A stretch of DNA of 64,000 bases, taken from positions 4,092,001 through 4,156,000 of the forward strand of contig NZ_CP077800.1 in NCBI RefSeq assembly GCF_019112525.1, written 5' to 3'. Under the pieces are notes generated by a model that saw only the letters and a list, made by a program, of their open reading frames with translations, searched no databases and was not told the DNA's origin. Made by a program: the position numbers and the translations under genes. Of the stretch, positions 1 through 64,000 are shown one piece after another. The stretch's first letter is position 1, and every line of letters starts with the position of its first letter. The stretch is from Modestobacter sp. L9-4 (lineage in GTDB: Bacteria > Actinomycetota > Actinomycetes > Mycobacteriales > Geodermatophilaceae).

Positions 1-1
1 C

Positions 2-310
2 AACCCCGACGTCCTGGTCGAGCTGGTCGCCGCCCGCCCGGCCGGTCAGCGGGTGGTCGGCTTCGCCGCCGAGACCGGGGACGACGAGGGCGACGTGCTC
101 ACCCACGCCCGCGCCAAGCTCGCCCGCAAGGGCGTGGACCTCCTGGTGGTCAACGACGTGTCCGCAGGCCGGGTCTTCGGCCGCCCGGACAACGAGGTGA
201 CGCTGCTGGACGCCGACGGCACGGCCACCGCCGTCCCGGCCGCGGGCAAGGACGTCGTGGCCGCGGCCATCTGGGACCGGGTGGTGACCGGCCTCACCCC
301 GCGGGGCTGA
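2..310 (+). CDS. coaBC: CoaBC, C-terminal part (phosphopantothenoylcysteine synthetase domain), partial
   Basis: The window opens inside this gene; about 102 codons remain, starting in frame at base 2 and ending at TGA 308-310. The remainder is the end of the CTP-dependent synthetase half (CoaB) of the bifunctional enzyme that makes 4'-phosphopantetheine for coenzyme A. Visible signatures are VVGFAAET, the segment [14 protein letters not shown], and the following [12 protein letters not shown], all typical of the CoaB dimer and substrate region. In actinobacteria coaBC lies directly before metK, as here. The decarboxylase half (CoaC) and the start are outside the window. Confidence 0.93.
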
Positions 311-450
311 CCCGACCGCCGCTGCGGACCGCCGCCGACCACCACTGTCGGCGCCCGCCGGTACCCTCGGCCGCCGGGGCTCCCGACCACCGCCGGAGGC
401 CCTCCCGACCGCGATGCACGCGCTCGGCAGCCGACTGCAGGGAGAACCCA

Positions 451-1674
<1,224 letters not shown>

Positions 1675-1676
1675 AC

Positions 1677-3668
1677 CTGAGCGACGCCACCCTCGACGAC
1701 CCGGGCACCCGCGCACAGCGGGTGGCCCGGGTCGTCGTCGATGTGCCGCTGGCCCACCTGGACCGGCCCTTCGACTACGCCGTGCCCGAGGAGCTGGCCG
1801 ACCACGTCGTGGCCGGCTGCCGGGTGCGGGTGCGGTTCGCCGGCAAGCTCGTCGACGGCGTGGTGCTCGAGCTGGCCGGGAGCACCGACCACACCGGCAA
1901 GCTCGCCCCGCTGGCCAAGGTCGTCTCGCCCGAGCCGGTGCTCACCCCCGAGGTCGCCGAGCTGACCCGCTCGGTCGCCGACCGCTACGCCGGGTCGATG
2001 ACCGACGTGCTGCGGCTGGCCCTGCCGCCCCGCCGGGGTGCGCCGGAGAAGCGGCCGCGGCAGGACCCGCCGCCGCCCCCGCCGGCCCCCGACCCGGCCG
2101 GGTTCGCCCGGTACCCGACGGGTGCGCTGCTGCTGGAGGCCGTCGCCCAGGGCCACCCGGCGCGCGCGGTGTGGACGGCGCTGCCCGGCGAGGACTGGCC
2201 CACCCGGCTGGCCGAGCTGTGCCAGGCCGCGCTGTCGGGTGGTCGCGGTGCACTGGTCGTCGTCCCCGACGGCAAGGACCTCGACCGGCTCGCCGCCGCG
2301 GCCGAGGCGCTGCTGCCCGCGGGCTCGGTGGCGGTGCTGCGCGCGGACTCCTCGCCCGACACCCGCTACAGCCGGTTCCTGTCCGCCTCCCGTGGGACGG
2401 CGCAGGTGGTGCTGGGCACCCGCGGCGCGGTGTTCGCCCCGGTGCGGGACCTCGGCCTGGTGGTCATCTGGGACGACGGCGACGACCTGCACGCCGAGCC
2501 CCGCGCCCCGTACCCGCACGCCCGCGACGTGCTGGTGCACCGCGCGCACCTGGCCTCCTGCGCCGCCGTCGTCGCCGGCACCGCGCGCACCGCCGAGGCC
2601 GCGCTGCTGGTCGAGTCCGGCTGGGCGCACGAGCTGGTCGCCGACCGGGCGACCCTGCGCACCGCCGCCCCGCGGGTGGAGGCGCTGGGCAGCGACTTCG
2701 AGCTGGCCCGCGACCCCGCCGCCCGCTCGGCCCGGCTGCCCACCCTGGGGTTCGACGTCGCCCGGAAGGCCCTGCAGGCCGGCACCCCGGTGCTCATCCA
2801 GGTGCCGCGGTCGGGCTACGTGCCCTCGCTGGTCTGCGACCGCTGCCGCGCCCCCGCGCGGTGCGCCCACTGCGCCGGGCCGCTGGGCATCGCCCCGCAG
2901 CCCGGGGCCAACGGCGTCCGGATCGCCGCCTGCCGGTGGTGTGCGCGGCCGGCGGCGACCTTCGACTGCCCGCACTGCCACGGCACGAAGCTGCGCGCCG
3001 CCGTCATCGGCGCCTCCCGCACGGCCGAGGAGCTGGGCCGGGCCTTCCCGGGGGCGGCGGTGCGGGTGTCCGGCCGCAGCTCCGGCGTGCTGGCGACCGT
3101 GTCCGGTGACCCGGCGATCGTCGTCGCCACCCCGGGCGCCGAGCCGGTCGCCGAGGGCGGCTACGGCGCCGCGCTGCTGCTGGACTCCTGGGCGCTGCTC
3201 GGCCGGGCCGACCTGCGCGCGGGGGAGGAGACGATGCGGCGCTGGATGAACGCCGCGGCGCTCGTGCGGGCCGGTGGCCGGGTCGTCGTCTCCGCCGACG
3301 CCGCGCACCCGGTGGTGCAGGCGCTGGTGCGCTGGGACCCCGCCGGGCTGGCCACCCGCGAGCTCGCCGACCGCCGCGAGCTGGGCTTCCCGCCCGTCAC
3401 CCGGATGGCCTCGCTGTCGGCGTCCCCGGCCGCGCTCGCGGAGTTCCTCGACGCACTGCGGCTGCCCGAGGGCGCCGACGTCCTCGGGCCGGTCCCCGAG
3501 CCGCCGCGGCCGGGTCAGGAGGGCGAGCGGGAGCGGTACCTGGTGCGGATCCGGCGCGGCGAGGGCGTCGCGCTGGCCCGCGCGCTGCACGACGTCCAGG
3601 GGGTGCGCAGCGCACGCAAGGCGCTGGAGCACGTGCGCGTGCAGCTGGACCCGCTCGAGCTCGCCTGA
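1677..3668 (+). CDS. priA: PriA-like primosomal protein N', lacking helicase motifs
   Basis: Homologue of the replication-restart protein PriA (about 660 residues). The N-terminal DNA-binding domain is clear (VARVVVDVPLAHLDRPFDY), and so is the cysteine cluster that binds two zinc ions (CDRCRAPARCAHC then CRWCARP and CPHCHG). However, the Walker A loop is absent: the expected position reads WTALPGEDWPTRLAEL. The DEEH box is replaced by IWDDGDD. This fits actinobacterial PriA proteins, described as non-helicase primosomal proteins; it probably keeps a DNA-binding or scaffolding role. The start is uncertain. The frame is open from GTG 1623 inside metK. CTG 1677 lies 7 nt after a GGGG and gives a natural N-terminus, and GTG 1722 is the next standard codon. 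Confidence 0.88.
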   Translation: MSDATLDDPGTRAQRVARVVVDVPLAHLDRPFDYAVPEELADHVVAGCRVRVRFAGKLVDGVVLELAGSTDHTGKLAPLAKVVSPEPVLTPEVAELTRSVADRYAGSMTDVLRLALPPRRGAPEKRPRQDPPPPPPAPDPAGFARYPTGALLLEAVAQGHPARAVWTALPGEDWPTRLAELCQAALSGGRGALVVVPDGKDLDRLAAAAEALLPAGSVAVLRADSSPDTRYSRFLSASRGTAQVVLGTRGAVFAPVRDLGLVVIWDDGDDLHAEPRAPYPHARDVLVHRAHLASCAAVVAGTARTAEAALLVESGWAHELVADRATLRTAAPRVEALGSDFELARDPAARSARLPTLGFDVARKALQAGTPVLIQVPRSGYVPSLVCDRCRAPARCAHCAGPLGIAPQPGANGVRIAACRWCARPAATFDCPHCHGTKLRAAVIGASRTAEELGRAFPGAAVRVSGRSSGVLATVSGDPAIVVATPGAEPVAEGGYGAALLLDSWALLGRADLRAGEETMRRWMNAAALVRAGGRVVVSADAAHPVVQALVRWDPAGLATRELADRRELGFPPVTRMASLSASPAALAEFLDALRLPEGADVLGPVPEPPRPGQEGERERYLVRIRRGEGVALARALHDVQGVRSARKALEHVRVQLDPLELA

Positions 3669-3684
3669 GCCTCCGACCAGCGCT

Positions 3685-3699
3685 GTTTACGTTGTAAAC
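3685..3699. promoter_or_regulatory. Perfect GTTTAC-GTT-GTAAAC palindrome
   Basis: Fifteen bases with perfect 6-bp arms around a 3-bp centre, sitting 16 bp after the priA stop and about 107 bp before the next gene. It is an AT-rich island in very GC-rich DNA. The shape is that of an operator for a dimeric regulator (TetR- or LacI-like). No regulator gene is adjacent, so the binder is unknown. Confidence 0.5.
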
Positions 3700-3806
3700 G
3701 GCCGGGTAGCGAGGAGTGGCTGACGGCGGTCCGGTTCCTGGGCCGCCGCGCCACTCCCTCGCCGTCCGGCCCTCTGTCGGGCGGCGTCCTCACGTCTGGA
3801 GCACCC

Positions 3807-4526
3807 ATGAGCGACCCACGACAGCCCGCCGCCGGCACCACCCGCGGCGCCACCAGCGTCGGCCCGGAGAAGAAGAGCCGGAAGGGCCTGTGGCTGGGGC
3901 TGGTCGTCGCGGCCGCGCTGATCGCCCTCCTGCTGCTGCTGAGCCAGTGCGGCGGCGACGACGACCCGCAGCCGGGCGCGGCCGCCTCGGCGAGCCCCAC
4001 CAGCACGTCGGCCGCGGCGGGCACGTCCGCGTCCAGCTCCTCGCCGCGCGCGAGCAGCTCGGCCAGCAGCTCCGCCACCAGCTCGGCCAGCAGCTCGGCG
4101 AGCGGTGCGGCCGGTGGTGCGGCAGGTGCCGCGGCCGCCGGGCAGCCGAGCAGCCTCGTGGCCGCCGACGGCACCGCCGTCCTGGACCCGGCTGCGCCCG
4201 CCGACCCCACTCCCGTCCTCGGGCAGGTCAGCGGCCAGCAGGTCACCGGCACCGCCGTCCAGGTGCTCTCCGTGCCCGCCGACGAGGGCTTCTGGGTCGG
4301 CAGCTCCGACGACCAGCGGGTGTGGGTCCAGCTCGCCGGCCAGGCCGGTGAGTCGCCCTACCAGGTGCGCCAGGGTGACCGGGTCGACTTCACCGGCACC
4401 GTCACCGCCCACGACGGCGGCTTCCCAGCCACGGTCGGTGTCGACGACGCCGAGGGTGCGGCCCAGCTGGCCGCGCAGGGCCAGCACGTCGAGGCCGACC
4501 GCGCCTCGGTGACGCTCAGCAGCTGA
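3807..4526 (+). CDS. Membrane-anchored protein with Ser/Ala-rich linker and OB-like domain
   Basis: Not a named family. The 239-residue protein has a short basic cytoplasmic N-terminus (KKSRKG), one transmembrane helix (about residues 28-46, ending LLLLLSQCGG), a low-complexity Ser/Ala/Gly linker (about 55-115), and a globular C-terminal part. That part contains GQVSGQQVTGTAVQVLSV, a GFWVGSSDDQRVWVQL strand pair and VRQGDRVDFTGTV, which looks like a small beta-barrel of the OB-fold type. The topology suggests an extracytoplasmic domain tethered to the membrane. The ATG start follows a long untranslated region holding the GTTTAC palindrome. The cysteine after the helix is not in a convincing lipobox. 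Confidence 0.75.
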   Translation: MSDPRQPAAGTTRGATSVGPEKKSRKGLWLGLVVAAALIALLLLLSQCGGDDDPQPGAAASASPTSTSAAAGTSASSSSPRASSSASSSATSSASSSASGAAGGAAGAAAAGQPSSLVAADGTAVLDPAAPADPTPVLGQVSGQQVTGTAVQVLSVPADEGFWVGSSDDQRVWVQLAGQAGESPYQVRQGDRVDFTGTVTAHDGGFPATVGVDDAEGAAQLAAQGQHVEADRASVTLSS

Positions 4527-4536
4527 CCCGCGGGCC

Positions 4537-5040
4537 TCAGCCGGCCGGCTGGTCGAGCAGCTCCGCGAGCTCCTCGTCCAGCCGGGCGGTGGCCTGCTCG
4601 ACCGCCGCGCGCTCCCCGGCCTGCCGCCACCAGCCGGGCAGCGTGCTGACCGCGGTGCACAGCCCGGCGACGACGCCCAGCACCAGGTGCGGCCGGCGCA
4701 CCCCGCGCCGGCGCAGCGTGGAGGCCAGCGGTCCGTCGACGACGGTCACCAGCACACCCCACCCGCAGGCGAGCACCCCCTGCCGGACCAGGACGTCGAG
4801 GTCCTCCGCGGCCGGTGCGTCGGGGGTGGCGCCCTCCAGGGCCAGGCGCACCCAGGGCAGCTCCTGCACCAGGCCGTCGGCGGCGAAGGCCCCCACCACG
4901 GCCAGGTACAGCCGCCGGCGGGCGCGGGACCGGGCCGGGTGGTCGAGGGCGGCCTCGGCCAGCCCGACGGTCACCCCGTCGGTGGCGCAGCGCAGGACCG
5001 CACGGACGTGGTGGGACGTCACCGGGATCACCCCCAGCAC
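4537..5040 (-). CDS. Hypothetical protein, probably membrane-associated
   Basis: 167 residues, no family recognised. The N-terminal half is helical and charged (HPARSRARRRLYLAVVGAF). The C-terminal half holds one or two hydrophobic stretches (GVLACGWGVLVTVVDGP and LVLGVVAGLCTAVSTLPGWW), followed by an acidic amphipathic tail rich in Glu/Leu. It starts at GTG 5040 and converges on the preceding gene with only 10 bp between stop codons. It is transcribed away from def, so the region 5041-5093 serves both genes. Confidence 0.6.
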   Translation of the reverse strand: MLGVIPVTSHHVRAVLRCATDGVTVGLAEAALDHPARSRARRRLYLAVVGAFAADGLVQELPWVRLALEGATPDAPAAEDLDVLVRQGVLACGWGVLVTVVDGPLASTLRRRGVRRPHLVLGVVAGLCTAVSTLPGWWRQAGERAAVEQATARLDEELAELLDQPAG

Positions 5041-5081
5041 GGTAGCGAGGTCGCCGTGCGGCCGCCCGCCTGAGCGCCACC

Positions 5082-5087
5082 TAGACT
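5082..5087 (+). promoter_or_regulatory. Probable -10 box (TAGACT) of def, leaderless
   Basis: TAGACT fits the actinobacterial TANNNT -10 consensus. It ends 6 nt before the GTG start of def, so transcription would begin at or next to the start codon. No ribosome-binding site precedes the GTG, in agreement with a leaderless message. Confidence 0.5.
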
Positions 5088-5093
5088 CACCCG

Positions 5094-5651
5094 GTGAGCG
5101 TCACCCCGATCCGGATCATGGGCGACCCGGTGCTGCGCACCCCCGCCGCCCCCGTCGTCGACTTCGACAAGGAGCTGCACCAGCTCGTCGCCGACCTGAC
5201 CGACACCATGCACGCCGCCGGCGGCGCCGGCCTGGCCGCGCCCCAGATCGGCGTGGGCCTGCGGGTGTTCACCTGGTACGTCGACGGCGAGGTGGGCCAC
5301 ATCGTCAACCCCGACGTCGTCCCCGTGGGCGAGGACGTCGAGCGGGACGCCGAGGGGTGCCTGTCGATCCCCGGCTACCGGTTCGACTGCGACCGCTACC
5401 TCACCGTCGCGGCCACCGGTTGGGACATGCACGGTGAGCCGCTGCGCGTCGAGGGCTCGCACAAGCTCGCCCGCGCCATCCAGCACGAGACCGACCACCT
5501 CGACGGCGTCCTGTTCGTCGACCGCCTGGACGCCGAGGCCCGAGCCGCCGCGCTGGACGTGCTGGCCGGTGCCGAGTGGCAGGGGCACCAGTCCTACGTG
5601 CCCGACGGCTCGCCGCTGCCGGCCCCCGTCGTGAAGGTGAGCCCCCACTGA
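5094..5651 (+). CDS. def: Peptide deformylase
   Basis: Removes the formyl group from the N-terminal methionine of new proteins; metal-dependent cytoplasmic hydrolase of 185 residues. All three family motifs are present: GAGLAAPQ (about residues 45-51), EGCLS with metal ligand Cys89, and QHETDHLDG with metal ligands His131 and His135 and catalytic Glu132. The C-terminal extension after the HExxH helix is typical of actinobacterial enzymes. It is followed by fmt with overlapping stop and start codons, the classical def-fmt pairing of formylation and deformylation. It is probably translated from a leaderless transcript (TAGACT 6 nt before GTG). Confidence 0.96.
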
Positions 5652-6589
5652 GGCTCCTGTTCGCCGGCACCCCGGCCCCGGCCGTCGTCTCCCTCGAGGC
5701 GCTGCTGGGCTCCGCGCACGAGGTCGTCGCCGTCCTCACCCGGCCCGACGCCCCCGCCGGCCGCGGGCGCCGCACCAGCCGGTCGCCGGTCGCCGAGCGC
5801 GCCGACGCCGCCGGCATCCCCGTGCTGCAGCCCCGCTCGCCGCGGGACCCCGAGTTCCTCGCCCAGCTGGCCGACCTGGCCGTCGACTGCGCTCCCGTGG
5901 TCGCCTACGGCGCGCTCGTGCCGCCGGCGGCGCTCGACGTCCCGGTGCACGGCTGGGTGAACCTGCACTTCTCGCTGCTGCCCGCCTGGCGCGGCGCCGC
6001 ACCGGTGCAGCACGCGCTGATGGCCGGTGACGAGGTCACCGGCGCCGCCACCTTCCAGCTGGAGGCGGGGCTGGACACCGGCCCGGTCTTCGGGGTGGTG
6101 ACCGAGCCGATCGGCCCCCGCGACACGTCCGGGGACCTGCTCGGCCGGCTCGCCGTCAGCGGTGCCGGGCTGCTCGTGGCCACCCTCGACGGGATCGCCG
6201 ACGGGTCGCTGCGCGCGGAGCCCCAGCCGGCCGAGGGCATCAGCCTGGCGCCGCGGATCGAGACCGAGGACGCCCGGGTCGACTGGGCGCTGCCGGCGCA
6301 CGTCGTCGACCGCCGGGTCCGCGGGGTCACCCCCGCACCGGGCGCCTGGACCACCTTCCGGGGCAACCGGCTGCGGCTGGCCCCGGTCGAGCCGCAGCAG
6401 TCCCCGCCGGCCCTGGAGGCGGGCGAGCTGTCGGTCGGCCCCGCCGGCGTGCTGGTCGGCACCGCGCACGGCGCCGTCCGGCTCACCGAGGTGCAGCCGG
6501 CGGGCAAGAAGATGCTCCCGGCGGCGGACTGGGCGCGCGGCGCCCGGCTCGAGCCCGGCGAGCGCCTCGGTGAGCAGGGGGGCGCGTGA
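5648..6589 (+). CDS. fmt: Methionyl-tRNA formyltransferase
   Basis: Transfers a formyl group from 10-formyltetrahydrofolate to initiator Met-tRNA. About 313 residues: an N-terminal formyltransferase domain with the [16 protein letters not shown] segment carrying the catalytic Asn and His, the catalytic Asp in GLDTGPVF, and a C-terminal tRNA-binding domain. The family start MRLLFAGTP is obtained only if translation begins at CTG 5648, which overlaps the def stop codon as CTGA. An AAGGTGA ribosome site lies 7 nt upstream. No ATG or GTG gives this N-terminus; the open frame upstream (from 5576) reads through def and looks non-natural. The stop overlaps the rsmB GTG. Confidence 0.94.
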
Positions 6590-8001
6590 CCGGCCCCGAC
6601 CGCCGCGCCGGGCACAAGCGCCGCAACGACCCCGGCACCGGCAACCAGCGCCCGCAGTCGCGGCGGCACCGCCCGGTGCTGGACGGCGCCCGGCTGACCG
6701 CCTACGACGTGCTCGACGGCGTCTCCAGCCGCGACGCCTACGCCAACCTGCTGCTGCCGCAGCTGCTGCGCGAGCGCCAGCTCGAGCCGCGCGACGCCGC
6801 CTTCGCCACCCAGCTCGCCTACGGCACGCTGCGCGCCACCGGCACGCTCGACGCGATCCTGACCACGCTGGTCTCCCGGCCGTTGCCCGAGCTGGACCGC
6901 AAGGTGCTCGACCTGCTGCGGCTGGGCACCTACCAGATCGTCGACCTGCGGGTCCCGGCGCACGCCGCGGTGGACACCACCGTGGCGCTCACCCGGGCGA
7001 TCGTCGGCACCGGCGCCTCCGGCCTGGTCAACGCCGTGCTCCGCAAGGTCGCCGCGGGCGGTGACCGGGACGCCTGGGTCGCCGCTCTCGCCCCCGCCGA
7101 CGACACCGACCGGCTGGCGCTGGCCACCGACCACCCGCGCTGGATCGTCGACGCCTGGCGCGACGCCCTGGGCGAGGACGCCGAGGTCGAGGCCGCGCTG
7201 CTGGCCGACGACCTCGCGCCCGAGGTGCACCTGGTGGCCCGGCACGTCGACCGCGACGAGCTCGTCACCGAGTCCGGCGGCGAGGCGGGTCCCTGGTCGC
7301 CCTACGCCGTCCGGCTGCCCGGGGGCGACCCCGGCAAGGTGCGCAGCGTGCGGTCCGGCGCGGCCGCGGTGCAGGACGAGGGCAGCCAGCTGGCCGCCCT
7401 CGCGCTCACCCGCGCCCCCCTCGACGGCCCGGACGCGGCCTGGCTGGACATGTGCGCGGGCCCCGGCGGCAAGGCCGGGCTGCTGGCCGCGGTCCGCCCG
7501 GCCGGGGTGCACCTCACCGCCGCCGACCGCGCCGAGCACCGGGCCGAGCTGGTCCGCGGCGCGCTCGCCGGCGAGGACGACGTCGACGTGCGGGTCACCG
7601 ACGCGACCGCACCCGACTGGCCGGCCGGTTCCTTCGACCGGGTGCTGCTCGACGCACCGTGCACCGGGCTGGGTGCGCTGCGCCGCCGTCCCGAGGTGCG
7701 CTGGCGCCGGGTGCCCGAGGACGTCGCGCCGCTGGCGGAGCTGCAGACGCGGCTGCTGGACAGCGCCTTGGCCTCGGTGCGGCCCGGGGGAGTGGTCGCC
7801 TACGTGACCTGCTCCCCGCACACCGCCGAGACGGTCGCCATCGTCGACGCGGTGGCCGGTCGCGACGACGTCGAGGTGCTGCCGGTCGCGCCGCTGTTCC
7901 CCGAGGTGCCCGGCATCGCCCGCGGGGACTACGGGCAGCTGTGGCCGCACCGGCACGGCACCGACGCGATGTTCCTGGCCCTGCTCCGCCGCACCCGCTG
8001 A
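6586..8001 (+). CDS. rsmB: 16S rRNA m5C967 methyltransferase RsmB/Sun
   Basis: SAM-dependent cytosine-5 methyltransferase of 16S rRNA, 471 residues. A basic N-terminal tail is followed by a NusB-like helical domain ([18 protein letters not shown] to about residue 160), then the catalytic Rossmann domain with the SAM loop [15 protein letters not shown]. The two family cysteines lie in [18 protein letters not shown] and [10 protein letters not shown]. The GTG start overlaps the fmt stop (GTGA), so it is translationally coupled to def-fmt. The def-fmt-rsmB order before rpe-rib is common in actinobacteria. Confidence 0.95.
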
Positions 8002-8037
8002 GCCCTGCGGGCGGTTCTCCGGGACCGTCCTCCGCGT

Positions 8038-8092
8038 GAGATCTGCGTTCTCGTGGCCTCCTGGCCCGGACGACCACGAGAACGCAGATCTC
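8038..8092. repeat. Perfect 19-bp inverted repeat, REP-like intergenic palindrome
   Basis: The arms 8038-8056 (GAGATCTGCGTTCTCGTGG) and 8074-8092 are perfect reverse complements, separated by 17 bases. The element lies 36 bp after the rsmB stop and before the VOC gene. It is less GC-rich than its surroundings and not followed by a T-run. It could serve as a terminator, but its length, AT content and isolation look more like a dispersed palindromic element. A second, different palindrome family occurs at 28979-29100. Confidence 0.6.
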
Positions 8093-8155
8093 GCTGCGTC
8101 GACGCCGGTGCAATCGGCTGGACGCCGGGACGGTGGGCGGGGACGCTGCCTGGCC

Positions 8156-8545
8156 ATGGCCGCCTTCCTCTCGCACGTCACCGTCGACAGCCGGGACGCC
8201 CACGCGCAGTCGCTCTTCTGGGCGGCCGTGCTCGGGTGGGCCGAGGACCCCGACGACCCGAACGAGCCCGGCGACGAGGAGTGCATGATCGCCTCCCCGG
8301 ACGGGTCGCAGCGGCTGCTGTTCATCGACGTGCCCGAGGCGAAGTCGGTGAAGAACCGGCTGCACCTGGACCTCCGGCCGGTGGACGTCCCGCGTGACCA
8401 GGAGCTGCTGCGGCTGCTCGAGCTGGGCGCGGTCGTGGTGGAGGACCGGCGCCGTCCCGACGGCAGCGGCTGGTTCCTGCTCGCCGACCCCGAGGGCAAC
8501 GAGTTCTGCCTGCTGCGGAGCCAGGCCGAGCTGACCCCGCGCTGA
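8156..8545 (+). CDS. VOC (glyoxalase/dioxygenase superfamily) protein
   Basis: 129 residues of the vicinal-oxygen-chelate fold: the start AAFLSHVTVDSRDAHAQSLFW is the classical first beta-alpha unit, and the end WFLLADPEGNEFCLLR is the classical last strand with the metal-binding Glu. Metal ligands are probably His8, the His of NRLHLDLRP, and Glu in GNEFC. Substrate cannot be told; this small single-module type is often annotated as glyoxalase-like. ATG 8156 is chosen because the frame upstream runs through the palindrome and encodes no family sequence. A bidirectional terminator separates it from the convergent protease pseudogene. Confidence 0.85.
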   Translation: MAAFLSHVTVDSRDAHAQSLFWAAVLGWAEDPDDPNEPGDEECMIASPDGSQRLLFIDVPEAKSVKNRLHLDLRPVDVPRDQELLRLLELGAVVVEDRRRPDGSGWFLLADPEGNEFCLLRSQAELTPR

Positions 8546-8550
8546 CGCAC

Positions 8551-8585
8551 GACGGGCGTGCCGCAGGTCTGCGGCACGCCCCGTC
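8551..8585. terminator. Bidirectional stem-loop terminator
   Basis: Perfect 12-bp stem (arm GGGCGTGCCGCA) with a 4-base loop, located between the convergent VOC gene and the protease pseudogene. The stem extends with one bulged C to GAC/GTC. There is no T-run, as usual for GC-rich actinobacteria. Confidence 0.7.
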
Positions 8586-8599
8586 GCGGGCTGGTCAGG

Positions 8600-10078
8600 T
8601 CAGCGCACGGCCTCCAGCGCGTCGACCAGGCCCTCGCCGAAGTACCCGTTGTCCGCCACGGGCCGGTGCAGGTCGTCGTCCCGGTCGGGCAGGGGACGTC
8701 GTCCGCCTGGGCGTACAGCAGGTCGGTCAGCGCGGTGCCGGACAGCTCCGGGTGCGCGGACTTCAGCAGCGCCACCACGCCGGCAACGTGCGGGGAGGCC
8801 ATCGAGGTGCCCGACTTCAGGCCGTAACCGCCGCCGGGGACGGTGGACAGGATCCGTGAGCCCGGGGCGGCGACGTCGATGACGCCCTCGCCGTAGTTGG
8901 AGAACGACGACCGGGCGCCGGCCTGGGTGGTGGAGGAGACGGTGACGACGCCGTCCAGCTCGGCCGGGATGTCCTCGCAGCCTGCGTTGAGCGGCCGGGT
9001 GACCGGGGTGGTGTCGTCCGGGCTGGTGGCGTCGGTGGTCTTGTGAGCCAGGTCGACGTTGGAGTTGCCGGCCGCCGCCACGTTCACCACGCCGTGGCCC
9101 TGCGAGTACTGCACCGCCCGGTCGACGGCGGTCTTGACGGCACGCTGGTCGGCGTCGTCGTCGCACCAGAACTGCCACGGGTCGATGTAGTAGCTGTTGT
9201 TGGTGACGTCGGCGCCGGTGGCCACCGCGTACATGAAACCGCAGATGGCCGACTCGGGTAGATGAACCCGGCGTCGTCGACGACCTTGACCGAGGACAAC
9301 CGCACGCCCGGGCCACCCGACGATGCCGATCCCGTTGCGGGCCGCGGCGATCGTGCCGGCCACGTGGGTGCCGTGGTCGCTGGTGGTGGGCTGCCAGGAG
9401 GCGTAGCTGGAGTCCGGCGAGCCGGACAGGCAGCTGGCCGAGGCGGCGGTGTCGATGTTGGCGGCCAGGTCGGGGTGGTCACCCTGGATGCCGGAGTCCA
9501 GGACGGCGACCAGCACGTCGCGGCTGCCGTCGGTGACCAGGTGGGCCCGGTCGGCGCCGATGGCCTGCATGTCCCACTGCTCGGTCTCGCGCGGGTCGAC
9601 CGCGGCGGTCGTGATGTCCTCGACGCTCGGCGTGCGGGTCACCCGGGCGCCGGGCTTCCCTTGCCGGACTCGCCCTTTGCCAGCGGGTCGCTGACGCCGT
9701 AGGTCGGGTCGGTGACGGCCACGGCGGCGGTGCGGGTGGCGCCGACGGACTCCACGGTCTTCTCCCGGCGCAAGGCGGAGGCGAAGTTGGCGTTGTCGGA
9801 CTGGGCGATGACGACGCCGATCTCGGCGTAGGACTCCACGACGCTGCCTCCGGCGGCCGCGACGGCCCGCTCGACCTTGAGCGTCTGGCCGCGGTTGGCG
9901 GCGTTGACGTTGACCGCGTAGTTCTGCAGCGCGCCCTGGACGTATCCGGGGCCGGACCGGCCGCCGGCGGGGCGGCGAGGGCAGCGGACGGGGTGAGGGC
10001 GGCGAGGCCCAGAGCGGTGGCCAGGGCCAGGCCGGTGGCCACCGTGCGCGTGGTGGACCGGCGAGTGGTGCGGGGCAT
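8600..10078 (-). pseudogene. Secreted subtilisin-like S8 protease, broken by six single-base deletions
   Basis: A secreted serine protease of about 490 residues can be pieced together. It begins with a signal peptide from ATG 10078 (MPRTTRRSTTRTV, then a long Ala/Leu core ending SAALAAPP). Next comes an I9-like propeptide (GYVQGALQNYAVNVNAANRG), then the S8 domain with catalytic Asp in VLDSGIQGDHPDL, His in DHGTHVAGTIAA, oxyanion Asn in AAAGNSN and Ser in SGTSMASPHVAG. The reading frame changes near 9945, 9655, 9315 (two changes), 9256 and 8660. Each change is repaired by restoring one base in a short G or C run. The catalytic residues are intact and I see no substituted stop codon. This is either consensus error in the assembly or a very young pseudogene. 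Confidence 0.85.
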
Positions 10079-10476
10079 GAGGCTCCTCGTCCAGCGGGGC
10101 AGGGCCGGGGCTCGCAGGAGCGGGTCCCGGTGCCGGAGGACGCTAGGTCGCACAACGCACCGTCACAAGTCGGTCACAGGAAGTACCTGGTCGGCGCCTC
10201 GCCACGCAGAGCAGGACCGGTCCGCCACGCCGGGTGGGTGACCTGGCCCACATCCGTCCCGGGTCGACGGCGTCGGCGATCAGCCCGGGACGGCGACGTG
10301 GAGCAATCGCAGGACGCCGGCAGCGGTGACGCTGCCGGACATGACGGACGCCGAGACAGCGCCGGTCACGCCGGTCCCAGCGCGTACGGCGGGTCGTCGG
10401 GCGCGCTCGTCGGACACCGCGCGGTGCGCCGGTCCGGGTGGCGGTGGGCGGCCACTGCTCGTGCGGCGACGTCCTG
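10079..10476. other. 398-bp region without a supported gene
   Basis: Upstream region of the protease on the minus strand and downstream of the broken membrane-protein gene. Next to the protease start (10140-10185, read on the minus strand) there are three TGTGAC/TGTGCG-like direct repeats, which could be a promoter or regulator site. The rest reads as low-information GC-rich DNA, with frames rich in Arg/Pro/Gly that look like shadows. A small gene hidden by frameshifts cannot be excluded, because both neighbours are damaged. Confidence 0.4.
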
Positions 10477-11110
10477 TCAGCTCAGGATCCCGGCCACCAG
10501 GCCGGCGAGCACGGCGAGCAGCAGGTAGACCCCACGACGATCCAGGCGCGTCGTCCGGTCGTCCACGACTCGAGCCGCGACGGCGGGGCGACCTCGCGTG
10601 CGGGCCCCGGTGGGTCGGCGACCCAGCGTCGGGCCTGTCGGACCTGACGGTGCACGTGGACGACACCGGCGGTGACCACGGCGAGGAACACCAGCGCCGC
10701 CGGGACGGCGATGGCCGGCTCATCCCACCGGCCGCCGGCCAGCACGGCGAGCGCGACCACGGGTGAGAGCCAGACGACCCAGCGCAGCCGGGCCAGCCGG
10801 CGGGCGCCGGTGTCGGCCTTCTCGCGGGCGCCGGGCCGGGGTCGACATGGTGTCGCAGCGCGAACTGCACGCGGTGCCCGAGCTCGGCGTTCCTGTGCAG
10901 GCGCGGCACCTGTCGCTGCAGCACCAGCAGGACGGCCATGAGGACCAGTACGCCGCCCACCACCCACCACCCAGCGGCGCCGGCGACGACGAAGCGGCCG
11001 GTCAGCGCGGCCACCGACGCGAACCAGGCGCTCAGGACGATGAGGCTGAGCAGGTCGGCCCGCCGGGCCCGGTGCTCGACGGCCCAGTCGGTCTCCGGTG
11101 CGGTGGTCAT
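10477..11110 (-). pseudogene. Integral membrane protein, frameshifted (two single-base deletions)
   Basis: Starts at ATG 11110, overlapping the stop of the preceding membrane-protein gene as ATGA, so the two form an operon. The pieces join to a protein of about 210 residues with four predicted helices. These are [19 protein letters not shown], then GWWVVGGVLVLMAVLLVLQR; after a frame change near 10830, WVVWLSPVVALAVLAGG and AIAVPAALVFLAVVTAGVV; and after a second change near 10533, a last helix (YLLLAVLAGLVAGILS) ending at TGA 10477-10479. Both changes need one inserted base in a G/C run. The helices lie in two hydrophobic pairs around a basic loop, like the neighbour. Function unknown. Confidence 0.65.
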
Positions 11111-11586
11111 GCCCGCTCCTGCTCGTAGGGCGGGGCCTCGCTCCACCAGGCCGCTGCGAGGAGGCGGCGGTGCACCACCACCCAGGCAGTGACGGCGGCG
11201 GGCAGCAGGAGGACGGCGGGCAGCGCGACGGTCACGTCCCCGCGGACCACGGCCACCACGACACAGGCTGCCGCGAGGGCGAGCAGCAGCACCGCCGGCA
11301 GCCACTCGTCGGACCGGGGCGCGGCCAGCAGCTGCTGGGCGCGCGCGTCCACGGCGGCGCGGTCCTGCGGGCCGGGGTCCCGGTGGTCGGCCAGCGCGCG
11401 AGCCGTCATGGCGGTCTCCCGGCGCAGGGCCCGCGTCCCGTGACCCTGCCGCCACAGGAAGAGCGTCGTCCCGAGGACCCCACCCATTGCGATGAGCCCC
11501 GAGCTGCCCATGAGCTCGCTCATGGCCCAGAGGACGACCGCGTCGGCGGCCAGCAGGGTCAGGAGACTCCGGGCCGAGTGGCTCAT
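11107..11586 (-). CDS. Four-helix membrane protein of unknown function
   Basis: 159 residues. Two N-terminal helices ([20 protein letters not shown] and [16 protein letters not shown]) are separated from two C-terminal helices ([19 protein letters not shown] and [19 protein letters not shown]) by a charged cytoplasmic stretch with many Arg residues (about 45-95). The next gene downstream has the same helix-pair, basic loop, helix-pair layout, so they may form a heteromer or be paralogues. ATG 11586 is taken as the start; the 126 bp to rpe, which runs the other way, holds both promoters. Confidence 0.65.
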
Positions 11587-11700
11587 CGGTCGGACCGGAT
11601 GGCGCGGGCGCAGGTCACGGGGTCATCGTGGGGCACCGGTCACCGTCGGTCACCTGCGGCGCCCTCCGGTCGCCCGATCAGGTGGCCGGGACCGGGACCC

Positions 11701-11706
11701 TACGAT
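11701..11706 (+). promoter_or_regulatory. Probable -10 box (TACGAT) of the rpe-rib operon, leaderless
   Basis: TACGAT ends 6 nt before the GTG of rpe, and no ribosome site precedes the GTG. This places the transcription start at the start codon and leaves no room for an FMN riboswitch in the message of the first gene. Confidence 0.5.
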
Positions 11707-11712
11707 CACCGC

Positions 11713-12378
11713 GTGGCTCAGCAACCGATGATCGCGCCCAGCCTGCTGTCCGCCGACTTCGCGCGGCTCGCCGACGAGGTGCAGCGGATCACCGACGCCG
11801 ACTGGGTGCACGTCGACGTCATGGACGCCCACTTCGTGCCCAACCTGACCCTCGGGCTGCCCGTCGTCCAGGCCATCCAGGCGGTGAGCCCCGTGCCGCT
11901 GGACTGCCACCTGATGATCACCGACCCCGAGCGCTGGGCCCCCGGGTACGCCGAGGCCGGCGCCCGCAACGTCACGGTGCACGCCGAGGCCTGCACCGAC
12001 CCCCGCGCCGTCGCCCGTGACCTGCGGGCCGCCGGCGCCCTGGCCGGCCTGGCGATCAAGCCGGGGACGCCGCTGGAGGCCTACCTCGACGTGCTGCCGG
12101 ACTTCGACACCCTGCTGGTGATGACCGTGGAGCCCGGCTTCGGCGGGCAGTCGTTCATGCCCGAGACGATGAGCAAGGTCCGGGAGGCCCGCCGCCTCGT
12201 CGACACCGGCCACCTGCAGCTCTTCGTCGAGGTCGACGGCGGGATCAACGCCGACACCATCGAGGAGGCCGCGGCCGCCGGGGCCGACGTCTTCGTCGCC
12301 GGGTCCGCGGTCTACGGCGCCGACGACCCCGCCGCGGCGATCCGGGCGCTGCGGGCGAAGGCGGCCGCGGCCCGGTGA
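11713..12378 (+). CDS. rpe: Ribulose-phosphate 3-epimerase
   Basis: Interconverts ribulose 5-phosphate and xylulose 5-phosphate in the pentose phosphate pathway; ribulose 5-phosphate is also the substrate of RibB encoded downstream. 221 residues, TIM barrel. Motifs: [13 protein letters not shown] (start), the metal-binding [31 protein letters not shown] and the phosphate-binding VDGGI and GSAVYG. GTG 11713 is chosen because it gives the conserved N-terminus and lies 6 nt after a -10 box. Its stop overlaps the ribD GTG. Confidence 0.96.
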
Positions 12379-13427
12379 ACGCAGCCGAGCTGGCGGCGAT
12401 GACCCGCGCCCGCGAGCTGGGGGAGCGGGTGCTGGGCACCACGAGCCCCAACCCGCCGGTCGGGGCCGTCGTGCTCGACGCCGACGGCGCGGTCGTCGGC
12501 GAGGGCGCCACCTCGCCGGTCGGCGGCCCGCACGCCGAGGTGCACGCCCTCCTCCAGGCCGGAGAACGGGCGCGCGGGGGCACCGCGGTGGTCACCCTCG
12601 AGCCCTGCGCGCACACCGGCCGCACCGGCCCGTGTGCCGACGCCCTGATCGCCGCGGGGGTGCGCCGCGTCGTCGTCGCCGTCCCCGAGCCCACGCAGCT
12701 GGCCACCGGCGGCGCGACGCGGCTGCGGGCGGCCGGGGTCGACGTCGAGCTGGGCGCCGAGCAGCAGGCCGCCGAGGACGGCGCGCTGGCCGGCTGGTTG
12801 ACCGGCGTCCGTGAGCACCGCCCGCAGGTCGTGTGGAAGGTCGCCACCACCCTCGACGGCCGGGTCGCCGCCGCAGACACCACCAGCCGCTGGATCACCG
12901 GGCCGGCCGCCCGCGCCGAGGTGCACCGGCTGCGCGCCACCTGCGACGCCGTCCTGGTCGGGTCGGGCACCGTGCTGGCCGACGACCCGCAGCTCACCGT
13001 CCGGGACGTCGAGGGGCGCAACGCCGACCGGCAGCCGCTGCGGGTGGTCCTGGACCGCCGCGGCCGCGTGCCGGCCACCGCCCGGGTGCACGACGACGCG
13101 GCCGCCACGCACGTCAGCACCGCGGCCGATCCGGGGACGCTGCTGGCCGAGCTGTTCGACCTCGGCGTGCGCCGGCTGCTGCTGGAGGGCGGCCCCACCC
13201 TGGCCGCGGCCTTCCTGGCCGCCGGCCTCGTCGACGAGGTGGTGCTGCACCAGGCGCCGCTGCTGCTCGGTGACGGTGCTCCCATGGTCGGGTCACTGGG
13301 AATCGCCACGATCACCGACGCGCTGCACCTGACGATCACCGACCTCACCCAGCTGGGCGGGGACGTGCAGATCCGGTTGCGGCCCACCCGGCACACTGGT
13401 GGGCCGACGACCGGCGGAGGGAGCTGA
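12375..13427 (+). CDS. ribD: Bifunctional diaminohydroxyphosphoribosylaminopyrimidine deaminase / reductase RibD
   Basis: Catalyses the second and third steps of riboflavin synthesis from GTP. 350 residues. The N-terminal deaminase domain has the zinc and catalytic motif HAE (in [10 protein letters not shown]) and [11 protein letters not shown], preceded by the family signature [10 protein letters not shown]. The C-terminal reductase domain begins around residue 150 ([15 protein letters not shown]) and has the NADPH-binding region [14 protein letters not shown]. It starts with GTG overlapping the rpe stop (GTGA), and a strong GGAGGGAG site near its end serves ribE. Confidence 0.96.
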
Positions 13428-13428
13428 C

Positions 13429-14042
13429 GTGTTCACCGGCATCGTGGAAGAGCTCGGCACCCTGGAGGTGCGGGAGGACGGCGCGGACAGCGCCGTGCTG
13501 CGCATCCGGGCCCGCAGGACCCTGGAGGGCGTGGCCCTCGGCGACTCGATCTCGGTCAACGGCGTGTGCCTGACCGTGACCGGCGTGCAGGGCGACGCCG
13601 ACGGCAGCAGCGTGTGGAGCACCGACGTCATGGCCGAGACGCTGCGGCGGTCCAGCCTGGGCGCCACCGGCGTCGGCGACGCGGTCAACCTCGAGCGCGC
13701 CGTCACCGCCGAGACCCGCCTCGGCGGGCACATCGTGCAGGGCCACGTGGACGGCGTCGGCACCGTCGTGTCGCGCACGCCCGGCGACCAGTGGGAGGTC
13801 GTGCGCATCGCCGTCCCGGTCGAGCTGGCCCGCTACGTCGTGGAGAAGGGCTCCATCACCGTCGACGGTGTCTCCCTCACGGTCAGCGCGCTGGCCGACG
13901 AGCCCGAGCCGTGGTTCGAGGTGAGCCTGATCCCCACCACCCTGCGCGAGACCACCCTGGGCGCCCGCACGCCGGGCAGCCCGGTCAACCTGGAGGTGGA
14001 CGTCATCGCCAAGTACGTCGAGCGGCTGCTGGGGGCACGTCG

Positions 14043-14046
<4 letters not shown>
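13429..14046 (+). CDS. ribE: Riboflavin synthase alpha chain
   Basis: Dismutates two molecules of 6,7-dimethyl-8-ribityllumazine into riboflavin and the pyrimidine that RibH reuses. 205 residues made of two tandem lumazine-binding beta-barrels. The first runs [11 protein letters not shown] to about residue 95 with SVNGVCLTV; the second begins [13 protein letters not shown] with the matching [12 protein letters not shown] 13429 gives the invariant FTGIVEE start, one base after the ribD stop, and a GGAGGGAG site lies just upstream. The ribBA ATG overlaps its stop. Confidence 0.96.
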
Positions 14047-16169
<2,123 letters not shown>

Positions 16170-16256
16170 ACTGTGGAAGGACCCTCCTGCCCCCCACCAC
16201 GAGCAAGCTCGCGGCGGGCCCCTGCAGGAGGGCCGACTGACCTCAAGGAGCTTGCT
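16170..16256 (+). promoter_or_regulatory. Structured leader of hisG with possible Shine-Dalgarno sequestration
   Basis: The 87 nt between hisE and hisG hold two long complementary pairs. CCCTCCTGC (16182-16190) pairs with GCAGGAGGG (16224-16232). AGCAAGCTC (16202-16210), in the loop of that hairpin, is perfectly complementary to GAGCTTGCT (16248-16256). The latter contains the end of the AAGGAG ribosome site and runs up to the base before the GTG start. Pairing of the second type would mask the ribosome site. The sequence encodes no His-rich leader peptide. Not a family I can name. Confidence 0.5.
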
Positions 16257-17123
16257 GTGCTGCGCGTCGCCGTCCCGAACAAGGGGGTCCTGAGCGAGCC
16301 CGCCCAGGCGATGCTCAGCGAGAGCGGGTACCGGCAGCGGCGCAGCCTCAAGGACCTCGCGGTCTACGACCCGGAGAACGACACCGAGTTCTTCTACCTG
16401 CGGCCCCGCGACATCGCGATCTACGTCGCCGCGGGCACGCTCGACGTGGGCATCACCGGCCGCGACATGCTGCTGGAGACCACCCCGACCGACGGCGCCG
16501 GGGCGGTCGCGGCCGAGGTGATGCCGCTGGGCTTCGGGCGGTCCTCCTTCCGCTTCGCCAGCCCGGCGGACTCCCCGGTCGACGACGTCGCCAAGCTCGA
16601 GGGCAAGCGGATCGCCACCGCCTACCCCGGGCTGCTGCAGCGGTTCCTGGACTCCAGCGGCATGAAGGCCGACGTCGTCAAGCTCGACGGCGCGGTCGAG
16701 ACCGCCTGCCGGCTGGGTGTCGCCGACGCCGTCTGCGACGTCGTGGAGACCGGGACGACGCTGCGCGCGGCCGGGCTGCGCATCATCGGCGAGCCCGTGC
16801 TGGCCAGCGAGGCGGTGCTGGTGCGCCGGGAGGGCGCCGAGGAGATCCCGGCCGTGGCCCAGCTGCGCCGGCGGCTGCAGGGCGTGCTGGTCGCCCGCCG
16901 CTACGTGATGCTCGACTACGACTGCCCCAACGAGCTGCTCGCCCGGGCCACCGCCATCACCCCCGGGCTCGAGGGCCCCACGGTCAGCCCGCTGCACACC
17001 GAGGGCTGGTCGGCGGTGCGGGCGATGGTCGGCAAGGAGGACACCAACCGGGTCATGGACGACCTCTACGAGCTCGGTGCCCGCGCCATCCTCGTCACCA
17101 GCATCGCCGCCTCCCGCATCTGA
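16257..17123 (+). CDS. hisG: ATP phosphoribosyltransferase, long form
   Basis: First and rate-limiting step of histidine synthesis, joining ATP and PRPP; the long form is feedback-inhibited by histidine through its C-terminal ACT-like domain. 288 residues. Motifs: LRVAVPNKGVLSEPA (start), DVGITGRDML, the PRPP-binding site around GVADAVCDVVETGTTLR, and the regulatory domain from about residue 205. GTG 16257 is chosen because AAGGAG lies 6 nt upstream and the protein starts as expected. The in-frame upstream extension to GTG 16173 is the leader. Confidence 0.95.
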   Translation: MLRVAVPNKGVLSEPAQAMLSESGYRQRRSLKDLAVYDPENDTEFFYLRPRDIAIYVAAGTLDVGITGRDMLLETTPTDGAGAVAAEVMPLGFGRSSFRFASPADSPVDDVAKLEGKRIATAYPGLLQRFLDSSGMKADVVKLDGAVETACRLGVADAVCDVVETGTTLRAAGLRIIGEPVLASEAVLVRREGAEEIPAVAQLRRRLQGVLVARRYVMLDYDCPNELLARATAITPGLEGPTVSPLHTEGWSAVRAMVGKEDTNRVMDDLYELGARAILVTSIAASRI

Positions 17124-17203
17124 CGCCGCTCGGCTCGCGGACGAGTCGGGGCACCGGGCGCAGCCTCGGACGGGGACGGCGTCCGAGGCGGCATGCTGGG
17201 GCG

Positions 17204-17647
17204 ATGCGCCGCACAGCCGTCCCGGTCCTGCTGCTCTCGTCCGCCGTCCTCGTGGGCTGCGGGGACGGCGGGACGTCCACGGCGGGGGGCGCGTCCGGGC
17301 AGGCACCGAGCTCGGCGGCCGTCTCGAGCGGGCCGGCCGCCGACGAGCTGGTCGTCGAGCTGGTGCCCGACCAGGGCGAGCCCGCGCAGACGTACCGCCT
17401 CAGCTGCGCCGGGACGCCCGCCGGTGACCTGCCCGACCCGGCCGCGGCCTGCGCCCAGCTCGCCGGTCAGCCCGACCCGTTCGCCCCGCTCGCGGCGGAC
17501 GTCATGTGCACCCAGCTGTTCGGCGGCCCGCAGACCGCGCACGTCACCGGTCGCTGGGCGGGGGAGCCGGTGGACCTGCAGCTCTCCCGCAGCGACGGCT
17601 GCCAGACCGCCCAGTGGGACCGGCTCGGCGCGCTGCTGCCCGGCTGA
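17204..17647 (+). CDS. SSI-like (subtilisin inhibitor family) lipoprotein
   Basis: 147 residues. Signal peptide with lipobox LVGC (Cys21), a Gly/Ser/Ala linker, then a domain resembling the Streptomyces subtilisin inhibitor family. It shows YRLSCAGTPAGDLPDPAAAC, then ADVMCTQLFGGPQTAHVTGRWAGEPV and a final SDGC, giving two cysteine pairs in the SSI spacing. The scissile-loop segment after the second-pair cysteine reads CTQLFGGP instead of CPMVYDP, so P1 would be Gln or Leu and inhibition specificity is uncertain. Membrane tethering is unusual for this secreted family. A subtilisin-like protease is encoded 7 kb upstream, without evidence of a link. Confidence 0.8.
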   Translation: MRRTAVPVLLLSSAVLVGCGDGGTSTAGGASGQAPSSAAVSSGPAADELVVELVPDQGEPAQTYRLSCAGTPAGDLPDPAAACAQLAGQPDPFAPLAADVMCTQLFGGPQTAHVTGRWAGEPVDLQLSRSDGCQTAQWDRLGALLPG

Positions 17648-17658
17648 CGCCGGCGCTG

Positions 17659-17692
17659 CCCGGTCCGACCGGCTGGTGCCGACCGGACCGGG
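17659..17692. terminator. Bidirectional stem-loop between convergent genes
   Basis: Arms 17659-17673 and 17678-17692 match at 13 of 15 positions around a 4-base loop, lying between the stops of the SSI-like lipoprotein gene and the AllH-like gene. GC-rich without a T-run. Confidence 0.55.
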
Positions 17693-17697
17693 GGAGC

Positions 17698-18840
17698 TCA
17701 GCGCGGGCGGGCGGTCCGCTCGACCAGGTCGATCGCGGTGCACAGCCCGAGCGCCAGCGCGCGGCCGCTGTTCGAGCCGCTGGCCAGCAGCGCCCGGATG
17801 GCCGGGACCAGCGGGCCGTCGCCGACCATCGCGCGGAGCACGGCGGCGTACTCACCGGTGACCCGGCCTGCGGCGGCGTGCCGCAGCAGCGCGCGGGACA
17901 GCTCGGTGGTGCGGCCGGCGGCCAGGGCGGTCACCCCGCTGCCGAAGCGCTCCGCGGCCGGGTGGCCCAGCAGCACCAGCCCGGCGGTGGTGCCGGCCAG
18001 CACGTCGTCGCCGACCGGGGTCAGGCCGGGGCCCTCACCGATCAGCCGGGTGGCCGTGCGCAGCGCCGCGTCCAGGTCGGCCCGGCGGACCGCACCGCGC
18101 AGTGCGGCCAGCGGCCCGCTGGGCCCACCGGCCAGACCCGGCAGCACGAACGCACTGTGCGGCACGCCCTCGCCGTAGAGCGCGGCGCGCAGCTCACGCA
18201 CCCCCTCGGGCAGCAGCGCCGGCCGGGCCGTGGGCAGCTTGGGCCGCGGGTCCCACCACGCCGCCGCGCTGACGGTCAGGTCCCCGACGACCAGCCGCCC
18301 CCCACCCACCTGGGCCGGGGCACCGCTGGGCGCGGACACCAGCGGCCGCCCGTTGGACGGGCGGAACAGCACGCACCCCAGCGGCAGCCGCGCCGCGTCG
18401 GAGGTGAGGACCCCGACGACCTCGGGCCCGGACGGCGTCGGGACGCTGACGTACAGGGCCGAGGGCGCCGAGAGCAGCACCGTGCCCTGGCGCAGCGGAC
18501 CACGGAGCAGCTCGGCCACCCCGGTGCTCGCCTGCGCCGGCACCGAGGGGCGCGCGCCCGGCCCGGACCCGGCGGAGGTGGCCCCGGACAGGTGGAGCGT
18601 CGGCATGCCCGCCCGGGCCGCGCGGCCCGGACGGCCCGAGCGTGGCGCGGGCGCCGAGCGCTCGAGCTCCGACGGCGCCGGGCCGCGGGCCGCCACCGAA
18701 CGCGACCCGGTCGGACGTGGTGCCGGTGTACGTGGTGCCGCAGAGCGTGCTGCGGTCGTGTGCCGCGGGCCGCTGACAACCGTGTCCTCGCTGGTCACGA
18801 GCTCGCCCTGCCCACCGGTGTCCTCGTCGATCGTGCGCAT
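17698..18840 (-). CDS. AllH/DUF2877 family protein (oxamate carbamoyltransferase subunit-like)
   Basis: The C-terminal 300 residues match the DUF2877 family, whose E. coli member YlbF/AllH works with FdrA and AllG in oxamate carbamoyltransferase at the end of allantoin breakdown. Diagnostic stretches are LIGEGPGLTPVGDDVLAG and the final helical repeat (LLRHAAAGRVTGEYAAVLRAM). No FdrA or AllG homologue lies in the window. Divergent to a PucR regulator, which fits purine or allantoin catabolism. The first 78 residues are Pro/Ser/Arg-rich and not conserved-looking, so Met79 (MPTLHLSGA) is an alternative start. Confidence 0.7.
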   Translation of the reverse strand: MRTIDEDTGGQGELVTSEDTVVSGPRHTTAARSAAPRTPAPRPTGSRSVAARGPAPSELERSAPAPRSGRPGRAARAGMPTLHLSGATSAGSGPGARPSVPAQASTGVAELLRGPLRQGTVLLSAPSALYVSVPTPSGPEVVGVLTSDAARLPLGCVLFRPSNGRPLVSAPSGAPAQVGGGRLVVGDLTVSAAAWWDPRPKLPTARPALLPEGVRELRAALYGEGVPHSAFVLPGLAGGPSGPLAALRGAVRRADLDAALRTATRLIGEGPGLTPVGDDVLAGTTAGLVLLGHPAAERFGSGVTALAAGRTTELSRALLRHAAAGRVTGEYAAVLRAMVGDGPLVPAIRALLASGSNSGRALALGLCTAIDLVERTARPR

Positions 18841-19102
18841 CTGACCTCCACCCCCGTGCGGTCGCCGGCAGTGGTCGATGTGCCGACTGCCGTCCCGGTC
18901 TGCTCACCCTGGCGGCGGCGGCGCCCCCTGCTGCTCAGGGCCGCCTACCATCCGTTGCGGACACAGGTCGGGGGACGAACGTATGTGGCGCGCCCCCCAG
19001 GCCTGTATGGCGATTCTCGCCAAGGGTCGGTTCTCGCGTCCAGAGACGTCTGACAGAATCTCGCCTGGTTCTTGAGAGCACGGCGTTTTGGGGGTACGTA
19101 CA

Positions 19103-21064
19103 GTGACCGAACGTGAGACGTCCGTGACATACGCTGCGCACAGTGATCGGTCGGCCACTTTCAGTTCGGTCCCGCCGTCGGCGGAGCCGGTGCTGTCGCA
19201 GCTGCCGCCGGCCGATCGCACGGCCCTGCAGGACAGCATGGGGCTCACGGTCGACCAGTTGCTCGACCTGCCCGGCCTGACCGGCACCATCGTCGTCGGC
19301 GGGGCCACCGGCACCCGGCGGATCGTGCGGCACGTCGTGGTCGAGGAGCCCAACGAGCCGCTCGGCAGCGCCGGGCCCGACGTGCTCGTCGTCCTGGACG
19401 GCCGCCTCGGGTCCCGTGACCCCGCGCAGAGCCGTGCGGTCATCGAGCGGCTGCACCGCGCCGGCAGCGGCGCGCTCGCGTTCCGCTCCGAGGGCGGGCA
19501 GGGCAACGCGGCCGGTGAGGTGCCTGCCGAGGTGCTCGCCGAGGCCGACCGGCGCGGTTTCCCGGTGCTCGCGCTGCCGTCGTCCACCCGGCTGGACGAG
19601 GTCGTCGCCGAGGTGCTCGGCGCGATCATCGACAAGCAGACCCAGGCGCTCAGCCTCGCCAACCGGATGCACAACCAGTTCATCGACGTGGCGCTGTCCG
19701 GCGGTGGGCTGGCCGAGGTGACCACGCAGGTCTCGACGTTCCTGGCAGGGGCGGCGGTGCTGGGGCTCGGGCCCGACCGTGAGGTCGCCACCCACGCCGG
19801 CCCGCCCGAGGAGGTCACCGAGATCCGCGACTGGCTGTGGCTGCTCGACGCCGCCGCCGACGACGCGTTCGGTGACCTCACCCCGGCCCGCCGGCTGTCG
19901 GGCAACCGCGCCGACCAGTCCGTGGTCACCCCCGCCGACGTCCTGGCCGACGCCGACCTGTCCCCGGCCGACGGCATCCTGCTCGTCCCCGGGCACCACG
20001 AGCTGCCCGGCGGCGTGGGGGAGTACGCGGTCGCCCCGGTCATGGCCGGTGAGCAGCGGCACGGCTGGCTGGTCGCGGTCAACCGGCACGGGCCGATGCT
20101 GCTGGGGGCCGGTGCGGTGCTCGAGCAGGCCGCCGTCATCGCGGCGCTGTCGGAGATCCGGATGCAGGCCGTGCACTCGGTCGAGCTGCGCTTCCAGGGC
20201 GACATGGTGCGCCGCCTCGTCGGGGGCTCCTTCGCCCACACCGAGCGGGCCCTGGCCTACGCGCGGTCCTTCGGCTGGCGGCTCGACGGCCCGGTCGTGG
20301 TCCTGGTGACCGCCACCGAGACCGTCGCCGACGCCGGCGCCGACCCCACCCGTGCGCTCGACGTGCTGGACCGGCTGGCCGACGGCTGGCGCTCCGCGGT
20401 GGACGGCGAGGTCGCCGGTGCGGCGGTCGCGGGCCTGGCCACGGAGATCGTCACCGTGCTGCCGCTGGACGGGCGCACGCCCGAGGAGCTCTCCGGGCTG
20501 GTCGCCGCGGTGACCGCACGGGTCAACGCCCGCCTCCGCCGGGTCGGCCGGCTCCTGGGCACCGGCATCGGGCGCCCGGCGGAGTCGCTGCAGGTGCTGG
20601 GCGATGCCTACCAGCAGGCCCAGCGCGCGCTGGTCGTCGGCCAGGAGATCCACGGCGGTCACGCGGTCACCCACTTCGACCAGCTGGGCGTCTTCCGGCT
20701 GCTGTCGCTGATCCCGGACAGCTCCGAGCTGCGCTCCTACGTCGACGAGGTGCTCGGGTCGCTGGCCGACTCCACCGACCCGGACTCCGTCGACCTGCGC
20801 GACACGCTGCGGGTGCTGCTGGAGACCAACCTCAACGTGGCGGAGTCCGCCCGCCGGCTGCACTTCCACTACAACACGATGCGCTACCGGATCGGCAAGC
20901 TGGAGCGGATGCTCGGGCCCTTCACCACCGACCCGACGCTGCGGCTGAACCTGCTGCTCGCGCTGCACGCCGCGCGGATCCGGGGGCTGGACCAGCCGCA
21001 CCGGCCGCCGGTGGAGAGCGTCGCCGCCGCCGTCCTGGACGACGGGCTCGAGTCCCTGGTCTGA
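19103..21064 (+). CDS. PucR-family transcriptional regulator
   Basis: 653 residues. It has an N-terminal PucR domain (from GLTVDQLLDLPGL to about residue 185, containing RHVVVEEPNEP), a central GGDEF-like CdaR-type domain (about 350-510), and a C-terminal PucR helix-turn-helix (TLRVLLETNLNVAESARRLHFHYNTMRYRI). The family activates purine, amino-acid or other nitrogen catabolic genes. The gene is divergent to the AllH-like gene with a 262-bp shared region, the likely target. GTG 19103 is favoured, with GGGGG 8-12 nt upstream; TTG 19088 would add five residues. A strong stem-loop follows the stop. Confidence 0.9.
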   Translation: MTERETSVTYAAHSDRSATFSSVPPSAEPVLSQLPPADRTALQDSMGLTVDQLLDLPGLTGTIVVGGATGTRRIVRHVVVEEPNEPLGSAGPDVLVVLDGRLGSRDPAQSRAVIERLHRAGSGALAFRSEGGQGNAAGEVPAEVLAEADRRGFPVLALPSSTRLDEVVAEVLGAIIDKQTQALSLANRMHNQFIDVALSGGGLAEVTTQVSTFLAGAAVLGLGPDREVATHAGPPEEVTEIRDWLWLLDAAADDAFGDLTPARRLSGNRADQSVVTPADVLADADLSPADGILLVPGHHELPGGVGEYAVAPVMAGEQRHGWLVAVNRHGPMLLGAGAVLEQAAVIAALSEIRMQAVHSVELRFQGDMVRRLVGGSFAHTERALAYARSFGWRLDGPVVVLVTATETVADAGADPTRALDVLDRLADGWRSAVDGEVAGAAVAGLATEIVTVLPLDGRTPEELSGLVAAVTARVNARLRRVGRLLGTGIGRPAESLQVLGDAYQQAQRALVVGQEIHGGHAVTHFDQLGVFRLLSLIPDSSELRSYVDEVLGSLADSTDPDSVDLRDTLRVLLETNLNVAESARRLHFHYNTMRYRIGKLERMLGPFTTDPTLRLNLLLALHAARIRGLDQPHRPPVESVAAAVLDDGLESLV

Positions 21065-21069
21065 CCGGC

Positions 21070-21105
21070 CGCGCGGAGTGATGCGCTGCGCAACCACTCC
21101 GCGCG
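21070..21105. terminator. Stem-loop after the PucR gene
   Basis: Perfect 11-bp arms (CGCGCGGAGTG and its complement) around a 14-base loop, 6 bp after the pucR stop. The loop itself contains TGCGC/GCGCA, so the structure resembles dispersed palindromes as well as a terminator. Confidence 0.6.
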
Positions 21106-21175
21106 TGCCGGGGGCGCCCGGCGGGCACCGGTCTCCCGGGGGCCGCGTCCGGCGGCCCGGAGGAGGCACGTCCGC

Positions 21176-21934
21176 ATGACCGAGAACACCCGCCCGCTCG
21201 AGGGCAAGGTCGCGCTGGTGACCGGCGCGTCGTCGGGCATCGGTGAGGCGACCGCGGTCGCGCTGGCCGAGGCCGGTGCCGCGGTGGCCATCGGTGCGCG
21301 CCGCAGGGACCGGCTCGACGCCCTGGCCACCCGGCTGCGCGACGGCGGCGCCCGGGTGCTGCAGCTGGACCTCGACGTCACCGACGAGGCGCAGTGCACG
21401 GCGGCGGTGGCCCGCACCCGTGAGGAGCTCGGCGGTCTCGACGTCCTGGTCAACAACGCCGGCGTCATGCTGCTGGGCGTCATCACCGGCGCCGACCCGG
21501 AGGACTGGCGCCGCATGATCGACACCAACGTCATGGGCGTGATGTACATGACCCACGCCGCGATCGAGGGCATGGTCGCGCAGGGCTCCGGCGACATCGT
21601 GAACATGTCCAGCGTCGCCGGGCGCCAGGCCCGGGTCGGTGCCGGTGTCTACAACGCCAGCAAGTGGGCGGTGAACGCCTTCAGCGAGTCGCTGCGCCAG
21701 GAGGTCACCGAGCGCGGCGTGCGGATCGGCCTGGTCGAGCCCGGCGCGGTCGCCACCGAGCTGACCGACCACATCACCCAGGCCGACGCGAAGGCCGGCG
21801 CGCAGAAGATGTACACCGAGATGGTGCCGCTGCAGGCCGACGACATCGCCCGCGCGGTGCTCTACCTGGTCACCCAGCCGCCGCACGTGGCGGTCAACGA
21901 GGTGCTGGTGCGCCCCACCGCCCAGCAGCGCTGA
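21176..21934 (+). CDS. SDR-family oxidoreductase
   Basis: Classical short-chain dehydrogenase of 252 residues. It has the cofactor loop TGASSGIGEAT with Arg residues following (GARRRDRLDAL, suggesting NADP), NNAGVMLLG, catalytic Ser in MSSVAG and the YNASK active site, and the PG motif in EPGAVATELT. Closest in style to the clavaldehyde or serine-type dehydrogenase group. Substrate unknown. It is monocistronic and convergent with the SRPBCC gene, with only 3 bases between the stops. Confidence 0.9.
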   Translation: MTENTRPLEGKVALVTGASSGIGEATAVALAEAGAAVAIGARRRDRLDALATRLRDGGARVLQLDLDVTDEAQCTAAVARTREELGGLDVLVNNAGVMLLGVITGADPEDWRRMIDTNVMGVMYMTHAAIEGMVAQGSGDIVNMSSVAGRQARVGAGVYNASKWAVNAFSESLRQEVTERGVRIGLVEPGAVATELTDHITQADAKAGAQKMYTEMVPLQADDIARAVLYLVTQPPHVAVNEVLVRPTAQQR

Positions 21935-21937
21935 CCC

Positions 21938-22345
21938 TCACCGTCCGGCCTCGACCACCCGCTTGAGGGTGGCGAGGTCGGCGGTGACCGCGGCGGCGTC
22001 GGCGGCGAACGCCTCGTCGGTCGTCCCCGGCGCGCGGCGCAGCGTGAACACGACCTCGCAACCCGCGCCGTCGGGCAGCACCCGCAGCGGGTTGGTCACC
22101 GTGGTGCCGTCGGGCAGGGTCACGTCGTGGTCGAGGACGCCGAACGGGTTGCGCTCGGCGAAGCGGACGACGACCCGTCCCATGGGTGAGTCCGCCACCC
22201 ACTCGCCGTCCACGCAGGCGATGCCGCCGGCCAGTCCTGCGGCCCACTCGGGCAGGTGGGCGGGGTCGCGGGCGTAGGCGTAGACCTCGGCGGCGGGCCG
22301 GTCGATCGACACGGCCAGGTGCAGCGAGGGCGGCATGCCCGGCAT
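21938..22345 (-). CDS. SRPBCC-family protein
   Basis: 135 residues with the START/Bet v1-like helix-grip layout: SLHLAVSIDRPAAEVYAYARDPAHLPEW at the N-terminus, GRVVVRFAERNPFGVLDHDVTLPDG in the beta-sheet, and the long C-terminal helix (FAADAAAVTADLATLKRVVEAG). Members bind hydrophobic ligands or act in polyketide or stress pathways; the ligand cannot be inferred. ATG 22345 is taken as start, and ATG 22336 is also possible. Longer frames run into Arg-rich sequence. Confidence 0.82.
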   Translation of the reverse strand: MPGMPPSLHLAVSIDRPAAEVYAYARDPAHLPEWAAGLAGGIACVDGEWVADSPMGRVVVRFAERNPFGVLDHDVTLPDGTTVTNPLRVLPDGAGCEVVFTLRRAPGTTDEAFAADAAAVTADLATLKRVVEAGR

Positions 22346-22404
22346 CGTGCCGCACCGGCGGCGTGTCCGGAGCGGGGGATCCGCTGGTGCCCGTACCCGG
22401 GCCC

Positions 22405-22410
22405 TACGGT
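22405..22410 (+). promoter_or_regulatory. Probable -10 box (TACGGT), leaderless
   Basis: TACGGT ends 6 nt before the ATG of the following small membrane-protein gene, and no ribosome site is present. Confidence 0.45.
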
Positions 22411-22416
22411 CGCGCG

Positions 22417-22719
22417 ATGAGCAGAGCACTGGACCGCGCCCTGCAGGCCGCCGGTGGTGTCGCCGTCGTCGGAGGCCTGCTCCTCGGCGGCATGTCGATG
22501 CCGCTCGCCGACTACGGGTGCCCCCCGGCCTTCGGTAGCGCCGACGAGCTGAACCGCCCGGACCTGATGATCGCGCCCTCCTGCGGAGAGCAGCGCGCCG
22601 AACGTCAGGAGACCGCGATCACCCTGCTGGTGCTCGGCCTGGGGCTGGGCGTCGGCGCCCAGGTGCACCTGCTGGTCGGCGGCACGCGGGCCAGGCCGGA
22701 GGAACGCTCGGCAGCCTGA
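22417..22719 (+). CDS. Small membrane protein of unknown function
   Basis: 100 residues with two hydrophobic helices, GGVAVVGGLLLGGMSMPLA and AITLLVLGLGLGVGAQVHLLVGG. They are separated by a polar segment with two Cys residues (YGCPP and APSCGEQ) that probably lies outside the membrane. Not a recognised family. The last codons and the stop lie inside the first copy of a 55-bp tandem duplication. Divergent to the SRPBCC gene. Confidence 0.6.
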   Translation: MSRALDRALQAAGGVAVVGGLLLGGMSMPLADYGCPPAFGSADELNRPDLMIAPSCGEQRAERQETAITLLVLGLGLGVGAQVHLLVGGTRARPEERSAA

Positions 22720-22814
22720 TGTCCGCGGCACCGGGTGCGCCCGGTCCCGCCCCGCCCACCGCTCGGCAGCCTGATGTCCGCGGCACCGGGTGCGCCCGGT
22801 CCCGCCCGGCCCAC
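22705..22814 (+). repeat. 55-bp tandem duplication
   Basis: Bases 22705-22759 are repeated at 22760-22814 with a single mismatch (C/G at position 49 of the unit). The first copy includes the end and stop codon of the small membrane-protein gene; the second is intergenic, just before the convergent TetR gene. The near identity shows a recent event, such as slippage, or an assembly artefact. Confidence 0.85.
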
Positions 22815-22843
22815 CGGACGACGGCCGGCCCGGGTGCCCGGGT

Positions 22844-23581
22844 TCAGCCGGAGACCGTGTCCGGTGCGGCCGCGAGGGCGTCGACGGCGCGGTCGAGCAG
22901 CTCGCCCAGCAGGTGCTGCTCCCCGGGGGTGAGCACGTGCAGCTGCGGCGCCACCGCCCGGAAGGCGACGGTTGCGGCCATCGGGCCGGCGTCGGCCGCG
23001 GCCGGGGCGTCGGTGAGCACCTCGCGCAGCACCGCCTGGAACATGCTGTCGGCCAGTCCGGGGTCGCGCTGGGCGGGCGGGGTGGCCAGCAGGACGTGGA
23101 TGGCGCCGATCCCGGCCGCCTGGAACACCGCGACGGCGCGCTGCTCGCTCACCTGCAGCCGGCCGGCCGCGGCGACCCGCCTGATCCGGGCGGCGAGCAC
23201 CTCCCGGCCCTGCTGGGCGGCGGGGGAGGGGCGCACCCGGTCGGGGTCGCTGAGCAGCCGGAACAGCGTCGGGTTGCCCACGCCGAACTCGATCTGCCGG
23301 TCCCACCCGGCGCGCAGGTCCTCGACCGGGTCGACGTCCTCGGCGGTCGCGGACTCCACGAGGGCGGCCTTCTCGGTCACGTACCGGGTCATCACGTGCT
23401 CGGCGACGGCGTCGAGCAGGCCGTCCTTGTCACCGAACAGGCGGTAGATGGCCGGCGGCTGCACGCCGGCCGCCTCGGCCACGCCCCGGGTGGTCACCGC
23501 CGCCGGGCCATGCTCGCGCAGCAGCTGGGCGGCGCCGTCGACGATGCGCGTGCGCAGGTCGCCCCGGTCGGTCTCGGTCAC
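22844..23581 (-). CDS. TetR-family regulator, divergent to an NmrA-like oxidoreductase
   Basis: 245 residues. The N-terminal helix-turn-helix is typical (RTRIVDGAAQLLREHG, TTRGVAEAAGVQPPAIYRLFGDKDGLL), and the C-terminal domain is a large ligand-binding helical bundle. It is divergent to the NAD(P)-binding gene at 23669, and the 87 bp between them hold nested palindromes. Repression of itself and that gene is therefore likely. GTG 23581 gives the start MTETDRGDLRT; GTG 23599 is possible but lies in the operator. Confidence 0.88.
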   Translation of the reverse strand: MTETDRGDLRTRIVDGAAQLLREHGPAAVTTRGVAEAAGVQPPAIYRLFGDKDGLLDAVAEHVMTRYVTEKAALVESATAEDVDPVEDLRAGWDRQIEFGVGNPTLFRLLSDPDRVRPSPAAQQGREVLAARIRRVAAAGRLQVSEQRAVAVFQAAGIGAIHVLLATPPAQRDPGLADSMFQAVLREVLTDAPAAADAGPMAATVAFRAVAPQLHVLTPGEQHLLGELLDRAVDALAAAPDTVSG

Positions 23582-23582
23582 G

Positions 23583-23620
23583 TATCGACGATATCGCACG
23601 AGCGGTACCGCTGTGATATC
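23583..23620. promoter_or_regulatory. Nested-palindrome operator between the TetR and NmrA-like genes
   Basis: Three palindromic elements lie together. TATCG-A-CGATA is at 23583-23593. A perfect 12-bp AGCGGTACCGCT (23601-23612) is flanked by GATATC at 23590-23595 and again at 23615-23620. The block is AT-rich relative to its surroundings and lies between divergent starts, the expected place for the TetR operator. Confidence 0.6.
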
Positions 23621-23668
23621 AATGGAACCGCTTCACCGATTCCAGTGATACGAGCACAGGAGACCACC

Positions 23669-24523
23669 ATGATCACCGTCACCGGAGCGACCGGCGCCCT
23701 CAACGGCGCGACCGTCGACCACCTGCTCGAGCGACTGCCCGCCGACCAGCTCGTCGTCGTCGCCCGCGACGTCGCGAAGGCCCAGCGGTTCGCCGAGCGG
23801 GGGGTGCAGGTGCGCCACGGCGACTACGCCGACCCGTCGTCCCTCCCGGCCGCCTTCGCGGGTGCGGACCAGCTGCTGCTGGTGTCCTCCAGCGACCCCG
23901 CCGCCGACGCCGTGGCCCTGCACCGCACCGCCGTCGAGGCCGCGGTCGCGGCCGGTGTCGGCCGCGTTCTCTACACCAGCCACCAGGGCGCCGCGCCCAC
24001 GACGCCGTTCGGCCCCGGGCGCGACCACGCCGCCACCGAGCAGCTGCTCGCGGAGTCGGGTCTCCCGTGGACCTCGCTGCGCAACGGCTTCTACGCCCAC
24101 AGCCTGCTGTTCATGACCGGGTCGTGGCGGGAGACCGGCCGGATCGAGGTCCCGGCCGACGGCCCGGTCTCCTGGACCTCCCGCGAGGACGAGGCCGAGG
24201 CCGCCGCGCTGGTGCTGCTCTCCGACGGTGGGCACGACGGCCCGGTGACGCTCACCGCGAGCGCCGCGCCGACCTTCGCCGACGTCGCCGCGATCGCCGC
24301 CGAGGTCAGCGGGCGGCCGGTCGAGCGCGTGCTCGTCGACCCCGACGAGTGGATCGCCGGTCAGGTCGCGGGCGGGACACCGGAGTTCGTCGCCCGCTTC
24401 ATGCTGGGCATGTACTCCGCCGCCGAGCAGGGCTTCTTCGCCGGTGTCGACCCGCTGCTCGGCGAGCTGCTGGGTCGCGAGCCGCGGACGGTCCGCGACG
24501 TGCTCGCGGCGCCGGCTCACTGA
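23669..24523 (+). CDS. NmrA-like NAD(P)-binding protein (atypical SDR)
   Basis: 284 residues. N-terminal Rossmann loop TVTGATGALNGATVDHLL, then DYADPSSLPAAFAGADQLLLVSS, YTSHQGA and LRNGFYAH, the layout of the NmrA/QorB group (NADP-binding quinone reductases or redox sensors). There is no YxxxK triad in the classical place. The divergent TetR gene probably controls it, with the operator just upstream. ATG 23669 follows an AGGAG site (ACAGGAGACCACC). Confidence 0.87.
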   Translation: MITVTGATGALNGATVDHLLERLPADQLVVVARDVAKAQRFAERGVQVRHGDYADPSSLPAAFAGADQLLLVSSSDPAADAVALHRTAVEAAVAAGVGRVLYTSHQGAAPTTPFGPGRDHAATEQLLAESGLPWTSLRNGFYAHSLLFMTGSWRETGRIEVPADGPVSWTSREDEAEAAALVLLSDGGHDGPVTLTASAAPTFADVAAIAAEVSGRPVERVLVDPDEWIAGQVAGGTPEFVARFMLGMYSAAEQGFFAGVDPLLGELLGREPRTVRDVLAAPAH

Positions 24524-24615
24524 GGCGACCGCACCTCTCCTGCCGTCGGTCGCAACGGGACGGCCAGTCCCGGTGCGGTGGCCGGAACCCGCCGGAACAC
24601 GTCGCCGGCCCCGCC

Positions 24616-24621
24616 TAGGGT
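24616..24621 (+). promoter_or_regulatory. Probable -10 box (TAGGGT), leaderless
   Basis: TAGGGT ends 7 nt before the GTG of the EamA transporter gene, and no ribosome-binding site is visible. Confidence 0.45.
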
Positions 24622-24628
24622 CGGCGAC

Positions 24629-25546
24629 GTGCCCTCCACCCCGCGCGTCCCCCTGGTCCTGCTCGCGGTGTCGGTGACCGTGCTGGCCTGGGCGTCGGCC
24701 TTCATCGGCATCCGCTCGGTCGGTGAGCACCTCTCACCGGGCGCGCTGGCGCTGGGCCGGCTGGCCGTCGGCACGGTCGTGCTCGGCCTGCTGCTGGCCC
24801 GGCGCGGCTGGGTGCGGCCCACCGCGGGGGAGTGGCGGCTGCTGGTCGTGTGCGGGGTCGGTTGGTTCGGGGTCTACAACGTCGCCCTCAACGCCGCCGA
24901 GCAGCACCTGGACGCCGGCACCACCGCGATGCTGGTCAACATCGGCCCGCTGCTCATCGCGGTCTTCGCCGGCCTGCTGCTCGGGGAGGGCTTCCCGCGC
25001 TGGCTGGTCATCGGGCTGGCGATCGCCTTCTGCGGCGTCCTGCTCATCGGGCTGGCCACCCGCAGCGCGGGTGCCGACCTGCTCGGCGTCGTCCTCTGCC
25101 TGGTCGCCGCGCTCACCTACGCCGTCGGCGTGGTCTCCCAGAAGCCGCTGCTGCGCCGGCTGCCGGCGCTGCAGGTGACCGCCACCGCCTGCGCGATCGG
25201 CGCGGTGTGCTGCCTGCCGTGGGCCGGGGCCCTGGTCACCGACCTCGGGACGGCGCCGGTGTCCTCGGTGCTGGGCATGGTCTACCTCGGCGCGGTGCCG
25301 ACGGCGCTGGCGTTCAGCACCTGGGCCTACGCGCTGGGCCGGATGGACGCCGGCCGGCTGGCGGTGACCACCTACCTGGTGCCGCCGATCGTGGTGCTGC
25401 TGGGCTGGGCGCTGCTGGACGAGGTGCCGGCCGCCCTGGCGATCGTCGGCGGGGCGGTCTGCCTGGTCGGGGTGGCGGTGTCCCGGCGCCGGGTGCGTAC
25501 TCCGGTACCGGTACCGGTGCCCGCCGAGGCCGGTGCGTCCACGTGA
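24629..25546 (+). CDS. EamA/DMT-superfamily transporter
   Basis: 305 residues, about ten transmembrane helices in two EamA repeats. The first is from LLAVSVTVLAWASAFIGIRS to about residue 130 with the typical end AVFAGLLLGEGFPRWLVIG; the second is from LLGVVLCLVAALTYAVGVVSQ with AFSTWAYALGRMDAGR and LLGWALLDEVP. The family exports metabolites such as amino acids or nucleosides; the substrate is unknown. GTG 24629 is chosen from the -10 spacing and the family N-terminus. It converges on the arsR gene, with 4 bp between the stops. Confidence 0.87.
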   Translation: MPSTPRVPLVLLAVSVTVLAWASAFIGIRSVGEHLSPGALALGRLAVGTVVLGLLLARRGWVRPTAGEWRLLVVCGVGWFGVYNVALNAAEQHLDAGTTAMLVNIGPLLIAVFAGLLLGEGFPRWLVIGLAIAFCGVLLIGLATRSAGADLLGVVLCLVAALTYAVGVVSQKPLLRRLPALQVTATACAIGAVCCLPWAGALVTDLGTAPVSSVLGMVYLGAVPTALAFSTWAYALGRMDAGRLAVTTYLVPPIVVLLGWALLDEVPAALAIVGGAVCLVGVAVSRRRVRTPVPVPVPAEAGAST

Positions 25547-25550
25547 GCGG

Positions 25551-25871
25551 TCAGGGTGCCGACAGCACCCGGGCCAGGTCGGCCAGCGCGCCGGGCACCA
25601 GGGCGTAGTAGGCCCACACCCCGCGCTTGTCCCGGGTCATCAGCCCGGCGTCGACGAGCACCTTGAGGTGGTGGGAGACCGTCGGCTGGGACAGGCCCAC
25701 CGGCTCGGTCAGGTCGCAGACGCAGGCCTCGCCACCGTGCGCGGCGACCAGGGACACCAGCCGCAGGCGGGTCGGGTCGGCCAGCGCCTTCACCGTGCGG
25801 GCCAGCGTCCGGGCGTCCTCCGCCGACAGGGGGGACCCCTGCAGGGGGGAGCAGCAGGCGACAGCGGTCAT
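25551..25871 (-). CDS. arsR: ArsR-family arsenite-responsive repressor
   Basis: 106 residues, winged helix (LADPTRLRLVSLVAAHGG, then SQPTVSHHLKVLVDAGL). The metal-sensing motif ACVCDL at the start of the helix before the recognition helix matches the As(III) site of classical ArsR (ELCVCDL). A further Cys-Cys pair sits at residues 6-7. Divergent to arsM-acr3-arsC; the repressor would be released by arsenite or antimonite. The intergenic region carries perfect palindromes. Confidence 0.92.
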   Translation of the reverse strand: MTAVACCSPLQGSPLSAEDARTLARTVKALADPTRLRLVSLVAAHGGEACVCDLTEPVGLSQPTVSHHLKVLVDAGLMTRDKRGVWAYYALVPGALADLARVLSAP

Positions 25872-25896
25872 GCGCCCATCGTGCCGCAGACATTGA

Positions 25897-25954
25897 CATC
25901 CGTCGATGCTTGCGGTCAGAGTTGCCCCCGTCGAGGCATCGACGGACGTCGATG
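25897..25954. promoter_or_regulatory. ArsR operator region with a perfect 18-bp palindrome
   Basis: CATCGACG-GA-CGTCGATG (25937-25954) is a perfect 18-bp palindrome placed 12 bp before the arsM start. A second site, CATC-CGTC-GATG (25897-25908), lies next to the arsR start and overlaps a TTGACA-like box. The 11-bp arm TCCGTCGATGC (25899-25909) is also perfectly complementary to 25936-25946. Two operators between divergent ars genes imply that ArsR controls both directions. Confidence 0.75.
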
Positions 25955-25966
25955 GGGGAGGACACC

Positions 25967-26698
25967 ATGAGCGAGCTCCGCGAGCAGGTGCGCGACCGCT
26001 ACGCCGCGCTGGCCCGGGAGGTCACCGACGCCGGGTGCTGTGGTCCGCAGCCGGTCGAGGTCGACGAGCGCTTCGGTGCCGGGTTGTACGCCGACGGCGA
26101 GACCGAGGGGCTGCCCGCGGAGGCGCTGGCGGCCAGCCTGGGCTGCGGCAACCCGATGGTGGTCGCCGACCTCCGGCCGGGGGAGCGGGTGTTGGACCTC
26201 GGTTCCGGCGGCGGCATCGACGTGCTGCTGTCCGCCCGCCGGGTGGGGTCGACCGGCTTCGCGTACGGGGTGGACATGACCGAGGAGATGCTCGCCCTGG
26301 CCCGGCGCAGCGCCGAGCAGGCCGGTGTCACCAACGTGGAGTTCCGCCGCGGGGAGATCGAGGCGCTGCCCTTCCCCGACGCCAGCGTCGACGTCGTCAT
26401 CAGCAACTGCGTGGTCAACCTGTCCACCGACAAGGCCGCCGTCCTCGCCGAGGCGTTCCGGGTGCTGACGCCCGGCGGCCGGTTCGGCGTCTCCGACGTC
26501 GTCGCCGAGGACTCCCTCACCCCGGCGGAGCGGGCCGCCCGCGGCAGTCACGTCGGCTGCATCGCCGGCGCGCTGTCGATCAGCGAGTACACCGCTGGCT
26601 TGCTGGCCGCGGGCTTCACCGACCCGGAGGTCGTGCTCACGCACCCGGTCGCCGACGGGATGCACGGCGCGGTCGTGCGCGCGGTCAAGCCCGCGTGA
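25967..26698 (+). CDS. arsM: Arsenite methyltransferase ArsM
   Basis: Methylates As(III) with SAM to volatile or less toxic forms. 243 residues. SAM-binding loop VLDLGSGGGIDVLLSARRVG and the ArsM signature cysteines: Cys60 (SLGCGNP), Cys148 (ISNCVVNLS) and Cys198 (HVGCIAGAL), the trio that coordinates arsenite. An extra CC pair lies at residues 24-25. ATG 25967 follows GGGGGAGG. First gene of arsM-acr3-arsC-GNAT; the next start overlaps its stop. Confidence 0.95.
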   Translation: MSELREQVRDRYAALAREVTDAGCCGPQPVEVDERFGAGLYADGETEGLPAEALAASLGCGNPMVVADLRPGERVLDLGSGGGIDVLLSARRVGSTGFAYGVDMTEEMLALARRSAEQAGVTNVEFRRGEIEALPFPDASVDVVISNCVVNLSTDKAAVLAEAFRVLTPGGRFGVSDVVAEDSLTPAERAARGSHVGCIAGALSISEYTAGLLAAGFTDPEVVLTHPVADGMHGAVVRAVKPA

Positions 26699-27807
26699 GC
26701 GACGTCGTCGGCGACCTCGCCCGCCCCGCCCCCGACGCCCCGGTCCTGGCCCGGCTCTCGCGGCTGGACCGGTTCCTGCCGGTGTGGATCCTCGCCGCGA
26801 TGGCCGCCGGGCTGCTGCTGGGCCGCAGCGTCCCCGGCCTGGACGACGCCCTGGACTCCGTCCGGGTGGGGGAGGTCAGCCTGCCGATCGCGGTCGGGCT
26901 GCTGCTGATGATGTACCCGGTGCTGGCCAAGGTCCGGTACTCCGAGCTGGACCGGGTGACCGGTGACCGCCGGATGCTGGGCGCCTCGCTGGTGCTCAAC
27001 TGGCTGGTCGGCCCGGCGCTGATGTTCGCCCTGGCCTGGCTGCTGCTGCCCGACCTGCCCGAGTACCGCACCGGCCTGGTGATCGTCGGCCTGGCCCGGT
27101 GCATCGCGATGGTGCTGATCTGGAACGACCTCTCCTGCGGTGACCGCGAGGCCGCCGCGGTGCTGGTGGCGATCAACTCGGTGTTCCAGATCGTCGCCTT
27201 CGCCGCGCTGGGCTGGTTCTACCTGCAGGTGCTGCCCGGCTGGCTGGGCCTGTCGACCACCTCGGCGGAGTTCAGCGTCGGCGCCATCGTGGTCAGCGTG
27301 CTCGTCTTCCTGGGCGTCCCGCTGGCCGCCGGGTTCCTCACCCGCACGATCGGGGAACGGACCCGCGGCCGCACCTGGTACGAGAGCCGGTTCCTGCCGC
27401 GGATCGGCCCGGTCGCGCTCTACGGTCTGCTGTTCACCATCGTCATGCTGTTCGCGCTGCAGGGCGAGGCGATCACCGCAGCACCCTGGGACGTCGTCCG
27501 CATCGCGCTGCCGCTGCTGGCCTACTTCGCGCTCATGTTCAGCGGCTCGTTCGCCCTCGGCCTGCGGCTGCGGCTCGGGTACGCGAAGACCGCGACCCTG
27601 GCCTTCACCGCCACCGGCAACAACTTCGAGCTGGCCATCGCGGTGGCCATCGGCACGTTCGGCGTCACCTCCGGGCAGGCGCTGGCCGGCGTGGTCGAGC
27701 CGCTGATCGAGGTGCCGGTGCTCGTCGCGCTGGTGTACGTCTCGCTGTGGGCCGGCCGCCGCTGGCTGTCCGACGACCCCACCGTCCCCCTCAGGAGGAT
27801 CCCGTGA
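26695..27807 (+). CDS. acr3: Arsenite efflux transporter ACR3
   Basis: Exports arsenite across the membrane, driven by the proton gradient. 370 residues, ten helices. Family signatures are GLARCIAMVLIWNDLSCGD, with the essential thiolate Cys in helix 4, and TATGNNFELAIAVAIGTFG near helix 9. The GTG start overlaps the arsM stop (GTGA), and the AGGAGG near the 3' end serves arsC. It works with ArsC, which reduces arsenate to the exported arsenite. Confidence 0.95.
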   Translation: MSDVVGDLARPAPDAPVLARLSRLDRFLPVWILAAMAAGLLLGRSVPGLDDALDSVRVGEVSLPIAVGLLLMMYPVLAKVRYSELDRVTGDRRMLGASLVLNWLVGPALMFALAWLLLPDLPEYRTGLVIVGLARCIAMVLIWNDLSCGDREAAAVLVAINSVFQIVAFAALGWFYLQVLPGWLGLSTTSAEFSVGAIVVSVLVFLGVPLAAGFLTRTIGERTRGRTWYESRFLPRIGPVALYGLLFTIVMLFALQGEAITAAPWDVVRIALPLLAYFALMFSGSFALGLRLRLGYAKTATLAFTATGNNFELAIAVAIGTFGVTSGQALAGVVEPLIEVPVLVALVYVSLWAGRRWLSDDPTVPLRRIP

Positions 27808-28211
27808 GCACCCCCAGCGTCCTGTTCGTCTGCGTGCACAACGCCGGCCGCTCCCAGATGGCCGCCGGCTGGCTGCGGCACCTGGCCGGCGACGCCGTCG
27901 AGGTCCGCTCCGCCGGTTCCGTGCCCGGTGACCAGGTCAACCCGGCCGCGGTCGCGGCGATGGCCGAGGTCGGCATCGACATCTCCGACCAGCGGCCGAA
28001 GGTGCTCACCACCGACGCCGTCGAGGCCTCCGACGTGGTGATCACCATGGGCTGCGGCGACGCCTGCCCGGTCTTCCCCGGCAAGCAGTACCTGGACTGG
28101 GCGCTCACCGACCCGGCCGGCAAGGGCGTCGAGGCGGTGCGACCGATCCGCGACGAGATCGAGGTCCGCATCCGCGGCCTGCTCGCCGAGCTGGACGTCG
28201 CCGCCCGGTGA
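27804..28211 (+). CDS. arsC: Arsenate reductase, low-molecular-weight phosphatase type
   Basis: Reduces arsenate to arsenite. 135 residues with the phosphatase-like P-loop C10-VHNAGR-S and the acidic DWALTDPAGK segment. Cys84 and Cys88 (MGCGDACP) occupy the place of the redox cysteines in thioredoxin-coupled ArsC. Whether the partner is thioredoxin or mycothiol/mycoredoxin cannot be decided from the sequence. The GTG start overlaps the acr3 stop, after an AGGAGG site. Confidence 0.94.
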   Translation: MSTPSVLFVCVHNAGRSQMAAGWLRHLAGDAVEVRSAGSVPGDQVNPAAVAAMAEVGIDISDQRPKVLTTDAVEASDVVITMGCGDACPVFPGKQYLDWALTDPAGKGVEAVRPIRDEIEVRIRGLLAELDVAAR

Positions 28212-28783
28212 CCCAGGCCGTCCTGCGCACCGACCGGCTGCTGCTCGAGCCGCTGTCGGACGCCCATGTCGAGCTCGAGGTGGAGCTGGACGGCGACCCG
28301 CAGGTGATGCGGTACCTGGAGGTCCGGCCGCGCACCCGCGACGAGGTGCTGGCCCGCCACCCGCAACGGCTGGCGGTGGCCGACCGGGCGCCCGGGCTGG
28401 GGTTCTGGGTGGGCTCGGTGGACGGCGACCCGGTCGGCTGGTGGCTGCTCGACGTGCCCGAGCGCCCCGACCAGGGGGCGGCCGAGGGGCAGGCCGAGCT
28501 GGGCTACCGGCTGCTGCCGCGCTGGTGGCGGCGCGGGCTGGCCACCGAGGGCGCGCGCGAGCTGGTGCGGCACGCCTTCGCCGACCTCGGTCTGCGCCGG
28601 GTGTTCGCCGAGACGATGGCGGTCAACGCCGGGTCGCGTGCGGTGATGGCCGCAGCCGGCCTGGAGCACGTCCGCACGTTCCACCTGGAGTGGGAGACGC
28701 CGCTGCCCGGGGCCGAGCACGGTGAGGTCGAGTACGCGCTCACCCGTGAGGCCTGGCGCGCCCGGACCCCGGACGCGCGATGA
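28208..28783 (+). CDS. GNAT-family N-acetyltransferase
   Basis: 191 residues of the RimJ/RimL-like GNAT group: TDRLLLEPLSDAHVE at the start, then FWVGSVDGDPVGWWLL, the acetyl-CoA loop YRLLPRWWRRGLATEGAREL, and VFAETMAVNAGSRAVMAAAGL. The GTG start overlaps the arsC stop (GTGA), so it is translated as the last gene of the arsenic operon. That placement may be chance, or may reflect acetylation of an organoarsenical as in ArsN; the sequence is not diagnostic for ArsN. Confidence 0.87.
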   Translation: MTQAVLRTDRLLLEPLSDAHVELEVELDGDPQVMRYLEVRPRTRDEVLARHPQRLAVADRAPGLGFWVGSVDGDPVGWWLLDVPERPDQGAAEGQAELGYRLLPRWWRRGLATEGARELVRHAFADLGLRRVFAETMAVNAGSRAVMAAAGLEHVRTFHLEWETPLPGAEHGEVEYALTREAWRARTPDAR

Positions 28784-28823
28784 TGGCGCGGCAGTGCACG
28801 GCCCGGATGAGCGGAGAGCTGTC

Positions 28824-29024
28824 GTGGTGGACGTCGTGGCCGTCGTCGGTGGCTTCTCCTCGACCGGTGGCGACAGCACCCCGTGGGCAGGGCTGGGCTT
28901 CGCCGTCACCGTGCTGCTGTCGCTGGCCGGCGGGGTGATCAGCGTCAGGCGCCAACGCAGGGCGCGCCCTCGGCGCCGCGAGAGTGCGCCCAGCGGGCGC
29001 CGACCCGCGGAGGACGCCCGCTGA
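28824..29024 (+). CDS. Small single-helix protein, end encoded by a palindromic repeat
   Basis: 66 residues from GTG 28824, with a GGAGAG site 8 nt upstream. One hydrophobic helix (WAGLGFAVTVLLSLAGGVISV) is followed by a strongly basic tail (RRQRRARPRRR), so it probably inserts with the tail in the cytoplasm. The last 15 or so codons fall in the first arm of the REP-like palindrome, which therefore supplies the C-terminus. No family recognised; a real gene is likely but not certain. Confidence 0.45.
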   Translation: MVDVVAVVGGFSSTGGDSTPWAGLGFAVTVLLSLAGGVISVRRQRRARPRRRESAPSGRRPAEDAR

Positions 29025-29100
29025 CCGCACTCTCGTCCCGACCGACGTGCTGGCCGGCGTCGGGAGTGCGCTGAGCGGGCGCCCGCTGACCGCACTCTCG
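28979..29100. repeat. Cluster of four 21-nt REP-like units in two palindromes
   Basis: The unit CGAGAGTGCGGTCAGCGGGCG occurs four times. Two exact copies lie on the minus strand (29015-29035, 29080-29100), and two diverged copies lie on the plus strand (28979-28999, 29061-29081). They form two head-to-head palindromes; the first has 19 of 21 paired positions and a 15-base loop, and the second has almost no loop. The arrangement matches clustered REP/BIME elements. Confidence 0.75.
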
Positions 29101-29111
29101 ACGGGAGCGGG

Positions 29112-29918
29112 TCAGCGGCGGCGGGGGGCCCAGGGGTCGTCGGGGTCGAAGTCGTCGTCCTGCACGTCGGCTGGTGCGGGCGCGGCCGGGCGGGGCGCGG
29201 GGGTGGCGGCCCCGCGGGCGGCGGCCTCCAGCGCGGCGTCCCGGGCGGCGGCCTGCTGGGCGCGCTGCAGCCGGGCGTCCTCGCGCAGCTGGCGCCGGCT
29301 CGGCGTCCCGTCGGCGTTGGTGAGCGCCAGCCAGTCGTCCTTCTGCCGCCACAGCGCGATGCCGGCCGCGGCCAGCCCGATCGGCAGGACGTAGGCGGCG
29401 ACCCGCTCGGTGCCGCCCTCGCCGAGGAAGAGGAACACGGCCGCGCCGAAGAAGATCGTCGCGATGATGCCGAGCAGGCCGAGCGCGGCCAGCGTGGTGC
29501 CCAGGCCCTCGGAGCGGGGCCGCACGCCGTAGGCCAGTGCGGTCAGCCCGATCGCGCCACCCAGCAGGTGCACCCCGGCGGCGACCGCGTGCACGCCGCC
29601 GTCGCCGTCGGAGGGGAAGATCCCGACCAGCAGCACGCCGATGCCCGAGAGGGTCAGCAGCAGCCGGGTCAGCCGCCCGCCCGTGCCGGCCAGTCCGGGA
29701 CCGAGCAGCAGGGCGCCGGCGGCGATGAGCACGCCCTGGACGATGAACGAGCCGTTCATCAGCAGCCGGGCCGGGGACACCGCCGTCCCCAGGTCGCTGA
29801 TCGTGTCCTCGGCGTAGGAGTAGCCCCCGAACCGGGAGGCCGCGATCGCCTCCACGACGAAGAACTGCAGAGTCAGCACCCATGCGAGTCCGCCCAGGCG
29901 GTACCGGCTGTCCGTCAC
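29112..29918 (-). CDS. DUF998 integral membrane protein
   Basis: 268 residues, about six or seven helices. The DUF998 signature is at the N-terminus, [15 protein letters not shown] followed by [20 protein letters not shown]. After the membrane part (to about residue 200) comes a long cytoplasmic tail rich in Ala/Arg/Pro that ends in an acidic stretch [12 protein letters not shown]. Function unknown in the family. The REP-like cluster lies directly after its stop, so the palindromes may end its transcript. Confidence 0.85.
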
Positions 29919-29983
29919 GAGGTCTGATGGTCCCAGCCCCGGCAGGGCCGCGGGGGCCGGGGCGGCAGAGTGGGGGTGTGACC

Positions 29984-30310
29984 ATGCGCTCCCTCGCCGT
30001 GTTCGGGCTCGCCGCGCTGCTGGAGATCGGCGGGGCCTGGCTGGTCTGGCAGGGGCTGCGCGAGCACCGCGGCTGGCTGTGGGTGGGGCTGGGCATGGTG
30101 GCCCTGGCGCTCTACGGCGTGGTCACCACCCTGCAGCCCGACGCCGCCTTCGGCCGGGTGCTGGCCGCCTACGGCGGGGTGTTCGTCGCCGGGTCGCTGC
30201 TGTGGGCGGTGGTCGCCGACGGCTTCCGCCCCGACCGCTGGGACCTCCTGGGCGCGGCGGTCTGCCTGGTCGGCGTCTCGGTGATCATGTACGCGCCGCG
30301 CGGCAGCTGA
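29984..30310 (+). CDS. YnfA/UPF0060 family membrane protein
   Basis: 108 residues and four helices, the normal size of this family: [66 protein letters not shown] and [19 protein letters not shown]. It is related to small multidrug-resistance transporters, but transport has not been shown for most members. ATG 29984 gives the family start; GTG 29978 is 2 codons earlier. GGGGG upstream serves as the ribosome site. Confidence 0.9.
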
Positions 30311-30311
30311 C

Positions 30312-30722
30312 TCAGGTCAGCGCCAGCACCGCGGCGTACTGCCCGGCCGACAGCCAGGACGGGTTGCTGCCGGCGGGCATCCGCAGCACCTCGGCGTCCC
30401 GCACGGCCGGGTCGGCCAGCAGCTCGGCCCGGTCGACCGGCTCGGCCAGCCGGGTCAGCTGCACCGGCACCGCCGGCCCGTCGTGGGTGTCACGCACCGG
30501 GCCGGTCACCACGCCCAGGGCGTGCACGCCGGGGCGATCCCGACCGCTGACCCACAGCAGCACCGGCTGCCCGGCCCGCACCAGCCCCAGCCGGTAGGAG
30601 GGCCGCAGACAGCGGTCGATCTCGGCGCTGGCCCCGGGCAGCCAGCCGGGCAGGACGGCGTCGGGGAGCCGGGTGCTCTTGATCACCCAGCAGGCCACGT
30701 CGTCGGCGGTGAGTCGGCCCAT
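30312..30722 (-). CDS. EVE-like (PUA-superfamily) protein
   Basis: 136 residues. The N-terminal strand CWVIKSTRLPDAV and the core RPSYRLGLVRAGQPVLLWVSG with PGVHALGVVTGPV fit the EVE/PUA-like barrel that binds modified bases in RNA or DNA. Such domains occur both in RNA-modification and anti-phage contexts; nothing nearby suggests defence. ATG 30722 is chosen over TTG 30734. Its stop lies 1 bp from the stop of the YnfA-like gene (convergent). Confidence 0.65.
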   Translation of the reverse strand: MGRLTADDVACWVIKSTRLPDAVLPGWLPGASAEIDRCLRPSYRLGLVRAGQPVLLWVSGRDRPGVHALGVVTGPVRDTHDGPAVPVQLTRLAEPVDRAELLADPAVRDAEVLRMPAGSNPSWLSAGQYAAVLALT

Positions 30723-30814
30723 GCCGCCAGCCAACCAGCCGCCGGCATCACCCGAGCGGGCGGTTCCGGTGGTGCACCGCCCGGTCTCGTGCTGCTGAAC
30801 CCGCCCGTTCCCCC

Positions 30815-30820
30815 TAGCGT
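30815..30820 (+). promoter_or_regulatory. Probable -10 box (TAGCGT), leaderless
   Basis: TAGCGT ends 7 nt before GTG 30828 of the Mur ligase gene, and no ribosome-binding site precedes the GTG. Confidence 0.45.
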
Positions 30821-30827
30821 CATCTGT

Positions 30828-32396
30828 GTGCCGCTCCCCGGGATCCCCTGGTCAGCCGTCGAACGCCGGGCGCGCGACGTCGCGACCGGTCCGGTGGCGA
30901 CGTCCGGTCCCGTCGACGGGCTGGTGCTGCACGGGCTGGTCACCGACTCCCGCGCGGTGACGCCGGGCTGCCTGTTCGCCTGCGTGCGCGGCGGGCGCAG
31001 CGACGGCCACCGCTTCGCGGCGGGTGCGGTGGCCGCCGGCGCCGCGGCCCTGCTGGTCGACCGGCCGGTCGACGTCGACGTCCCGCAGCTGCTGGTGCCC
31101 TCGGTGCGCGCCCAGCTCGGCCCGCTCGGCGCGCTGCTGGCCGGCGACCCGGCCGAGCGGCTGCGGCTGGTCGGGGTCACCGGCAGCAACGGCAAGACGA
31201 CGACGAGCACGCTGGTGCGCGGGGTGCTGCAGGCGGCGGGGGAGTGCGCGGGGGTGGTCACCACGCTGGGCGCCCGGGTCGGTGACCAGCAACGCGGCAC
31301 CCGGCTCACCACGCCCGAGGCCCCCGAGCTGCACGGCCTGCTGGCCTGGATGCTCGACGCCGGCGCCACCAGCGCGGTGCTCGAGGCCTCCTCCATCGCC
31401 CTGGACGTGGGCCGGGTCGACGGCGTGCACGTGGCCGTCGCGGTGTTCACCGGCTTCGAGGAGGACCACCTCGACCACCACGGCACCCTCGAGCAGTACT
31501 GGGCCAGCAAGGCCCGCCTCTTCAGCCCCGAGCGCACCGACAGCGCGGTGGTCGTCGTCGACGAGCCGTGGGGACGGCGCCTCGCCGACCAGGCCCGCGT
31601 GCCGGTGACCCGGGTGTCGGCCACCGACGACCCGGACGCCGACGTGCGGGTGCTCAGCTGGAGCACCGGTGCCGGGGGCACCAGCCTGGTCGTCGAGGAC
31701 GGCGACGGGCGGCACTGGCTGTCCTCGCCGCTGGTCGGGCGGGTGCACGTGGGCAACCTCGCGGCCGCCTGGGCCACCGGCCGGTCGCTGGGCATCCCGG
31801 CGCCGACCGTCGCGGCGGGCCTGGCCACCACCGCGCCGCCGGCCGGGCGCAACACGCTGCTGCGCGGGGACACCGGGCCCCTGGTCGTCGTCGACTACGC
31901 GCACACCCCGCGCGCGCTGGCCGCGGCGCTGCAGACCGCCCGCGAGCTGACCGGCGACGGTGGCCGGGTGCACCTGGTGCTCGGCGCACGCGGCCGTCGC
32001 GACCGCTACAAGCGCCAGGGGCTCGGCGTCTCCGCCCGCGCCGCGGACGTCGTGTGGCTGACCAACGAGGGCAGCCACGGCGAGCGGCCCGAGGCGATCG
32101 TGGAGGAGCTGCGGGTCGGGCTGCTCGGCGGCACCGCCGAGGTGCGCACCGTGCTGGACCGCCGGACGGCGATCACCGCCGCGGTGCAGGCCGGGAGCGA
32201 CGCCGATGTGGTGCTCGTCGTGGGCCGCGGCCACGAGACGACGATGACCGACGACGGCCCCCCGGTGGCCTTCGACGACGCCGACGTCGCCCGCGAGGCG
32301 CTCGGGTCGCTGCCCGCCCGGGACCGCGAGCCCAACGTCGTCGCCGCGCTGGACGAGGAGGCCGTCGTCGAGCTCCTGGCCGACCGCGCCTCCTGA
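30828..32396 (+). CDS. MurE-like Mur ligase lacking the DNPR motif
   Basis: 522 residues with the three-domain Mur ligase layout. The N-terminal uridine-binding-like domain is GLVTDSRAVTPGCLFACV. The ATP loop is GVTGSNGKTTT, with the carbamate-lysine region DHLDHHGTLEQYWASKARLF and GRVHVGNLAAAWA. The C-terminal ligase domain is DYAHTPRALAAAL with GRGHE. The meso-diaminopimelate recognition motif DNPR is absent; that place reads WLTNEGSHGERPEAI. It therefore probably adds another amino acid, or works on a different substrate, than the housekeeping MurE, which is expected in the mur-dcw cluster elsewhere. It is not inside a cell-wall cluster here. Confidence 0.85.
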   Translation: MPLPGIPWSAVERRARDVATGPVATSGPVDGLVLHGLVTDSRAVTPGCLFACVRGGRSDGHRFAAGAVAAGAAALLVDRPVDVDVPQLLVPSVRAQLGPLGALLAGDPAERLRLVGVTGSNGKTTTSTLVRGVLQAAGECAGVVTTLGARVGDQQRGTRLTTPEAPELHGLLAWMLDAGATSAVLEASSIALDVGRVDGVHVAVAVFTGFEEDHLDHHGTLEQYWASKARLFSPERTDSAVVVVDEPWGRRLADQARVPVTRVSATDDPDADVRVLSWSTGAGGTSLVVEDGDGRHWLSSPLVGRVHVGNLAAAWATGRSLGIPAPTVAAGLATTAPPAGRNTLLRGDTGPLVVVDYAHTPRALAAALQTARELTGDGGRVHLVLGARGRRDRYKRQGLGVSARAADVVWLTNEGSHGERPEAIVEELRVGLLGGTAEVRTVLDRRTAITAAVQAGSDADVVLVVGRGHETTMTDDGPPVAFDDADVAREALGSLPARDREPNVVAALDEEAVVELLADRAS

Positions 32397-32440
32397 CCCC
32401 GCCGCCGTCACCCCGGGGCCGCGGGGCAAGCTGGCCCGCG

Positions 32441-33652
32441 ATGAGCACGGGGGAGTGGGCCGGGCACCGCACCGGGGAGCCCGGGTTCCGGCGTGCCGCG
32501 GTGGCGGTGTTCCTCGCCGGCGTGGCGGTGTTCTCCAGCCTGTACGCGCCGCAGGCGCTGCTCCCGGAGCTGACGCGCTCCTTCGGCGTCACCCCGGCCG
32601 CCTCGACGTTGGCCATCTCGGTGAGCACGGCCGCGCTGGCAGTCGGGCTGCTGGTGCTCGGGCCGCTGTCCGACCGCCGCGGCCGCACCGGCATCCTGCA
32701 CGCCAGCCTGGCCGCCAACGCCGTGCTCGGGGTGCTGATCGCCGTAGCCCCGGCCTGGCCGGTGCTGCTGGTGCTGCGCGGACTGCAGGGCTTCGCGCTG
32801 GCCGGGCTGCCGGCGGTGGCAGTGGCCTACCTGCGCGAGGAGCTGCACCCCGGCGTCAGCTCGCGGGCGATCGGGCTCTACGTCAGCGGGACGGCCATCG
32901 GCGGGCTGTCGGGCCGGCTGATCACCGGGTTCCTCACCGAGCTCGGCGGCTGGCGGACGGCGCTGAGCGGGACCGCGGTGGTCGCGGTGGCCTGCGCGGT
33001 CGCCGTGCGGCTGCTGCTGCCCGGTTCCCGGCGCTTCGTCCGGGTGGTCGGAGAGGGCCGGCTGCTGCGCCAGCTGGCCCGGGCGTTCACCGACCCGGCG
33101 CTGCTGGCGCTGTACGGCACCGCCGCGCTGCTGATGGGCGGGTTCGTGGCGGTCTACAACGCCGTGACCTTCCGGCTCGAGGCCGCGCCCTATCTGCTCA
33201 CCCCCGCGCTGGCCGGGCTGGTCTTCCTCGCCTACCTGCTCGGGTCGGCCAGCTCACCGACCGCCGGGGCGCTCGCCGACCGGTACGGCCGCCGGGTGGT
33301 GGTGCCCGGTGCCGTCGTGGTGATGGGCGGCGGGGTCGGGCTCACCGTCGCCTCGCCGCTGTGGTGCGTGGTCCTCGGGCTCTGCGTGCTCACCGTGGGC
33401 TTCTTCGCCGCGCACGGGGTGGCCAGCGGGTGGGTGGCGGTCCGGGCCCAGCTGGGCGGGCGGGCCGTGGGGCAGGCCGCGTCGCTCTACTCGTTCTGGT
33501 ACTACGTCGGCTCCTCGGTGGCCGGCACGCTCGCCGGCCGGGCCTGGCAGGGCGCCGGCTGGAGCGGCGTCGTCCTGCTCGCCGGCGGGTGCACCGCCGG
33601 GGCGTTCGTGCTCACCGTGCTGCTCGGTCGCACCCGCGCACTGACCCCCTGA
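32441..33652 (+). CDS. MFS transporter
   Basis: 403 residues, 12 helices. It has the MFS loop 2-3 motif LGPLSDRRGRTGILHA (GxxxDRxGRR class) and its repeat ALADRYGRRVVVPG between helices 8 and 9. FSSLYAPQALLPELTRSFG in helix 1 is typical of the YnfM/AraJ-like drug or sugar efflux group. Substrate unknown. ATG 32441 is chosen; CAAGCT 8 nt upstream may be the -10 box. A perfect 19-bp stem-loop follows the stop. Confidence 0.88.
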   Translation: MSTGEWAGHRTGEPGFRRAAVAVFLAGVAVFSSLYAPQALLPELTRSFGVTPAASTLAISVSTAALAVGLLVLGPLSDRRGRTGILHASLAANAVLGVLIAVAPAWPVLLVLRGLQGFALAGLPAVAVAYLREELHPGVSSRAIGLYVSGTAIGGLSGRLITGFLTELGGWRTALSGTAVVAVACAVAVRLLLPGSRRFVRVVGEGRLLRQLARAFTDPALLALYGTAALLMGGFVAVYNAVTFRLEAAPYLLTPALAGLVFLAYLLGSASSPTAGALADRYGRRVVVPGAVVVMGGGVGLTVASPLWCVVLGLCVLTVGFFAAHGVASGWVAVRAQLGGRAVGQAASLYSFWYYVGSSVAGTLAGRAWQGAGWSGVVLLAGGCTAGAFVLTVLLGRTRALTP

Positions 33653-33654
33653 CG

Positions 33655-33697
33655 CGACGGGGCGGCGTCCCGGGGGTGCCGGGACGCCGCCCCGTCG
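33655..33697. terminator. Strong stem-loop terminator
   Basis: Perfect 19-bp stem (33655-33673 with 33679-33697) and a 5-base loop, 2 bp after the MFS gene and before the stop of the convergent small gene; works in both directions. No T-run. Confidence 0.85.
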
Positions 33698-33711
33698 GGC
33701 GGGCCGAGGGG

Positions 33712-33915
33712 TCAGGCCTCGGTCGCGTCGTGCTCGTAGGCGCCGGCGGGGTCCGCGTCGTCGGAGCCGACGGCCTGGCGCTCGAGCTCGGTGCGGTGCT
33801 CGAGGACCTCGTCGGAGACGTGCGGGTCCTTGGCGTGCTGGGTGCGGTCCGCGGGGGCCGGCTCGGTCGGGTCGATCACGTCGTCGAGCGTGGGCTCGTC
33901 GTGCGGGCTGGTCAT
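33712..33915 (-). CDS. Small acidic hypothetical protein
   Basis: 67 residues from ATG 33915, which has a GGAGG site 6 nt upstream. Very rich in Asp/Glu/Pro/His, without hydrophobic core, so probably largely disordered (TSPHDEPTLDDVIDPTEPAP at the start). Short proteins of this kind are common in related genomes and have no known function. Confidence 0.65.
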   Translation of the reverse strand: MTSPHDEPTLDDVIDPTEPAPADRTQHAKDPHVSDEVLEHRTELERQAVGSDDADPAGAYEHDATEA

Positions 33916-34008
33916 CTCTGCCTCCGCTCTCGCTGTCCGGGCTGCTCCCGGACGGCGTCCTCCCCTCCGTATCCCGGGACGGGGTGCGGGCAAACCGGGA
34001 CGCCGGGG

Positions 34009-34848
34009 TCAGAGCCGCAGCGCGACCCGGACCAGGTCGGCGACGGCGCGGGACCGGCTGTGCGGTGGCCAGGCGATGACCGTGGTGACCTGCGGCGCGT
34101 CGACGACCGGCACGGCGACCAGGTCGTCGCGCAGCTGCGATCGGAAGGAGTCGGGCGCGAGCATCAGCGTGCGGCCCAGCGAGATGAGCTGGAGCAGCTG
34201 GGCGTGGCTCTGCACCTCCGGCCCCGCCCCGGGCGGGACGGTGCCGTCCGGGCCGGGCCAGCGGGGCAGTGGCAGCTCCGGGACGTCGGCCAGGTCGCCG
34301 AGCCGCAGGTCGGTGCGCACGGTGAGCGGGTGACCGGCCGGCAGGACCGCGACCTGGCCCTCGGTGTGCAGCTCCTCGACGTCCAGGCCCGCCGTGTCGT
34401 CGAAGGGGTGGTGCAGCACGGCCACGTCGGCGCGGCCCGTGCGCAGCAACCCGACCTGCTCGCCGGGCCCGCACAGCAGCACCTCGACCTGCACCGCCCC
34501 GGGCTCGGCCGAGTACGCGTGCAGCAGCTTGGCCAGCAGCTCGCTGGAGGCCCCGGCCTTGGTGGCCAGCACGATGCCGGCCCGGCCCTCGGCCACCCGG
34601 CGGACGCGCTGCTCGGCGGCCTCCACGGCGTCCAGCGCAGTCCGCCCCTCGTGCAACAGCACCGCGCCGGCCTCCGTGAGGCTCACCGACCGGTGGGTGC
34701 GCTCCAGCAGGACGACGCCCAGCCGGCGCTCGAGCTGGCTGATGGCGCGGGACAACGGCGGCTGGGCCATGCCCAGGCGCTGCGCCGCCCGGCCGAAGTG
34801 CAGCTCCTCGGCGACGGCGACGAAGTACCGCAGCTCGCGGGTCTCCAC
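34009..34848 (-). CDS. LysR-family regulator, divergent to an SDR
   Basis: 279 residues: winged helix-turn-helix ELRYFVAVAEELHFGRAAQRLGMAQPPLSRAISQLERRLG, linker helix, then two substrate-binding halves with the IBR-like core from about residue 90. The divergent SDR gene at 34941 is the likely target. A perfect 19-bp palindrome, CGATACC-N5-GGTATCG, lies 18 bp before its start. The co-inducer is unknown. Confidence 0.92.
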   Translation of the reverse strand: METRELRYFVAVAEELHFGRAAQRLGMAQPPLSRAISQLERRLGVVLLERTHRSVSLTEAGAVLLHEGRTALDAVEAAEQRVRRVAEGRAGIVLATKAGASSELLAKLLHAYSAEPGAVQVEVLLCGPGEQVGLLRTGRADVAVLHHPFDDTAGLDVEELHTEGQVAVLPAGHPLTVRTDLRLGDLADVPELPLPRWPGPDGTVPPGAGPEVQSHAQLLQLISLGRTLMLAPDSFRSQLRDDLVAVPVVDAPQVTTVIAWPPHSRSRAVADLVRVALRL

Positions 34849-34866
34849 AGGTCCAGCCTAGTGCAG

Positions 34867-34885
34867 CGATACCCCTACGGTATCG
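34867..34885. promoter_or_regulatory. LysR-type operator, CGATACC-N5-GGTATCG
   Basis: Perfect 7-bp arms around CCTAC in the 92-bp gap between the divergent LysR and SDR genes. It contains the ATACC-N5-GGTAT (T-N11-A-like) pattern that LysR regulators bind. It is AT-rich against its surroundings. Confidence 0.75.
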
Positions 34886-34940
34886 GAGGCGACCGAGACG
34901 GTGTTGGACGGCCACCGGACCCGGCTTGCAGGCTGAGGAC

Positions 34941-35672
34941 ATGACGGACACGAGGACCGCCCTGGTCACCGGGGCGAACAAGGGCATCGGCTATGAGATC
35001 GCCGCGGGGCTGGGGGCTCTCGGCTACAGCGTCGGGGTCGGGGCGCGGGACGACGCCCGGCGCCAGGCCGCGGTGGACCGGCTGCGCGACGCCGGGGTCG
35101 ACGCGTTCGGCGTCCCGCTGGACGTGACCGACGACGCCAGCGTCACCGCCGCCGCCGCGCTGGTCGAGGGGCGAGCCGGGCACCTCGACGCCCTGGTCAA
35201 CAACGCCGGCATCACCGGTGGCCACCCGCAGCAGCCGAGCACCGTCGACCCGGAGGTCATCCAAACCGTGGTGGAGACCAACGTGATCGGCGTCGTGCGG
35301 GTCACCAACGCCATGCTGCCGCTGCTGCGCCGCTCGGCGTCGCCGCGGATCGTGAACATGTCCAGCAGCGTGGGCTCGCTGACCCGGCAGGCCGGGCCCG
35401 GCAGCGAGACGACCACCGGCCCGGTCGCGGTCGCCTATGCACCGTCGAAGACGTTCCTCAACGCGGTGACCCTGCAGTACGTCCAGGAGCTGGCCGGCAC
35501 GGGCGTCCTGGTCAACATGGCGTGTCCCGGCTTCGTGGCCACCGACCTCAACGGCTTCCGCGGCGTGCGCACCCCCGCCCAGGGCGCGGCGACCGCCGTC
35601 CGGCTGGCCACCCTGCCCGACGGCGGCCCGACCGGTGGCTTCTTCGAGGACGCCGGCACCGTGCCCTGGTGA
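34941..35672 (+). CDS. SDR-family oxidoreductase (carbonyl-reductase-like)
   Basis: 243 residues. TGANKGIGYEIAAGLGALGY is the cofactor loop of the carbonyl reductase (CBR1-like) subgroup; it is followed by NNAGITGGHPQQ, the catalytic Ser in MSSSVG, YAPSK and NMACPGFVATDLN. It probably reduces small carbonyls or quinones with NADPH. Transcribed away from the LysR gene and probably controlled by it. Confidence 0.9.
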   Translation: MTDTRTALVTGANKGIGYEIAAGLGALGYSVGVGARDDARRQAAVDRLRDAGVDAFGVPLDVTDDASVTAAAALVEGRAGHLDALVNNAGITGGHPQQPSTVDPEVIQTVVETNVIGVVRVTNAMLPLLRRSASPRIVNMSSSVGSLTRQAGPGSETTTGPVAVAYAPSKTFLNAVTLQYVQELAGTGVLVNMACPGFVATDLNGFRGVRTPAQGAATAVRLATLPDGGPTGGFFEDAGTVPW

Positions 35673-35699
35673 CCCCGCCGGGCGGTGGCGCGGGACCCG

Positions 35700-36431
35700 C
35701 TAGGCGCTGCCGCCGTAGGCCCGCGGCACCAGGTCGACCTGCGCGGCGCCGGTGCGGACGAGGTCCAGGACCGCCTCGGCCACCCGCTCCGGCGGGTCGA
35801 ACGTGGCCCCCGCGGTCATCTCCTCGGCCGCCTCCCGCCCGGCCCGGATCGAGGTCATGAACTCGGTGGAGGTGGCGAAGGGCAGCAGGCAGGACACGGT
35901 GATGCCCTCGGGCGCCAGTTCCTCGCGGGCGACGGCGGAGAGCTTCTCCAGCGCGCTCTTGGACGCGGCGTACGGGCCGGTCCCGGGGGCGGCGGCCAGC
36001 GTCGTCCCGGAGCTGATGTTGACGATGCTGCCCCCGCCGCCGGCGCGCATCAGCGGCACCGCCGCCTGCATGACCACGAGCGGGCCCAGGACGTTGAGCT
36101 CCAGGACCGCCCGGACGTCGTCGAGGTCGACGTCGGTCACGGTGCCCTGCAGCCCCTGGCCGGCGTTGTTGACCACGACGTCGACCCGGCCGAAGGTGGC
36201 CACCGCCGTCCCCAGTGCGGCGGCGACCTGGTCGGGCTCGGTCACGTCGCAGCGGACGGCGAGCACCTCGGCCCCTGTGCCGCTCAGCTCCGCCGCCAGC
36301 GCCGCGAGCCGGTCCTCGCGCCGGGCGGCCAGCACGACCCGCGCTCCTGCGGCGGCCGCGGCCCGTGCGGTGGCCGCCCCGATGCCGGACGAGGCACCCG
36401 TGACCACCATGACTGCTCCATCGATCTGCAC
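35700..36431 (-). CDS. SDR-family oxidoreductase
   Basis: 243 residues. TGASSGIGAATARAAAAAG, then AARREDRLAAL, VNNAGQGLQG, catalytic NISSG and YAASKSALEKL, and a substrate-loop proline-rich end. GTG 36431 is chosen because GGAGG lies about 6 nt upstream. It converges on the preceding SDR gene and is divergent to the TetR gene at 36536, its probable regulator. Confidence 0.88.
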   Translation of the reverse strand: MQIDGAVMVVTGASSGIGAATARAAAAAGARVVLAARREDRLAALAAELSGTGAEVLAVRCDVTEPDQVAAALGTAVATFGRVDVVVNNAGQGLQGTVTDVDLDDVRAVLELNVLGPLVVMQAAVPLMRAGGGGSIVNISSGTTLAAAPGTGPYAASKSALEKLSAVAREELAPEGITVSCLLPFATSTEFMTSIRAGREAAEEMTAGATFDPPERVAEAVLDLVRTGAAQVDLVPRAYGGSA

Positions 36432-36475
36432 TGCTGCCTCCGTGTTCGGCCGACTGATGGCGCGACGCCAACGGA

Positions 36476-36514
36476 GACCGACCGTATCGGAGACGGTGAG
36501 TCCGTATGTCGGTC
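36476..36514. promoter_or_regulatory. Candidate TetR operator between SDR and TetR genes
   Basis: GACCGAC (36476-36482) and GTCGGTC (36508-36514) form a perfect 7-bp inverted repeat around a 25-base centre that also contains CGTAT twice, 20 bp apart. Placed between the divergent SDR and TetR starts. Less convincing than the other operators in the window. Confidence 0.4.
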
Positions 36515-36523
36515 GGGGTCCGG

Positions 36524-36529
36524 TACCGT
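36524..36529 (+). promoter_or_regulatory. Probable -10 box (TACCGT), leaderless
   Basis: TACCGT ends 6 nt before the GTG of the TetR gene; there is no ribosome-binding site. Confidence 0.45.
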
Positions 36530-36535
36530 CCTCCC

Positions 36536-37198
36536 GTGACCAGGGCACCGCAGCAGGACGTTGACAGCGGTGGTGGAGCGCCGGACGCCGATGTGGTCAG
36601 CGGCCGGCAGCGGGGAGCCGGAGGACGCCGGCGCGACGCCTCGCTCGACGCGGTCATCCTGGGCGCGGCCTACGACGTGCTGGCGGAGACCGGCTACGAG
36701 GACATGACCATCAGCGCGGTGGCCGCCCGGGCGGGAGCCGGCAAGGCCACGCTGTACCGCCGGTGGCCGACCAAGGAGTCCCTCGTCCTGGCGGTCGTCG
36801 CCGACGTCGGCCGCAGTCCTGGGCGGGACGACCTGCCCGACACCGGCGACCTGCGTGCGGACCTGCTCGCCCTCATCGACTCCGCCTGGCTGGGTGGGCC
36901 GGTCAGCCGGCTGCGGGGCATGCGGGGGTTGACCTCGGCCGCGCTGCACTCACCCCGGTTGGCCGATGCCCTCCGGCAGCAGGTCGTCCAGCCGTACACC
37001 GACGCCTACCGGGCACTGCTGGAACGGGCTGCCCAGCGCGGTGAGATCTCGCCCGGACCCGGCCTCGAGGTGCTGGCCGAGGTCGTCCCCGCGCTGGCCA
37101 CGCACTGGCTGATGTTCACCGACCCACCTCCGAGCCGGGCGTCCTTCGAGGCGGCCGTCGACCAGGTGCTGCTGCCGGCCTGCGCCCGCCGGGCCTGA
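36536..37198 (+). CDS. TetR-family regulator
   Basis: 220 residues. After a 30-residue polar N-terminal extension comes the helix-turn-helix (AVILGAAYDVLAETGYEDMTISAVAARAGAGKATLYRRWPTKESL), then a C-terminal domain of the TetR_C_16-like group (around LALIDSAWLGGPVSRLRGM). It is divergent to an SDR gene, so local control of that oxidoreductase is likely. GTG 36536 is placed from the -10 spacing. Confidence 0.88.
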   Translation: MTRAPQQDVDSGGGAPDADVVSGRQRGAGGRRRDASLDAVILGAAYDVLAETGYEDMTISAVAARAGAGKATLYRRWPTKESLVLAVVADVGRSPGRDDLPDTGDLRADLLALIDSAWLGGPVSRLRGMRGLTSAALHSPRLADALRQQVVQPYTDAYRALLERAAQRGEISPGPGLEVLAEVVPALATHWLMFTDPPPSRASFEAAVDQVLLPACARRA

Positions 37199-37267
37199 CC
37201 CCGGACCCGTCCGGCGTGTGAGGGTCTCCTTGGCGACGCGGGTGGCGCCGTCGGAGGAGGAGGACAC

Positions 37268-37570
37268 GTGTTCGCGGTGGTCTACCGGTGGCGGCTCCGG
37301 CCGGGGCGCGAGCAGCAGTTCCAGGACGGCTGGGAGCGGGTGACCCGGGCGATCCACGCCGGATGTAGTAGCTACGGGTCCCGGCTGCACCGGGCGGCCG
37401 ACGGCACGTGGGTCGCCTACGCACGCTGGCCCGACGCGGCGACGCGGGAGCGCTGCGCGTTCGACGAGCCCGAGGGTGAGCGGTTGATGGCGGAGTCGGT
37501 GGCCGAGCGGTTCCCCGAGCTGACGCTGGAGCTGGTCAGCGACCTGCTGGCCGAGCCCGCCGACTCGTGA
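37268..37570 (+). CDS. Antibiotic-biosynthesis-monooxygenase-like (ABM) protein
   Basis: 100 residues with the dimeric alpha/beta-barrel pattern: FAVVYRWRLRPGREQQFQDGWERVT, then GSRLHRAADGTWVAYARWPD, and a last helix followed by an acidic strand. Members include small monooxygenases and heme-degrading proteins, but many are uncharacterised; no heme ligand can be claimed. GTG 37268 follows a run of GGAGGAGGAGG. Confidence 0.75.
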   Translation: MFAVVYRWRLRPGREQQFQDGWERVTRAIHAGCSSYGSRLHRAADGTWVAYARWPDAATRERCAFDEPEGERLMAESVAERFPELTLELVSDLLAEPADS

Positions 37571-37797
37571 CCGCCGCGGGTGAGGTGCTCGGCGCCCTCG
37601 TGTCCGGCTCGCCGCTGACAGGTCGTCCTCCTGGCCCGCGCCGGATCTGGGCGGGAGTGCGGCGGCGGCCGGGTCGCAGCGGGTGCACCGGGTCCTGGGG
37701 GACGGCGGCGCTGCCCGCAGCCGACTGCGGGCAGACCACCGGCGTCTCCATCTACGACGCGTGGCGCCGGCGCGCGCCGCCCGGGACGTCGACATGG

Positions 37798-37992
37798 TCA
37801 CCCCGTGGCAGGAGTCGCGCCCGGATCCGTGGGCTCCCGCGCCGCCGTCCGCCGCTCGGTGATCTCCGCCTGGCGCCGACGGGCCGAGGCGAGGACGGCC
37901 CGGGTGCCGGCTTCGGTGCGGTGCCGTCGGGCGTGGGCGTCCCCGGCCAGCTGTCTGGCGGCGATGATGCTGGCCGGCTCGTGGGTGCTCAT
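37798..37992 (-). CDS. Small basic protein coupled to an ABC transporter operon
   Basis: 64 residues. The ATG overlaps the stop of the FtsX-like permease gene (ATGA), making it the fourth gene of padR-ATPase-permease-small. Helical and rich in Arg/Ala/Glu (RQLAGDAHARRHRTEAGTRA, then ASARRRQAEITERRTAAREP), with no membrane segment. No family known. The overlap supports a real gene. Downstream, 37571-37797 holds no supported gene. Confidence 0.55.
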   Translation of the reverse strand: MSTHEPASIIAARQLAGDAHARRHRTEAGTRAVLASARRRQAEITERRTAAREPTDPGATPATG

Positions 37993-39353
37993 GCGACGCG
38001 GAGGTTGGCGGGGTCGATGGCCTGGCGTGTGCGGCCGCCCAGCAGCCGCACGATCGCGGCGTTGGCCAGCAGGAGCAGACCGAGCGCGACAGGGCCGACG
38101 ACGAGCAGCGGCCACGGGTCGGTGCTCGATGCCGGGTCCCCGGCGGCCCCGAGGGCGCCGTAGCCGAGGCCACCGACCAGCAGCCCGGTGGCCAGGGGTG
38201 CGATCGTCGCTGCCCGCAGCCGCCGCCGCTGCAGTGCCTGCAGCACGGACAGGTCGGCGCCGATGGCGGCCATGGCGGCCAGCCGCCGGCGGTTGGTGAG
38301 CAGGTCGTCGACGGCAGCCAGGGTGATGGTCGCCAGCCCGGCCAGTGCCGCCAGCCCGGCGGCGACGCAGGCCAGCACGACCCCGGGGAGGTGGTCGGCG
38401 GTGCGGACACTGGTGGCCTGGCGGAGGGTGTGCCCCAGGATGTCGGCCGCGACCCCGGTGGTCAGTCCTGCGCCCAGCAGGACGACGGCGGCCCGTCCCG
38501 CCGGTCCGGCGAGGGCACGCAGCCCGCCGGCGGCGAGGATCGCGGTGGTGCTGTCGCGCCGGGCCATCCTGGCGGCCTTGCTCCGGGCCCAGGGGCTCCC
38601 GCCGGCCAGCGCGGTCAGCAGCAGCACCGTCACCGCGGCCGACATGAGGGCGACCTGGAGCTGGCGGTCGCTGATCTGGTCCAGCTGCGGGAGGGCGATC
38701 ATCGCGCCCAGGGCGATGACGGCCAGTACCAGCCACACCCAGCGGCTGAGTGGGCGACGGGGCTCGCCGGTGCCCGAGCGGGCGCCGGCCAGAGCGGCCA
38801 GTGCTGCGGCCGCGGGCACCAGGCACGCCCACGCCGCGAGGTCAGCCGCTGCCAGGTCGGGGAGCAGTCGGCTCCGGGCCGGCTGGGCAGGGCCGAGCAG
38901 GAACCAGAGCAGCAGGTACGCCGGGCCGGCGAGCAGCCCGCCCACCGCGCCTGCGACGGCGGTCTCGACCGCCCCCAGCCGCCGCAGGTCACCGGGCGTG
39001 GCGCCGGCCGTGACCAGCGCGGAGTTGCGGCGGTCCCGGCGGGCGCTGCCGGAGGAGACGGCCTGCCAGGCGAGGACCAGGGCGGTACCGGCGACCAAGA
39101 GGACCGCGGTGGCCACGCCGATCCGGGTCTCGGCGCTGGTCACGATGTTGGAGTACCGGGGATCGAAGCTCAGGGTGATGGTCGGGTCGGCGCTGTCGCG
39201 GGGCGGGAGCGCGGTCGCCGGCACCCGGAACAGCGCCAGGGTGACCAGGACCAGCCCGCCGGCGGCCGCAGTGCCGCCGGCGACGAGCGCGGCTCGGGTG
39301 CGGGAGGCCCGCACGCCGGGCGCTGCGAGCAGGAGGACGGTGGCCGGGCTCAT
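37989..39353 (-). CDS. FtsX-like ABC transporter permease
   Basis: 454 residues, about ten predicted helices. N-terminal helix (ALVAGGTAAAGGLVLVTLALF), extracellular segment (DPRYSNIVTSAETRIG), then an FtsX module (LLVAGTALVLAWQAVSSG with the coupling segment RRDRRNSALVTAGATPGDLRRL). The pattern is repeated in the second half (ALAGLATITLAAVDDLLTNRRRLAAMAAIGADLSVLQ). Works with the ATPase encoded just upstream. The family exports lipids, peptides or antibiotics, or acts in signalling; the substrate is unknown. Confidence 0.88.
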   Translation of the reverse strand: MSPATVLLLAAPGVRASRTRAALVAGGTAAAGGLVLVTLALFRVPATALPPRDSADPTITLSFDPRYSNIVTSAETRIGVATAVLLVAGTALVLAWQAVSSGSARRDRRNSALVTAGATPGDLRRLGAVETAVAGAVGGLLAGPAYLLLWFLLGPAQPARSRLLPDLAAADLAAWACLVPAAAALAALAGARSGTGEPRRPLSRWVWLVLAVIALGAMIALPQLDQISDRQLQVALMSAAVTVLLLTALAGGSPWARSKAARMARRDSTTAILAAGGLRALAGPAGRAAVVLLGAGLTTGVAADILGHTLRQATSVRTADHLPGVVLACVAAGLAALAGLATITLAAVDDLLTNRRRLAAMAAIGADLSVLQALQRRRLRAATIAPLATGLLVGGLGYGALGAAGDPASSTDPWPLLVVGPVALGLLLLANAAIVRLLGGRTRQAIDPANLRVA

Positions 39354-40024
39354 GACAGCGCCACCTGGTGGGCGATGACGCCGCGGCGCAGCCGGATCTC
39401 GCGGTCGGCGCGGGCGGCGACGGCGTTGTCGTGGCTGACCAGGACGACCGAGCCGCCGGCCTGCACCGTGGTGTCGACCAGCAGGTCCAGCAGTGCCCGG
39501 CCGCTGGTGGTGTCCAGGCTCGCGGTCGGCTCGTCCGCCAGCAGCAGTCGCGGGCCGGTCACCAGGGCGCGGGCCGCGGCGGCCAGCTGGGCCTGCCCAC
39601 CGGAGAGGTCGGTGGGCGCCGTGTCCGGTTCGACGTCCAGCCCGACGCGGGCCAGCCAGCCGTCGGCGGCCGCCCGGGCGTCGGCCGGCCGGTGGCCCTC
39701 CAGCAGGAGGGGCAGTGCGACGTTGTCCCGCACCGACAGGTCGGGCACCAGCTGCCCGAACTGCAGGACCAGGCCGATCGACCGGCGCCGGAACCGGGCG
39801 CGGGCGGCGTCGTCGGCACCGGACAGCTCGGTGCCGGCGACCAGGACGCGTCCGGACTGAGCCCGCAGGACCCCGGCGGCGAGCAGGAGCAGGGTCGACT
39901 TCCCGCACCCGCTGGGTCCGGTGATCGCGACGACCTCGCCGGGTTCGACGGTCAGCGACACGTCGCTGAGGGCCTGCGTCCTGCCGTAGGCGTGACTGAC
40001 ACCGGACAGCTGCACCGTGCTCAT
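39350..40024 (-). CDS. ABC transporter ATP-binding protein (MacB/LolD-like)
   Basis: 224 residues. Walker A GPSGCGKST (about residues 36-44), Q-loop in LVLQFGQLVPDLSVRDNV, signature LSGGQAQLAAAARAL, Walker B LLLADEPTASLD and H-loop VLVSHD. This is the LolD/MacB-type ATPase that pairs with FtsX-like permeases. ATG overlaps the padR stop and its own stop overlaps the permease start, so all three are translationally coupled. Confidence 0.94.
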   Translation of the reverse strand: MSTVQLSGVSHAYGRTQALSDVSLTVEPGEVVAITGPSGCGKSTLLLLAAGVLRAQSGRVLVAGTELSGADDAARARFRRRSIGLVLQFGQLVPDLSVRDNVALPLLLEGHRPADARAAADGWLARVGLDVEPDTAPTDLSGGQAQLAAAARALVTGPRLLLADEPTASLDTTSGRALLDLLVDTTVQAGGSVVLVSHDNAVAARADREIRLRRGVIAHQVALS

Positions 40025-40569
40025 GCGGGCTTCCTCTCCTCGGGACGAACGGTCGGCTGGTCATCAGGGGACGGCAACAGCTCGGCGGCCAGCTCGAGCC
40101 ACCGCAGGTCGGCGTCCAGGTGGGCGATCAGGTGCTCCCGGACCAGCCGTTCGGCCGGGCCGGCGCCGGGCGGGGTGGACTGCAGGTCGCGGATCCGGCG
40201 CAGGTGCGCCGCGCGCTGGCGGGCCACGAACCCGGAGACGTCGATGCCGGTGTGCAGCGCCGACACGGTCTTGCGGACGATCTCCTCGGCGCCGGCCCCG
40301 GTCGGTGCGGCGGGCTCGGCCAGCCAGGCGCGCAGCCGCTCCGACCCCTCGGCGGTCAGCGCGTACACCGTCCGCTCGGGCCCCCCGTCCACCCGGGTCT
40401 CCACGACCTCGGCCAGCCCATCGCGCTGCAGCCGGGCCAACGTCGCGTACACCTGGCCGTAGGGGAGGGGGCGGGTGTCGGGGAACCAGGAGTCGTGCTC
40501 CTGCTTGATGTCGTAGCCGTGCCGCGGTGCACCCGCGAGCAGGGCCAGGTGGAGCTCGGTCAACGACAT
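40021..40569 (-). CDS. PadR-family regulator of the ABC transporter operon
   Basis: 182 residues. N-terminal PadR winged helix (ELHLALLAGAPRHGYDIKQEHDSWFPDTRPLPYGQVYATLARLQRDGL) and a C-terminal dimerisation helix domain (Vir_act_alpha_C-like, RLRAWLAEPAAPTGAGAEEI). First gene of the operon with the ATPase and permease. A 27-bp palindrome lies 3 bp before its start, so it probably represses its own operon and is released by an exported drug. Confidence 0.92.
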   Translation of the reverse strand: MSLTELHLALLAGAPRHGYDIKQEHDSWFPDTRPLPYGQVYATLARLQRDGLAEVVETRVDGGPERTVYALTAEGSERLRAWLAEPAAPTGAGAEEIVRKTVSALHTGIDVSGFVARQRAAHLRRIRDLQSTPPGAGPAERLVREHLIAHLDADLRWLELAAELLPSPDDQPTVRPEERKPA

Positions 40570-40572
40570 GCG

Positions 40573-40599
40573 CAGTGTCTACACCGGGTGTAGGCACTG
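40573..40599. promoter_or_regulatory. PadR operator, 27-bp palindrome
   Basis: CAGTGTCTACACC-G-GGTGTAGGCACTG, with 12 of 13 paired positions, immediately upstream of the padR start (minus strand). The TGTCTACACC half is A/T-richer than its surroundings. Position and symmetry indicate autoregulation. Confidence 0.8.
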
Positions 40600-40975
40600 A
40601 GTGAATAGTGGCGCGCCGATGTGCGGACATCTCGTCGTCGTGACGTGCTCGGGGTCGCTGCTCATCGATGTCCGTGTCGATCGCGTCGGCGATCTCATGT
40701 GGGACCTCAGAGGCCAGGGTGCTCAGGGGCTCGCTCGCACGGACTTCTCGCCGTTCGGCCGGAAGTCCCGCGGACACTGGGGACCAGCTCACCGACCGCG
40801 CCCGCGTCTTGGTGGTAGACGTCGATGCGGGCGATTCCGGCCGTCGACGAAGCGTTACAGCTCGACGTTGCCGCTGCTCGCCCGGTGTCCTGTGGTCCGC
40901 CGGGTGAAGTCGACGTCGAAAGCGACGATCACGCCGACTGAGACGTTCCACCACGGCCCAGGGCCGCTCGCCGAG
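40600..40975. other. 376-bp gap, promoter side plus possible gene relics
   Basis: No intact gene. Upstream of padR on the minus strand and downstream of the MocR gene. The DNA appears less GC-rich than the surroundings (judged by eye). A minus-strand frame around 40855-40940 reads peptide-like (VGVIVAFDVDFTRRTTGHRA) and ends in TAA, a rare stop here. Perhaps the remnant of an acquired gene. Confidence 0.35.
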
Positions 40976-42406
40976 CTACGCCACGAGGGTGCGTCGGACC
41001 GGGTGCTGGGTGCCGTTCGTGAGGGTCTCGTCCCAGGCGAGCCGGAGGCGACGGACTGCCTCGATCAGGGACGCAGGGGGAAGCGCGTAGGGCAGTCTCA
41101 GGTGGCGCTCCAGTCCGCCCTCGGGCGCGAACGACGGTCCCGAGGCCAGCAGGAGGCCGTGTCGCTCGGCGACGGAGGTCAGGGTGGAGGACACGGGTTC
41201 GGGGAGCTCGGCCCAGATCGCGAGCCCGCCGCGGGGCGGGGTCACGGTCCAGGACGGCAGCTCGGCCCGTAGCGCCGCCACGAGGGTGTCTCGGGACGCC
41301 CGCAGCTGGGCTCGTCGCCAGGTCATGATCTCGTCCTCCGCGGCGAGCAGCTGCAGCAGGACGAGCTGCTCGAGGACTGGGGCACCGAGGTCCAGCGAGA
41401 GCCGCGCCGCGATGACCGTGGCGGAGCGGGGGTCAGGGACGCGGAGCCACCCGATCCGCAGGCCACCCCAGAAGCTCTTGCTCGCGCTGCCGATGGTGAT
41501 GCTGTCGGCCACGAAGCAGCCGAGGGGGGCCGGCATCGTCTGTTCCTCCAGTGGTACGTCGACCATCGACTCGTCGATGAGCGCCGCGGTCCGGGAGGCG
41601 CGCAGGGCAGCACCGAGCTCGGCCCGTTGCTCCGAGGGCATCAGAGCGCCGGTCGGGTGCTGGAAGTCCGGGATCAGATAGACCGCTCGCGGGGCGACCT
41701 GGCGCAGGGCGGCGGCCATCGAGGCGACGTCCCAGCCGTGCACGTCGACGTCCACGCCGGCGATCCGGCATCCCGCGTGCTGCAGGGTGGCGATCGCGTT
41801 CGGGTAGGTCGGGCTCTCCATGAGCACCCGGTCCCCCATGGCGGTCACCGCCCGTGCCGCGATGGCCAGGCCGCCGAGGGCGCCGGCCGTCACGATGATC
41901 TGCGACGGGGAGGTCGGCAACCCCCGGGCCGTGAAGCGGGCGGCCAGCGCCTCCCGCAGCGCCGGCAGTCCAGAGGGGAAGTAGCCGTTGCCACCCAGGT
42001 AGGACGACAGCTCGGCCACGGCCGCCTCGTAGGCCGCCGACATCCCGGCCGGCGCGACGGTGGCCGCGCACGTCAGGTCGAGGTCGTCACCGCCACCTTC
42101 AGCGGGCGTGAGCAGGTGGTCGCCGCGGTGACCCCGAGCAACCGGGAGCGCCGCCAGTGTTCCCGAGCCCTGCCGCGCGCTGGCATAGCCGGCCTCCCGG
42201 AGCAGCTGATAGGCCCGGGTCACCGTCGTCCGGCTGACTCCGAGGGCGGCCGTGAGGTCACGCTCGCTCGGCAGCCGGGTGCCGAGCGGGATCCGACCGT
42301 CGGCGATCAGCCGGCGCAAGCCGTCGGCCAGACCCTGGTAGGCGGGGGACGTGGGGAAGTCACCGAGCAGGGTGGCGGTTCGCGGCCCTGACAAGGTGCG
42401 GTTCAT
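40976..42406 (-). CDS. MocR-family regulator (GntR domain fused to aminotransferase fold), YczR-like
   Basis: 476 residues. GntR winged helix at the N-terminus (LADGLRRLIADGRIPLGTRLPSERDLTAALGVSRTTVTRAYQLL), then a fold-type I aminotransferase domain. The PLP-binding lysine lies in TIGSASKSFWGGLRIGW, with an aspartate in IDESMVDV and YPNAIATL upstream. It is divergent to a YczE-type membrane protein, the arrangement described for the YczR subgroup of MocR regulators. The effector is unknown. ATG 42406 is chosen; the frame further upstream is open but reads as an unlikely N-terminus. Confidence 0.92.
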   Translation of the reverse strand: MNRTLSGPRTATLLGDFPTSPAYQGLADGLRRLIADGRIPLGTRLPSERDLTAALGVSRTTVTRAYQLLREAGYASARQGSGTLAALPVARGHRGDHLLTPAEGGGDDLDLTCAATVAPAGMSAAYEAAVAELSSYLGGNGYFPSGLPALREALAARFTARGLPTSPSQIIVTAGALGGLAIAARAVTAMGDRVLMESPTYPNAIATLQHAGCRIAGVDVDVHGWDVASMAAALRQVAPRAVYLIPDFQHPTGALMPSEQRAELGAALRASRTAALIDESMVDVPLEEQTMPAPLGCFVADSITIGSASKSFWGGLRIGWLRVPDPRSATVIAARLSLDLGAPVLEQLVLLQLLAAEDEIMTWRRAQLRASRDTLVAALRAELPSWTVTPPRGGLAIWAELPEPVSSTLTSVAERHGLLLASGPSFAPEGGLERHLRLPYALPPASLIEAVRRLRLAWDETLTNGTQHPVRRTLVA

Positions 42407-42407
42407 G

Positions 42408-42449
42408 CAGGCCACTGTTCCCGCATTGGCTCTCATCCACCAGGCCACT
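42408..42449. promoter_or_regulatory. Direct repeat CAGGCCACT, candidate MocR operator
   Basis: CAGGCCACT occurs at 42408-42416 and again at 42441-42449, 33 bp apart (about three helical turns), inside the 62-bp gap between the divergent MocR and YczE-like genes. MocR regulators such as GabR bind direct repeats on one face of DNA. A partial third copy (CAGGACAGA) follows at 42451. Confidence 0.6.
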
Positions 42450-42468
42450 ACAGGACAGACTTGGGCGC

Positions 42469-43173
42469 ATGCCGACCACTTCGACGGTGCTGGCCGACCT
42501 CGGCCCAGGCGCCCAGCTGCGCGCCGGCCGACTGCCACGCCGGCTCAGCCAGCTGCTCGCCGGTCTCGTCCTCTACGGCGTCTCGATGGCCATGATGATC
42601 CGCGGCGCCCTGGGACTCGACCCGTGGGACGTCTTCCACTACGGCCTCACCGGTCACCTCCCGCTCAGTTTCGGGGCCGTCGTGACCATCGTCAGCTTGG
42701 TGGTCCTGCTCGCCTGGATCCCGCTGCGGCAGGCCCCCGGGGTCGGCACGATCGCCAATGTCCTGGTCATCGGCGTGACCTCCGACGTCATCCTCTCGGT
42801 GCTCACTCGCCCCTCCGAACTCTGGCTGCGCGCGCTGCTCCTCGTGCTCGGCATCGTGCTCAACGGGCTCGCCAGCGCCATGTACATCGGGGCGCAACTC
42901 GGTCCCGGCCCGCGCGACGGCCTGATGACAGGGATCTCCCGTCGTAGCGGACTGTCGATCCGGCTCGTCCGCACCGTGCAGGAACTCGCGGTGGTCGGCG
43001 TCGGGTTCGCTCTCGGTGGCACGGTCGGGCTCGGCACGCTTCTCTACGCGTTGTCCATCGGGCCCCTCGTCCAGCGCTTCCTCCCGCGCCTCGTCGTCCG
43101 CCTCGTGCCGCCCGCCCGGCTCTCTGACCCGGCTCTCCCCACCGGGTCCACGCCGGGTTCGACGTCGGGATAG
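42469..43173 (+). CDS. YczE-like integral membrane protein
   Basis: 234 residues and five or six helices, with the conserved N-terminal family segment LVLYGVSMAMMIRGALGLDPWDVFHYGL and QLGPGPRDGLMTGISRRSGLSI in the middle. YczE proteins are the usual neighbours of YczR-type MocR regulators; their transport or sensor role is not established. The TM part ends near residue 205, and a Pro/Ser/Thr tail follows. CAGACT 7 nt before the ATG may be the -10 box. Confidence 0.88.
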   Translation: MPTTSTVLADLGPGAQLRAGRLPRRLSQLLAGLVLYGVSMAMMIRGALGLDPWDVFHYGLTGHLPLSFGAVVTIVSLVVLLAWIPLRQAPGVGTIANVLVIGVTSDVILSVLTRPSELWLRALLLVLGIVLNGLASAMYIGAQLGPGPRDGLMTGISRRSGLSIRLVRTVQELAVVGVGFALGGTVGLGTLLYALSIGPLVQRFLPRLVVRLVPPARLSDPALPTGSTPGSTSG

Positions 43174-43531
43174 ACCGCTTCGCGACCCCTCGAGTCGTGG
43201 CGCAGGCAGCATGTTCGTCCCCTCGACGCCGACCGGCCCGCAGCCGGGCTGACCGATCCACCGCCGGGCGCACCGCCGATCTGGGCGCCGGGGTCAGCCC
43301 TGGCCGACAGCCTTCAGATCGGCCGAGTTCCACCCGGCGCGCCGCGCCTCCGCGTGACCCTGGGGGTCGGCGACCTCCGCCTCGGCCAGCACCCGCCGGG
43401 CGTCGGTCAGGGAAGCTCTGCGAACCGGCTTGGTCCCGAGCGAGCCGACGTGGACATCGAGGGGCTGGCGTGCACGTCCGACGGCCTCGGCCGGACCGAG
43501 GGACCGAGTGGCAGCAGGGGGCGCCGGGCGG
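43174..43531. other. 358-bp gap containing a gene fragment
   Basis: No intact gene. The minus strand 43294-43410 has strong coding character and is described separately. The rest gives only Arg/Pro-rich shadow frames and no clear promoter. Confidence 0.4.
43294..43410 (-). pseudogene. Fragment of an unidentified gene
   Basis: The minus-strand frame ending at TGA 43294-43296 reads TDARRVLAEAEVADPQGHAE then ARRAGWNSADLKAVGQG, with almost every third codon position G or C and protein-like composition. No start with a ribosome site precedes it. GTG inside the segment would give only 32 residues. Upstream in frame the sequence stays open to about 43470 but looks less natural. Probably the 3' remnant of a truncated gene, or a very small gene. 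Confidence 0.4.
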
Positions 43532-43831
43532 TCAGCCCTGCTTCAGCTGGTCGGCGGGCAGCCACGCCTCGACCAGCACCGGGCCGTGCACGCCGGGGAC
43601 GGCGTAGGCGACCCGACCGTGCCAGCCGTCCTCCTGCTGGCGCCACTCGACCAGCAGGCCCGGCCAGGTGCCGGGGGCGTCGGGCGGGTCGTGCACCCAG
43701 CAGTGCCGCCCGGAGCCGTCCCCGGCGGGGCGGCGGGGAGCCGGCCGGGGCTCGGGCTCGGACGGCGGCGCGGGGACCCCGGAGCGCGCGGCGCGGTCGG
43801 CCAGCGAGATGCCGTGCTGCCCACGGTTCAT
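43532..43831 (-). CDS. Conserved small hypothetical protein
   Basis: 99 residues from ATG 43831. Polar Pro-rich N-terminal half, then a well-formed domain HCWVHDPPDAPGTWPGLLVEWR with DGWHGRVAYAVPGVHGP and VLVEAWLPADQLKQG. I recognise the W-rich pattern as one found in small actinobacterial hypotheticals, without function. It may be a small beta-barrel. No operon partner. Confidence 0.7.
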   Translation of the reverse strand: MNRGQHGISLADRAARSGVPAPPSEPEPRPAPRRPAGDGSGRHCWVHDPPDAPGTWPGLLVEWRQQEDGWHGRVAYAVPGVHGPVLVEAWLPADQLKQG

Positions 43832-43889
43832 CCCTCCGGCCACCGGGTGATGCTCTCATGCCGATCGAACACGTGTTCGACGGACGGGC

Positions 43890-44873
43890 TCAGCTCCCGG
43901 GGCGCGGCACGGGCAGCGCGACGGGCCCGCTGAGCCGCCACTCCCGCGGGGTGGTCCCGTACGCCTGCCGGAACCGGCGGCTGAAGTAGGACGCGTCGGT
44001 GAACCCCCAGCGCCGCGCCACCGCCGCGATCGACCGGCCACGGCTGCCGGGGTCGGCCAGCTCGGCGCGGGCGCCCTCCAGTCGCTGGTCAATCACCCAC
44101 TGCTCCAGGCTGAACCCGGCCGTGGCACACAGCCGGTAGAGCTGGCGCACCGAGACGGCCAGGGCTGCGGCGACCCCTTCGGCGTCGAGGTCGGGCTCGG
44201 TGAGGTGCTGGCGCACGTAGCTGCGCACCTGGCTCAGCACCGTCTCCGCGTTCGCGTCCGCCGTCGTCGGGCCCGCGCCGACGGCAGAGGCGAGCAGCGC
44301 CCGGGTGAGGTCGACCGTCGCCGAGGCCAGCGAGTGCACCATCGGCTCGGTCGCCAGCCGTTCGGCGTCCCGGGTCACCTGCTCGAGGTGGGCGCTGACC
44401 AGCCCGTACAGCGGGCTCCGGCGGACCTGCGGGAGTGCCTGCCGGACGACGTCGACCGACAGCCCGAGCCGGGCGACGGGCACCTGCAGCGACCGGCACA
44501 CCCCGTGGTCGGCCCAGCGGTAGGTCCACGGCGAGGAGACGTCGGTCAGCGTGAGGCCGCCGACCGGCACGACCCGGCGGCCCTCGAGGTGGTCCTGCAG
44601 CACCCGGCCCACCTCGTGGACGGCGAAGGACAGCAGCGGCTCGGTGTCCTCCCTGGCCTGCCGGGCGGACCGGGTGAGCTCGAGCCCACCGGTGTGCTCG
44701 GCGCGTGTGACGGTCAGCCCGCCCAGGTCCCAGGCCTCCACGTGTGACCGCGACGGCGGACGGCGCCCCGGGAAGCGGACGCGGGAGCCGATCGCCTCCT
44801 CCAGCAGCGCGCCGATCGTGGACGGACGGCGCTCGGACGGTGCGAGGAGGTCGGTGTCGACCAGCGTGACCAT
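43890..44873 (-). CDS. AraC-family regulator
   Basis: 327 residues. The N-terminal AraC-binding-like domain (around WDLGGLTVTRAEHTGGLELTRS and CRSLQVPVARLGLSV, cf. FeaR/NphR type) is followed by the two C-terminal helix-turn-helix motifs (VAAALAVSVRQLYRLCATAGFSLEQWV and IAAVARRWGFTDASYFSRRFRQAYGTTPREWR). Divergent to the alpha/beta hydrolase at 45141, with 267 bp between them. Whether it activates that gene is not shown. ATG 44873 is chosen; longer open frames upstream read as low complexity. Confidence 0.9.
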   Translation of the reverse strand: MVTLVDTDLLAPSERRPSTIGALLEEAIGSRVRFPGRRPPSRSHVEAWDLGGLTVTRAEHTGGLELTRSARQAREDTEPLLSFAVHEVGRVLQDHLEGRRVVPVGGLTLTDVSSPWTYRWADHGVCRSLQVPVARLGLSVDVVRQALPQVRRSPLYGLVSAHLEQVTRDAERLATEPMVHSLASATVDLTRALLASAVGAGPTTADANAETVLSQVRSYVRQHLTEPDLDAEGVAAALAVSVRQLYRLCATAGFSLEQWVIDQRLEGARAELADPGSRGRSIAAVARRWGFTDASYFSRRFRQAYGTTPREWRLSGPVALPVPRPGS

Positions 44874-45140
44874 GGGGAGCTCTCCGGACGGGTCCGCGGC
44901 GGCGCTGCCCTGACCCCGTCGATCGTGGTGGGTCGGTCCGTCCGGTGACAAGGCACCCCCTCCCGGTGCGCCCGATCGCGATGGGCAGGCAGGGTCCGGG
45001 TCCTGGCACGGAGAGCACACCCGGTGCCGGCCGGTGCGCCCTAGCGTCGGTGCGGTCCGGCCAGCCCGCGAGGCGGCGGGCCGGGCCATGTCCAGCGCGA
45101 CCGAACGCGTCGCACCCGCCCCGAGCAACGGAGCAGCACC

Positions 45141-45965
45141 ATGCCCTTCGTCACCACCACCGACGGCGTCGAGATCTTCTACAAGGACTGGGGCACCGGT
45201 CAGCCGATCGTCTTCAGCCACGGCTGGCCGCTGTCGAGCGACGACTGGGACGCCCAGCTGATGTTCTTCCTGGCCCACGGCTACCGGGTCGTCGCCCACG
45301 ACCGCCGTGGCCACGGCCGCTCGACCCAGGTCGCCGACGGCCACGACATGGACCACTACGCCGACGACCTCGCCGCGGTCGTCGCGCACCTGGACCTGCA
45401 CGACGCCGTGCACGTCGGCCACTCCACCGGTGGCGGCGAGGTGGCTCACCACATCGCCCGGCACGGTGAGGACCGCGTGTCCAAGGCGGTGCTGATCAGC
45501 GCGGTGCCGCCGATCATGGTGCAGACCGAGTCCAACCCCGGCGGGCTGCCCAAGAGCGTCTTCGACGGCATCCAGGAGCAGGTGGCCACCAACCGCTCGA
45601 ACTTCTACCGCGACCTGCCCGCGACGGCGTTCTACGGCTTCAACCGGCCCGACCGGGAGCCGCAGGAGGCCGTGATCCAGAACTGGTGGCGCCAGGGGAT
45701 GATGGGCGGCGCCAAGGCCCACTACGACGGCGTCGTGGCCTTCTCCCAGACCGACTTCACCGACGACCTGAAGAAGATCACGGTGCCGGTGCTGGTCATG
45801 CACGGTGACGACGACCAGGTCGTGCCCTACGCCGACTCCGGCCCGCTGTCGGCCGAGCTGGTGCAGAACGGGACGCTGAAGACCTACGCCGGCTTCCCGC
45901 ACGGCATGCCGACCACCGAGGCCGCCACGATCAACGCGGACCTGCTGGCGTTTCTGCAGAGCTGA
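45141..45965 (+). CDS. Alpha/beta hydrolase, non-heme chloroperoxidase (perhydrolase) type
   Basis: 274 residues. MPFVTTTDGVEIFYKDWGTG, FSHGWPLSSDDWDAQ, DRRGHGRS and the nucleophile elbow GHSTGGGE (Ser about residue 95), with the acid in HGDDDQVVP and the His in FPHGMPTT. This is the bacterial cofactor-free haloperoxidase/arylesterase group, whose natural role is ester or lactone hydrolysis or perhydrolysis. Divergent to an AraC regulator. Its 3' end overlaps the PAP2 gene on the other strand. Confidence 0.93.
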   Translation: MPFVTTTDGVEIFYKDWGTGQPIVFSHGWPLSSDDWDAQLMFFLAHGYRVVAHDRRGHGRSTQVADGHDMDHYADDLAAVVAHLDLHDAVHVGHSTGGGEVAHHIARHGEDRVSKAVLISAVPPIMVQTESNPGGLPKSVFDGIQEQVATNRSNFYRDLPATAFYGFNRPDREPQEAVIQNWWRQGMMGGAKAHYDGVVAFSQTDFTDDLKKITVPVLVMHGDDDQVVPYADSGPLSAELVQNGTLKTYAGFPHGMPTTEAATINADLLAFLQS

Positions 45966-46815
45966 CGTCCGCGGCCCCGCTGCCGCCGGTCGCCACGGCC
46001 GGCGGCAGCGGGGCCGTACCGGACCGCGGCACCGGGACGACGGCCCGCACGCCCGGGACGGCGGCCGGGGTGCGGCGCCGGGTCCGGGGCTGCACCGCCA
46101 CCCAGGCCGCCGTCATCAGCAGGGCCCCGACGACCACGTCGAGCACCCAGTGGTTGGCGGTGGACACCACGACCAGCGCCGTCACCGGCGCGTAGGCGGC
46201 AGCCAGCGCCCGCTGCCGGCGCGTCCGGGCCAGCCGCCAGAACACCAGGCCGCACCACAGCGCCCACCCGACGTGCATCGAGGGCATCGCGGCGAACTGG
46301 TTGACCGCGCCGCCGGCGCCGCGCACCGCCGAGCCCTCCGCACCCCACCAGCCCACCGAGGACGTCGCGGCCAGCGTGTCGGTGTAGCCGCCGACCAGCC
46401 GGGGCGGTGCGGTCGGGAAGGTGACGTAGCCGATCAGCGCGACCGCCGTGGCCAGCACCAGCGCCGTCCGCAGCCGGCGGTACTCCGCCGGCCGGGAGCG
46501 GTAGAGCAGGACCAGCGCCAGCGGCGTCACCGTGTAGTGCAGCGCCGCGTACCAGTAGGACGCGGCCACCTCCAGCGGCGGCAGCGCGCCCAGGACCCGG
46601 TTCAGGGTCGACTCGACGTCCAGGTGCAGCCACCGCTCCACCGACAGGACGTCGCGGGCGTGGCCCTCGGCGACCGATCTGTCGTCGCTGGCCACCAGCC
46701 GGATGCGGGTGTAGGCGAACAGCATCGCCAGCACCAGGGCCGTCTCCCGCAGGGCCACCGGGCAGATGCCCCAGCGGTGCCGGTGCGCCGTCCCCGCCTG
46801 CCTGACGATCGCCAC
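45931..46815 (-). CDS. PAP2-superfamily membrane phosphatase/transferase
   Basis: 294 residues, five or six helices. PAP2 signature motifs: the QFAAMPSMHVGWALWCGL segment with the first His, and STANHWVLDVVVGALL with the second His and Asp. The layout is that of inositolphosphotransferase-like (Aur1/Ipt1 type) PAP2 proteins of actinobacteria, which act on lipid phosphates at the membrane. The C-terminal 40 residues are Pro/Ala-rich, encoded over the stem-loop at 45972-46016, and the last 35 bp overlap the convergent hydrolase gene. Confidence 0.87.
   Translation of the reverse strand: MAIVRQAGTAHRHRWGICPVALRETALVLAMLFAYTRIRLVASDDRSVAEGHARDVLSVERWLHLDVESTLNRVLGALPPLEVAASYWYAALHYTVTPLALVLLYRSRPAEYRRLRTALVLATAVALIGYVTFPTAPPRLVGGYTDTLAATSSVGWWGAEGSAVRGAGGAVNQFAAMPSMHVGWALWCGLVFWRLARTRRQRALAAAYAPVTALVVVSTANHWVLDVVVGALLMTAAWVAVQPRTRRRTPAAVPGVRAVVPVPRSGTAPLPPAVATGGSGAADVSSAETPAGPR
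45972..46016. terminator. Perfect 18-bp stem-loop inside the end of the PAP2 gene
   Basis: Arms 45972-45989 and 45999-46016 are perfectly complementary, with a 9-base loop. It lies 7 bp after the hydrolase stop and so ends that transcript, but it is also read through as codons of the PAP2 gene on the other strand. Confidence 0.75.
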
Positions 46816-46925
46816 GTCGTCCCTCGCTCCGCCCCGAGACCGGCCGGGCAGCCGATCGACCCACGGGCGGCAACCGGTGAGTTGATCATCGGCTTCCGGG
46901 AGGTGAGTCAGGGAACAGCGCGGTC

Positions 46926-46957
46926 ACCCGTCCGGGGGGAGCTCCGTCCGGACGGGT
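46926..46957. repeat. Perfect 10-bp inverted repeat between malQ and the PAP2 gene
   Basis: ACCCGTCCGG and CCGGACGGGT are separated by 12 bases in the 218-bp gap upstream of the PAP2 gene and downstream of malQ. It may be a second terminator for malQ or a control site for the PAP2 gene; no regulator is adjacent. Confidence 0.4.
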
Positions 46958-47008
46958 CGCGTGGGGGACTGGTCGCCGGGGCCGGGCATGCCCCGGCGAC
47001 GCCCTCCG

Positions 47009-47032
47009 GTCGGCGCGGTCTCCCGCGCCGAC
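47009..47032 (-). terminator. malQ stem-loop terminator
   Basis: Perfect 10-bp stem (GTCGGCGCGG and its complement) with loop TCTC, directly after the malQ stop codon on the minus strand. Confidence 0.7.
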
Positions 47033-47033
47033 C

Positions 47034-48950
47034 TCACTTCTTCCTGCTCTTCCCGCCGCTCTTGCCCTGCTTGGCGTCCTTGACCTTGTGCTTGCTCGTG
47101 ACCGGCGCGGGCTGCAGCCCCTCGGCGAGCACCCCGGCCACCGCCTGGACACCGGCGTGCGCAGCCAGGTCCTCGGTGGCCACCGGCAGCGGCAGGCACC
47201 AGTTCGGCCGCTCGTTCGCCCCCGGCATGTTCGGCCGGCGCTCCTCGGCCAGGGCGTCGTCCAGCGTCGCCGACAGCAGCACCGACGGCGCGGTGGACAG
47301 GCGGCGGTGGGCCTCCAGCACCGCCTCGGTCGGGGTGGCGTCCTCGGCGAGCCCGGCGAGGTGCTCCAGCAGCGAGCTGCGCCCACGCTCCAGGTCGGCG
47401 TCGGTGCCCAGGGAGTGCTCGCGCTGCTCGGCGATGTCCGACCCGGTCCACAGCCCGGCCACGGTCGGCAAGTCGTGGGTGGTGATCGCGGCCATCGCCT
47501 CGGCCGGCCACTCGGTGGGGGCGTCGTCCTCGAACCACAGCAGGCGGTAGCTCAGGATGCCGTGCTCGGCCATGGCCTCCCGGACGCCGTCCTCGACGGT
47601 GCCGAGGTCCTCACCGACCACGATCGCCTTCGCGCGGTGGCTCTCCAGCGCGACGATGTCGAGCATGTCCTCGTACGGGTAGCGCACGTAGGCGCCGTCG
47701 GCGGCCGAGCCGTCCGAAGGCACCCACCACAGCCGGAACAGGCCCATCACGTGGTCGACCCGCAGCCCGCCGGCACCGGCCATGGTGGCCCGGATCGACT
47801 GGATGAAGGGCTCGTAGTCGGCGTCCTGCAGGCGCCAGGGCACCAGCGGCGGGGAGCCCCAGTCCTGACCGAGGGCGTTGAAGGCGTCCGGCGGGGCGCC
47901 GACGCTCACGCCCTGGGCGAGCACGCCCTGCCAGGCCCACGCGTCCGCGCCGCCACCGGCGACACCGATCGGGAGGTCCTGGATCACGGTGACGCCCTCG
48001 GCGGCCGCGCGCAGCTGCACGTCCAGCTGCCACTGCAGCCAGGCGTGGAAGGCGATCTCCTGCTCGTGGGCCTTCGCGAAGGTGGCGACGCCCTCGCCCT
48101 GCGGGTCCTGCAGGGCGGCGGGCCAGGTGTGCCAGTCGGGGCCGTGCTCGTCGGCGACCGCACACCAGGTGGCCCAGTCCATGAGCGGCTGGCCCTGGTC
48201 CCACCACCAGGTGCGGAAGGGTGCCTCGTCGAACCCGGCGTCGAAGACCCGCTGCAGCACCCGGCGCTTGAGCGCCCAGACGGCGTCGCGGTCGATCAGC
48301 TCGCCGTCGTTCAGCGCCCGCCCGGCGTCGGCCTCGACGTCGACGGCGTCCGAGCCCGGGACGTCGGCGATGCGCAGGTAGACGGGGTTGCGGAAGCGGC
48401 GGGTGGCCGGCAGGTAGGGGCTGGCCTCCTGCTCCGGCGTGGGGGCGACCGCGTGCAGCGGGTTGACCAGCACGAAGCCGGCACCCTGGGCCTGGGCGAA
48501 CCCGCGCACGGTGCGCAGGTCGCCGAGGTCGCCGATGCCCCAGCTGCCCCGGCCGCGGGTCGCGTACAGCTGCACGGCCCAGCCCCAGGCGCGCCAGTCC
48601 TCGGGCAGCCAGCAGCGGCCGGGGGAGACGATCAACGAGCGGGTGCGGCCCTCGGGGGTGCGCAGCCGGTGGTAGCCCAGCGGGAAGTCCGCGGGCAGCA
48701 CGCCGTCGACGTGCCGCGTCGTCCCGTCCTCGCACTCGACGTCCCCGGCCTCGACCTCCAGGGCGTCGCCGGGGCGGGCGACGATCGGCGCCCGGTCCAG
48801 CAGGTCGGCCGGCGGGGTGCCGATGACCTCCCGGAGGCGGTCGATCGTCGCGGGGGCGACGTGGTGCTCCTCGTCGAAGGCGTCGAGCCAACTGGCGTCG
48901 ATGCCCCAGGCGTCGGTCGTGGGCTTCGGCTTCGGGTCGGTGCTCGTCAC
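47034..48950 (-). CDS. malQ: 4-alpha-glucanotransferase (amylomaltase)
   Basis: 638 residues; moves alpha-1,4-glucan segments to glucose or maltodextrins in maltodextrin and glycogen metabolism. GH77 barrel: RGSWGIGDLGDL, SPYLPATRRFRNPVYL, nucleophile Asp in LRVDHVMGLFRLWW, acid/base Glu in VVGEDLGTV, and the third carboxylate in TTHDLPTVAGLW. The N-terminal 140 residues are an added beta-rich domain, usual in actinobacterial MalQ. The C-terminus is a Lys-rich tail (SKHKVKDAKQGKSGGKSRKK) that looks disordered. Monocistronic, with a stem-loop right after the stop. Confidence 0.95.
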   Translation of the reverse strand: MTSTDPKPKPTTDAWGIDASWLDAFDEEHHVAPATIDRLREVIGTPPADLLDRAPIVARPGDALEVEAGDVECEDGTTRHVDGVLPADFPLGYHRLRTPEGRTRSLIVSPGRCWLPEDWRAWGWAVQLYATRGRGSWGIGDLGDLRTVRGFAQAQGAGFVLVNPLHAVAPTPEQEASPYLPATRRFRNPVYLRIADVPGSDAVDVEADAGRALNDGELIDRDAVWALKRRVLQRVFDAGFDEAPFRTWWWDQGQPLMDWATWCAVADEHGPDWHTWPAALQDPQGEGVATFAKAHEQEIAFHAWLQWQLDVQLRAAAEGVTVIQDLPIGVAGGGADAWAWQGVLAQGVSVGAPPDAFNALGQDWGSPPLVPWRLQDADYEPFIQSIRATMAGAGGLRVDHVMGLFRLWWVPSDGSAADGAYVRYPYEDMLDIVALESHRAKAIVVGEDLGTVEDGVREAMAEHGILSYRLLWFEDDAPTEWPAEAMAAITTHDLPTVAGLWTGSDIAEQREHSLGTDADLERGRSSLLEHLAGLAEDATPTEAVLEAHRRLSTAPSVLLSATLDDALAEERRPNMPGANERPNWCLPLPVATEDLAAHAGVQAVAGVLAEGLQPAPVTSKHKVKDAKQGKSGGKSRKK

Positions 48951-49007
48951 GCCCCGATCCTCGACGGTCCCGGCGTGTTCTGCCCGGTGGAGCGGCTGCG
49001 CGGACCG

Positions 49008-50216
49008 TCACACCGGCGTCGGGTCGCTGCCCGCCGGCGGCTTGAGGGCGCCGGCCACCAGCGCGGCGACGCCGAGCAGGACGGCGACCACGGTGAGCGC
49101 GCGCAGCACGGTGACCTGCTGGCCGAGCAGACCGATCAGCGGCGGGCCGGCCAGGAAGGCGCAGTAGCCGATCGAGGCGACGACGCTGACCCGGGCGGCC
49201 GCGGCGGCGGGCTCGTCGGCGGCGGCGCTCATCCCGGTCGGGAAGCCCAGCGAGGCACCCGCGCCCCACAGCAGGGCGCCGACGAAGGCGAGCTGGGGAG
49301 AGCCGAAGACGAACAGCAGCAGCCCGACGACGGCCAGCCCGGCCAGGCCCCGGATGACCTGCACCCGCCCGTACCGGTCCAGCACGGACCCACCGAACCA
49401 GCGGGCGACGGTCATCGCGGTCAGGAACAGCGCGAAACCGAGCGTGCCGGCGGTCTCGGAGGTCCCGTGGTCGTCGATGAGCGCCACCCCCAGCCAGTCG
49501 TTGGCGGTGCCCTCGGCGAAGGAGAAGGCCATGACCACGACGCCGATCAGCCAGGTGCGCGGCTCGCGCCAGGCGGTGAGCGCGCTGCCCTTCGGCGCCG
49601 GGGCGCCGTCGGCGTCGACGTGGACGTCGCTGACGAAGCCGCGGACGGAGACCGGCACGACCACGGCGATCAGCACCGCGACACCGGCCAGGTGTGCCGG
49701 CACCCCCACGCCCAGGTGCACCATCGCCGCGCCCAGCAGCGCGCCGGCGACGGTGCCGAGGCTGAAGCCGGCGTGGAAGCGGGACATCGTGGCCCGGCCC
49801 AGGTGCCGCTCGACCACCGCGCCCTGCACGTTCATCGCCACGTCCCAGGCGCCGTTGGCCAGGCCCATCACGAACAGCCCGGTCACCAGGACGGCGACCC
49901 CGGTGACCGAGCCTGCGGCGACCACGCCCAGCGCCGCGGCCAGCGACAGGGACATGACGACGACCGTGCGGCGCGAGCCGAGGCGGGCGATCACCGTGCC
50001 GGCCAGCGGCAGGCCGATCACCGAGCCGGCCGCGATCGCCAGCAGCACCAGGCCCAGGGCGGCCGGGTCGAGGTCGAGGCGGTCGCGCACCTGCGGGATG
50101 CGCGAGGCCCAGCTGGCGAAGGCGAACCCGGCGCCGATGAAGGCGACGTAGACCCCCCGCTTGGCCGCGTCGACCTGCGCCGGGCCGGGTGCCCGGCGGG
50201 CGTCGGTGCTGGTCAC
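49008..50216 (-). CDS. MFS transporter of a TetR-controlled operon
   Basis: 402 residues, 12 helices: GVYVAFIGAGFAFASWASRIPQVRDRL at the start, the loop 2-3 motif TVIARLGSRRTVVV, and GGSVLDRYGRVQVIRG in the second half. The first helix pattern (ASRIPQVRDRLDL) is that of the YbjJ-like group. Substrate unknown, perhaps a drug or sugar. The GTG overlaps the TetR stop; last gene of acetyltransferase-TetR-MFS. Confidence 0.88.
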   Translation of the reverse strand: MTSTDARRAPGPAQVDAAKRGVYVAFIGAGFAFASWASRIPQVRDRLDLDPAALGLVLLAIAAGSVIGLPLAGTVIARLGSRRTVVVMSLSLAAALGVVAAGSVTGVAVLVTGLFVMGLANGAWDVAMNVQGAVVERHLGRATMSRFHAGFSLGTVAGALLGAAMVHLGVGVPAHLAGVAVLIAVVVPVSVRGFVSDVHVDADGAPAPKGSALTAWREPRTWLIGVVVMAFSFAEGTANDWLGVALIDDHGTSETAGTLGFALFLTAMTVARWFGGSVLDRYGRVQVIRGLAGLAVVGLLLFVFGSPQLAFVGALLWGAGASLGFPTGMSAAADEPAAAAARVSVVASIGYCAFLAGPPLIGLLGQQVTVLRALTVVAVLLGVAALVAGALKPPAGSDPTPV

Positions 50217-50794
50217 TGTGCTGCTCCCTCGGTGGTGGGCCGGACGGCCCGGGCGATGATCTCGGCGGTCTCGGCGCGGGACACCGGGCCGGTGGAGAGG
50301 ACCTTGTGCATGACCAGGCCCTCGATGAGGCCGTCGACCCCGCGGGACGTGGTCGGGTCGACGAAGCGCTCGAGCACGCCCCGGCTGCGGCGCATCCAGG
50401 ACTCGGTGACCGTGCGCAGCGCCGGGTTGCGCAGGGCGGCCAGGAACAGCTCGTAGGACACCGCCCAGTCGCGCTCGTCGGCGTCGGCGTCGGCGTGGAT
50501 GAGGGCGGTGACGGCCTCGACGACGTCGTCCCGGCTGCGGACGTCGGCGAAGTGCGCCTCGTACTTCACCGCCATCCGCTCGGCGTGCACGGTGAAGGCC
50601 TGCTCGAGCAGGTCCTCCAGGCCGCTGAAGTGGTACGTCATCGACCCCAGCGGGACGTCGGCGGCGGCGGCGACCAGCCGGTGCGTGGTGCCGGCGACGC
50701 CGTGCTCGGCGATGACCCCGATGGCGGCGTCGACGATGCGCTGCCGGCGTTCGGGGTCGTGCCGGCGGGCCGGGCGGTCCAGCTCGGCGGTCAC
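50213..50794 (-). CDS. TetR-family regulator inside the acetyltransferase-MFS operon
   Basis: 193 residues. Helix-turn-helix RIVDAAIGVIAEHGVAGTTHRLVAAAADVPLGSMTYHFSGLEDLLEQAF and a C-terminal helical domain (ESWMRRSRGVLERFVDPTTSRGVDGLIEGLVMH). GTG 50794 overlaps the stop of the acetyltransferase gene, and its stop overlaps the MFS start. A TetR in the middle of its own operon, together with the double operator before the first gene, points to autorepression. Confidence 0.9.
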   Translation of the reverse strand: MTAELDRPARRHDPERRQRIVDAAIGVIAEHGVAGTTHRLVAAAADVPLGSMTYHFSGLEDLLEQAFTVHAERMAVKYEAHFADVRSRDDVVEAVTALIHADADADERDWAVSYELFLAALRNPALRTVTESWMRRSRGVLERFVDPTTSRGVDGLIEGLVMHKVLSTGPVSRAETAEIIARAVRPTTEGAAQ

Positions 50795-51360
50795 CCGATC
50801 GACCGCACGACCCGGGCCGGGCTGCCCACGGCCACGACGTCGGCGGGCAGGTCGCGCGTGACCACGGACCCGGCACCGACCACGGTGTTGGCGCCGATGG
50901 TCACGCCCGGGCAGACGATGACGCCGCCGCCGAGCCACACGTTGTCGGAGATCGTGATGGGCTGCGAGCCCTCCCACTTGTCCCGCCGGGGGCCGGGCTC
51001 GATCGGGTGGGTGGCGGTGAGCAGCTGGACGCCGGGGCCCATCTGCACGTCGTCGCCGATGGTCACCCGGGCGACGTCGAGGCAGACCAGCCCGAAGTTG
51101 ACGAAGGTCCGTGCGCCGACCGTGGTCTGGTAGCCGTAGTCGCAGTGGAACGGGGCGCGGATCTCACTGCCCGGGCCGAACGCGCCGAGCAGCTCCTCGA
51201 GCACGGCCCGCCGCTGGGCGCCGTCGGTGGGGTCCATCGAGTTGTAGCGGTGGGCGAGGGCCTGGGCGCGGGTGCTGTCCCGGGCGATCTCCGGGTCGTC
51301 GGCGATGTAGGCGTCGCCGGCCAGCATGCGGTCGCGCATCGAGCGCTCGTCGGACGTCAT
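50791..51360 (-). CDS. Maltose/galactoside O-acetyltransferase-like protein (left-handed beta-helix)
   Basis: 189 residues. The N-terminal MAC domain (SMRDRMLAGDAYIADDPEI) is followed by the hexapeptide-repeat beta-helix (FHCDYGYQTTVGARTFVNFG, ITISDNVWLGGGVIVCPGVT, IGANTVVGAGSVVTRDLP). The catalytic His is in LLTATHPI. Acetylates sugars with acetyl-CoA, by analogy to Maa/LacA. First gene of an operon with a TetR regulator and an MFS exporter, which suggests detoxification of non-metabolisable sugars, as proposed for these enzymes. Confidence 0.92.
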   Translation of the reverse strand: MTSDERSMRDRMLAGDAYIADDPEIARDSTRAQALAHRYNSMDPTDGAQRRAVLEELLGAFGPGSEIRAPFHCDYGYQTTVGARTFVNFGLVCLDVARVTIGDDVQMGPGVQLLTATHPIEPGPRRDKWEGSQPITISDNVWLGGGVIVCPGVTIGANTVVGAGSVVTRDLPADVVAVGSPARVVRSIG

Positions 51361-51399
51361 GTGTACGACCGTACACAACGATGCGTACGGTCGTACACA
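51360..51399. promoter_or_regulatory. Double TetR operator with embedded leaderless promoter
   Basis: The perfect 18-bp palindrome TGTGTACG-AC-CGTACACA (51360-51377) ends at the acetyltransferase start codon. A near-perfect copy TGCGTACG-GT-CGTACACA (51382-51399) follows, centre to centre 22 bp (two helical turns). On the minus strand TACGGT (51368-51373), inside the first palindrome, lies 7 nt from the ATG and fits a -10 box. Repressor binding would thus block RNA polymerase directly. Confidence 0.8.
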
Positions 51400-51493
51400 C
51401 GGACACCGGCGTGTCGCAACCACCGTTATCCCCAACATTGCCGCCGATCGGCGGCAGGAAGACCGAGCACCGACGGGGACCGGCTCCGGGCGG

Positions 51494-53962
51494 TCAGGTG
51501 CCGCGGGGCTTGGCGCGGCGGGTCGGCGCGGCGGACGCCGGGTCCTCCGGCCACGGGTGGCGCGGGTACCGGCCGCGGAGCTCGCTGCGCACGGCCGGGT
51601 AGCCGGTGACCCAGAACCCGGCCAGGTCGGCGGTGGTGGCGACGACCCGGGAAGCGGGGGAGAGCAGCTGCAGCCGCAACGGCCGGCCGGCGACCACCGG
51701 TGCCGCAGCCCAGCCGAACAGCTCCTGCACGCGCGCGGACAGCGTCGGCACATCCGGGTCGGAGTAGTCGACGCGCACCGCGGACCCGGTCGGCACCTGC
51801 ACGCGCTCGGGCACCAGCTCGTCGAGCCGGCCGGCCAGCTCCCACGGCAGCAGGGAGCGCAGCGCGGCGACGACGTCGACCCGGGTCAGGTCGCGGCGGC
51901 TGCGGGCGCCGGACAGCGCCGGGCCCTGTCCCAGCGCGGCCAGCAGCGACTCGTCGTCCACGGCCGGCCAGGGGTCGCCGAGCCCGGCACGGGCCGCAGC
52001 GAGCCGTTCGCGCAGCGCGGTGGCCGCCGGCGTCCAGCGCAGCAGGGCCAGGCCCTCGCGGCGCAGTCCCTCGGCCAGGGCGGCGGTGACCGCGGCCGGG
52101 TCGGGGTCGGGCAGCGGGCGCTCGGCCAGCACGATCGCACCGAGCCGTTCGACGCGGGCGGCGGAGACGTCGCCGTCCCGCCAGGTGACCTCCGGGCCGT
52201 CGGTGTGCGCGGCCGCCCCGGCCTCCAGCGCGGTGGCCTCGTCGACGGCGACCGCGGTGCGGACCCGGGCGTCGCGTCGTCCCGGCGCCCGGTCGGCCGC
52301 GGCGACGGCCAGCCAGGGTGCACCGGCCAGCGCGGTGCCCGGGGCGAGCTCGGCACCGGTGCCGGCGGCCAGCAGGTAGGTGCGCTCGGTGCCCGGGCGG
52401 CGGCGTGCCAGCCACTCGGGGTGCGCCAGCCCCACGACCAGGCCGGCGGCGACGTCGTCGGGCAGCCGGGTGTCCGGGGCGTCCGGGGCGGCGCGGGTCA
52501 GCCGGGCCACCTCGTCGCGCCAGCGCCCGTCGCGGCTCCGGCGGACCTCGCGCCAGTCGGACACCAGGTCGTCGGAGCGGGACGGGACGTCGGAGGACAG
52601 CAGCGCGACCACCTCCGCGGCCCGGCGCCGGCCGACCAGCGGTGTGCCGTCCAGCAGCGCCCGGGCCAGCCGCGGGTGTGCACCGACCGCGGTCAGCGAC
52701 CGCCCGCGCGGGGTGACCCGGCCGGCGTCGTCCACCGCACCGAGCTGGCGCAGGGTGGCGCGGGCGACGGTGAACGCGGCGTCCGGCGGGGTGTCGGGCA
52801 GGGCCAGCCCGGTGCCGTCGGGCTCGCCCCAGCAGGCCAGCTCCAGCGCCAGGCCGGTCAGGTCGGCGACGGCGATCTCCGGCTCGGGCGCGGCGGGCAG
52901 CCGGTCGTGCTCGGCGGCCGACCACAGCCGGTACACCCGGCCCGGCGCCTCGCGCCCGGCGCGACCGGCCCGCTGGGTGGCGGCGGCCCGCGACACCCGC
53001 ACGGTGACCAGGGAGCCGAGCCCGCGGGCGACGTCGTAGCGCGGCACCCGGGCGAGCCCGGCGTCGACCACGGTGCGCACGCCGGGGACGGTCAGGCTGG
53101 TCTCGGCGACATCGGTGGACAGCACCACCCGTCGCCGCGGCCCGGCGGTGAGCGCGGCGTCCTGGTCGGCGCTGGGCAGCCGACCGTGCAGCGGCCGGAC
53201 GTCGGCGTCGATCCCGGACAGGAGCCCGGCGACCCGGCCGATCTCGGCGGCGCCGGGCAGGAAGACCAGGACGTCGCCGCTGGTCTCGGCCAGCGCCCGG
53301 CGCACGGTGTCGGCCACCGCAGCCAGCAGCCGCGGGTCGACGTGCAGCCCGTGCGCCGGCGCGACCGGGGGAGAGGGCGGGCACCACACCGGCTCGACGT
53401 CGTGCAGCGACCCGGTGGCCGCCACGACCGGGGCGTGCCCCATCAGCTCGGCCAGCCGGTCGGCCTGCGCCGTCGCCGACATGGCCAGCAGCTCCAGCTC
53501 CGGGCGCAGCGAGCCGCGGACGTCGAGGGTGAACGCCAGTGCGAGGTCGGTGTCCAGGGCGCGCTCGTGGCACTCGTCGAGCACCACGGCGTCGATGCCG
53601 GGCAGCTCCGGGTCGGCCTGCAGCCGGCGCACCAGCAGCCCGGTGGTGACCACCTCGACCCGGGTGGCGGCGCTGCGCTGGGAGTCCCCGCGCACGCTGT
53701 AGCCGACCGAGCGGCCCACCGGCTCACCGAGCAGGGCGGCCATCCGCCGGGCGGCGGCGCGGGCCGCGACCCGGCGCGGCTCGGCCACCAGGATGCGACC
53801 GGGGAGCCGGTCGGCCAGCGCGAGCGGCACGAGCGTCGTCTTGCCGGTGCCGGGCGGGGCGACCAGGACGGCGGCGCCACCGCGGTCGAGGGCGGCGTCC
53901 AGGTCCTGGAGGACCGAACGCACGGGGAGGTCGGTCCCCGGCGTCCCGGTCGGTGGCAGCAC
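51494..53962 (-). CDS. hrpB: ATP-dependent RNA helicase HrpB
   Basis: 822 residues, normal for HrpB. DEAH/RHA helicase core: Walker A APPGTGKTT (about residues 39-47), motif Ib TTGLLVRRL, DECHERALDTDLAL, MSATAQADRL, STDVAETSLTVPGVRTVVD and QRAGRAGREAPGRVYRLW. Then come the winged-helix/ratchet region and the HrpB C-terminal domain with YPAVRSELRGRYPRHPWPEDP, diagnostic for the family. The acid box reads DECH instead of DEAH, as usual for HrpB. GTG 53962 is chosen; CAGACT 6 nt upstream suggests a leaderless start. Confidence 0.95.
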   Translation of the reverse strand: MLPPTGTPGTDLPVRSVLQDLDAALDRGGAAVLVAPPGTGKTTLVPLALADRLPGRILVAEPRRVAARAAARRMAALLGEPVGRSVGYSVRGDSQRSAATRVEVVTTGLLVRRLQADPELPGIDAVVLDECHERALDTDLALAFTLDVRGSLRPELELLAMSATAQADRLAELMGHAPVVAATGSLHDVEPVWCPPSPPVAPAHGLHVDPRLLAAVADTVRRALAETSGDVLVFLPGAAEIGRVAGLLSGIDADVRPLHGRLPSADQDAALTAGPRRRVVLSTDVAETSLTVPGVRTVVDAGLARVPRYDVARGLGSLVTVRVSRAAATQRAGRAGREAPGRVYRLWSAAEHDRLPAAPEPEIAVADLTGLALELACWGEPDGTGLALPDTPPDAAFTVARATLRQLGAVDDAGRVTPRGRSLTAVGAHPRLARALLDGTPLVGRRRAAEVVALLSSDVPSRSDDLVSDWREVRRSRDGRWRDEVARLTRAAPDAPDTRLPDDVAAGLVVGLAHPEWLARRRPGTERTYLLAAGTGAELAPGTALAGAPWLAVAAADRAPGRRDARVRTAVAVDEATALEAGAAAHTDGPEVTWRDGDVSAARVERLGAIVLAERPLPDPDPAAVTAALAEGLRREGLALLRWTPAATALRERLAAARAGLGDPWPAVDDESLLAALGQGPALSGARSRRDLTRVDVVAALRSLLPWELAGRLDELVPERVQVPTGSAVRVDYSDPDVPTLSARVQELFGWAAAPVVAGRPLRLQLLSPASRVVATTADLAGFWVTGYPAVRSELRGRYPRHPWPEDPASAAPTRRAKPRGT

Positions 53963-54136
53963 CGGGTCAGTCTGACCGACTCGGTGGCGTCGTCCGACGG
54001 CTCGCGCCGGGGAGGGCCCCGCTCCCGTGCCCGGCGGCCCGGGGCCCACGGACCCTCGGCGCCGCCCGCGCCACACCGACCGGTGCGGCGGACCCGTCCG
54101 GTGTGTCCGTCGGGGTCACCGCCGTGCACCGGTGGG

Positions 54137-54142
54137 TAGCCT
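54137..54142 (+). promoter_or_regulatory. Probable -10 box (TAGCCT), leaderless
   Basis: TAGCCT ends 6 nt before the ATG of the following TetR gene; no ribosome-binding site is present. Confidence 0.45.
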
Positions 54143-54148
54143 GCGCGC

Positions 54149-54757
54149 ATGGGTGCACCGTCGCGTCCCGTCGGTCGCCCCCGGGAGTTCGACGTGGACC
54201 GGGCGCTGGACGTCGCCGTCCGCCTGTTTTGGGAACGGGGCTACGAGGGCACCAGTCTCGCCGACCTGACCGACGCCATGGGCATCTCGAAGCCGAGCTT
54301 CTACGCCGCGTTCGGCGACAAGGAGCAGCTCTTCCGGCGCGCCCTGGACCGGTACACCGAGGGGCCGGCCTCCTACGCCCTCGCTGCGCTGGAGGAGCCG
54401 ACGGCCCGGCAGGTCGTCGCAGCGTTCCTCGACGGTGCGGTGCGCGCCACGACCCCGGAGGCGGGGCCGGCCGGGTGCCTGGGTGTCCAGGGTGCGCTCG
54501 CGTCGAGCAGTGCCGGCCGGACCGCACACGACGTGCTCGCGGGCTGGCGGAACGACGCCGGCACGCGTCTGGAGGCGCGCTTCCGGCGCGCCGTGGACGA
54601 GGGCGACCTCCCGTCCGGCGTGGACCCGGGGAGTCTGGCCCGGTACGTCATGACCGTCGGCTTCGGCATCGCCGTCCAGGCCGCCAGCGGCGTGGGCCGC
54701 GCGGACCTCCAGCTGGTCGCCGACGTGGCGAAGCAGAACTGGCGACCTCAGGGCTGA
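54149..54757 (+). CDS. TetR-family regulator (AcrR-like) before an aldo/keto reductase
   Basis: 202 residues. GRPREFDVDRALDVAVRLFWERGYEGTSLADLTDAMGISKPSFYAAFGDKEQLF is the DNA-binding part. The C-terminal domain is TetR_C_16-like with GCLGVQGALASSSAG around the ligand site, a cysteine-containing segment seen in redox-responsive members. It is transcribed in the same direction as the aldo/keto reductase gene 285 bp downstream; a near-palindrome in that gap may be its target. Confidence 0.88.
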   Translation: MGAPSRPVGRPREFDVDRALDVAVRLFWERGYEGTSLADLTDAMGISKPSFYAAFGDKEQLFRRALDRYTEGPASYALAALEEPTARQVVAAFLDGAVRATTPEAGPAGCLGVQGALASSSAGRTAHDVLAGWRNDAGTRLEARFRRAVDEGDLPSGVDPGSLARYVMTVGFGIAVQAASGVGRADLQLVADVAKQNWRPQG

Positions 54758-54873
54758 CGCCCCGACCGGCGCCCGGGCCGGGGGTGCGGTCGTCGAGACC
54801 GACCGCAGCACCCCCCGGGGCCGAGGTGGACCTCACCCGTCGCCCCACCGACGGCCCGGGAGTCGACTCGTGG

Positions 54874-54897
54874 CTATTTCTGTACCGCACGGAATAG
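54874..54897. promoter_or_regulatory. AT-rich near-palindrome CTATTTC-N10-GGAATAG
   Basis: Two 7-base arms with one mismatch, in the 284-bp gap between the TetR and aldo/keto reductase genes. It is the most AT-rich spot of that gap and may hold the promoter and operator of the reductase gene. Confidence 0.4.
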
Positions 54898-55041
54898 AAC
54901 TCCGGTGGTGTGACTTCGAGGCAGGGAGACGTCACCGCGGGCGGCGTCTCGGCGACCAGCACCGTCCCACCTCCGACGCCCGGCGCCGGCCGGGACCGGT
55001 GGGACGACCACAGCGACCTGTTCGAGGAAGAGGACGACCAC

Positions 55042-56013
<972 letters not shown>

Positions 56014-56164
56014 CGGTCCGCGGCCGGCCCGGTCGGTCCCGACGTCGTCAGGTCGGGGCCGGCCGGGCCGGTCGGCCCGCGGGGCAGGACCCCGGACGCC
56101 GGTGGCGCCCGGGCGCGGAGGTGGTGCGGCAGTGTCGAATGCGGGATCCCAGGAGGCAGCGGAC

Positions 56165-57289
56165 GTGACAGACCCTCGTGCGGGCGGACGTGCCGTCGAG
56201 CCGGACGGGCGCCGGCCGATCGGCGTGGGCGTCGTCGGACTGAGTGCGGCGGGGGGCTGGGGTGCCGGGGCGCACCTGCCGGTGCTGTCGGCGGTCGGCG
56301 GGTTCGAGCTCCGTGGTCTGGTGGGCAGCTCGCCGACGTCGGCGCGTGCGGCGAGCCGGGCGTACGGCGTGCCCGCGTACCCCTCGGCCGGAGAGCTCGC
56401 CGCGGCAGCCGACGTCGACCTCGTCGTGGTCACGGTCCGAACCCCTCGCCACCGCGAGCTGGTCCTGCCCGCACTCGCCGCCGGCACACCGGTGTTCTGC
56501 GAGTGGCCCCTCGCCGTGGACCTCCGGGAGGCGGAGGAGCTCGCCGCGGCGGCGCAGGGCATCCCCACCTCCGTCGGCCTGCAGGGCCGGTCCTCGCCCA
56601 CCTTCCGCTGGTTGGCCGACCTCGTGTCCGACGGCTACGTGGGCGACCTGCTCTCGGTCACCGTCTCCGCGGCGTCGACCGAGTGGGGGAGCCCGGTCGC
56701 GGACCGCATGCTCCACACCCTCGACCGCGATCTCGGTGCCAGCATGATGGCCATCGCCTTCGGTCACGCCATCGACTCCGTGTCGATGGTCGTCGGGGAG
56801 CTGCAGGACGTGGTCGCGACGACGGCGACCCGGCACCGGTACGTCCCACTCGCCTCCGGCGGTCGGCAGGTGCCGATGACGGCGGAGGACCAGATCGCCG
56901 TCTCGGGCACCCTGCCCGGCGGTGCGGTGCTCTCCGCCCACCACCGGGGCGGCACGGCCTCCGGGGCCGGGTTCTCGATGACCATCGACGGCTCGGACGG
57001 CACGATCGTGGCCACGGCACCCGACCACCCGCACGTCACGCCGGTCACGGTGCACGGCGTGCGCGGTCGTGGCCGGCCTGCCGAGCTGACGCTCCCCGGT
57101 CGCTACGACCGGTTCCCCGAGCTCGCCCGGTCTCCGGTCCACACCCTGGCGCACGCGTACGCGGGCATCCGCGACCAGCTCCTGGGCGGTGCGACCGTCG
57201 TGCCCGACTTCGACGACGCGGTCGTGCGGCACCGGCTCCTCGACGCGATCACCCGGTCCGCCGCCACCGGTCGACGGGTCGAGGTCTGA
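56165..57289 (+). CDS. Gfo/Idh/MocA-family oxidoreductase, Gal80-like
   Basis: 374 residues. N-terminal Rossmann fold with GVGVVGLSAAGGWGAGAHLP, then VDLVVVTVRTPRHRELV and the EWPLAVD motif in place of the usual EKP. This variant with Trp is typical of Gal80-like proteins, where the catalytic Lys is missing, so the protein may bind rather than oxidise its sugar ligand. The C-terminal domain is the GFO_IDH-type beta-sheet. GTG 56165 has AGGAGG 8 nt upstream; GTG 56132 is the alternative. Followed 80 bp later by another reductase gene. Confidence 0.85.
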   Translation: MTDPRAGGRAVEPDGRRPIGVGVVGLSAAGGWGAGAHLPVLSAVGGFELRGLVGSSPTSARAASRAYGVPAYPSAGELAAAADVDLVVVTVRTPRHRELVLPALAAGTPVFCEWPLAVDLREAEELAAAAQGIPTSVGLQGRSSPTFRWLADLVSDGYVGDLLSVTVSAASTEWGSPVADRMLHTLDRDLGASMMAIAFGHAIDSVSMVVGELQDVVATTATRHRYVPLASGGRQVPMTAEDQIAVSGTLPGGAVLSAHHRGGTASGAGFSMTIDGSDGTIVATAPDHPHVTPVTVHGVRGRGRPAELTLPGRYDRFPELARSPVHTLAHAYAGIRDQLLGGATVVPDFDDAVVRHRLLDAITRSAATGRRVEV

Positions 57290-57369
57290 GCGGCCGCTGC
57301 CCCGGGCGCCCACTCGCGCCCGGCCGTGGGACGCGCCGCAGCCCGCCCGTCCTGGGAGGATCGGCGACC

Positions 57370-58398
57370 GTGATCACCGACGACCGCACCGACCAGACCT
57401 GGGCGCCTGCGCCCGACCGTTACCAGGCCACCGACTACCGCCGGGCCGGGCGCAGCGGGCTGCTGCTGCCGCCGGTCTCGCTGGGCCTCTGGCAGAACTT
57501 CGGCGCCGACCGGCCGCTGGCCACCGCGCGGGACATCCTGCGGCGGGCCTTCGACCTCGGCGTCACGCACTTCGACCTGGCCAACAACTACGGCCCGCCC
57601 TACGGGTCGGCGGAGACCACCTTCGGTCAGGTCCTGGCCAGCGACCTGCGCCCGTACCGCGACGAGCTGCTCATCTCGAGCAAGGCCGGCTACGACATGT
57701 GGCCCGGCCCGTACGGCGACGGCGGCTCCCGCAAGTACCTCGTGGCCAGCCTCGACCAGACGCTGCGCCGCACCGGCCTGGACTACGTCGACGTCTTCTA
57801 CTCCCACCGGCGTGACGTCGACACCCCGCTCGAGGAGACGATGGGCGCCCTGGACGCCGTCGTCCGCGCGGGCAAGGCGCTCTACGTCGGCATCTCCAAC
57901 TACTCGCCCGAGGACACCGCGCGCGCCGCGGAGCTGCTGGCCGGGCTGGGGACGCCGCTGACGCTGCACCAGCCGAGGTACTCGATCTTCGACCGGGTCC
58001 CGGAGGGCGGCGTGCTCGACGCGGCGGCCACCGCCGGTGCCGGCGTGGCCGTGTTCTCCCCGCTGGCGCAGGGCCGGCTCACCGACCGCTACCTGAAGGG
58101 CGTCCCCGAGGGCTCCCGGGCGACCCGCAGCGCCTACCTCTCCGCCGGCGACGTCACCGAGGACCTCACCGAGCGCGCCCGCGCGCTGAACGAGATCGCC
58201 GCCGGCCGCGGCCAGACGCTGGCCCAGCTCGCACTGCGCTGGGTGCTGCGCGACCCCCGCGTCACCACCGCGATCATCGGTGCCAGCTCGGTGGCCCAGT
58301 TGGAGGGCAACCTGCAGGCGCTGCAGGGTCCCGACCTCACCGACGCCGAGCTCGCCGCCATCGAGCCGCTGGCCGCACCCGCCGGCGAGAGCCTCTGA
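57370..58398 (+). CDS. Aldo/keto reductase, YghZ/GPR type
   Basis: 342 residues; the E. coli relative YghZ reduces L-glyceraldehyde 3-phosphate and methylglyoxal. Family signatures are YRRAGRSGLLLPPVSLGLWQNFG, FDLANNYGPPYGSAE (catalytic Asp and Tyr), ISSKAGYDMWPGPYGDGGSRKY (Lys), FYSHRRDVDTPLEE (His) and IIGASSVAQLEGNL. Same strand as the Gal80-like gene 80 bp upstream; a possible two-gene sugar-aldehyde unit. GTG 57370 after GGGAGG. Confidence 0.94.
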   Translation: MITDDRTDQTWAPAPDRYQATDYRRAGRSGLLLPPVSLGLWQNFGADRPLATARDILRRAFDLGVTHFDLANNYGPPYGSAETTFGQVLASDLRPYRDELLISSKAGYDMWPGPYGDGGSRKYLVASLDQTLRRTGLDYVDVFYSHRRDVDTPLEETMGALDAVVRAGKALYVGISNYSPEDTARAAELLAGLGTPLTLHQPRYSIFDRVPEGGVLDAAATAGAGVAVFSPLAQGRLTDRYLKGVPEGSRATRSAYLSAGDVTEDLTERARALNEIAAGRGQTLAQLALRWVLRDPRVTTAIIGASSVAQLEGNLQALQGPDLTDAELAAIEPLAAPAGESL

Positions 58399-58402
58399 CG
58401 GT

Positions 58403-58439
58403 CGTCCCGTCGCCGGGCCCCCCGCCCGGCGACGGGACG
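58403..58439. terminator. Strong stem-loop between convergent genes
   Basis: Perfect 16-bp stem (58403-58418 with 58424-58439) and a 5-base loop, 4 bp after the aldo/keto reductase stop and before the phosphatase stop on the other strand. Confidence 0.85.
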
Positions 58440-58467
58440 CGCGGGCGACTCAGTCCAGCCGGACGGT

Positions 58468-60768
58468 TCAGCCCAGCCGGACGGCGATGACGGCGACGTC
58501 GTCGGAGGGCGTCTCGGCCAGCCGCATCAGCACCTCGCACAGCTCGCCGGGCGAGGCGGTGGGCGGCTGGGCGGCCAGCGTCGCGGTGAGCCGGTCCAGG
58601 CCCTGGTCCAGGTGCTGGTCGCCGGCGCGCTCGATGAGCCCGTCGGTGTAGGCGACGAGCGTGCTGCCCCGGGGCGCCCACACCGTGGTCGAGGCGCGCA
58701 CCGTGGCCGGCTCGACGCCGAGGATCAGCCCGTGCACCTCCTCGAGCAGGTGCACGGTGCCGTCGGGGTCCCGCAGGGCCAGCGGCGGGTGGCCGGCGTT
58801 GGCGATCACCAGTCGCCACCGGTCCTCGATCGCGGGTACCGGCCGGTGCGCGTGCACGTGGGTGAGGGTGGCGAGCCCCCGCACGGCGAGGACGTCCATC
58901 AGTTCGTCGACGCGGGCCAGGACGTCGGCGGGGTCGGGGCGGGTGGCGTCGTAGGCGCTGGCACGCAGCAGCCCACGGAGCTGGCCCATGGTGGCCGCGG
59001 CGTCGATGTCGTGGCCGGCGACGTCGCCGATGCTGATCCCGATGCTGGCGTCGGGCAGGGTCATGAGGTCGTAGAAGTCCCCGCCGACCGCGGCGGCCGC
59101 CGACGCCGACTCGTACCGCGCGGCGGCCTGCACCCCGGCCAGGTCGGGGAGGGTGGGCAGCAGCGCACGCTGCAGGGTCTCGGCGACCGAGCGTTCGCTC
59201 TGGTACAGCCGGGCGTTGTCCAGCGCGAGGCCCGCGCGGCCGGCCAGGTCGGTGAGCAGCTCCACCGCGTCCGGGGTGAACGCGCCCGCCCGTGCGCTGG
59301 TCAGCACCAGCACGCCCAGCGTGGCGCCGCGCGCCTGCAGGGGCAGCGCGACGAGCGACCCGATGGCCAGGACGTCGGCGAGGTGGTGCACCTCGGAGTC
59401 GGGGTAGCGCGCCCGGGCCTCGGCGGAGGAGACGTCCTCGATCAGCGTCGCGACGCCGCTGCGCAGCGAGTCCGCAGCAGCCGAGTGGTGGGCCAGCGGC
59501 CGGCCGGTGACCCGGCTGGTCAGCTGGGCGAGGGTGTCGGCCCGCCCGTCGCGGTGGCGCACGGCGGTGGCGGTGATGACGTCGTCGGCGCCGAGCCGGG
59601 CGATGAACGCCGAGTCGGCCAGCGCGGGCACGCACAGCCCGGTGATGCGCTCCATCAGGTCGTCGACGTCCAGCGTGCCGGTCATCGTGGCCGAGGCCTC
59701 GTTCATCAGCTGCAGCCGCCGCCGGGCGGCCTCGGCGGCCTCCCTGGCCACGCGCTCGGCCGCCAAGGTGGCCTCGCGCTGGTGCTCGAGCTCGACCTGC
59801 CGGGTCACGTCGTGCTGCACGCCGACGTAGTTGGTCAGCTCGCCGGCGCCGTCGAAGATCGGGGTGAGGGTGAGCTGGTTCCAGAACGTGGAGCCGTCGC
59901 TCCGGTAGTTGAGCAGGGTGACGGTCTCCTGGCGCCCGGCGGCCACGGCCTCCCGGACGGCGGTCACCGCCGCCGGGTCCGTGGCGGGCCCCTGCAGGAA
60001 GCGGCAGTTGAAGCCGATCGCCGCCTCGGCGGGGTAGCCGGTCACCGCGGTGAAGGCGGGGTTCACCCAGACCAGCGGGTTGTCCGGCCGGCGGGCGTCG
60101 GAGATGGTGAAGCAGACCTCGGTGGCCGCGATCGCCTCCTCGCGCAGCCGCTGCAGCCGCTCCTGCTGCGCGGCCGGGCCCGCCGTGTCGCGGGGCCCGG
60201 GGTGCGGCACCAGCACCACGAGCGACAGGCCGGGGTGCTCGGACCCGTCCTGCCCCCGCGGGTGCGCGATGGCGCCGCCGGTGAGGGGGACGCCGGTCAT
60301 CGACAGCAGGTCCCGCGCGTCGGGGTCCGACGGTAGTCCACGGCCGGCGGCTGGGCGCAGCCGGACCGGCCGACCGTCCACCGGCAGGCCCCGGGCCACC
60401 TGCGCCAGCGGACCCTCGGGGCCGGCCAGGGCCTGCCCGTCCGCGTCGGTCAACCCGGCCGCGGCGCCCCAGGTGTCGAGGTCCACCGGCAGGGCGACGT
60501 CCCCGGCCAGTGCGATCGCCGCCCGGTTGGCGAAGGTCACCCGGCCGTCGGCCCGGTCGATCAGCAGCACCGCGACCAGCGAGTCGCCGAGGGCCGCGGG
60601 CAGCGCCCGCCCGGCGTCGCCCGGCCAGGCCGACACCGCGGACGCCGTCCGGGCGAGGACGTCGGCCCGGGCGTCGGTGCTCGTCGGCTCGGGCGGACCG
60701 CCCTGCGCCGGGGTCGCGGCGGCCGGCGTCCCGCCCCGGGCGGGGCCGTCGTGACCGGCTGCGCGCAT
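58468..60768 (-). CDS. LOV-GAF-SpoIIE (PP2C) phosphatase, probable blue-light receptor
   Basis: 766 residues. A first PAS-like region (about 45-190) precedes a LOV domain (about 208-325). The LOV signature GFNCRFLQGPATDP (Cys255 forms the flavin adduct) is complete, and the flavin-contact residues are present in LLNYRSDGSTFWNQL and NYVGVQHDVT. A coiled-coil linker, a GAF domain (about 365-520) and a SpoIIE/PP2C phosphatase follow, with VGGDFYDL, GDVAGHDIDAAA, NAGHPPLAL, VAYTDGLIERAG and SDDVAVIAVRLG. Predicted to dephosphorylate an anti-sigma-factor antagonist (STAS protein) upon blue light and activate a stress sigma factor. TACTCT 7 nt before the ATG suggests a leaderless start. No STAS or anti-sigma gene is in the window. 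Confidence 0.92.
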   Translation of the reverse strand: MRAAGHDGPARGGTPAAATPAQGGPPEPTSTDARADVLARTASAVSAWPGDAGRALPAALGDSLVAVLLIDRADGRVTFANRAAIALAGDVALPVDLDTWGAAAGLTDADGQALAGPEGPLAQVARGLPVDGRPVRLRPAAGRGLPSDPDARDLLSMTGVPLTGGAIAHPRGQDGSEHPGLSLVVLVPHPGPRDTAGPAAQQERLQRLREEAIAATEVCFTISDARRPDNPLVWVNPAFTAVTGYPAEAAIGFNCRFLQGPATDPAAVTAVREAVAAGRQETVTLLNYRSDGSTFWNQLTLTPIFDGAGELTNYVGVQHDVTRQVELEHQREATLAAERVAREAAEAARRRLQLMNEASATMTGTLDVDDLMERITGLCVPALADSAFIARLGADDVITATAVRHRDGRADTLAQLTSRVTGRPLAHHSAAADSLRSGVATLIEDVSSAEARARYPDSEVHHLADVLAIGSLVALPLQARGATLGVLVLTSARAGAFTPDAVELLTDLAGRAGLALDNARLYQSERSVAETLQRALLPTLPDLAGVQAAARYESASAAAAVGGDFYDLMTLPDASIGISIGDVAGHDIDAAATMGQLRGLLRASAYDATRPDPADVLARVDELMDVLAVRGLATLTHVHAHRPVPAIEDRWRLVIANAGHPPLALRDPDGTVHLLEEVHGLILGVEPATVRASTTVWAPRGSTLVAYTDGLIERAGDQHLDQGLDRLTATLAAQPPTASPGELCEVLMRLAETPSDDVAVIAVRLG

Positions 60769-60852
60769 GAGCGCGAGAGTAGGTGACCGGCGATCGGGTG
60801 GTGCACGAGCTGTCCGCAGCGGACGGGCCGGAGCCCGTCTCGCGGAGCAGGC

Positions 60853-61563
60853 TCAGCCGAGGTCGTGCACCGAGAGCTCTCCGCGGAGCAGCTCGCCGGC
60901 GATCTCGTCGACCAGGCGGCCGGAGCCGTAGGCCCGGGACCGCAGCACCGCCAGCGCGTCGACGTCGGAGGTGTCGAGGACCTGCCGGACCAGGTCCACC
61001 GCCTGCCAGGTGAGTGCCCGGACCCGGGCGCCGGGTGTGTCGAGCCAGTGCTGCAGGCCCGGCTGGTGTGGGGCCGCCCAGCTGGTGGAGGTGGTCAGCG
61101 CGGCCGACACCAGGCCGACGACGGCGGAGGCGTCGAAGCTGTCCAGCTGCAGCGGCCCGGCGGGGTCCTCCAGGTAGACGACCAGGGCACCGACGCCGGT
61201 CAGACCGTGGGTCATCGGGTGGGCCACGACGCTGCGGTAGGGGGTCTGCGTGCGCAGCAGGTCGTGGTAGACCGGCCACCGCCGGTGGAGGTAGGACTCG
61301 ACGGCGAAGAGCGGGAACTGGGTGTCCACCGCCACCAGGCACGGGCCGGTGCCCACGGTGAACTGCAGCTGCTCGGCCGTCCTCGGCATGGCACCGCTGG
61401 CACCCAGCAGGGTCGGCTGCTCGGCGGCCAGGGACAACCCCACCCCGTCCACACGCAGGGCCGCGGCAGCGGCCCGGCTCAGCTGGTCGGGCAGGGGGTC
61501 GGTGCGGTCGGGGGAGGACCGCGCCTCGACGAGCGCGGTGGTGAAGCGGGCGGCGATGTCCAT
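60853..61563 (-). CDS. GAF-ANTAR RNA-binding regulator
   Basis: 236 residues. GAF domain (about 20-160; ALRVDGVGLSLAAEQPTLL, QFTVGTGPCLVAV, VVAHPMTHGLTGVGALVVYL) and a C-terminal ANTAR three-helix domain (ALAVLRSRAYGSGRLVDEIAGELLRGEL), which binds paired hexaloop hairpins to stop termination. Encoded 84 bp upstream of the LOV-phosphatase gene on the same strand, so the two may be cotranscribed and both act in light or stress signalling. ATG 61563 is chosen because the open frame upstream reads as Arg/Pro-rich shadow. Confidence 0.88.
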   Translation of the reverse strand: MDIAARFTTALVEARSSPDRTDPLPDQLSRAAAAALRVDGVGLSLAAEQPTLLGASGAMPRTAEQLQFTVGTGPCLVAVDTQFPLFAVESYLHRRWPVYHDLLRTQTPYRSVVAHPMTHGLTGVGALVVYLEDPAGPLQLDSFDASAVVGLVSAALTTSTSWAAPHQPGLQHWLDTPGARVRALTWQAVDLVRQVLDTSDVDALAVLRSRAYGSGRLVDEIAGELLRGELSVHDLG

Positions 61564-61893
61564 GAGGCTCTCGGCTGCGCTGGTCCACCGGGGTGGGGAC
61601 CAGGACGGGGGCCGGGCCGCGCTGTGGGACCCGGTCACCCGCGTGCACGTCCGCGGGTGGGAGCCGGCGGGTGCGGACACGAGCCTGCGGGTGCCGGGGC
61701 CGGCGCGCCACCCGGGGAGCCCAGGCCGTGGAGGCGGCGCCCACCCGGCCCACCGTCCGGGCGCACGCGGACCGTCGTGCACCTCGGTCCTGCGCCGGTG
61801 TCCGGGGTCGGGGACGACGACGAGTCCCCGCCCGGCGGACCGGGCGGGGACTCGTGGCTGTCGCTCGGGCCGCGGGGCGGCCCGGTGCAGGGA
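61564..61893. other. 330-bp gap with a terminator
   Basis: No gene. Contains the stem-loop at 61821-61854, which serves the lipoprotein gene on the minus strand, and the upstream region of the GAF-ANTAR gene. No convincing -10 box for the latter and no ANTAR-type twin hexaloop hairpins that I can support. Confidence 0.5.
61821..61854 (-). terminator. Stem-loop terminator of the lipoprotein gene
   Basis: Perfect 15-bp stem (CGAGTCCCCGCCCGG and its complement) with a 4-base loop, 40 bp after the lipoprotein stop on the minus strand. Confidence 0.8.
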
Positions 61894-62568
61894 CTACTTG
61901 GTCTCGACCGTGAGGGTCGCGACACCGACGACGAGGCCCTTGGTGACCGCGCTGGTGCTGAAGGTCTTGTTCAGCAGGTCGGCGGCCTCGGCGGACATGA
62001 GCACGCGCGTCCCGGTGAGCACCGCGGCGCCGTCGGCGTTCATCGTGATCGGCTGGAGCGTCGAGCCGTCCAGGTCGAACAGCGGGGCGCTGGCGGCGGC
62101 GAGCTCGCCGTTGACCGACACGTTGCCGAACAGGCGGGCCGGGTCACCCGGGTCGATCGTGAAGTCGGTCAGCTCGACGGTCGTGCCGCCCGCGGTCAGG
62201 CTCAGGCCGCTGCCCTCGTGGAACAGGACGCCCTGCACGAAGGGGCGGTAGCCCGAGTCCTTGTCGTACAGCGTCACGGTGCCGCCGGTGATCGGGAAGC
62301 TGACCGAGCCGTCGGCCAGCGTGGCGGTGCCGACCGTGCCGGGGGTCAGGCCGAGCTGCCCGAGGGCGGCGGTGAAGCCGGGGTCCAGGGCGACGGCGGA
62401 GCTGCCGCCGGGGACGGCGGCGACGGTGGCGGTCGCGGCGGGGGCGCTGACCGACGAGGTGCCGGTGTCCGCGCTGGCCGAGCCGCCACAGGCGCTCAGG
62501 CCGAACGCCGCGCTGACGGCGATGGCGGCGGCGAGGGAGGTGCGGGCGAGAGCCGTGGTGGTGCGCAT
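61894..62568 (-). CDS. Lipoprotein of unknown function
   Basis: 224 residues. Signal peptide from ATG 62568 (RTTTALARTSLAAAIAVSAA) with lipobox LSAC followed by GGS, then a Ser/Ala/Thr linker and a beta-rich domain with regular strands (GSVSFPITGGTVTLYDKDSG, GLSLTAGGTTVELTDFTIDP, FGNVSVNGELAAASAPLFDL). Anchored on the outer face of the membrane. The repetitive beta pattern may be a small beta-sandwich; I do not recognise the family, and HtaA-like heme binding is only a weak possibility. GAGGAG precedes the start. Confidence 0.75.
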   Translation of the reverse strand: MRTTTALARTSLAAAIAVSAAFGLSACGGSASADTGTSSVSAPAATATVAAVPGGSSAVALDPGFTAALGQLGLTPGTVGTATLADGSVSFPITGGTVTLYDKDSGYRPFVQGVLFHEGSGLSLTAGGTTVELTDFTIDPGDPARLFGNVSVNGELAAASAPLFDLDGSTLQPITMNADGAAVLTGTRVLMSAEAADLLNKTFSTSAVTKGLVVGVATLTVETK

Positions 62569-62722
62569 GGGAACTCCTCGTGTCTGGGACCTGACGGCGC
62601 CCCACCGGGTGGGCGGGACCTCGTCGATCACCAGGGGTTCGAGCCTGTGCGGCGCACCGGATGGACCCTGTCGCGACGGTCACCCGAACGGGTGGGACGG
62701 CGGTCCCGACCCCGTGTCCGGC

Positions 62723-63208
62723 TCAGGCGCGGGACGTCGCGCCGGGCGTGGCGCGGCCCGTGCCGGCCTGGTGGGACCGGCGCCACCGCACGAGGCGGAC
62801 CAGCAGGAGGACCGCGGACAGCGCGAAGAGCGCACCGGTGAGGGCCAGCCAGCGCCCGAGGTACCCCGACTGGTCCAGCCCGGTCGCCGCCCGGAAGGTG
62901 CCCTCGCTGCGGCGGGTGATCTCCGGTGCCCACACGAGCAGCAGGAGCAGGGACAGGGCCGCGGGGAACCGGACGTGGCCCCACCACCAGGGCCGGGCAC
63001 CGGCGCCGCGGCCGGCCCGGTCCAGGGCCAGGTAGAGCGGTGCCAGGACCAGGTCGTGGACCAGCGCGGCACCGACCAGCCAGACGAGGACGGCGACCGG
63101 CCGGTCGCCCAGCAGCTGCCGGGCCGCGACCCCGGCGACGGCGAGAGCGGCCAGCGTGCCGGCCAGGTGCAGGGGGGAGGCGCCGTAGAGGCGGCGGAAG
63201 CGGTCCAC
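62723..63208 (-). CDS. Four-helix membrane protein next to a molybdoenzyme gene
   Basis: 161 residues. Helices: LAGTLAALAVAGVAARQLLG, AVLVWLVGAALVHDLVLAPLYL, FPAALSLLLLLVWAPEI and WLALTGALFALSAVLLLVRLV. Three bp after the molybdopterin oxidoreductase stop, so in the same operon. It may anchor the enzyme or belong to its electron-transfer unit, but has no heme-ligand pattern that I can assign with confidence. GTG start. Confidence 0.75.
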   Translation of the reverse strand: MDRFRRLYGASPLHLAGTLAALAVAGVAARQLLGDRPVAVLVWLVGAALVHDLVLAPLYLALDRAGRGAGARPWWWGHVRFPAALSLLLLLVWAPEITRRSEGTFRAATGLDQSGYLGRWLALTGALFALSAVLLLVRLVRWRRSHQAGTGRATPGATSRA

Positions 63209-63211
63209 GGC

Positions 63212-64000
63212 TCAGGCCTCGAAGGTCATCCGGGCGACCCACTTGGTGTTGTGCACCCCGGGGTTGGCCGGCACGATCACCCGCGCCGGGAAGCCGTGGT
63301 CGGGGGACAGGTCGGCGCCGTTCACCGTGAGGGCGAGCAGTGAGTCGCCGTCCGCGACCTGGTTGCCGCGCAGCCGGGCGGTGGCGAACGCGCCGCCCTG
63401 CTCCAGCGACTCCACGAGCACCGACGACGGAGCGGGCTGACCGGCCAGCGCGGCGAGGTCCCGCAGCCGGACGCCCGTCCACGTCTGGTCACCGGTCGAC
63501 CACCCCTCCACGCAGGCGATCGGCAGCCCCGCGGTGTGCTGGGGGAGGGCCAGCAGGTCCGCGCGCGTGAGCACCACGGGAGCACCGGCCCCGCGCAGCT
63601 CCAGCTGCCAGCCCGCCCCGGCCGCCTGCGCGTCGATGCCGGCGGCCGCGGCCGTCCGGTTGACCTGGAACCCGTTCGGGCCGGTCCCGGGGTCCCGGTT
63701 GCGGGGTGCCAGCAGCGCCGTCCTGCGCAGCGGTCCGCCGAGGCTCTGCCCGACGGTGGAGACCAGCACGACCCCCGCGCCGGCGCCGACGAGCGCGAGG
63801 ACGCCGCGGCGGGAGACGCTCGGGTGGTCCGGGGCGGGGCTGACCAGACCGTCGGCGTCCGGCGGCTCGGGGACCGTCGCCGCCGTCGGCGTCCGCAGCT
63901 CGTCGCGCAGCCGGCGGGAGCCCAGGCTGCTGCGCATGCGGCCGAACTTGAGGCACACGTGCAGCACGAAGGCGGACATGAACACCCAGCCGCCCCAGAA
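63212..64000 (-). CDS. Molybdopterin-dependent oxidoreductase (sulfite-oxidase-like), 5'-truncated by the window
   Basis: 263 codons present; the frame is open to the window edge, so the start lies outside. The edge sequence GGWVFMSAFVLHVCLKFGRM looks like the last helix of an N-terminal membrane domain of cytochrome b561 type. After a polar linker a second membrane segment (GVLALVGAGAGVVLVSTVG) leads to the oxidoreductase domain. That has the molybdenum-binding Cys in IACVEGWSTGDQTW, GVRLRDLAALAG, LLALTVNGADLSPDHGFPAR and GVHNTKWVARM at the end. A membrane-anchored sulfite-oxidase-family protein that would act outside the membrane. Confidence 0.88.
   Translation of the reverse strand, partial: FWGGWVFMSAFVLHVCLKFGRMRSSLGSRRLRDELRTPTAATVPEPPDADGLVSPAPDHPSVSRRGVLALVGAGAGVVLVSTVGQSLGGPLRRTALLAPRNRDPGTGPNGFQVNRTAAAAGIDAQAAGAGWQLELRGAGAPVVLTRADLLALPQHTAGLPIACVEGWSTGDQTWTGVRLRDLAALAGQPAPSSVLVESLEQGGAFATARLRGNQVADGDSLLALTVNGADLSPDHGFPARVIVPANPGVHNTKWVARMTFEA

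Follow-up and report, generated by a model that had tools for sequence, protein, structure and literature searches.

A 64,000-nt stretch of the forward strand of Modestobacter sp. L9-4, a soil actinobacterium of the Geodermatophilaceae (assembly GCF_019112525.1, contig NZ_CP077800.1, positions 4,092,001–4,156,000), was analyzed. The whole stretch is hereafter referred to as the window, and feature positions are numbered within it. Two genes that lie on the same strand, one encoding a LOV-containing SpoIIE phosphatase (gene 1) and one a GAF protein with a degenerate ANTAR domain (gene 2), are described here together with their context (Table 1); relatives of gene 2 are called window-type genes. 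An alternative in-frame GTG start of gene 2 would be at 61782. An initial annotation had placed a second gene 84 bp upstream of the phosphatase gene on the same strand, which is correct, and had proposed that the two form a joint light-controlled unit for sigma-factor control and antitermination.

Table 1. Features of the locus, numbered within the window.
Feature	Position	Strand	Basis
PAS-LOV-GAF-SpoIIE (PP2C) phosphatase gene (gene 1), 766 aa from ATG	58468..60768	-	ORF, Pfam, NCBIfam, alignment A2, AF2 model
LOV domain of gene 1, residues 227-322	59803..60090	-	PAS_9, YtvA-family model, PDB LOV matches
GFNCRFLQ motif of gene 1, residues 252-259	60015-59992	-	Cys255 codon 60006-60004
N-terminal PAS core of gene 1, residues 62-96	60481..60585	-	PAS_8
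GAF domain of gene 1, residues 366-517	59218..59673	-	GAF_2; long predicted helices on either side (322-363, 499-534)
SpoIIE/PP2C domain of gene 1, Pfam residues 573-765	58474..59052	-	SpoIIE, 130.4 bits
Intergenic gap, 84 bp, between genes 1 and 2	60769..60852	.	ORF coordinates and sequence
GAF-pseudoANTAR gene (gene 2), 236 aa from ATG	60853..61563	-	ORF; alignment A1, 25 sequences; AF2 model
GAF fold of gene 2, about residues 22-162	61078..61500	-	
Degenerate ANTAR of gene 2, residues 177-227, three predicted helices	60883..61035	-	alignments, profile-profile comparison, AF2 model
Context genes: TetR, aldo/keto reductase, Gfo/Idh oxidoreductase, aldo/keto reductase	54149..58398	+	Pfam and synteny

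Pfam matches of the gene 1 product to PAS_9 (78.2 bits), GAF_2 (45.0 bits) and SpoIIE (cut-off of 25 bits), with E-values of 6.6e-22 and 1e-37 that are above chance, confirm the annotated fusion of LOV through GAF to a full PP2C/SpoIIE domain. The annotated domain list had overlooked an N-terminal PAS domain (PAS_8, 33.3 bits for the whole protein against a cut-off of 21.8, in two stretches of which the one in Table 1 is the best). The LOV domain matched solved LOV domains in the PDB at 8.3e-34, and an NCBIfam model of the YtvA family at 6.2e-38, over the LOV portion only and under the model's own cut-off. The LOV signature is full, as had been noted: residues N254, C255 (the adduct cysteine), L258, Q259, N287, N297 and Q318 were invariant in all 24 aligned homologues (alignment A2), as were PP2C residues D564, D582, D709, D756 and D757, the first of which stands just ahead of the SpoIIE match. 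A wider alignment of 18 rows revealed the same signature residues to be invariant or nearly so. We take N254, Q259, N287, N297 and Q318 to be the flavin-contacting Asn/Gln set, and D564, D582, D709 and D756/D757 presumably are the candidate PP2C metal site. These data support the assignment of the gene 1 product as a predicted SpoIIE phosphatase with a LOV domain, the examined signature residues of both being intact. The AF2 model (mean pLDDT 76.2, pTM 0.41) contains two long helices, at 322–363 and 499–534. LOV-SpoIIE proteins have been described before (PMC4844311), and the architecture of gene 1 belongs to this known class, with nothing fundamentally different in it.

Full-length LOV-SpoIIE homologues are found in other Geodermatophilaceae, Kineococcus, Kineosporia and Nocardioides. 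Close orthologues of gene 1 (about 74%) were present, among the matches listed for 112 Geodermatophilaceae genomes, only in its two nearest relatives; judged by these matches, gene 1 is a divergent paralogue with orthologues in the two nearest species only. Its own genome has 24 HATPase_c_2 matches, and none of the 15 listed lies within 400 kb of gene 1; partners may act in trans.

The gene 2 product gave a single Pfam match, to GAF, below threshold (14.6 bits against a cut-off of 22.4), and no ANTAR match at E ≤ 10, in a search whose filters drop most matches above E ~0.1. A PF03861 search of the whole genome found 10 ANTARs, none of them inside the window. Weak PF03861 matches were, however, obtained for 24 of the 25 members of the gene 2 family (best 1.5e-5), gene 2 itself being the exception, which rules out that it is unrelated to ANTAR. 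Profile-profile comparison of the family with ANTAR gave E 2.4e-5 (probability 75.7), the best solved-structure match of the family profile was PAL (PDB 6hmj, E 0.0027), and the domain aligns with solved ANTARs without gaps. Shared ancestry with ANTAR is thus supported at the level of sequence. The label GAF-ANTAR in the initial annotation is correct in part: descent from ANTAR shows through the relatives, the protein itself has no PF03861 match, and its ANTAR domain is remote and degenerate.

The AF2 model of gene 2 (mean pLDDT 87.6), built from an input alignment that included four canonical GAF-ANTARs, has three C-terminal helices. Structural searches with this model rest mainly on GAF, and none of the Foldseek or VIA-align rows shown was an ANTAR entry. 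At positions corresponding to EutV K149, aromatic residue 164 and R179, gene 2 has V189, L204 and D219. The equivalents of K149 and aromatic 164 are missing in 25/25 members of the gene 2 family and present in all eight canonical ANTARs of the own genome and in EutV, PAL, Rv1626 and NasR. In EutV, Y164A reduces RNA binding 55-fold and E160A 60-fold, and M172A or N173A/R175A/R177A abolishes it (PMC8934654); gene 2 has D at the position equivalent to 160. Since the own canonical ANTARs also differ from EutV at K143, K147, E160, R168, M172, N173 and R175, only K149, aromatic 164 and R179 cleanly separate the groups. Residue 142 and aromatic 164 are not universal among ANTARs, because AmiR, a fifth solved ANTAR that stood outside the main residue comparison, has Q and H, respectively, at these two positions while keeping K149. 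Class-wide, 27/27 pseudo-ANTARs lack K149, yet 4 of the 27 keep F164. Gene 2 is, on these comparisons, a GAF protein with an ANTAR domain that kept its predicted helices and lost key residues for reading RNA, and we infer that it does not itself read hexaloops.

The remaining residues bear on the possibility that gene 2 binds nucleic acid in another mode, either other RNA through a different surface or DNA. Equivalents of R142 and R168 (R182 and R208 in gene 2) are kept in 25/25 family members and an aromatic residue at 172 in 24/25. LuxR-type regulators such as SdiA, TraR, LasR and RhlR, as well as CodY, bind DNA, and all of these appear, next to phytochrome and other chains, in Foldseek rows covering the full length of the model (E about 1e-3, TM about 0.4). 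However, these rows superpose poorly, with an rmsd of 11.5–16, and VIA-align rows cover mainly residues 1–168. The net charge of the domain ranges from −4 to 0 across the family, and the eight own canonical ANTARs have +1 to +3; PAL, at 0, overlaps the family range, which makes net charge weak evidence. We consider such a binding mode improbable.

The initial annotation had suggested a genome search for twin-hexaloop ANTAR targets; a scan for dual hexaloops found none in the 330-base leader or in 60700–60852 (0.003 in shuffles). With this result and the loss of both residue equivalents in 25/25 family members, the proposed antitermination by gene 2 finds no support and is rated low. No sigma-70-like promoter or terminator was found in 60700–62000, the gap included, by a scan without power here, shuffles also giving 0.0. 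Rfam searches of 53000–64000 gave two matches, both far under gathering scores.

In the closest species, M. muralis (G091) and Modestobacter VKM Ac-2986 (G099), genes 1 and 2 are at separate loci. Both carry gene 1 at a locus that matches 2328.8–2333.9 kb of the own genome, where the latter has no trace of gene 1. In M. muralis gene 2 is at the syntenic locus, and gene 1 is absent there. In the window, the TetR-to-aldo/keto block and gene 1 occupy the interval between an HrpB helicase gene and gene 2; when the syntenic stretch of M. muralis was searched at 1e-15, neither the block genes nor gene 1 matched anything in it. A plasmid search gave nothing at 1e-60.

No relative of gene 2, the sole target of this check, was found within up to 1.5 kb of 29 other Geodermatophilaceae LOV-SpoIIE loci, some of which had flanks shorter than 1.5 kb, and no ANTAR within up to 1.5 kb of 19 class-wide LOV-SpoIIE loci. 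A conserved LOV-PP2C/ANTAR operon was rejected on the split in the sister species and the 0/29 and 0/19 counts. When 80 named loci with flanks of up to 10 kb (24 of them not over 20 kb) were surveyed for ANTARs and gene 2 relatives, 5/80 had one, about what density predicts. Only two of these 80 were directly adjacent pairs, both in Kineococcus species and both convergent, with a canonical GAF-ANTAR partner in which the equivalents of K149 and F164 are retained; being convergent, they are not operons. The pairing of gene 1 with gene 2 is lineage-specific.

A co-regulated module, in which blue light would switch both the phosphatase and antitermination through a co-transcribed GAF-ANTAR, draws on the shared strand, the short gap free of a recognized terminator, the Kineococcus pairs and the fact that LOV can control ANTAR in PAL. 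Against these stand the convergence of the Kineococcus pairs, the density-level count in the 80 loci, the missing dual hexaloop, the residue loss and the absence of the pairing from both sisters and from the family and class loci. Since the residues are lost and the pairing is not kept, the joint light-antitermination unit of the initial annotation is very improbable.

Among the best 30 of 97 matches, taken one per genome, 27 lie outside the family of the window and G322 (L187–L213), and 18 of these 27 are directly upstream of a canonical GAF-ANTAR. A tandem pair of this kind is also present in the own genome, at 3730.6–3731.6 kb. In the tree, pseudo-ANTARs split from canonical ANTARs with a support of 0.999 and the window-type clade has 1.0, although the clean split is only partly independent support, the labels being defined by residue 149. 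By this phylogeny gene 2 counts as an orphan within an old, widespread actinobacterial clade of degenerate GAF-ANTAR partners, and the upstream tandem arrangement suggests heterodimers. It is possible, if doubtful, that an ancient actinomycete GAF-ANTAR heterodimer paired a canonical hexaloop reader with an upstream non-reading partner, giving one reading arm per dimer, and that gene 2 is an orphan descendant of the non-reader, which could titrate ANTARs or acquire new protein targets and now lies beside a blue-light phosphatase. One reading arm per dimer fits the EutV crystal structure, for which it was proposed that a dimer engages hexaloops singly and with unequal contacts (PMC8934654). If true, heterodimers would show how a single reading arm could suffice for an ANTAR dimer to function. 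An earlier ANTAR census used the Pfam ANTAR model at E 1e-4 (PMC8164766); a census by that model alone would then miss many partner subunits, the gene 2 protein itself being unmatched.

Next to this stands a pairing at the level of proteins, in which the pseudo-ANTAR or its GAF domain would bind to and tune either the phosphatase or the STAS substrate of the latter, without RNA. Across Geodermatophilaceae, 12/91 ANTAR genes have a SpoIIE gene within 3 kb against 2.3 expected, five times chance and reached in 0/2000 shuffles; for GGDEF genes there was no excess (3/91 against 2.65). Shuffles treat genomes as independent; repeated with one genome per genus, the test gave 8 against 1.74 (P 4e-4). 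In these counts six weak PF03861 rows were left out, being window-type genes that were already counted, two split SpoIIE matches were merged, GGDEF genes were 150 of 207 matches, RsbW-like genes were defined among the matches listed by HATPase_c_2 of at least 33 bits (our own threshold), and the genome size of G007 was rounded. In genome G022 a window-type gene lies 217 bp from a SpoIIE domain on the same strand, and in G063 (L022) one has a GAF-SpoIIE neighbour. Window-type genes alone, the own genome left out, gave 2/13 against 0.36 within 3 kb (155/3000 shuffles), and only 1/29 other window-type loci has a SpoIIE domain within 1.5 kb. The enrichment may come partly from shared descent of loci or from a general tendency of signalling genes to cluster; GGDEF was slightly up as well at 10 kb (13 against 7.8, 140/2000 shuffles). 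Given 12/91 against 2.3, it is probable that some PP2C-ANTAR neighbourhoods have a function, and the present pair could be one of them. The enrichment also hints that partner switching of sigma factors and ANTAR regulation are more widely connected in Geodermatophilaceae; a direct protein-level pairing of genes 1 and 2 nevertheless appears rather unlikely. Neither this enrichment nor a pseudo-ANTAR tandem or heterodimer was found in the open-licence literature.

We favour, as moderately probable, an arrangement of two regulators made neighbours by rearrangement in one Modestobacter lineage, a blue-light-gated phosphatase and an orphan pseudo-ANTAR; a functional link between them is not needed. 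Light would form a flavin-Cys255 adduct in the LOV domain, and the signal would pass through the helix after LOV to GAF and on through the second long helix to a putative SpoIIE dimer. The two helices may be likened to the coiled-coil linker whose mechanism is known for RsbU-type phosphatases (PMC12143880). The phosphatase would dephosphorylate an anti-anti-sigma (STAS) protein encoded elsewhere and thereby release a stress sigma factor, and the gene 2 protein may serve canonical GAF-ANTARs as dimer partner or titrator.

Gene 1 resembles the RsbU/RsbP-type SpoIIE phosphatases of partner switching in B. subtilis in having sensor domains, long helices and a PP2C/SpoIIE domain with acidic residues. 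It differs in carrying LOV in place of the RsbU N-domain or a plain PAS, in an extra GAF and in having no RsbW-like gene nearby among the 15 of 24 HATPase_c_2 matches listed. With prokaryotic LOV-SpoIIE proteins (PMC4844311) it shares the LOV sensor and SpoIIE effector. Gene 2, like canonical actinobacterial GAF-ANTARs, with which it has common ancestry, has a GAF followed by an ANTAR-derived domain, but has lost the K149, aromatic 164 and R179 equivalents. Its domain aligns gap-free with the ANTARs of the EutV, NasR, AmiR and Rv1626 antiterminators, from which it differs in its GAF input and in having hexaloop-reading residues largely gone. A LOV-ANTAR link is already known within one polypeptide, PAL of Nakamurella multipartita (PAS-ANTAR-LOV; PDB 6hmj). 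LOV and ANTAR elements are common to PAL and the locus described here, but PAL is a single chain with equivalents of K149 and F164, whereas here they are on two ORFs and the ANTAR lacks both residues.

The protein encoded by gene 2 gave no Pfam ANTAR match at E ≤ 10. Homologues (1e-5) were found in 107 of 112 Geodermatophilaceae genomes, and 24 of the 25 members of the family alignment (A1) matched PF03861 (best 1.5e-5). The best solved match of the A1 profile was PAL, over the C-terminus (E 0.0027), and profile-profile comparison with eight canonical ANTARs of the own genome gave E 2.4e-5 and a probability of 75.7. Since the ANTAR domain of the window protein is aligned without gaps, residues can be mapped onto it directly; EutV numbering was taken from passages of PMC8934654 and an alignment with 6wsh. 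The equivalents of R142 and R168 are kept in all 25 members, position 149 is V, M, L, I or A and never K, position 164 is always L, position 179 is D or E, and the domain net charge is −4 to 0. K149, F164 and R179 are present in all eight own canonical ANTARs (charge +1 to +3), and R142, K149 and an aromatic residue at 164 in EutV, PAL, Rv1626 and NasR (charges +2, 0, +6 and +4, respectively). AmiR, a fifth solved ANTAR outside that residue comparison, keeps K149, with Q at position 142 and H at position 164. The remaining EutV contact positions are variable among the own canonical ANTARs as well.

According to passages of PMC8934654, Y164 of EutV stacks on the flipped G4 base, which R142, K149 and E160 hold; binding drops 55-fold in Y164A and 60-fold in E160A, K149 not being among these mutants. 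Passages of PMC7496416 report loss of binding for NasR W362A, the equivalent of EutV Y164. For gene 2, AF2 (mean pLDDT 87.6; four canonical GAF-ANTARs in the input alignment) predicts a GAF domain and three C-terminal helices (177–196, 200–214 and 218–227). We call gene 2 a pseudo-ANTAR because of its ANTAR relationship, residue pattern and predicted helices; it is a variant kind, with an ANTAR-derived domain that has probably lost hexaloop reading. The label GAF-ANTAR in the initial annotation is only partly right; the ANTAR homology shows through the relatives.

The pseudo-ANTAR clade and its tandem arrangement are the part of these findings worth following. The A1 profile matched 79 of 394 class genomes (1e-25). 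Among 27 loci outside the window's family and genome G322 (L187–L213, from the best 30 of 97 matches, one per genome), position 149 is T or V in all, position 164 is L in 22, F in four and V in one, and R142 is kept in 18. At 18 of the 27, spread over 8 of the 10 families, the gene immediately downstream on the same strand encodes a second GAF-ANTAR, with F at 164 and K at 149 (R in one case); the own genome has this arrangement too (Table). The nine loci without a partner are L202, L210 and all seven of the coded family f21 (L188, L189, L194, L195, L199, L203 and L204), whose pseudo-ANTARs have also lost R142 (H or Q). No second ANTAR was found within up to 1.5 kb at 30 loci of close gene 2 relatives (window-type; L011–L040). 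A GAF-pseudoANTAR paralogue (T149/L164; L153, G000:C1:4162872-4163579) lies 6.9 kb past the window end, with a counterpart about 5 kb from that of gene 2 in both sister species.

In a tree of 66 sequences, 23 canonical proteins stood apart from all pseudo-ANTARs, including the window protein (support 0.999), a split only partly independent of the labels, which were set by residue 149. Support was 1.0 for the window-type group and 0.805 for this group with the f21 orphans. Five subgroups recur in both tandem partners: L196/L201/L207 (1.0 and 0.988), L200/L209/L212 (0.992 and 0.951), L187/L192/L198/L205/L213 (0.999 and 0.999), L190/L191/L211 (0.895 and 0.45) and L005/L208 (0.59 and 0.99). Because of this recurrence the tandem pair looks old and inherited together; its partners may form a heterodimer. 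No publication on such a pair was found in the open-licence literature searched.

Coordinates of the features (G000, own chromosome; other ranges in window or protein numbering)
Feature	Position	Strand	Remark
Gene 1, 766 aa	58468-60768	-	downstream member of two-gene pair
Gene 1 N-terminal PAS	best stretch residues 62-96	-	Pfam
Gene 1 LOV domain	residues 227-322	-	PAS_9
Gene 1 GAF	residues 366-517	-	Pfam
Gene 1 SpoIIE	residues 573-765	-	Pfam
Gene 2, 236 aa	60853-61563	-	GAF-pseudoANTAR
TetR, two aldo/keto reductases, Gfo/Idh oxidoreductase	54149-58398		without match in M. muralis syntenic stretch
Own tandem: A149/L164 pseudo-ANTAR, then K149/F164 canonical	G000:C1:3730629-3731602 (L005, 3730.6-3731.6 kb)		same arrangement as 8 other actinomycete families
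SpoIIE, canonical GAF-ANTAR, RsbW-like HATPase in a row	G000:C1:2272694-2274912 (L159)	same strand	one of eight ANTARs with both neighbours
K. siccus / K. rubinsiae convergent pair	L139:870-3843 / L141:10001-12920		50 / 26 bp from match end to open frame

Both genes are encoded by the minus strand, with 84 bp between them; the spacing and the shared strand are as initially described. In M. muralis DSM 100205 the gene 2 orthologue (61%) is at the syntenic place, between blocks matching own 4138.9–4146.0 and 4162.0–4171.1 kb and about 2 kb from an HrpB helicase gene; this stretch has no match to the TetR, aldo/keto reductase and Gfo/Idh genes or to the LOV gene. The 4162–4171 kb flank, the only one compared, is also kept beside the orthologue (62%) in Modestobacter sp. 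VKM Ac-2986. In both species, which hold the nearest named loci to gene 1 (72% and 74%, respectively), its orthologue is at a place matching own 2328.8–2333.9 kb, where the own chromosome has different sequence, without any trace of gene 1. Since the genes sit at separate loci in both, gene order indicates that the adjacency arose in this lineage, through movement of the phosphatase gene or gain and loss.

At E ≤ 1e-40, 103 of 112 family genomes contain gene 1 relatives, GAF-SpoIIE-only matches included; after the sister-species genes, the next full-length matches among those listed for family genomes are at 51–53%. The complete own genome (4,224,113 bases) has 10 Pfam ANTARs, 23 SpoIIE matches (22 with one split match merged) and a second LOV-SpoIIE gene (2141.3–2143.6 kb, 47% to gene 1) to which 21 of 23 homologues in the gene 1 alignment (A2) are nearer; only the two sister-species genes are nearer to gene 1. 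A Geodermatophilaceae-like LOV-SpoIIE (48%) was found in a record titled 'UNVERIFIED_ORG: Bacillus sp. AZ43' (L118), whose organism is probably mislabelled.

Within up to 1.5 kb, no gene 2 relative was found beside 29 other family LOV-SpoIIE loci, and no ANTAR or relative at 19 class-wide loci outside the own genome. With flanks up to 10 kb, one lay near 5 of 80 named LOV-SpoIIE loci, close to the roughly 4 that a density of 91 ANTARs per about 33 Mb predicts. In two of the five, from Kineococcus siccus and K. rubinsiae, whose LOV-SpoIIE proteins share 85% identity, a canonical GAF-ANTAR directly adjoins in convergent orientation. The separation in both sister species and the LOV-SpoIIE loci at which no such neighbour was found make the proposed joint light-antitermination unit very improbable.

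A purely coincidental view of SpoIIE/ANTAR pairing is countered by neighbourhood counts in seven complete family genomes (91 ANTARs, 74 Pfam and 17 window-type; null of circular shifts). A SpoIIE domain lay no more than 3 kb from 12 of 91 ANTARs (2.3 expected; 12 reached in 0 of 2000 shifts) and no more than 10 kb from 27 (7.0 expected). With one genome per genus the count was 8 against 1.74 (Poisson P 4e-4), or 6 against 1.24 without the own genome (P 0.002). Among the RsbW-like matches listed, at least 37 of 129 SpoIIE domains (2.3 expected) and 4 of 91 ANTARs (1.6 expected; 187 of 2000) had one within 3 kb, and at least 15 ANTARs within 10 kb (4.8 expected). Controls used GGDEF (150 of 207 matches listed): at 3 kb 3 of 91 ANTARs (2.65 expected), 2 of 129 SpoIIE (4.1 expected) and, among the matches listed, at least 2 of 90 RsbW-like genes (2.65 expected). 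At 10 kb the ANTAR count near GGDEF was also somewhat raised (13 against 7.8; 140 of 2000), so slight general clustering is possible. Window-type genes gave a weak signal without the own genome (2 of 13 against 0.36; 155 of 3000 shuffles). Among the RsbW-like matches listed, at least eight ANTARs had one of these within 6 kb together with a SpoIIE gene; the own row L159 is a better candidate for a phosphatase/ANTAR unit than the window pair.

For each of the PAS, LOV, GAF and SpoIIE domains of gene 1, at least one Pfam model scores above its cut-off. GFNCRFLQ occupies residues 252–259; its cysteine, the Asn/Gln residues of the flavin-contact set and the aspartates of the PP2C domain are invariant in 24 aligned homologues. 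Searches against solved LOV domains and PAL gave E 8.3e-34 and 6.9e-31. In the AF2 model (mean pLDDT 76.2, pTM 0.41) helices are predicted between LOV, GAF and phosphatase (322–363 and 499–534). Judged by its anatomy, gene 1 would encode a partner-switching phosphatase gated by light, ordinary in its design and a further member of an already known kind of protein. Passages of PMC4844311 name SpoIIE phosphatases among the usual partners of flavin-based blue-light receptors in prokaryotes. The predicted helices are the same kind of helical linker as in RsbU-type phosphatases, which passages of PMC12143880 describe as shown for RsbU and proposed for PAS- and GAF-linked phosphatases.
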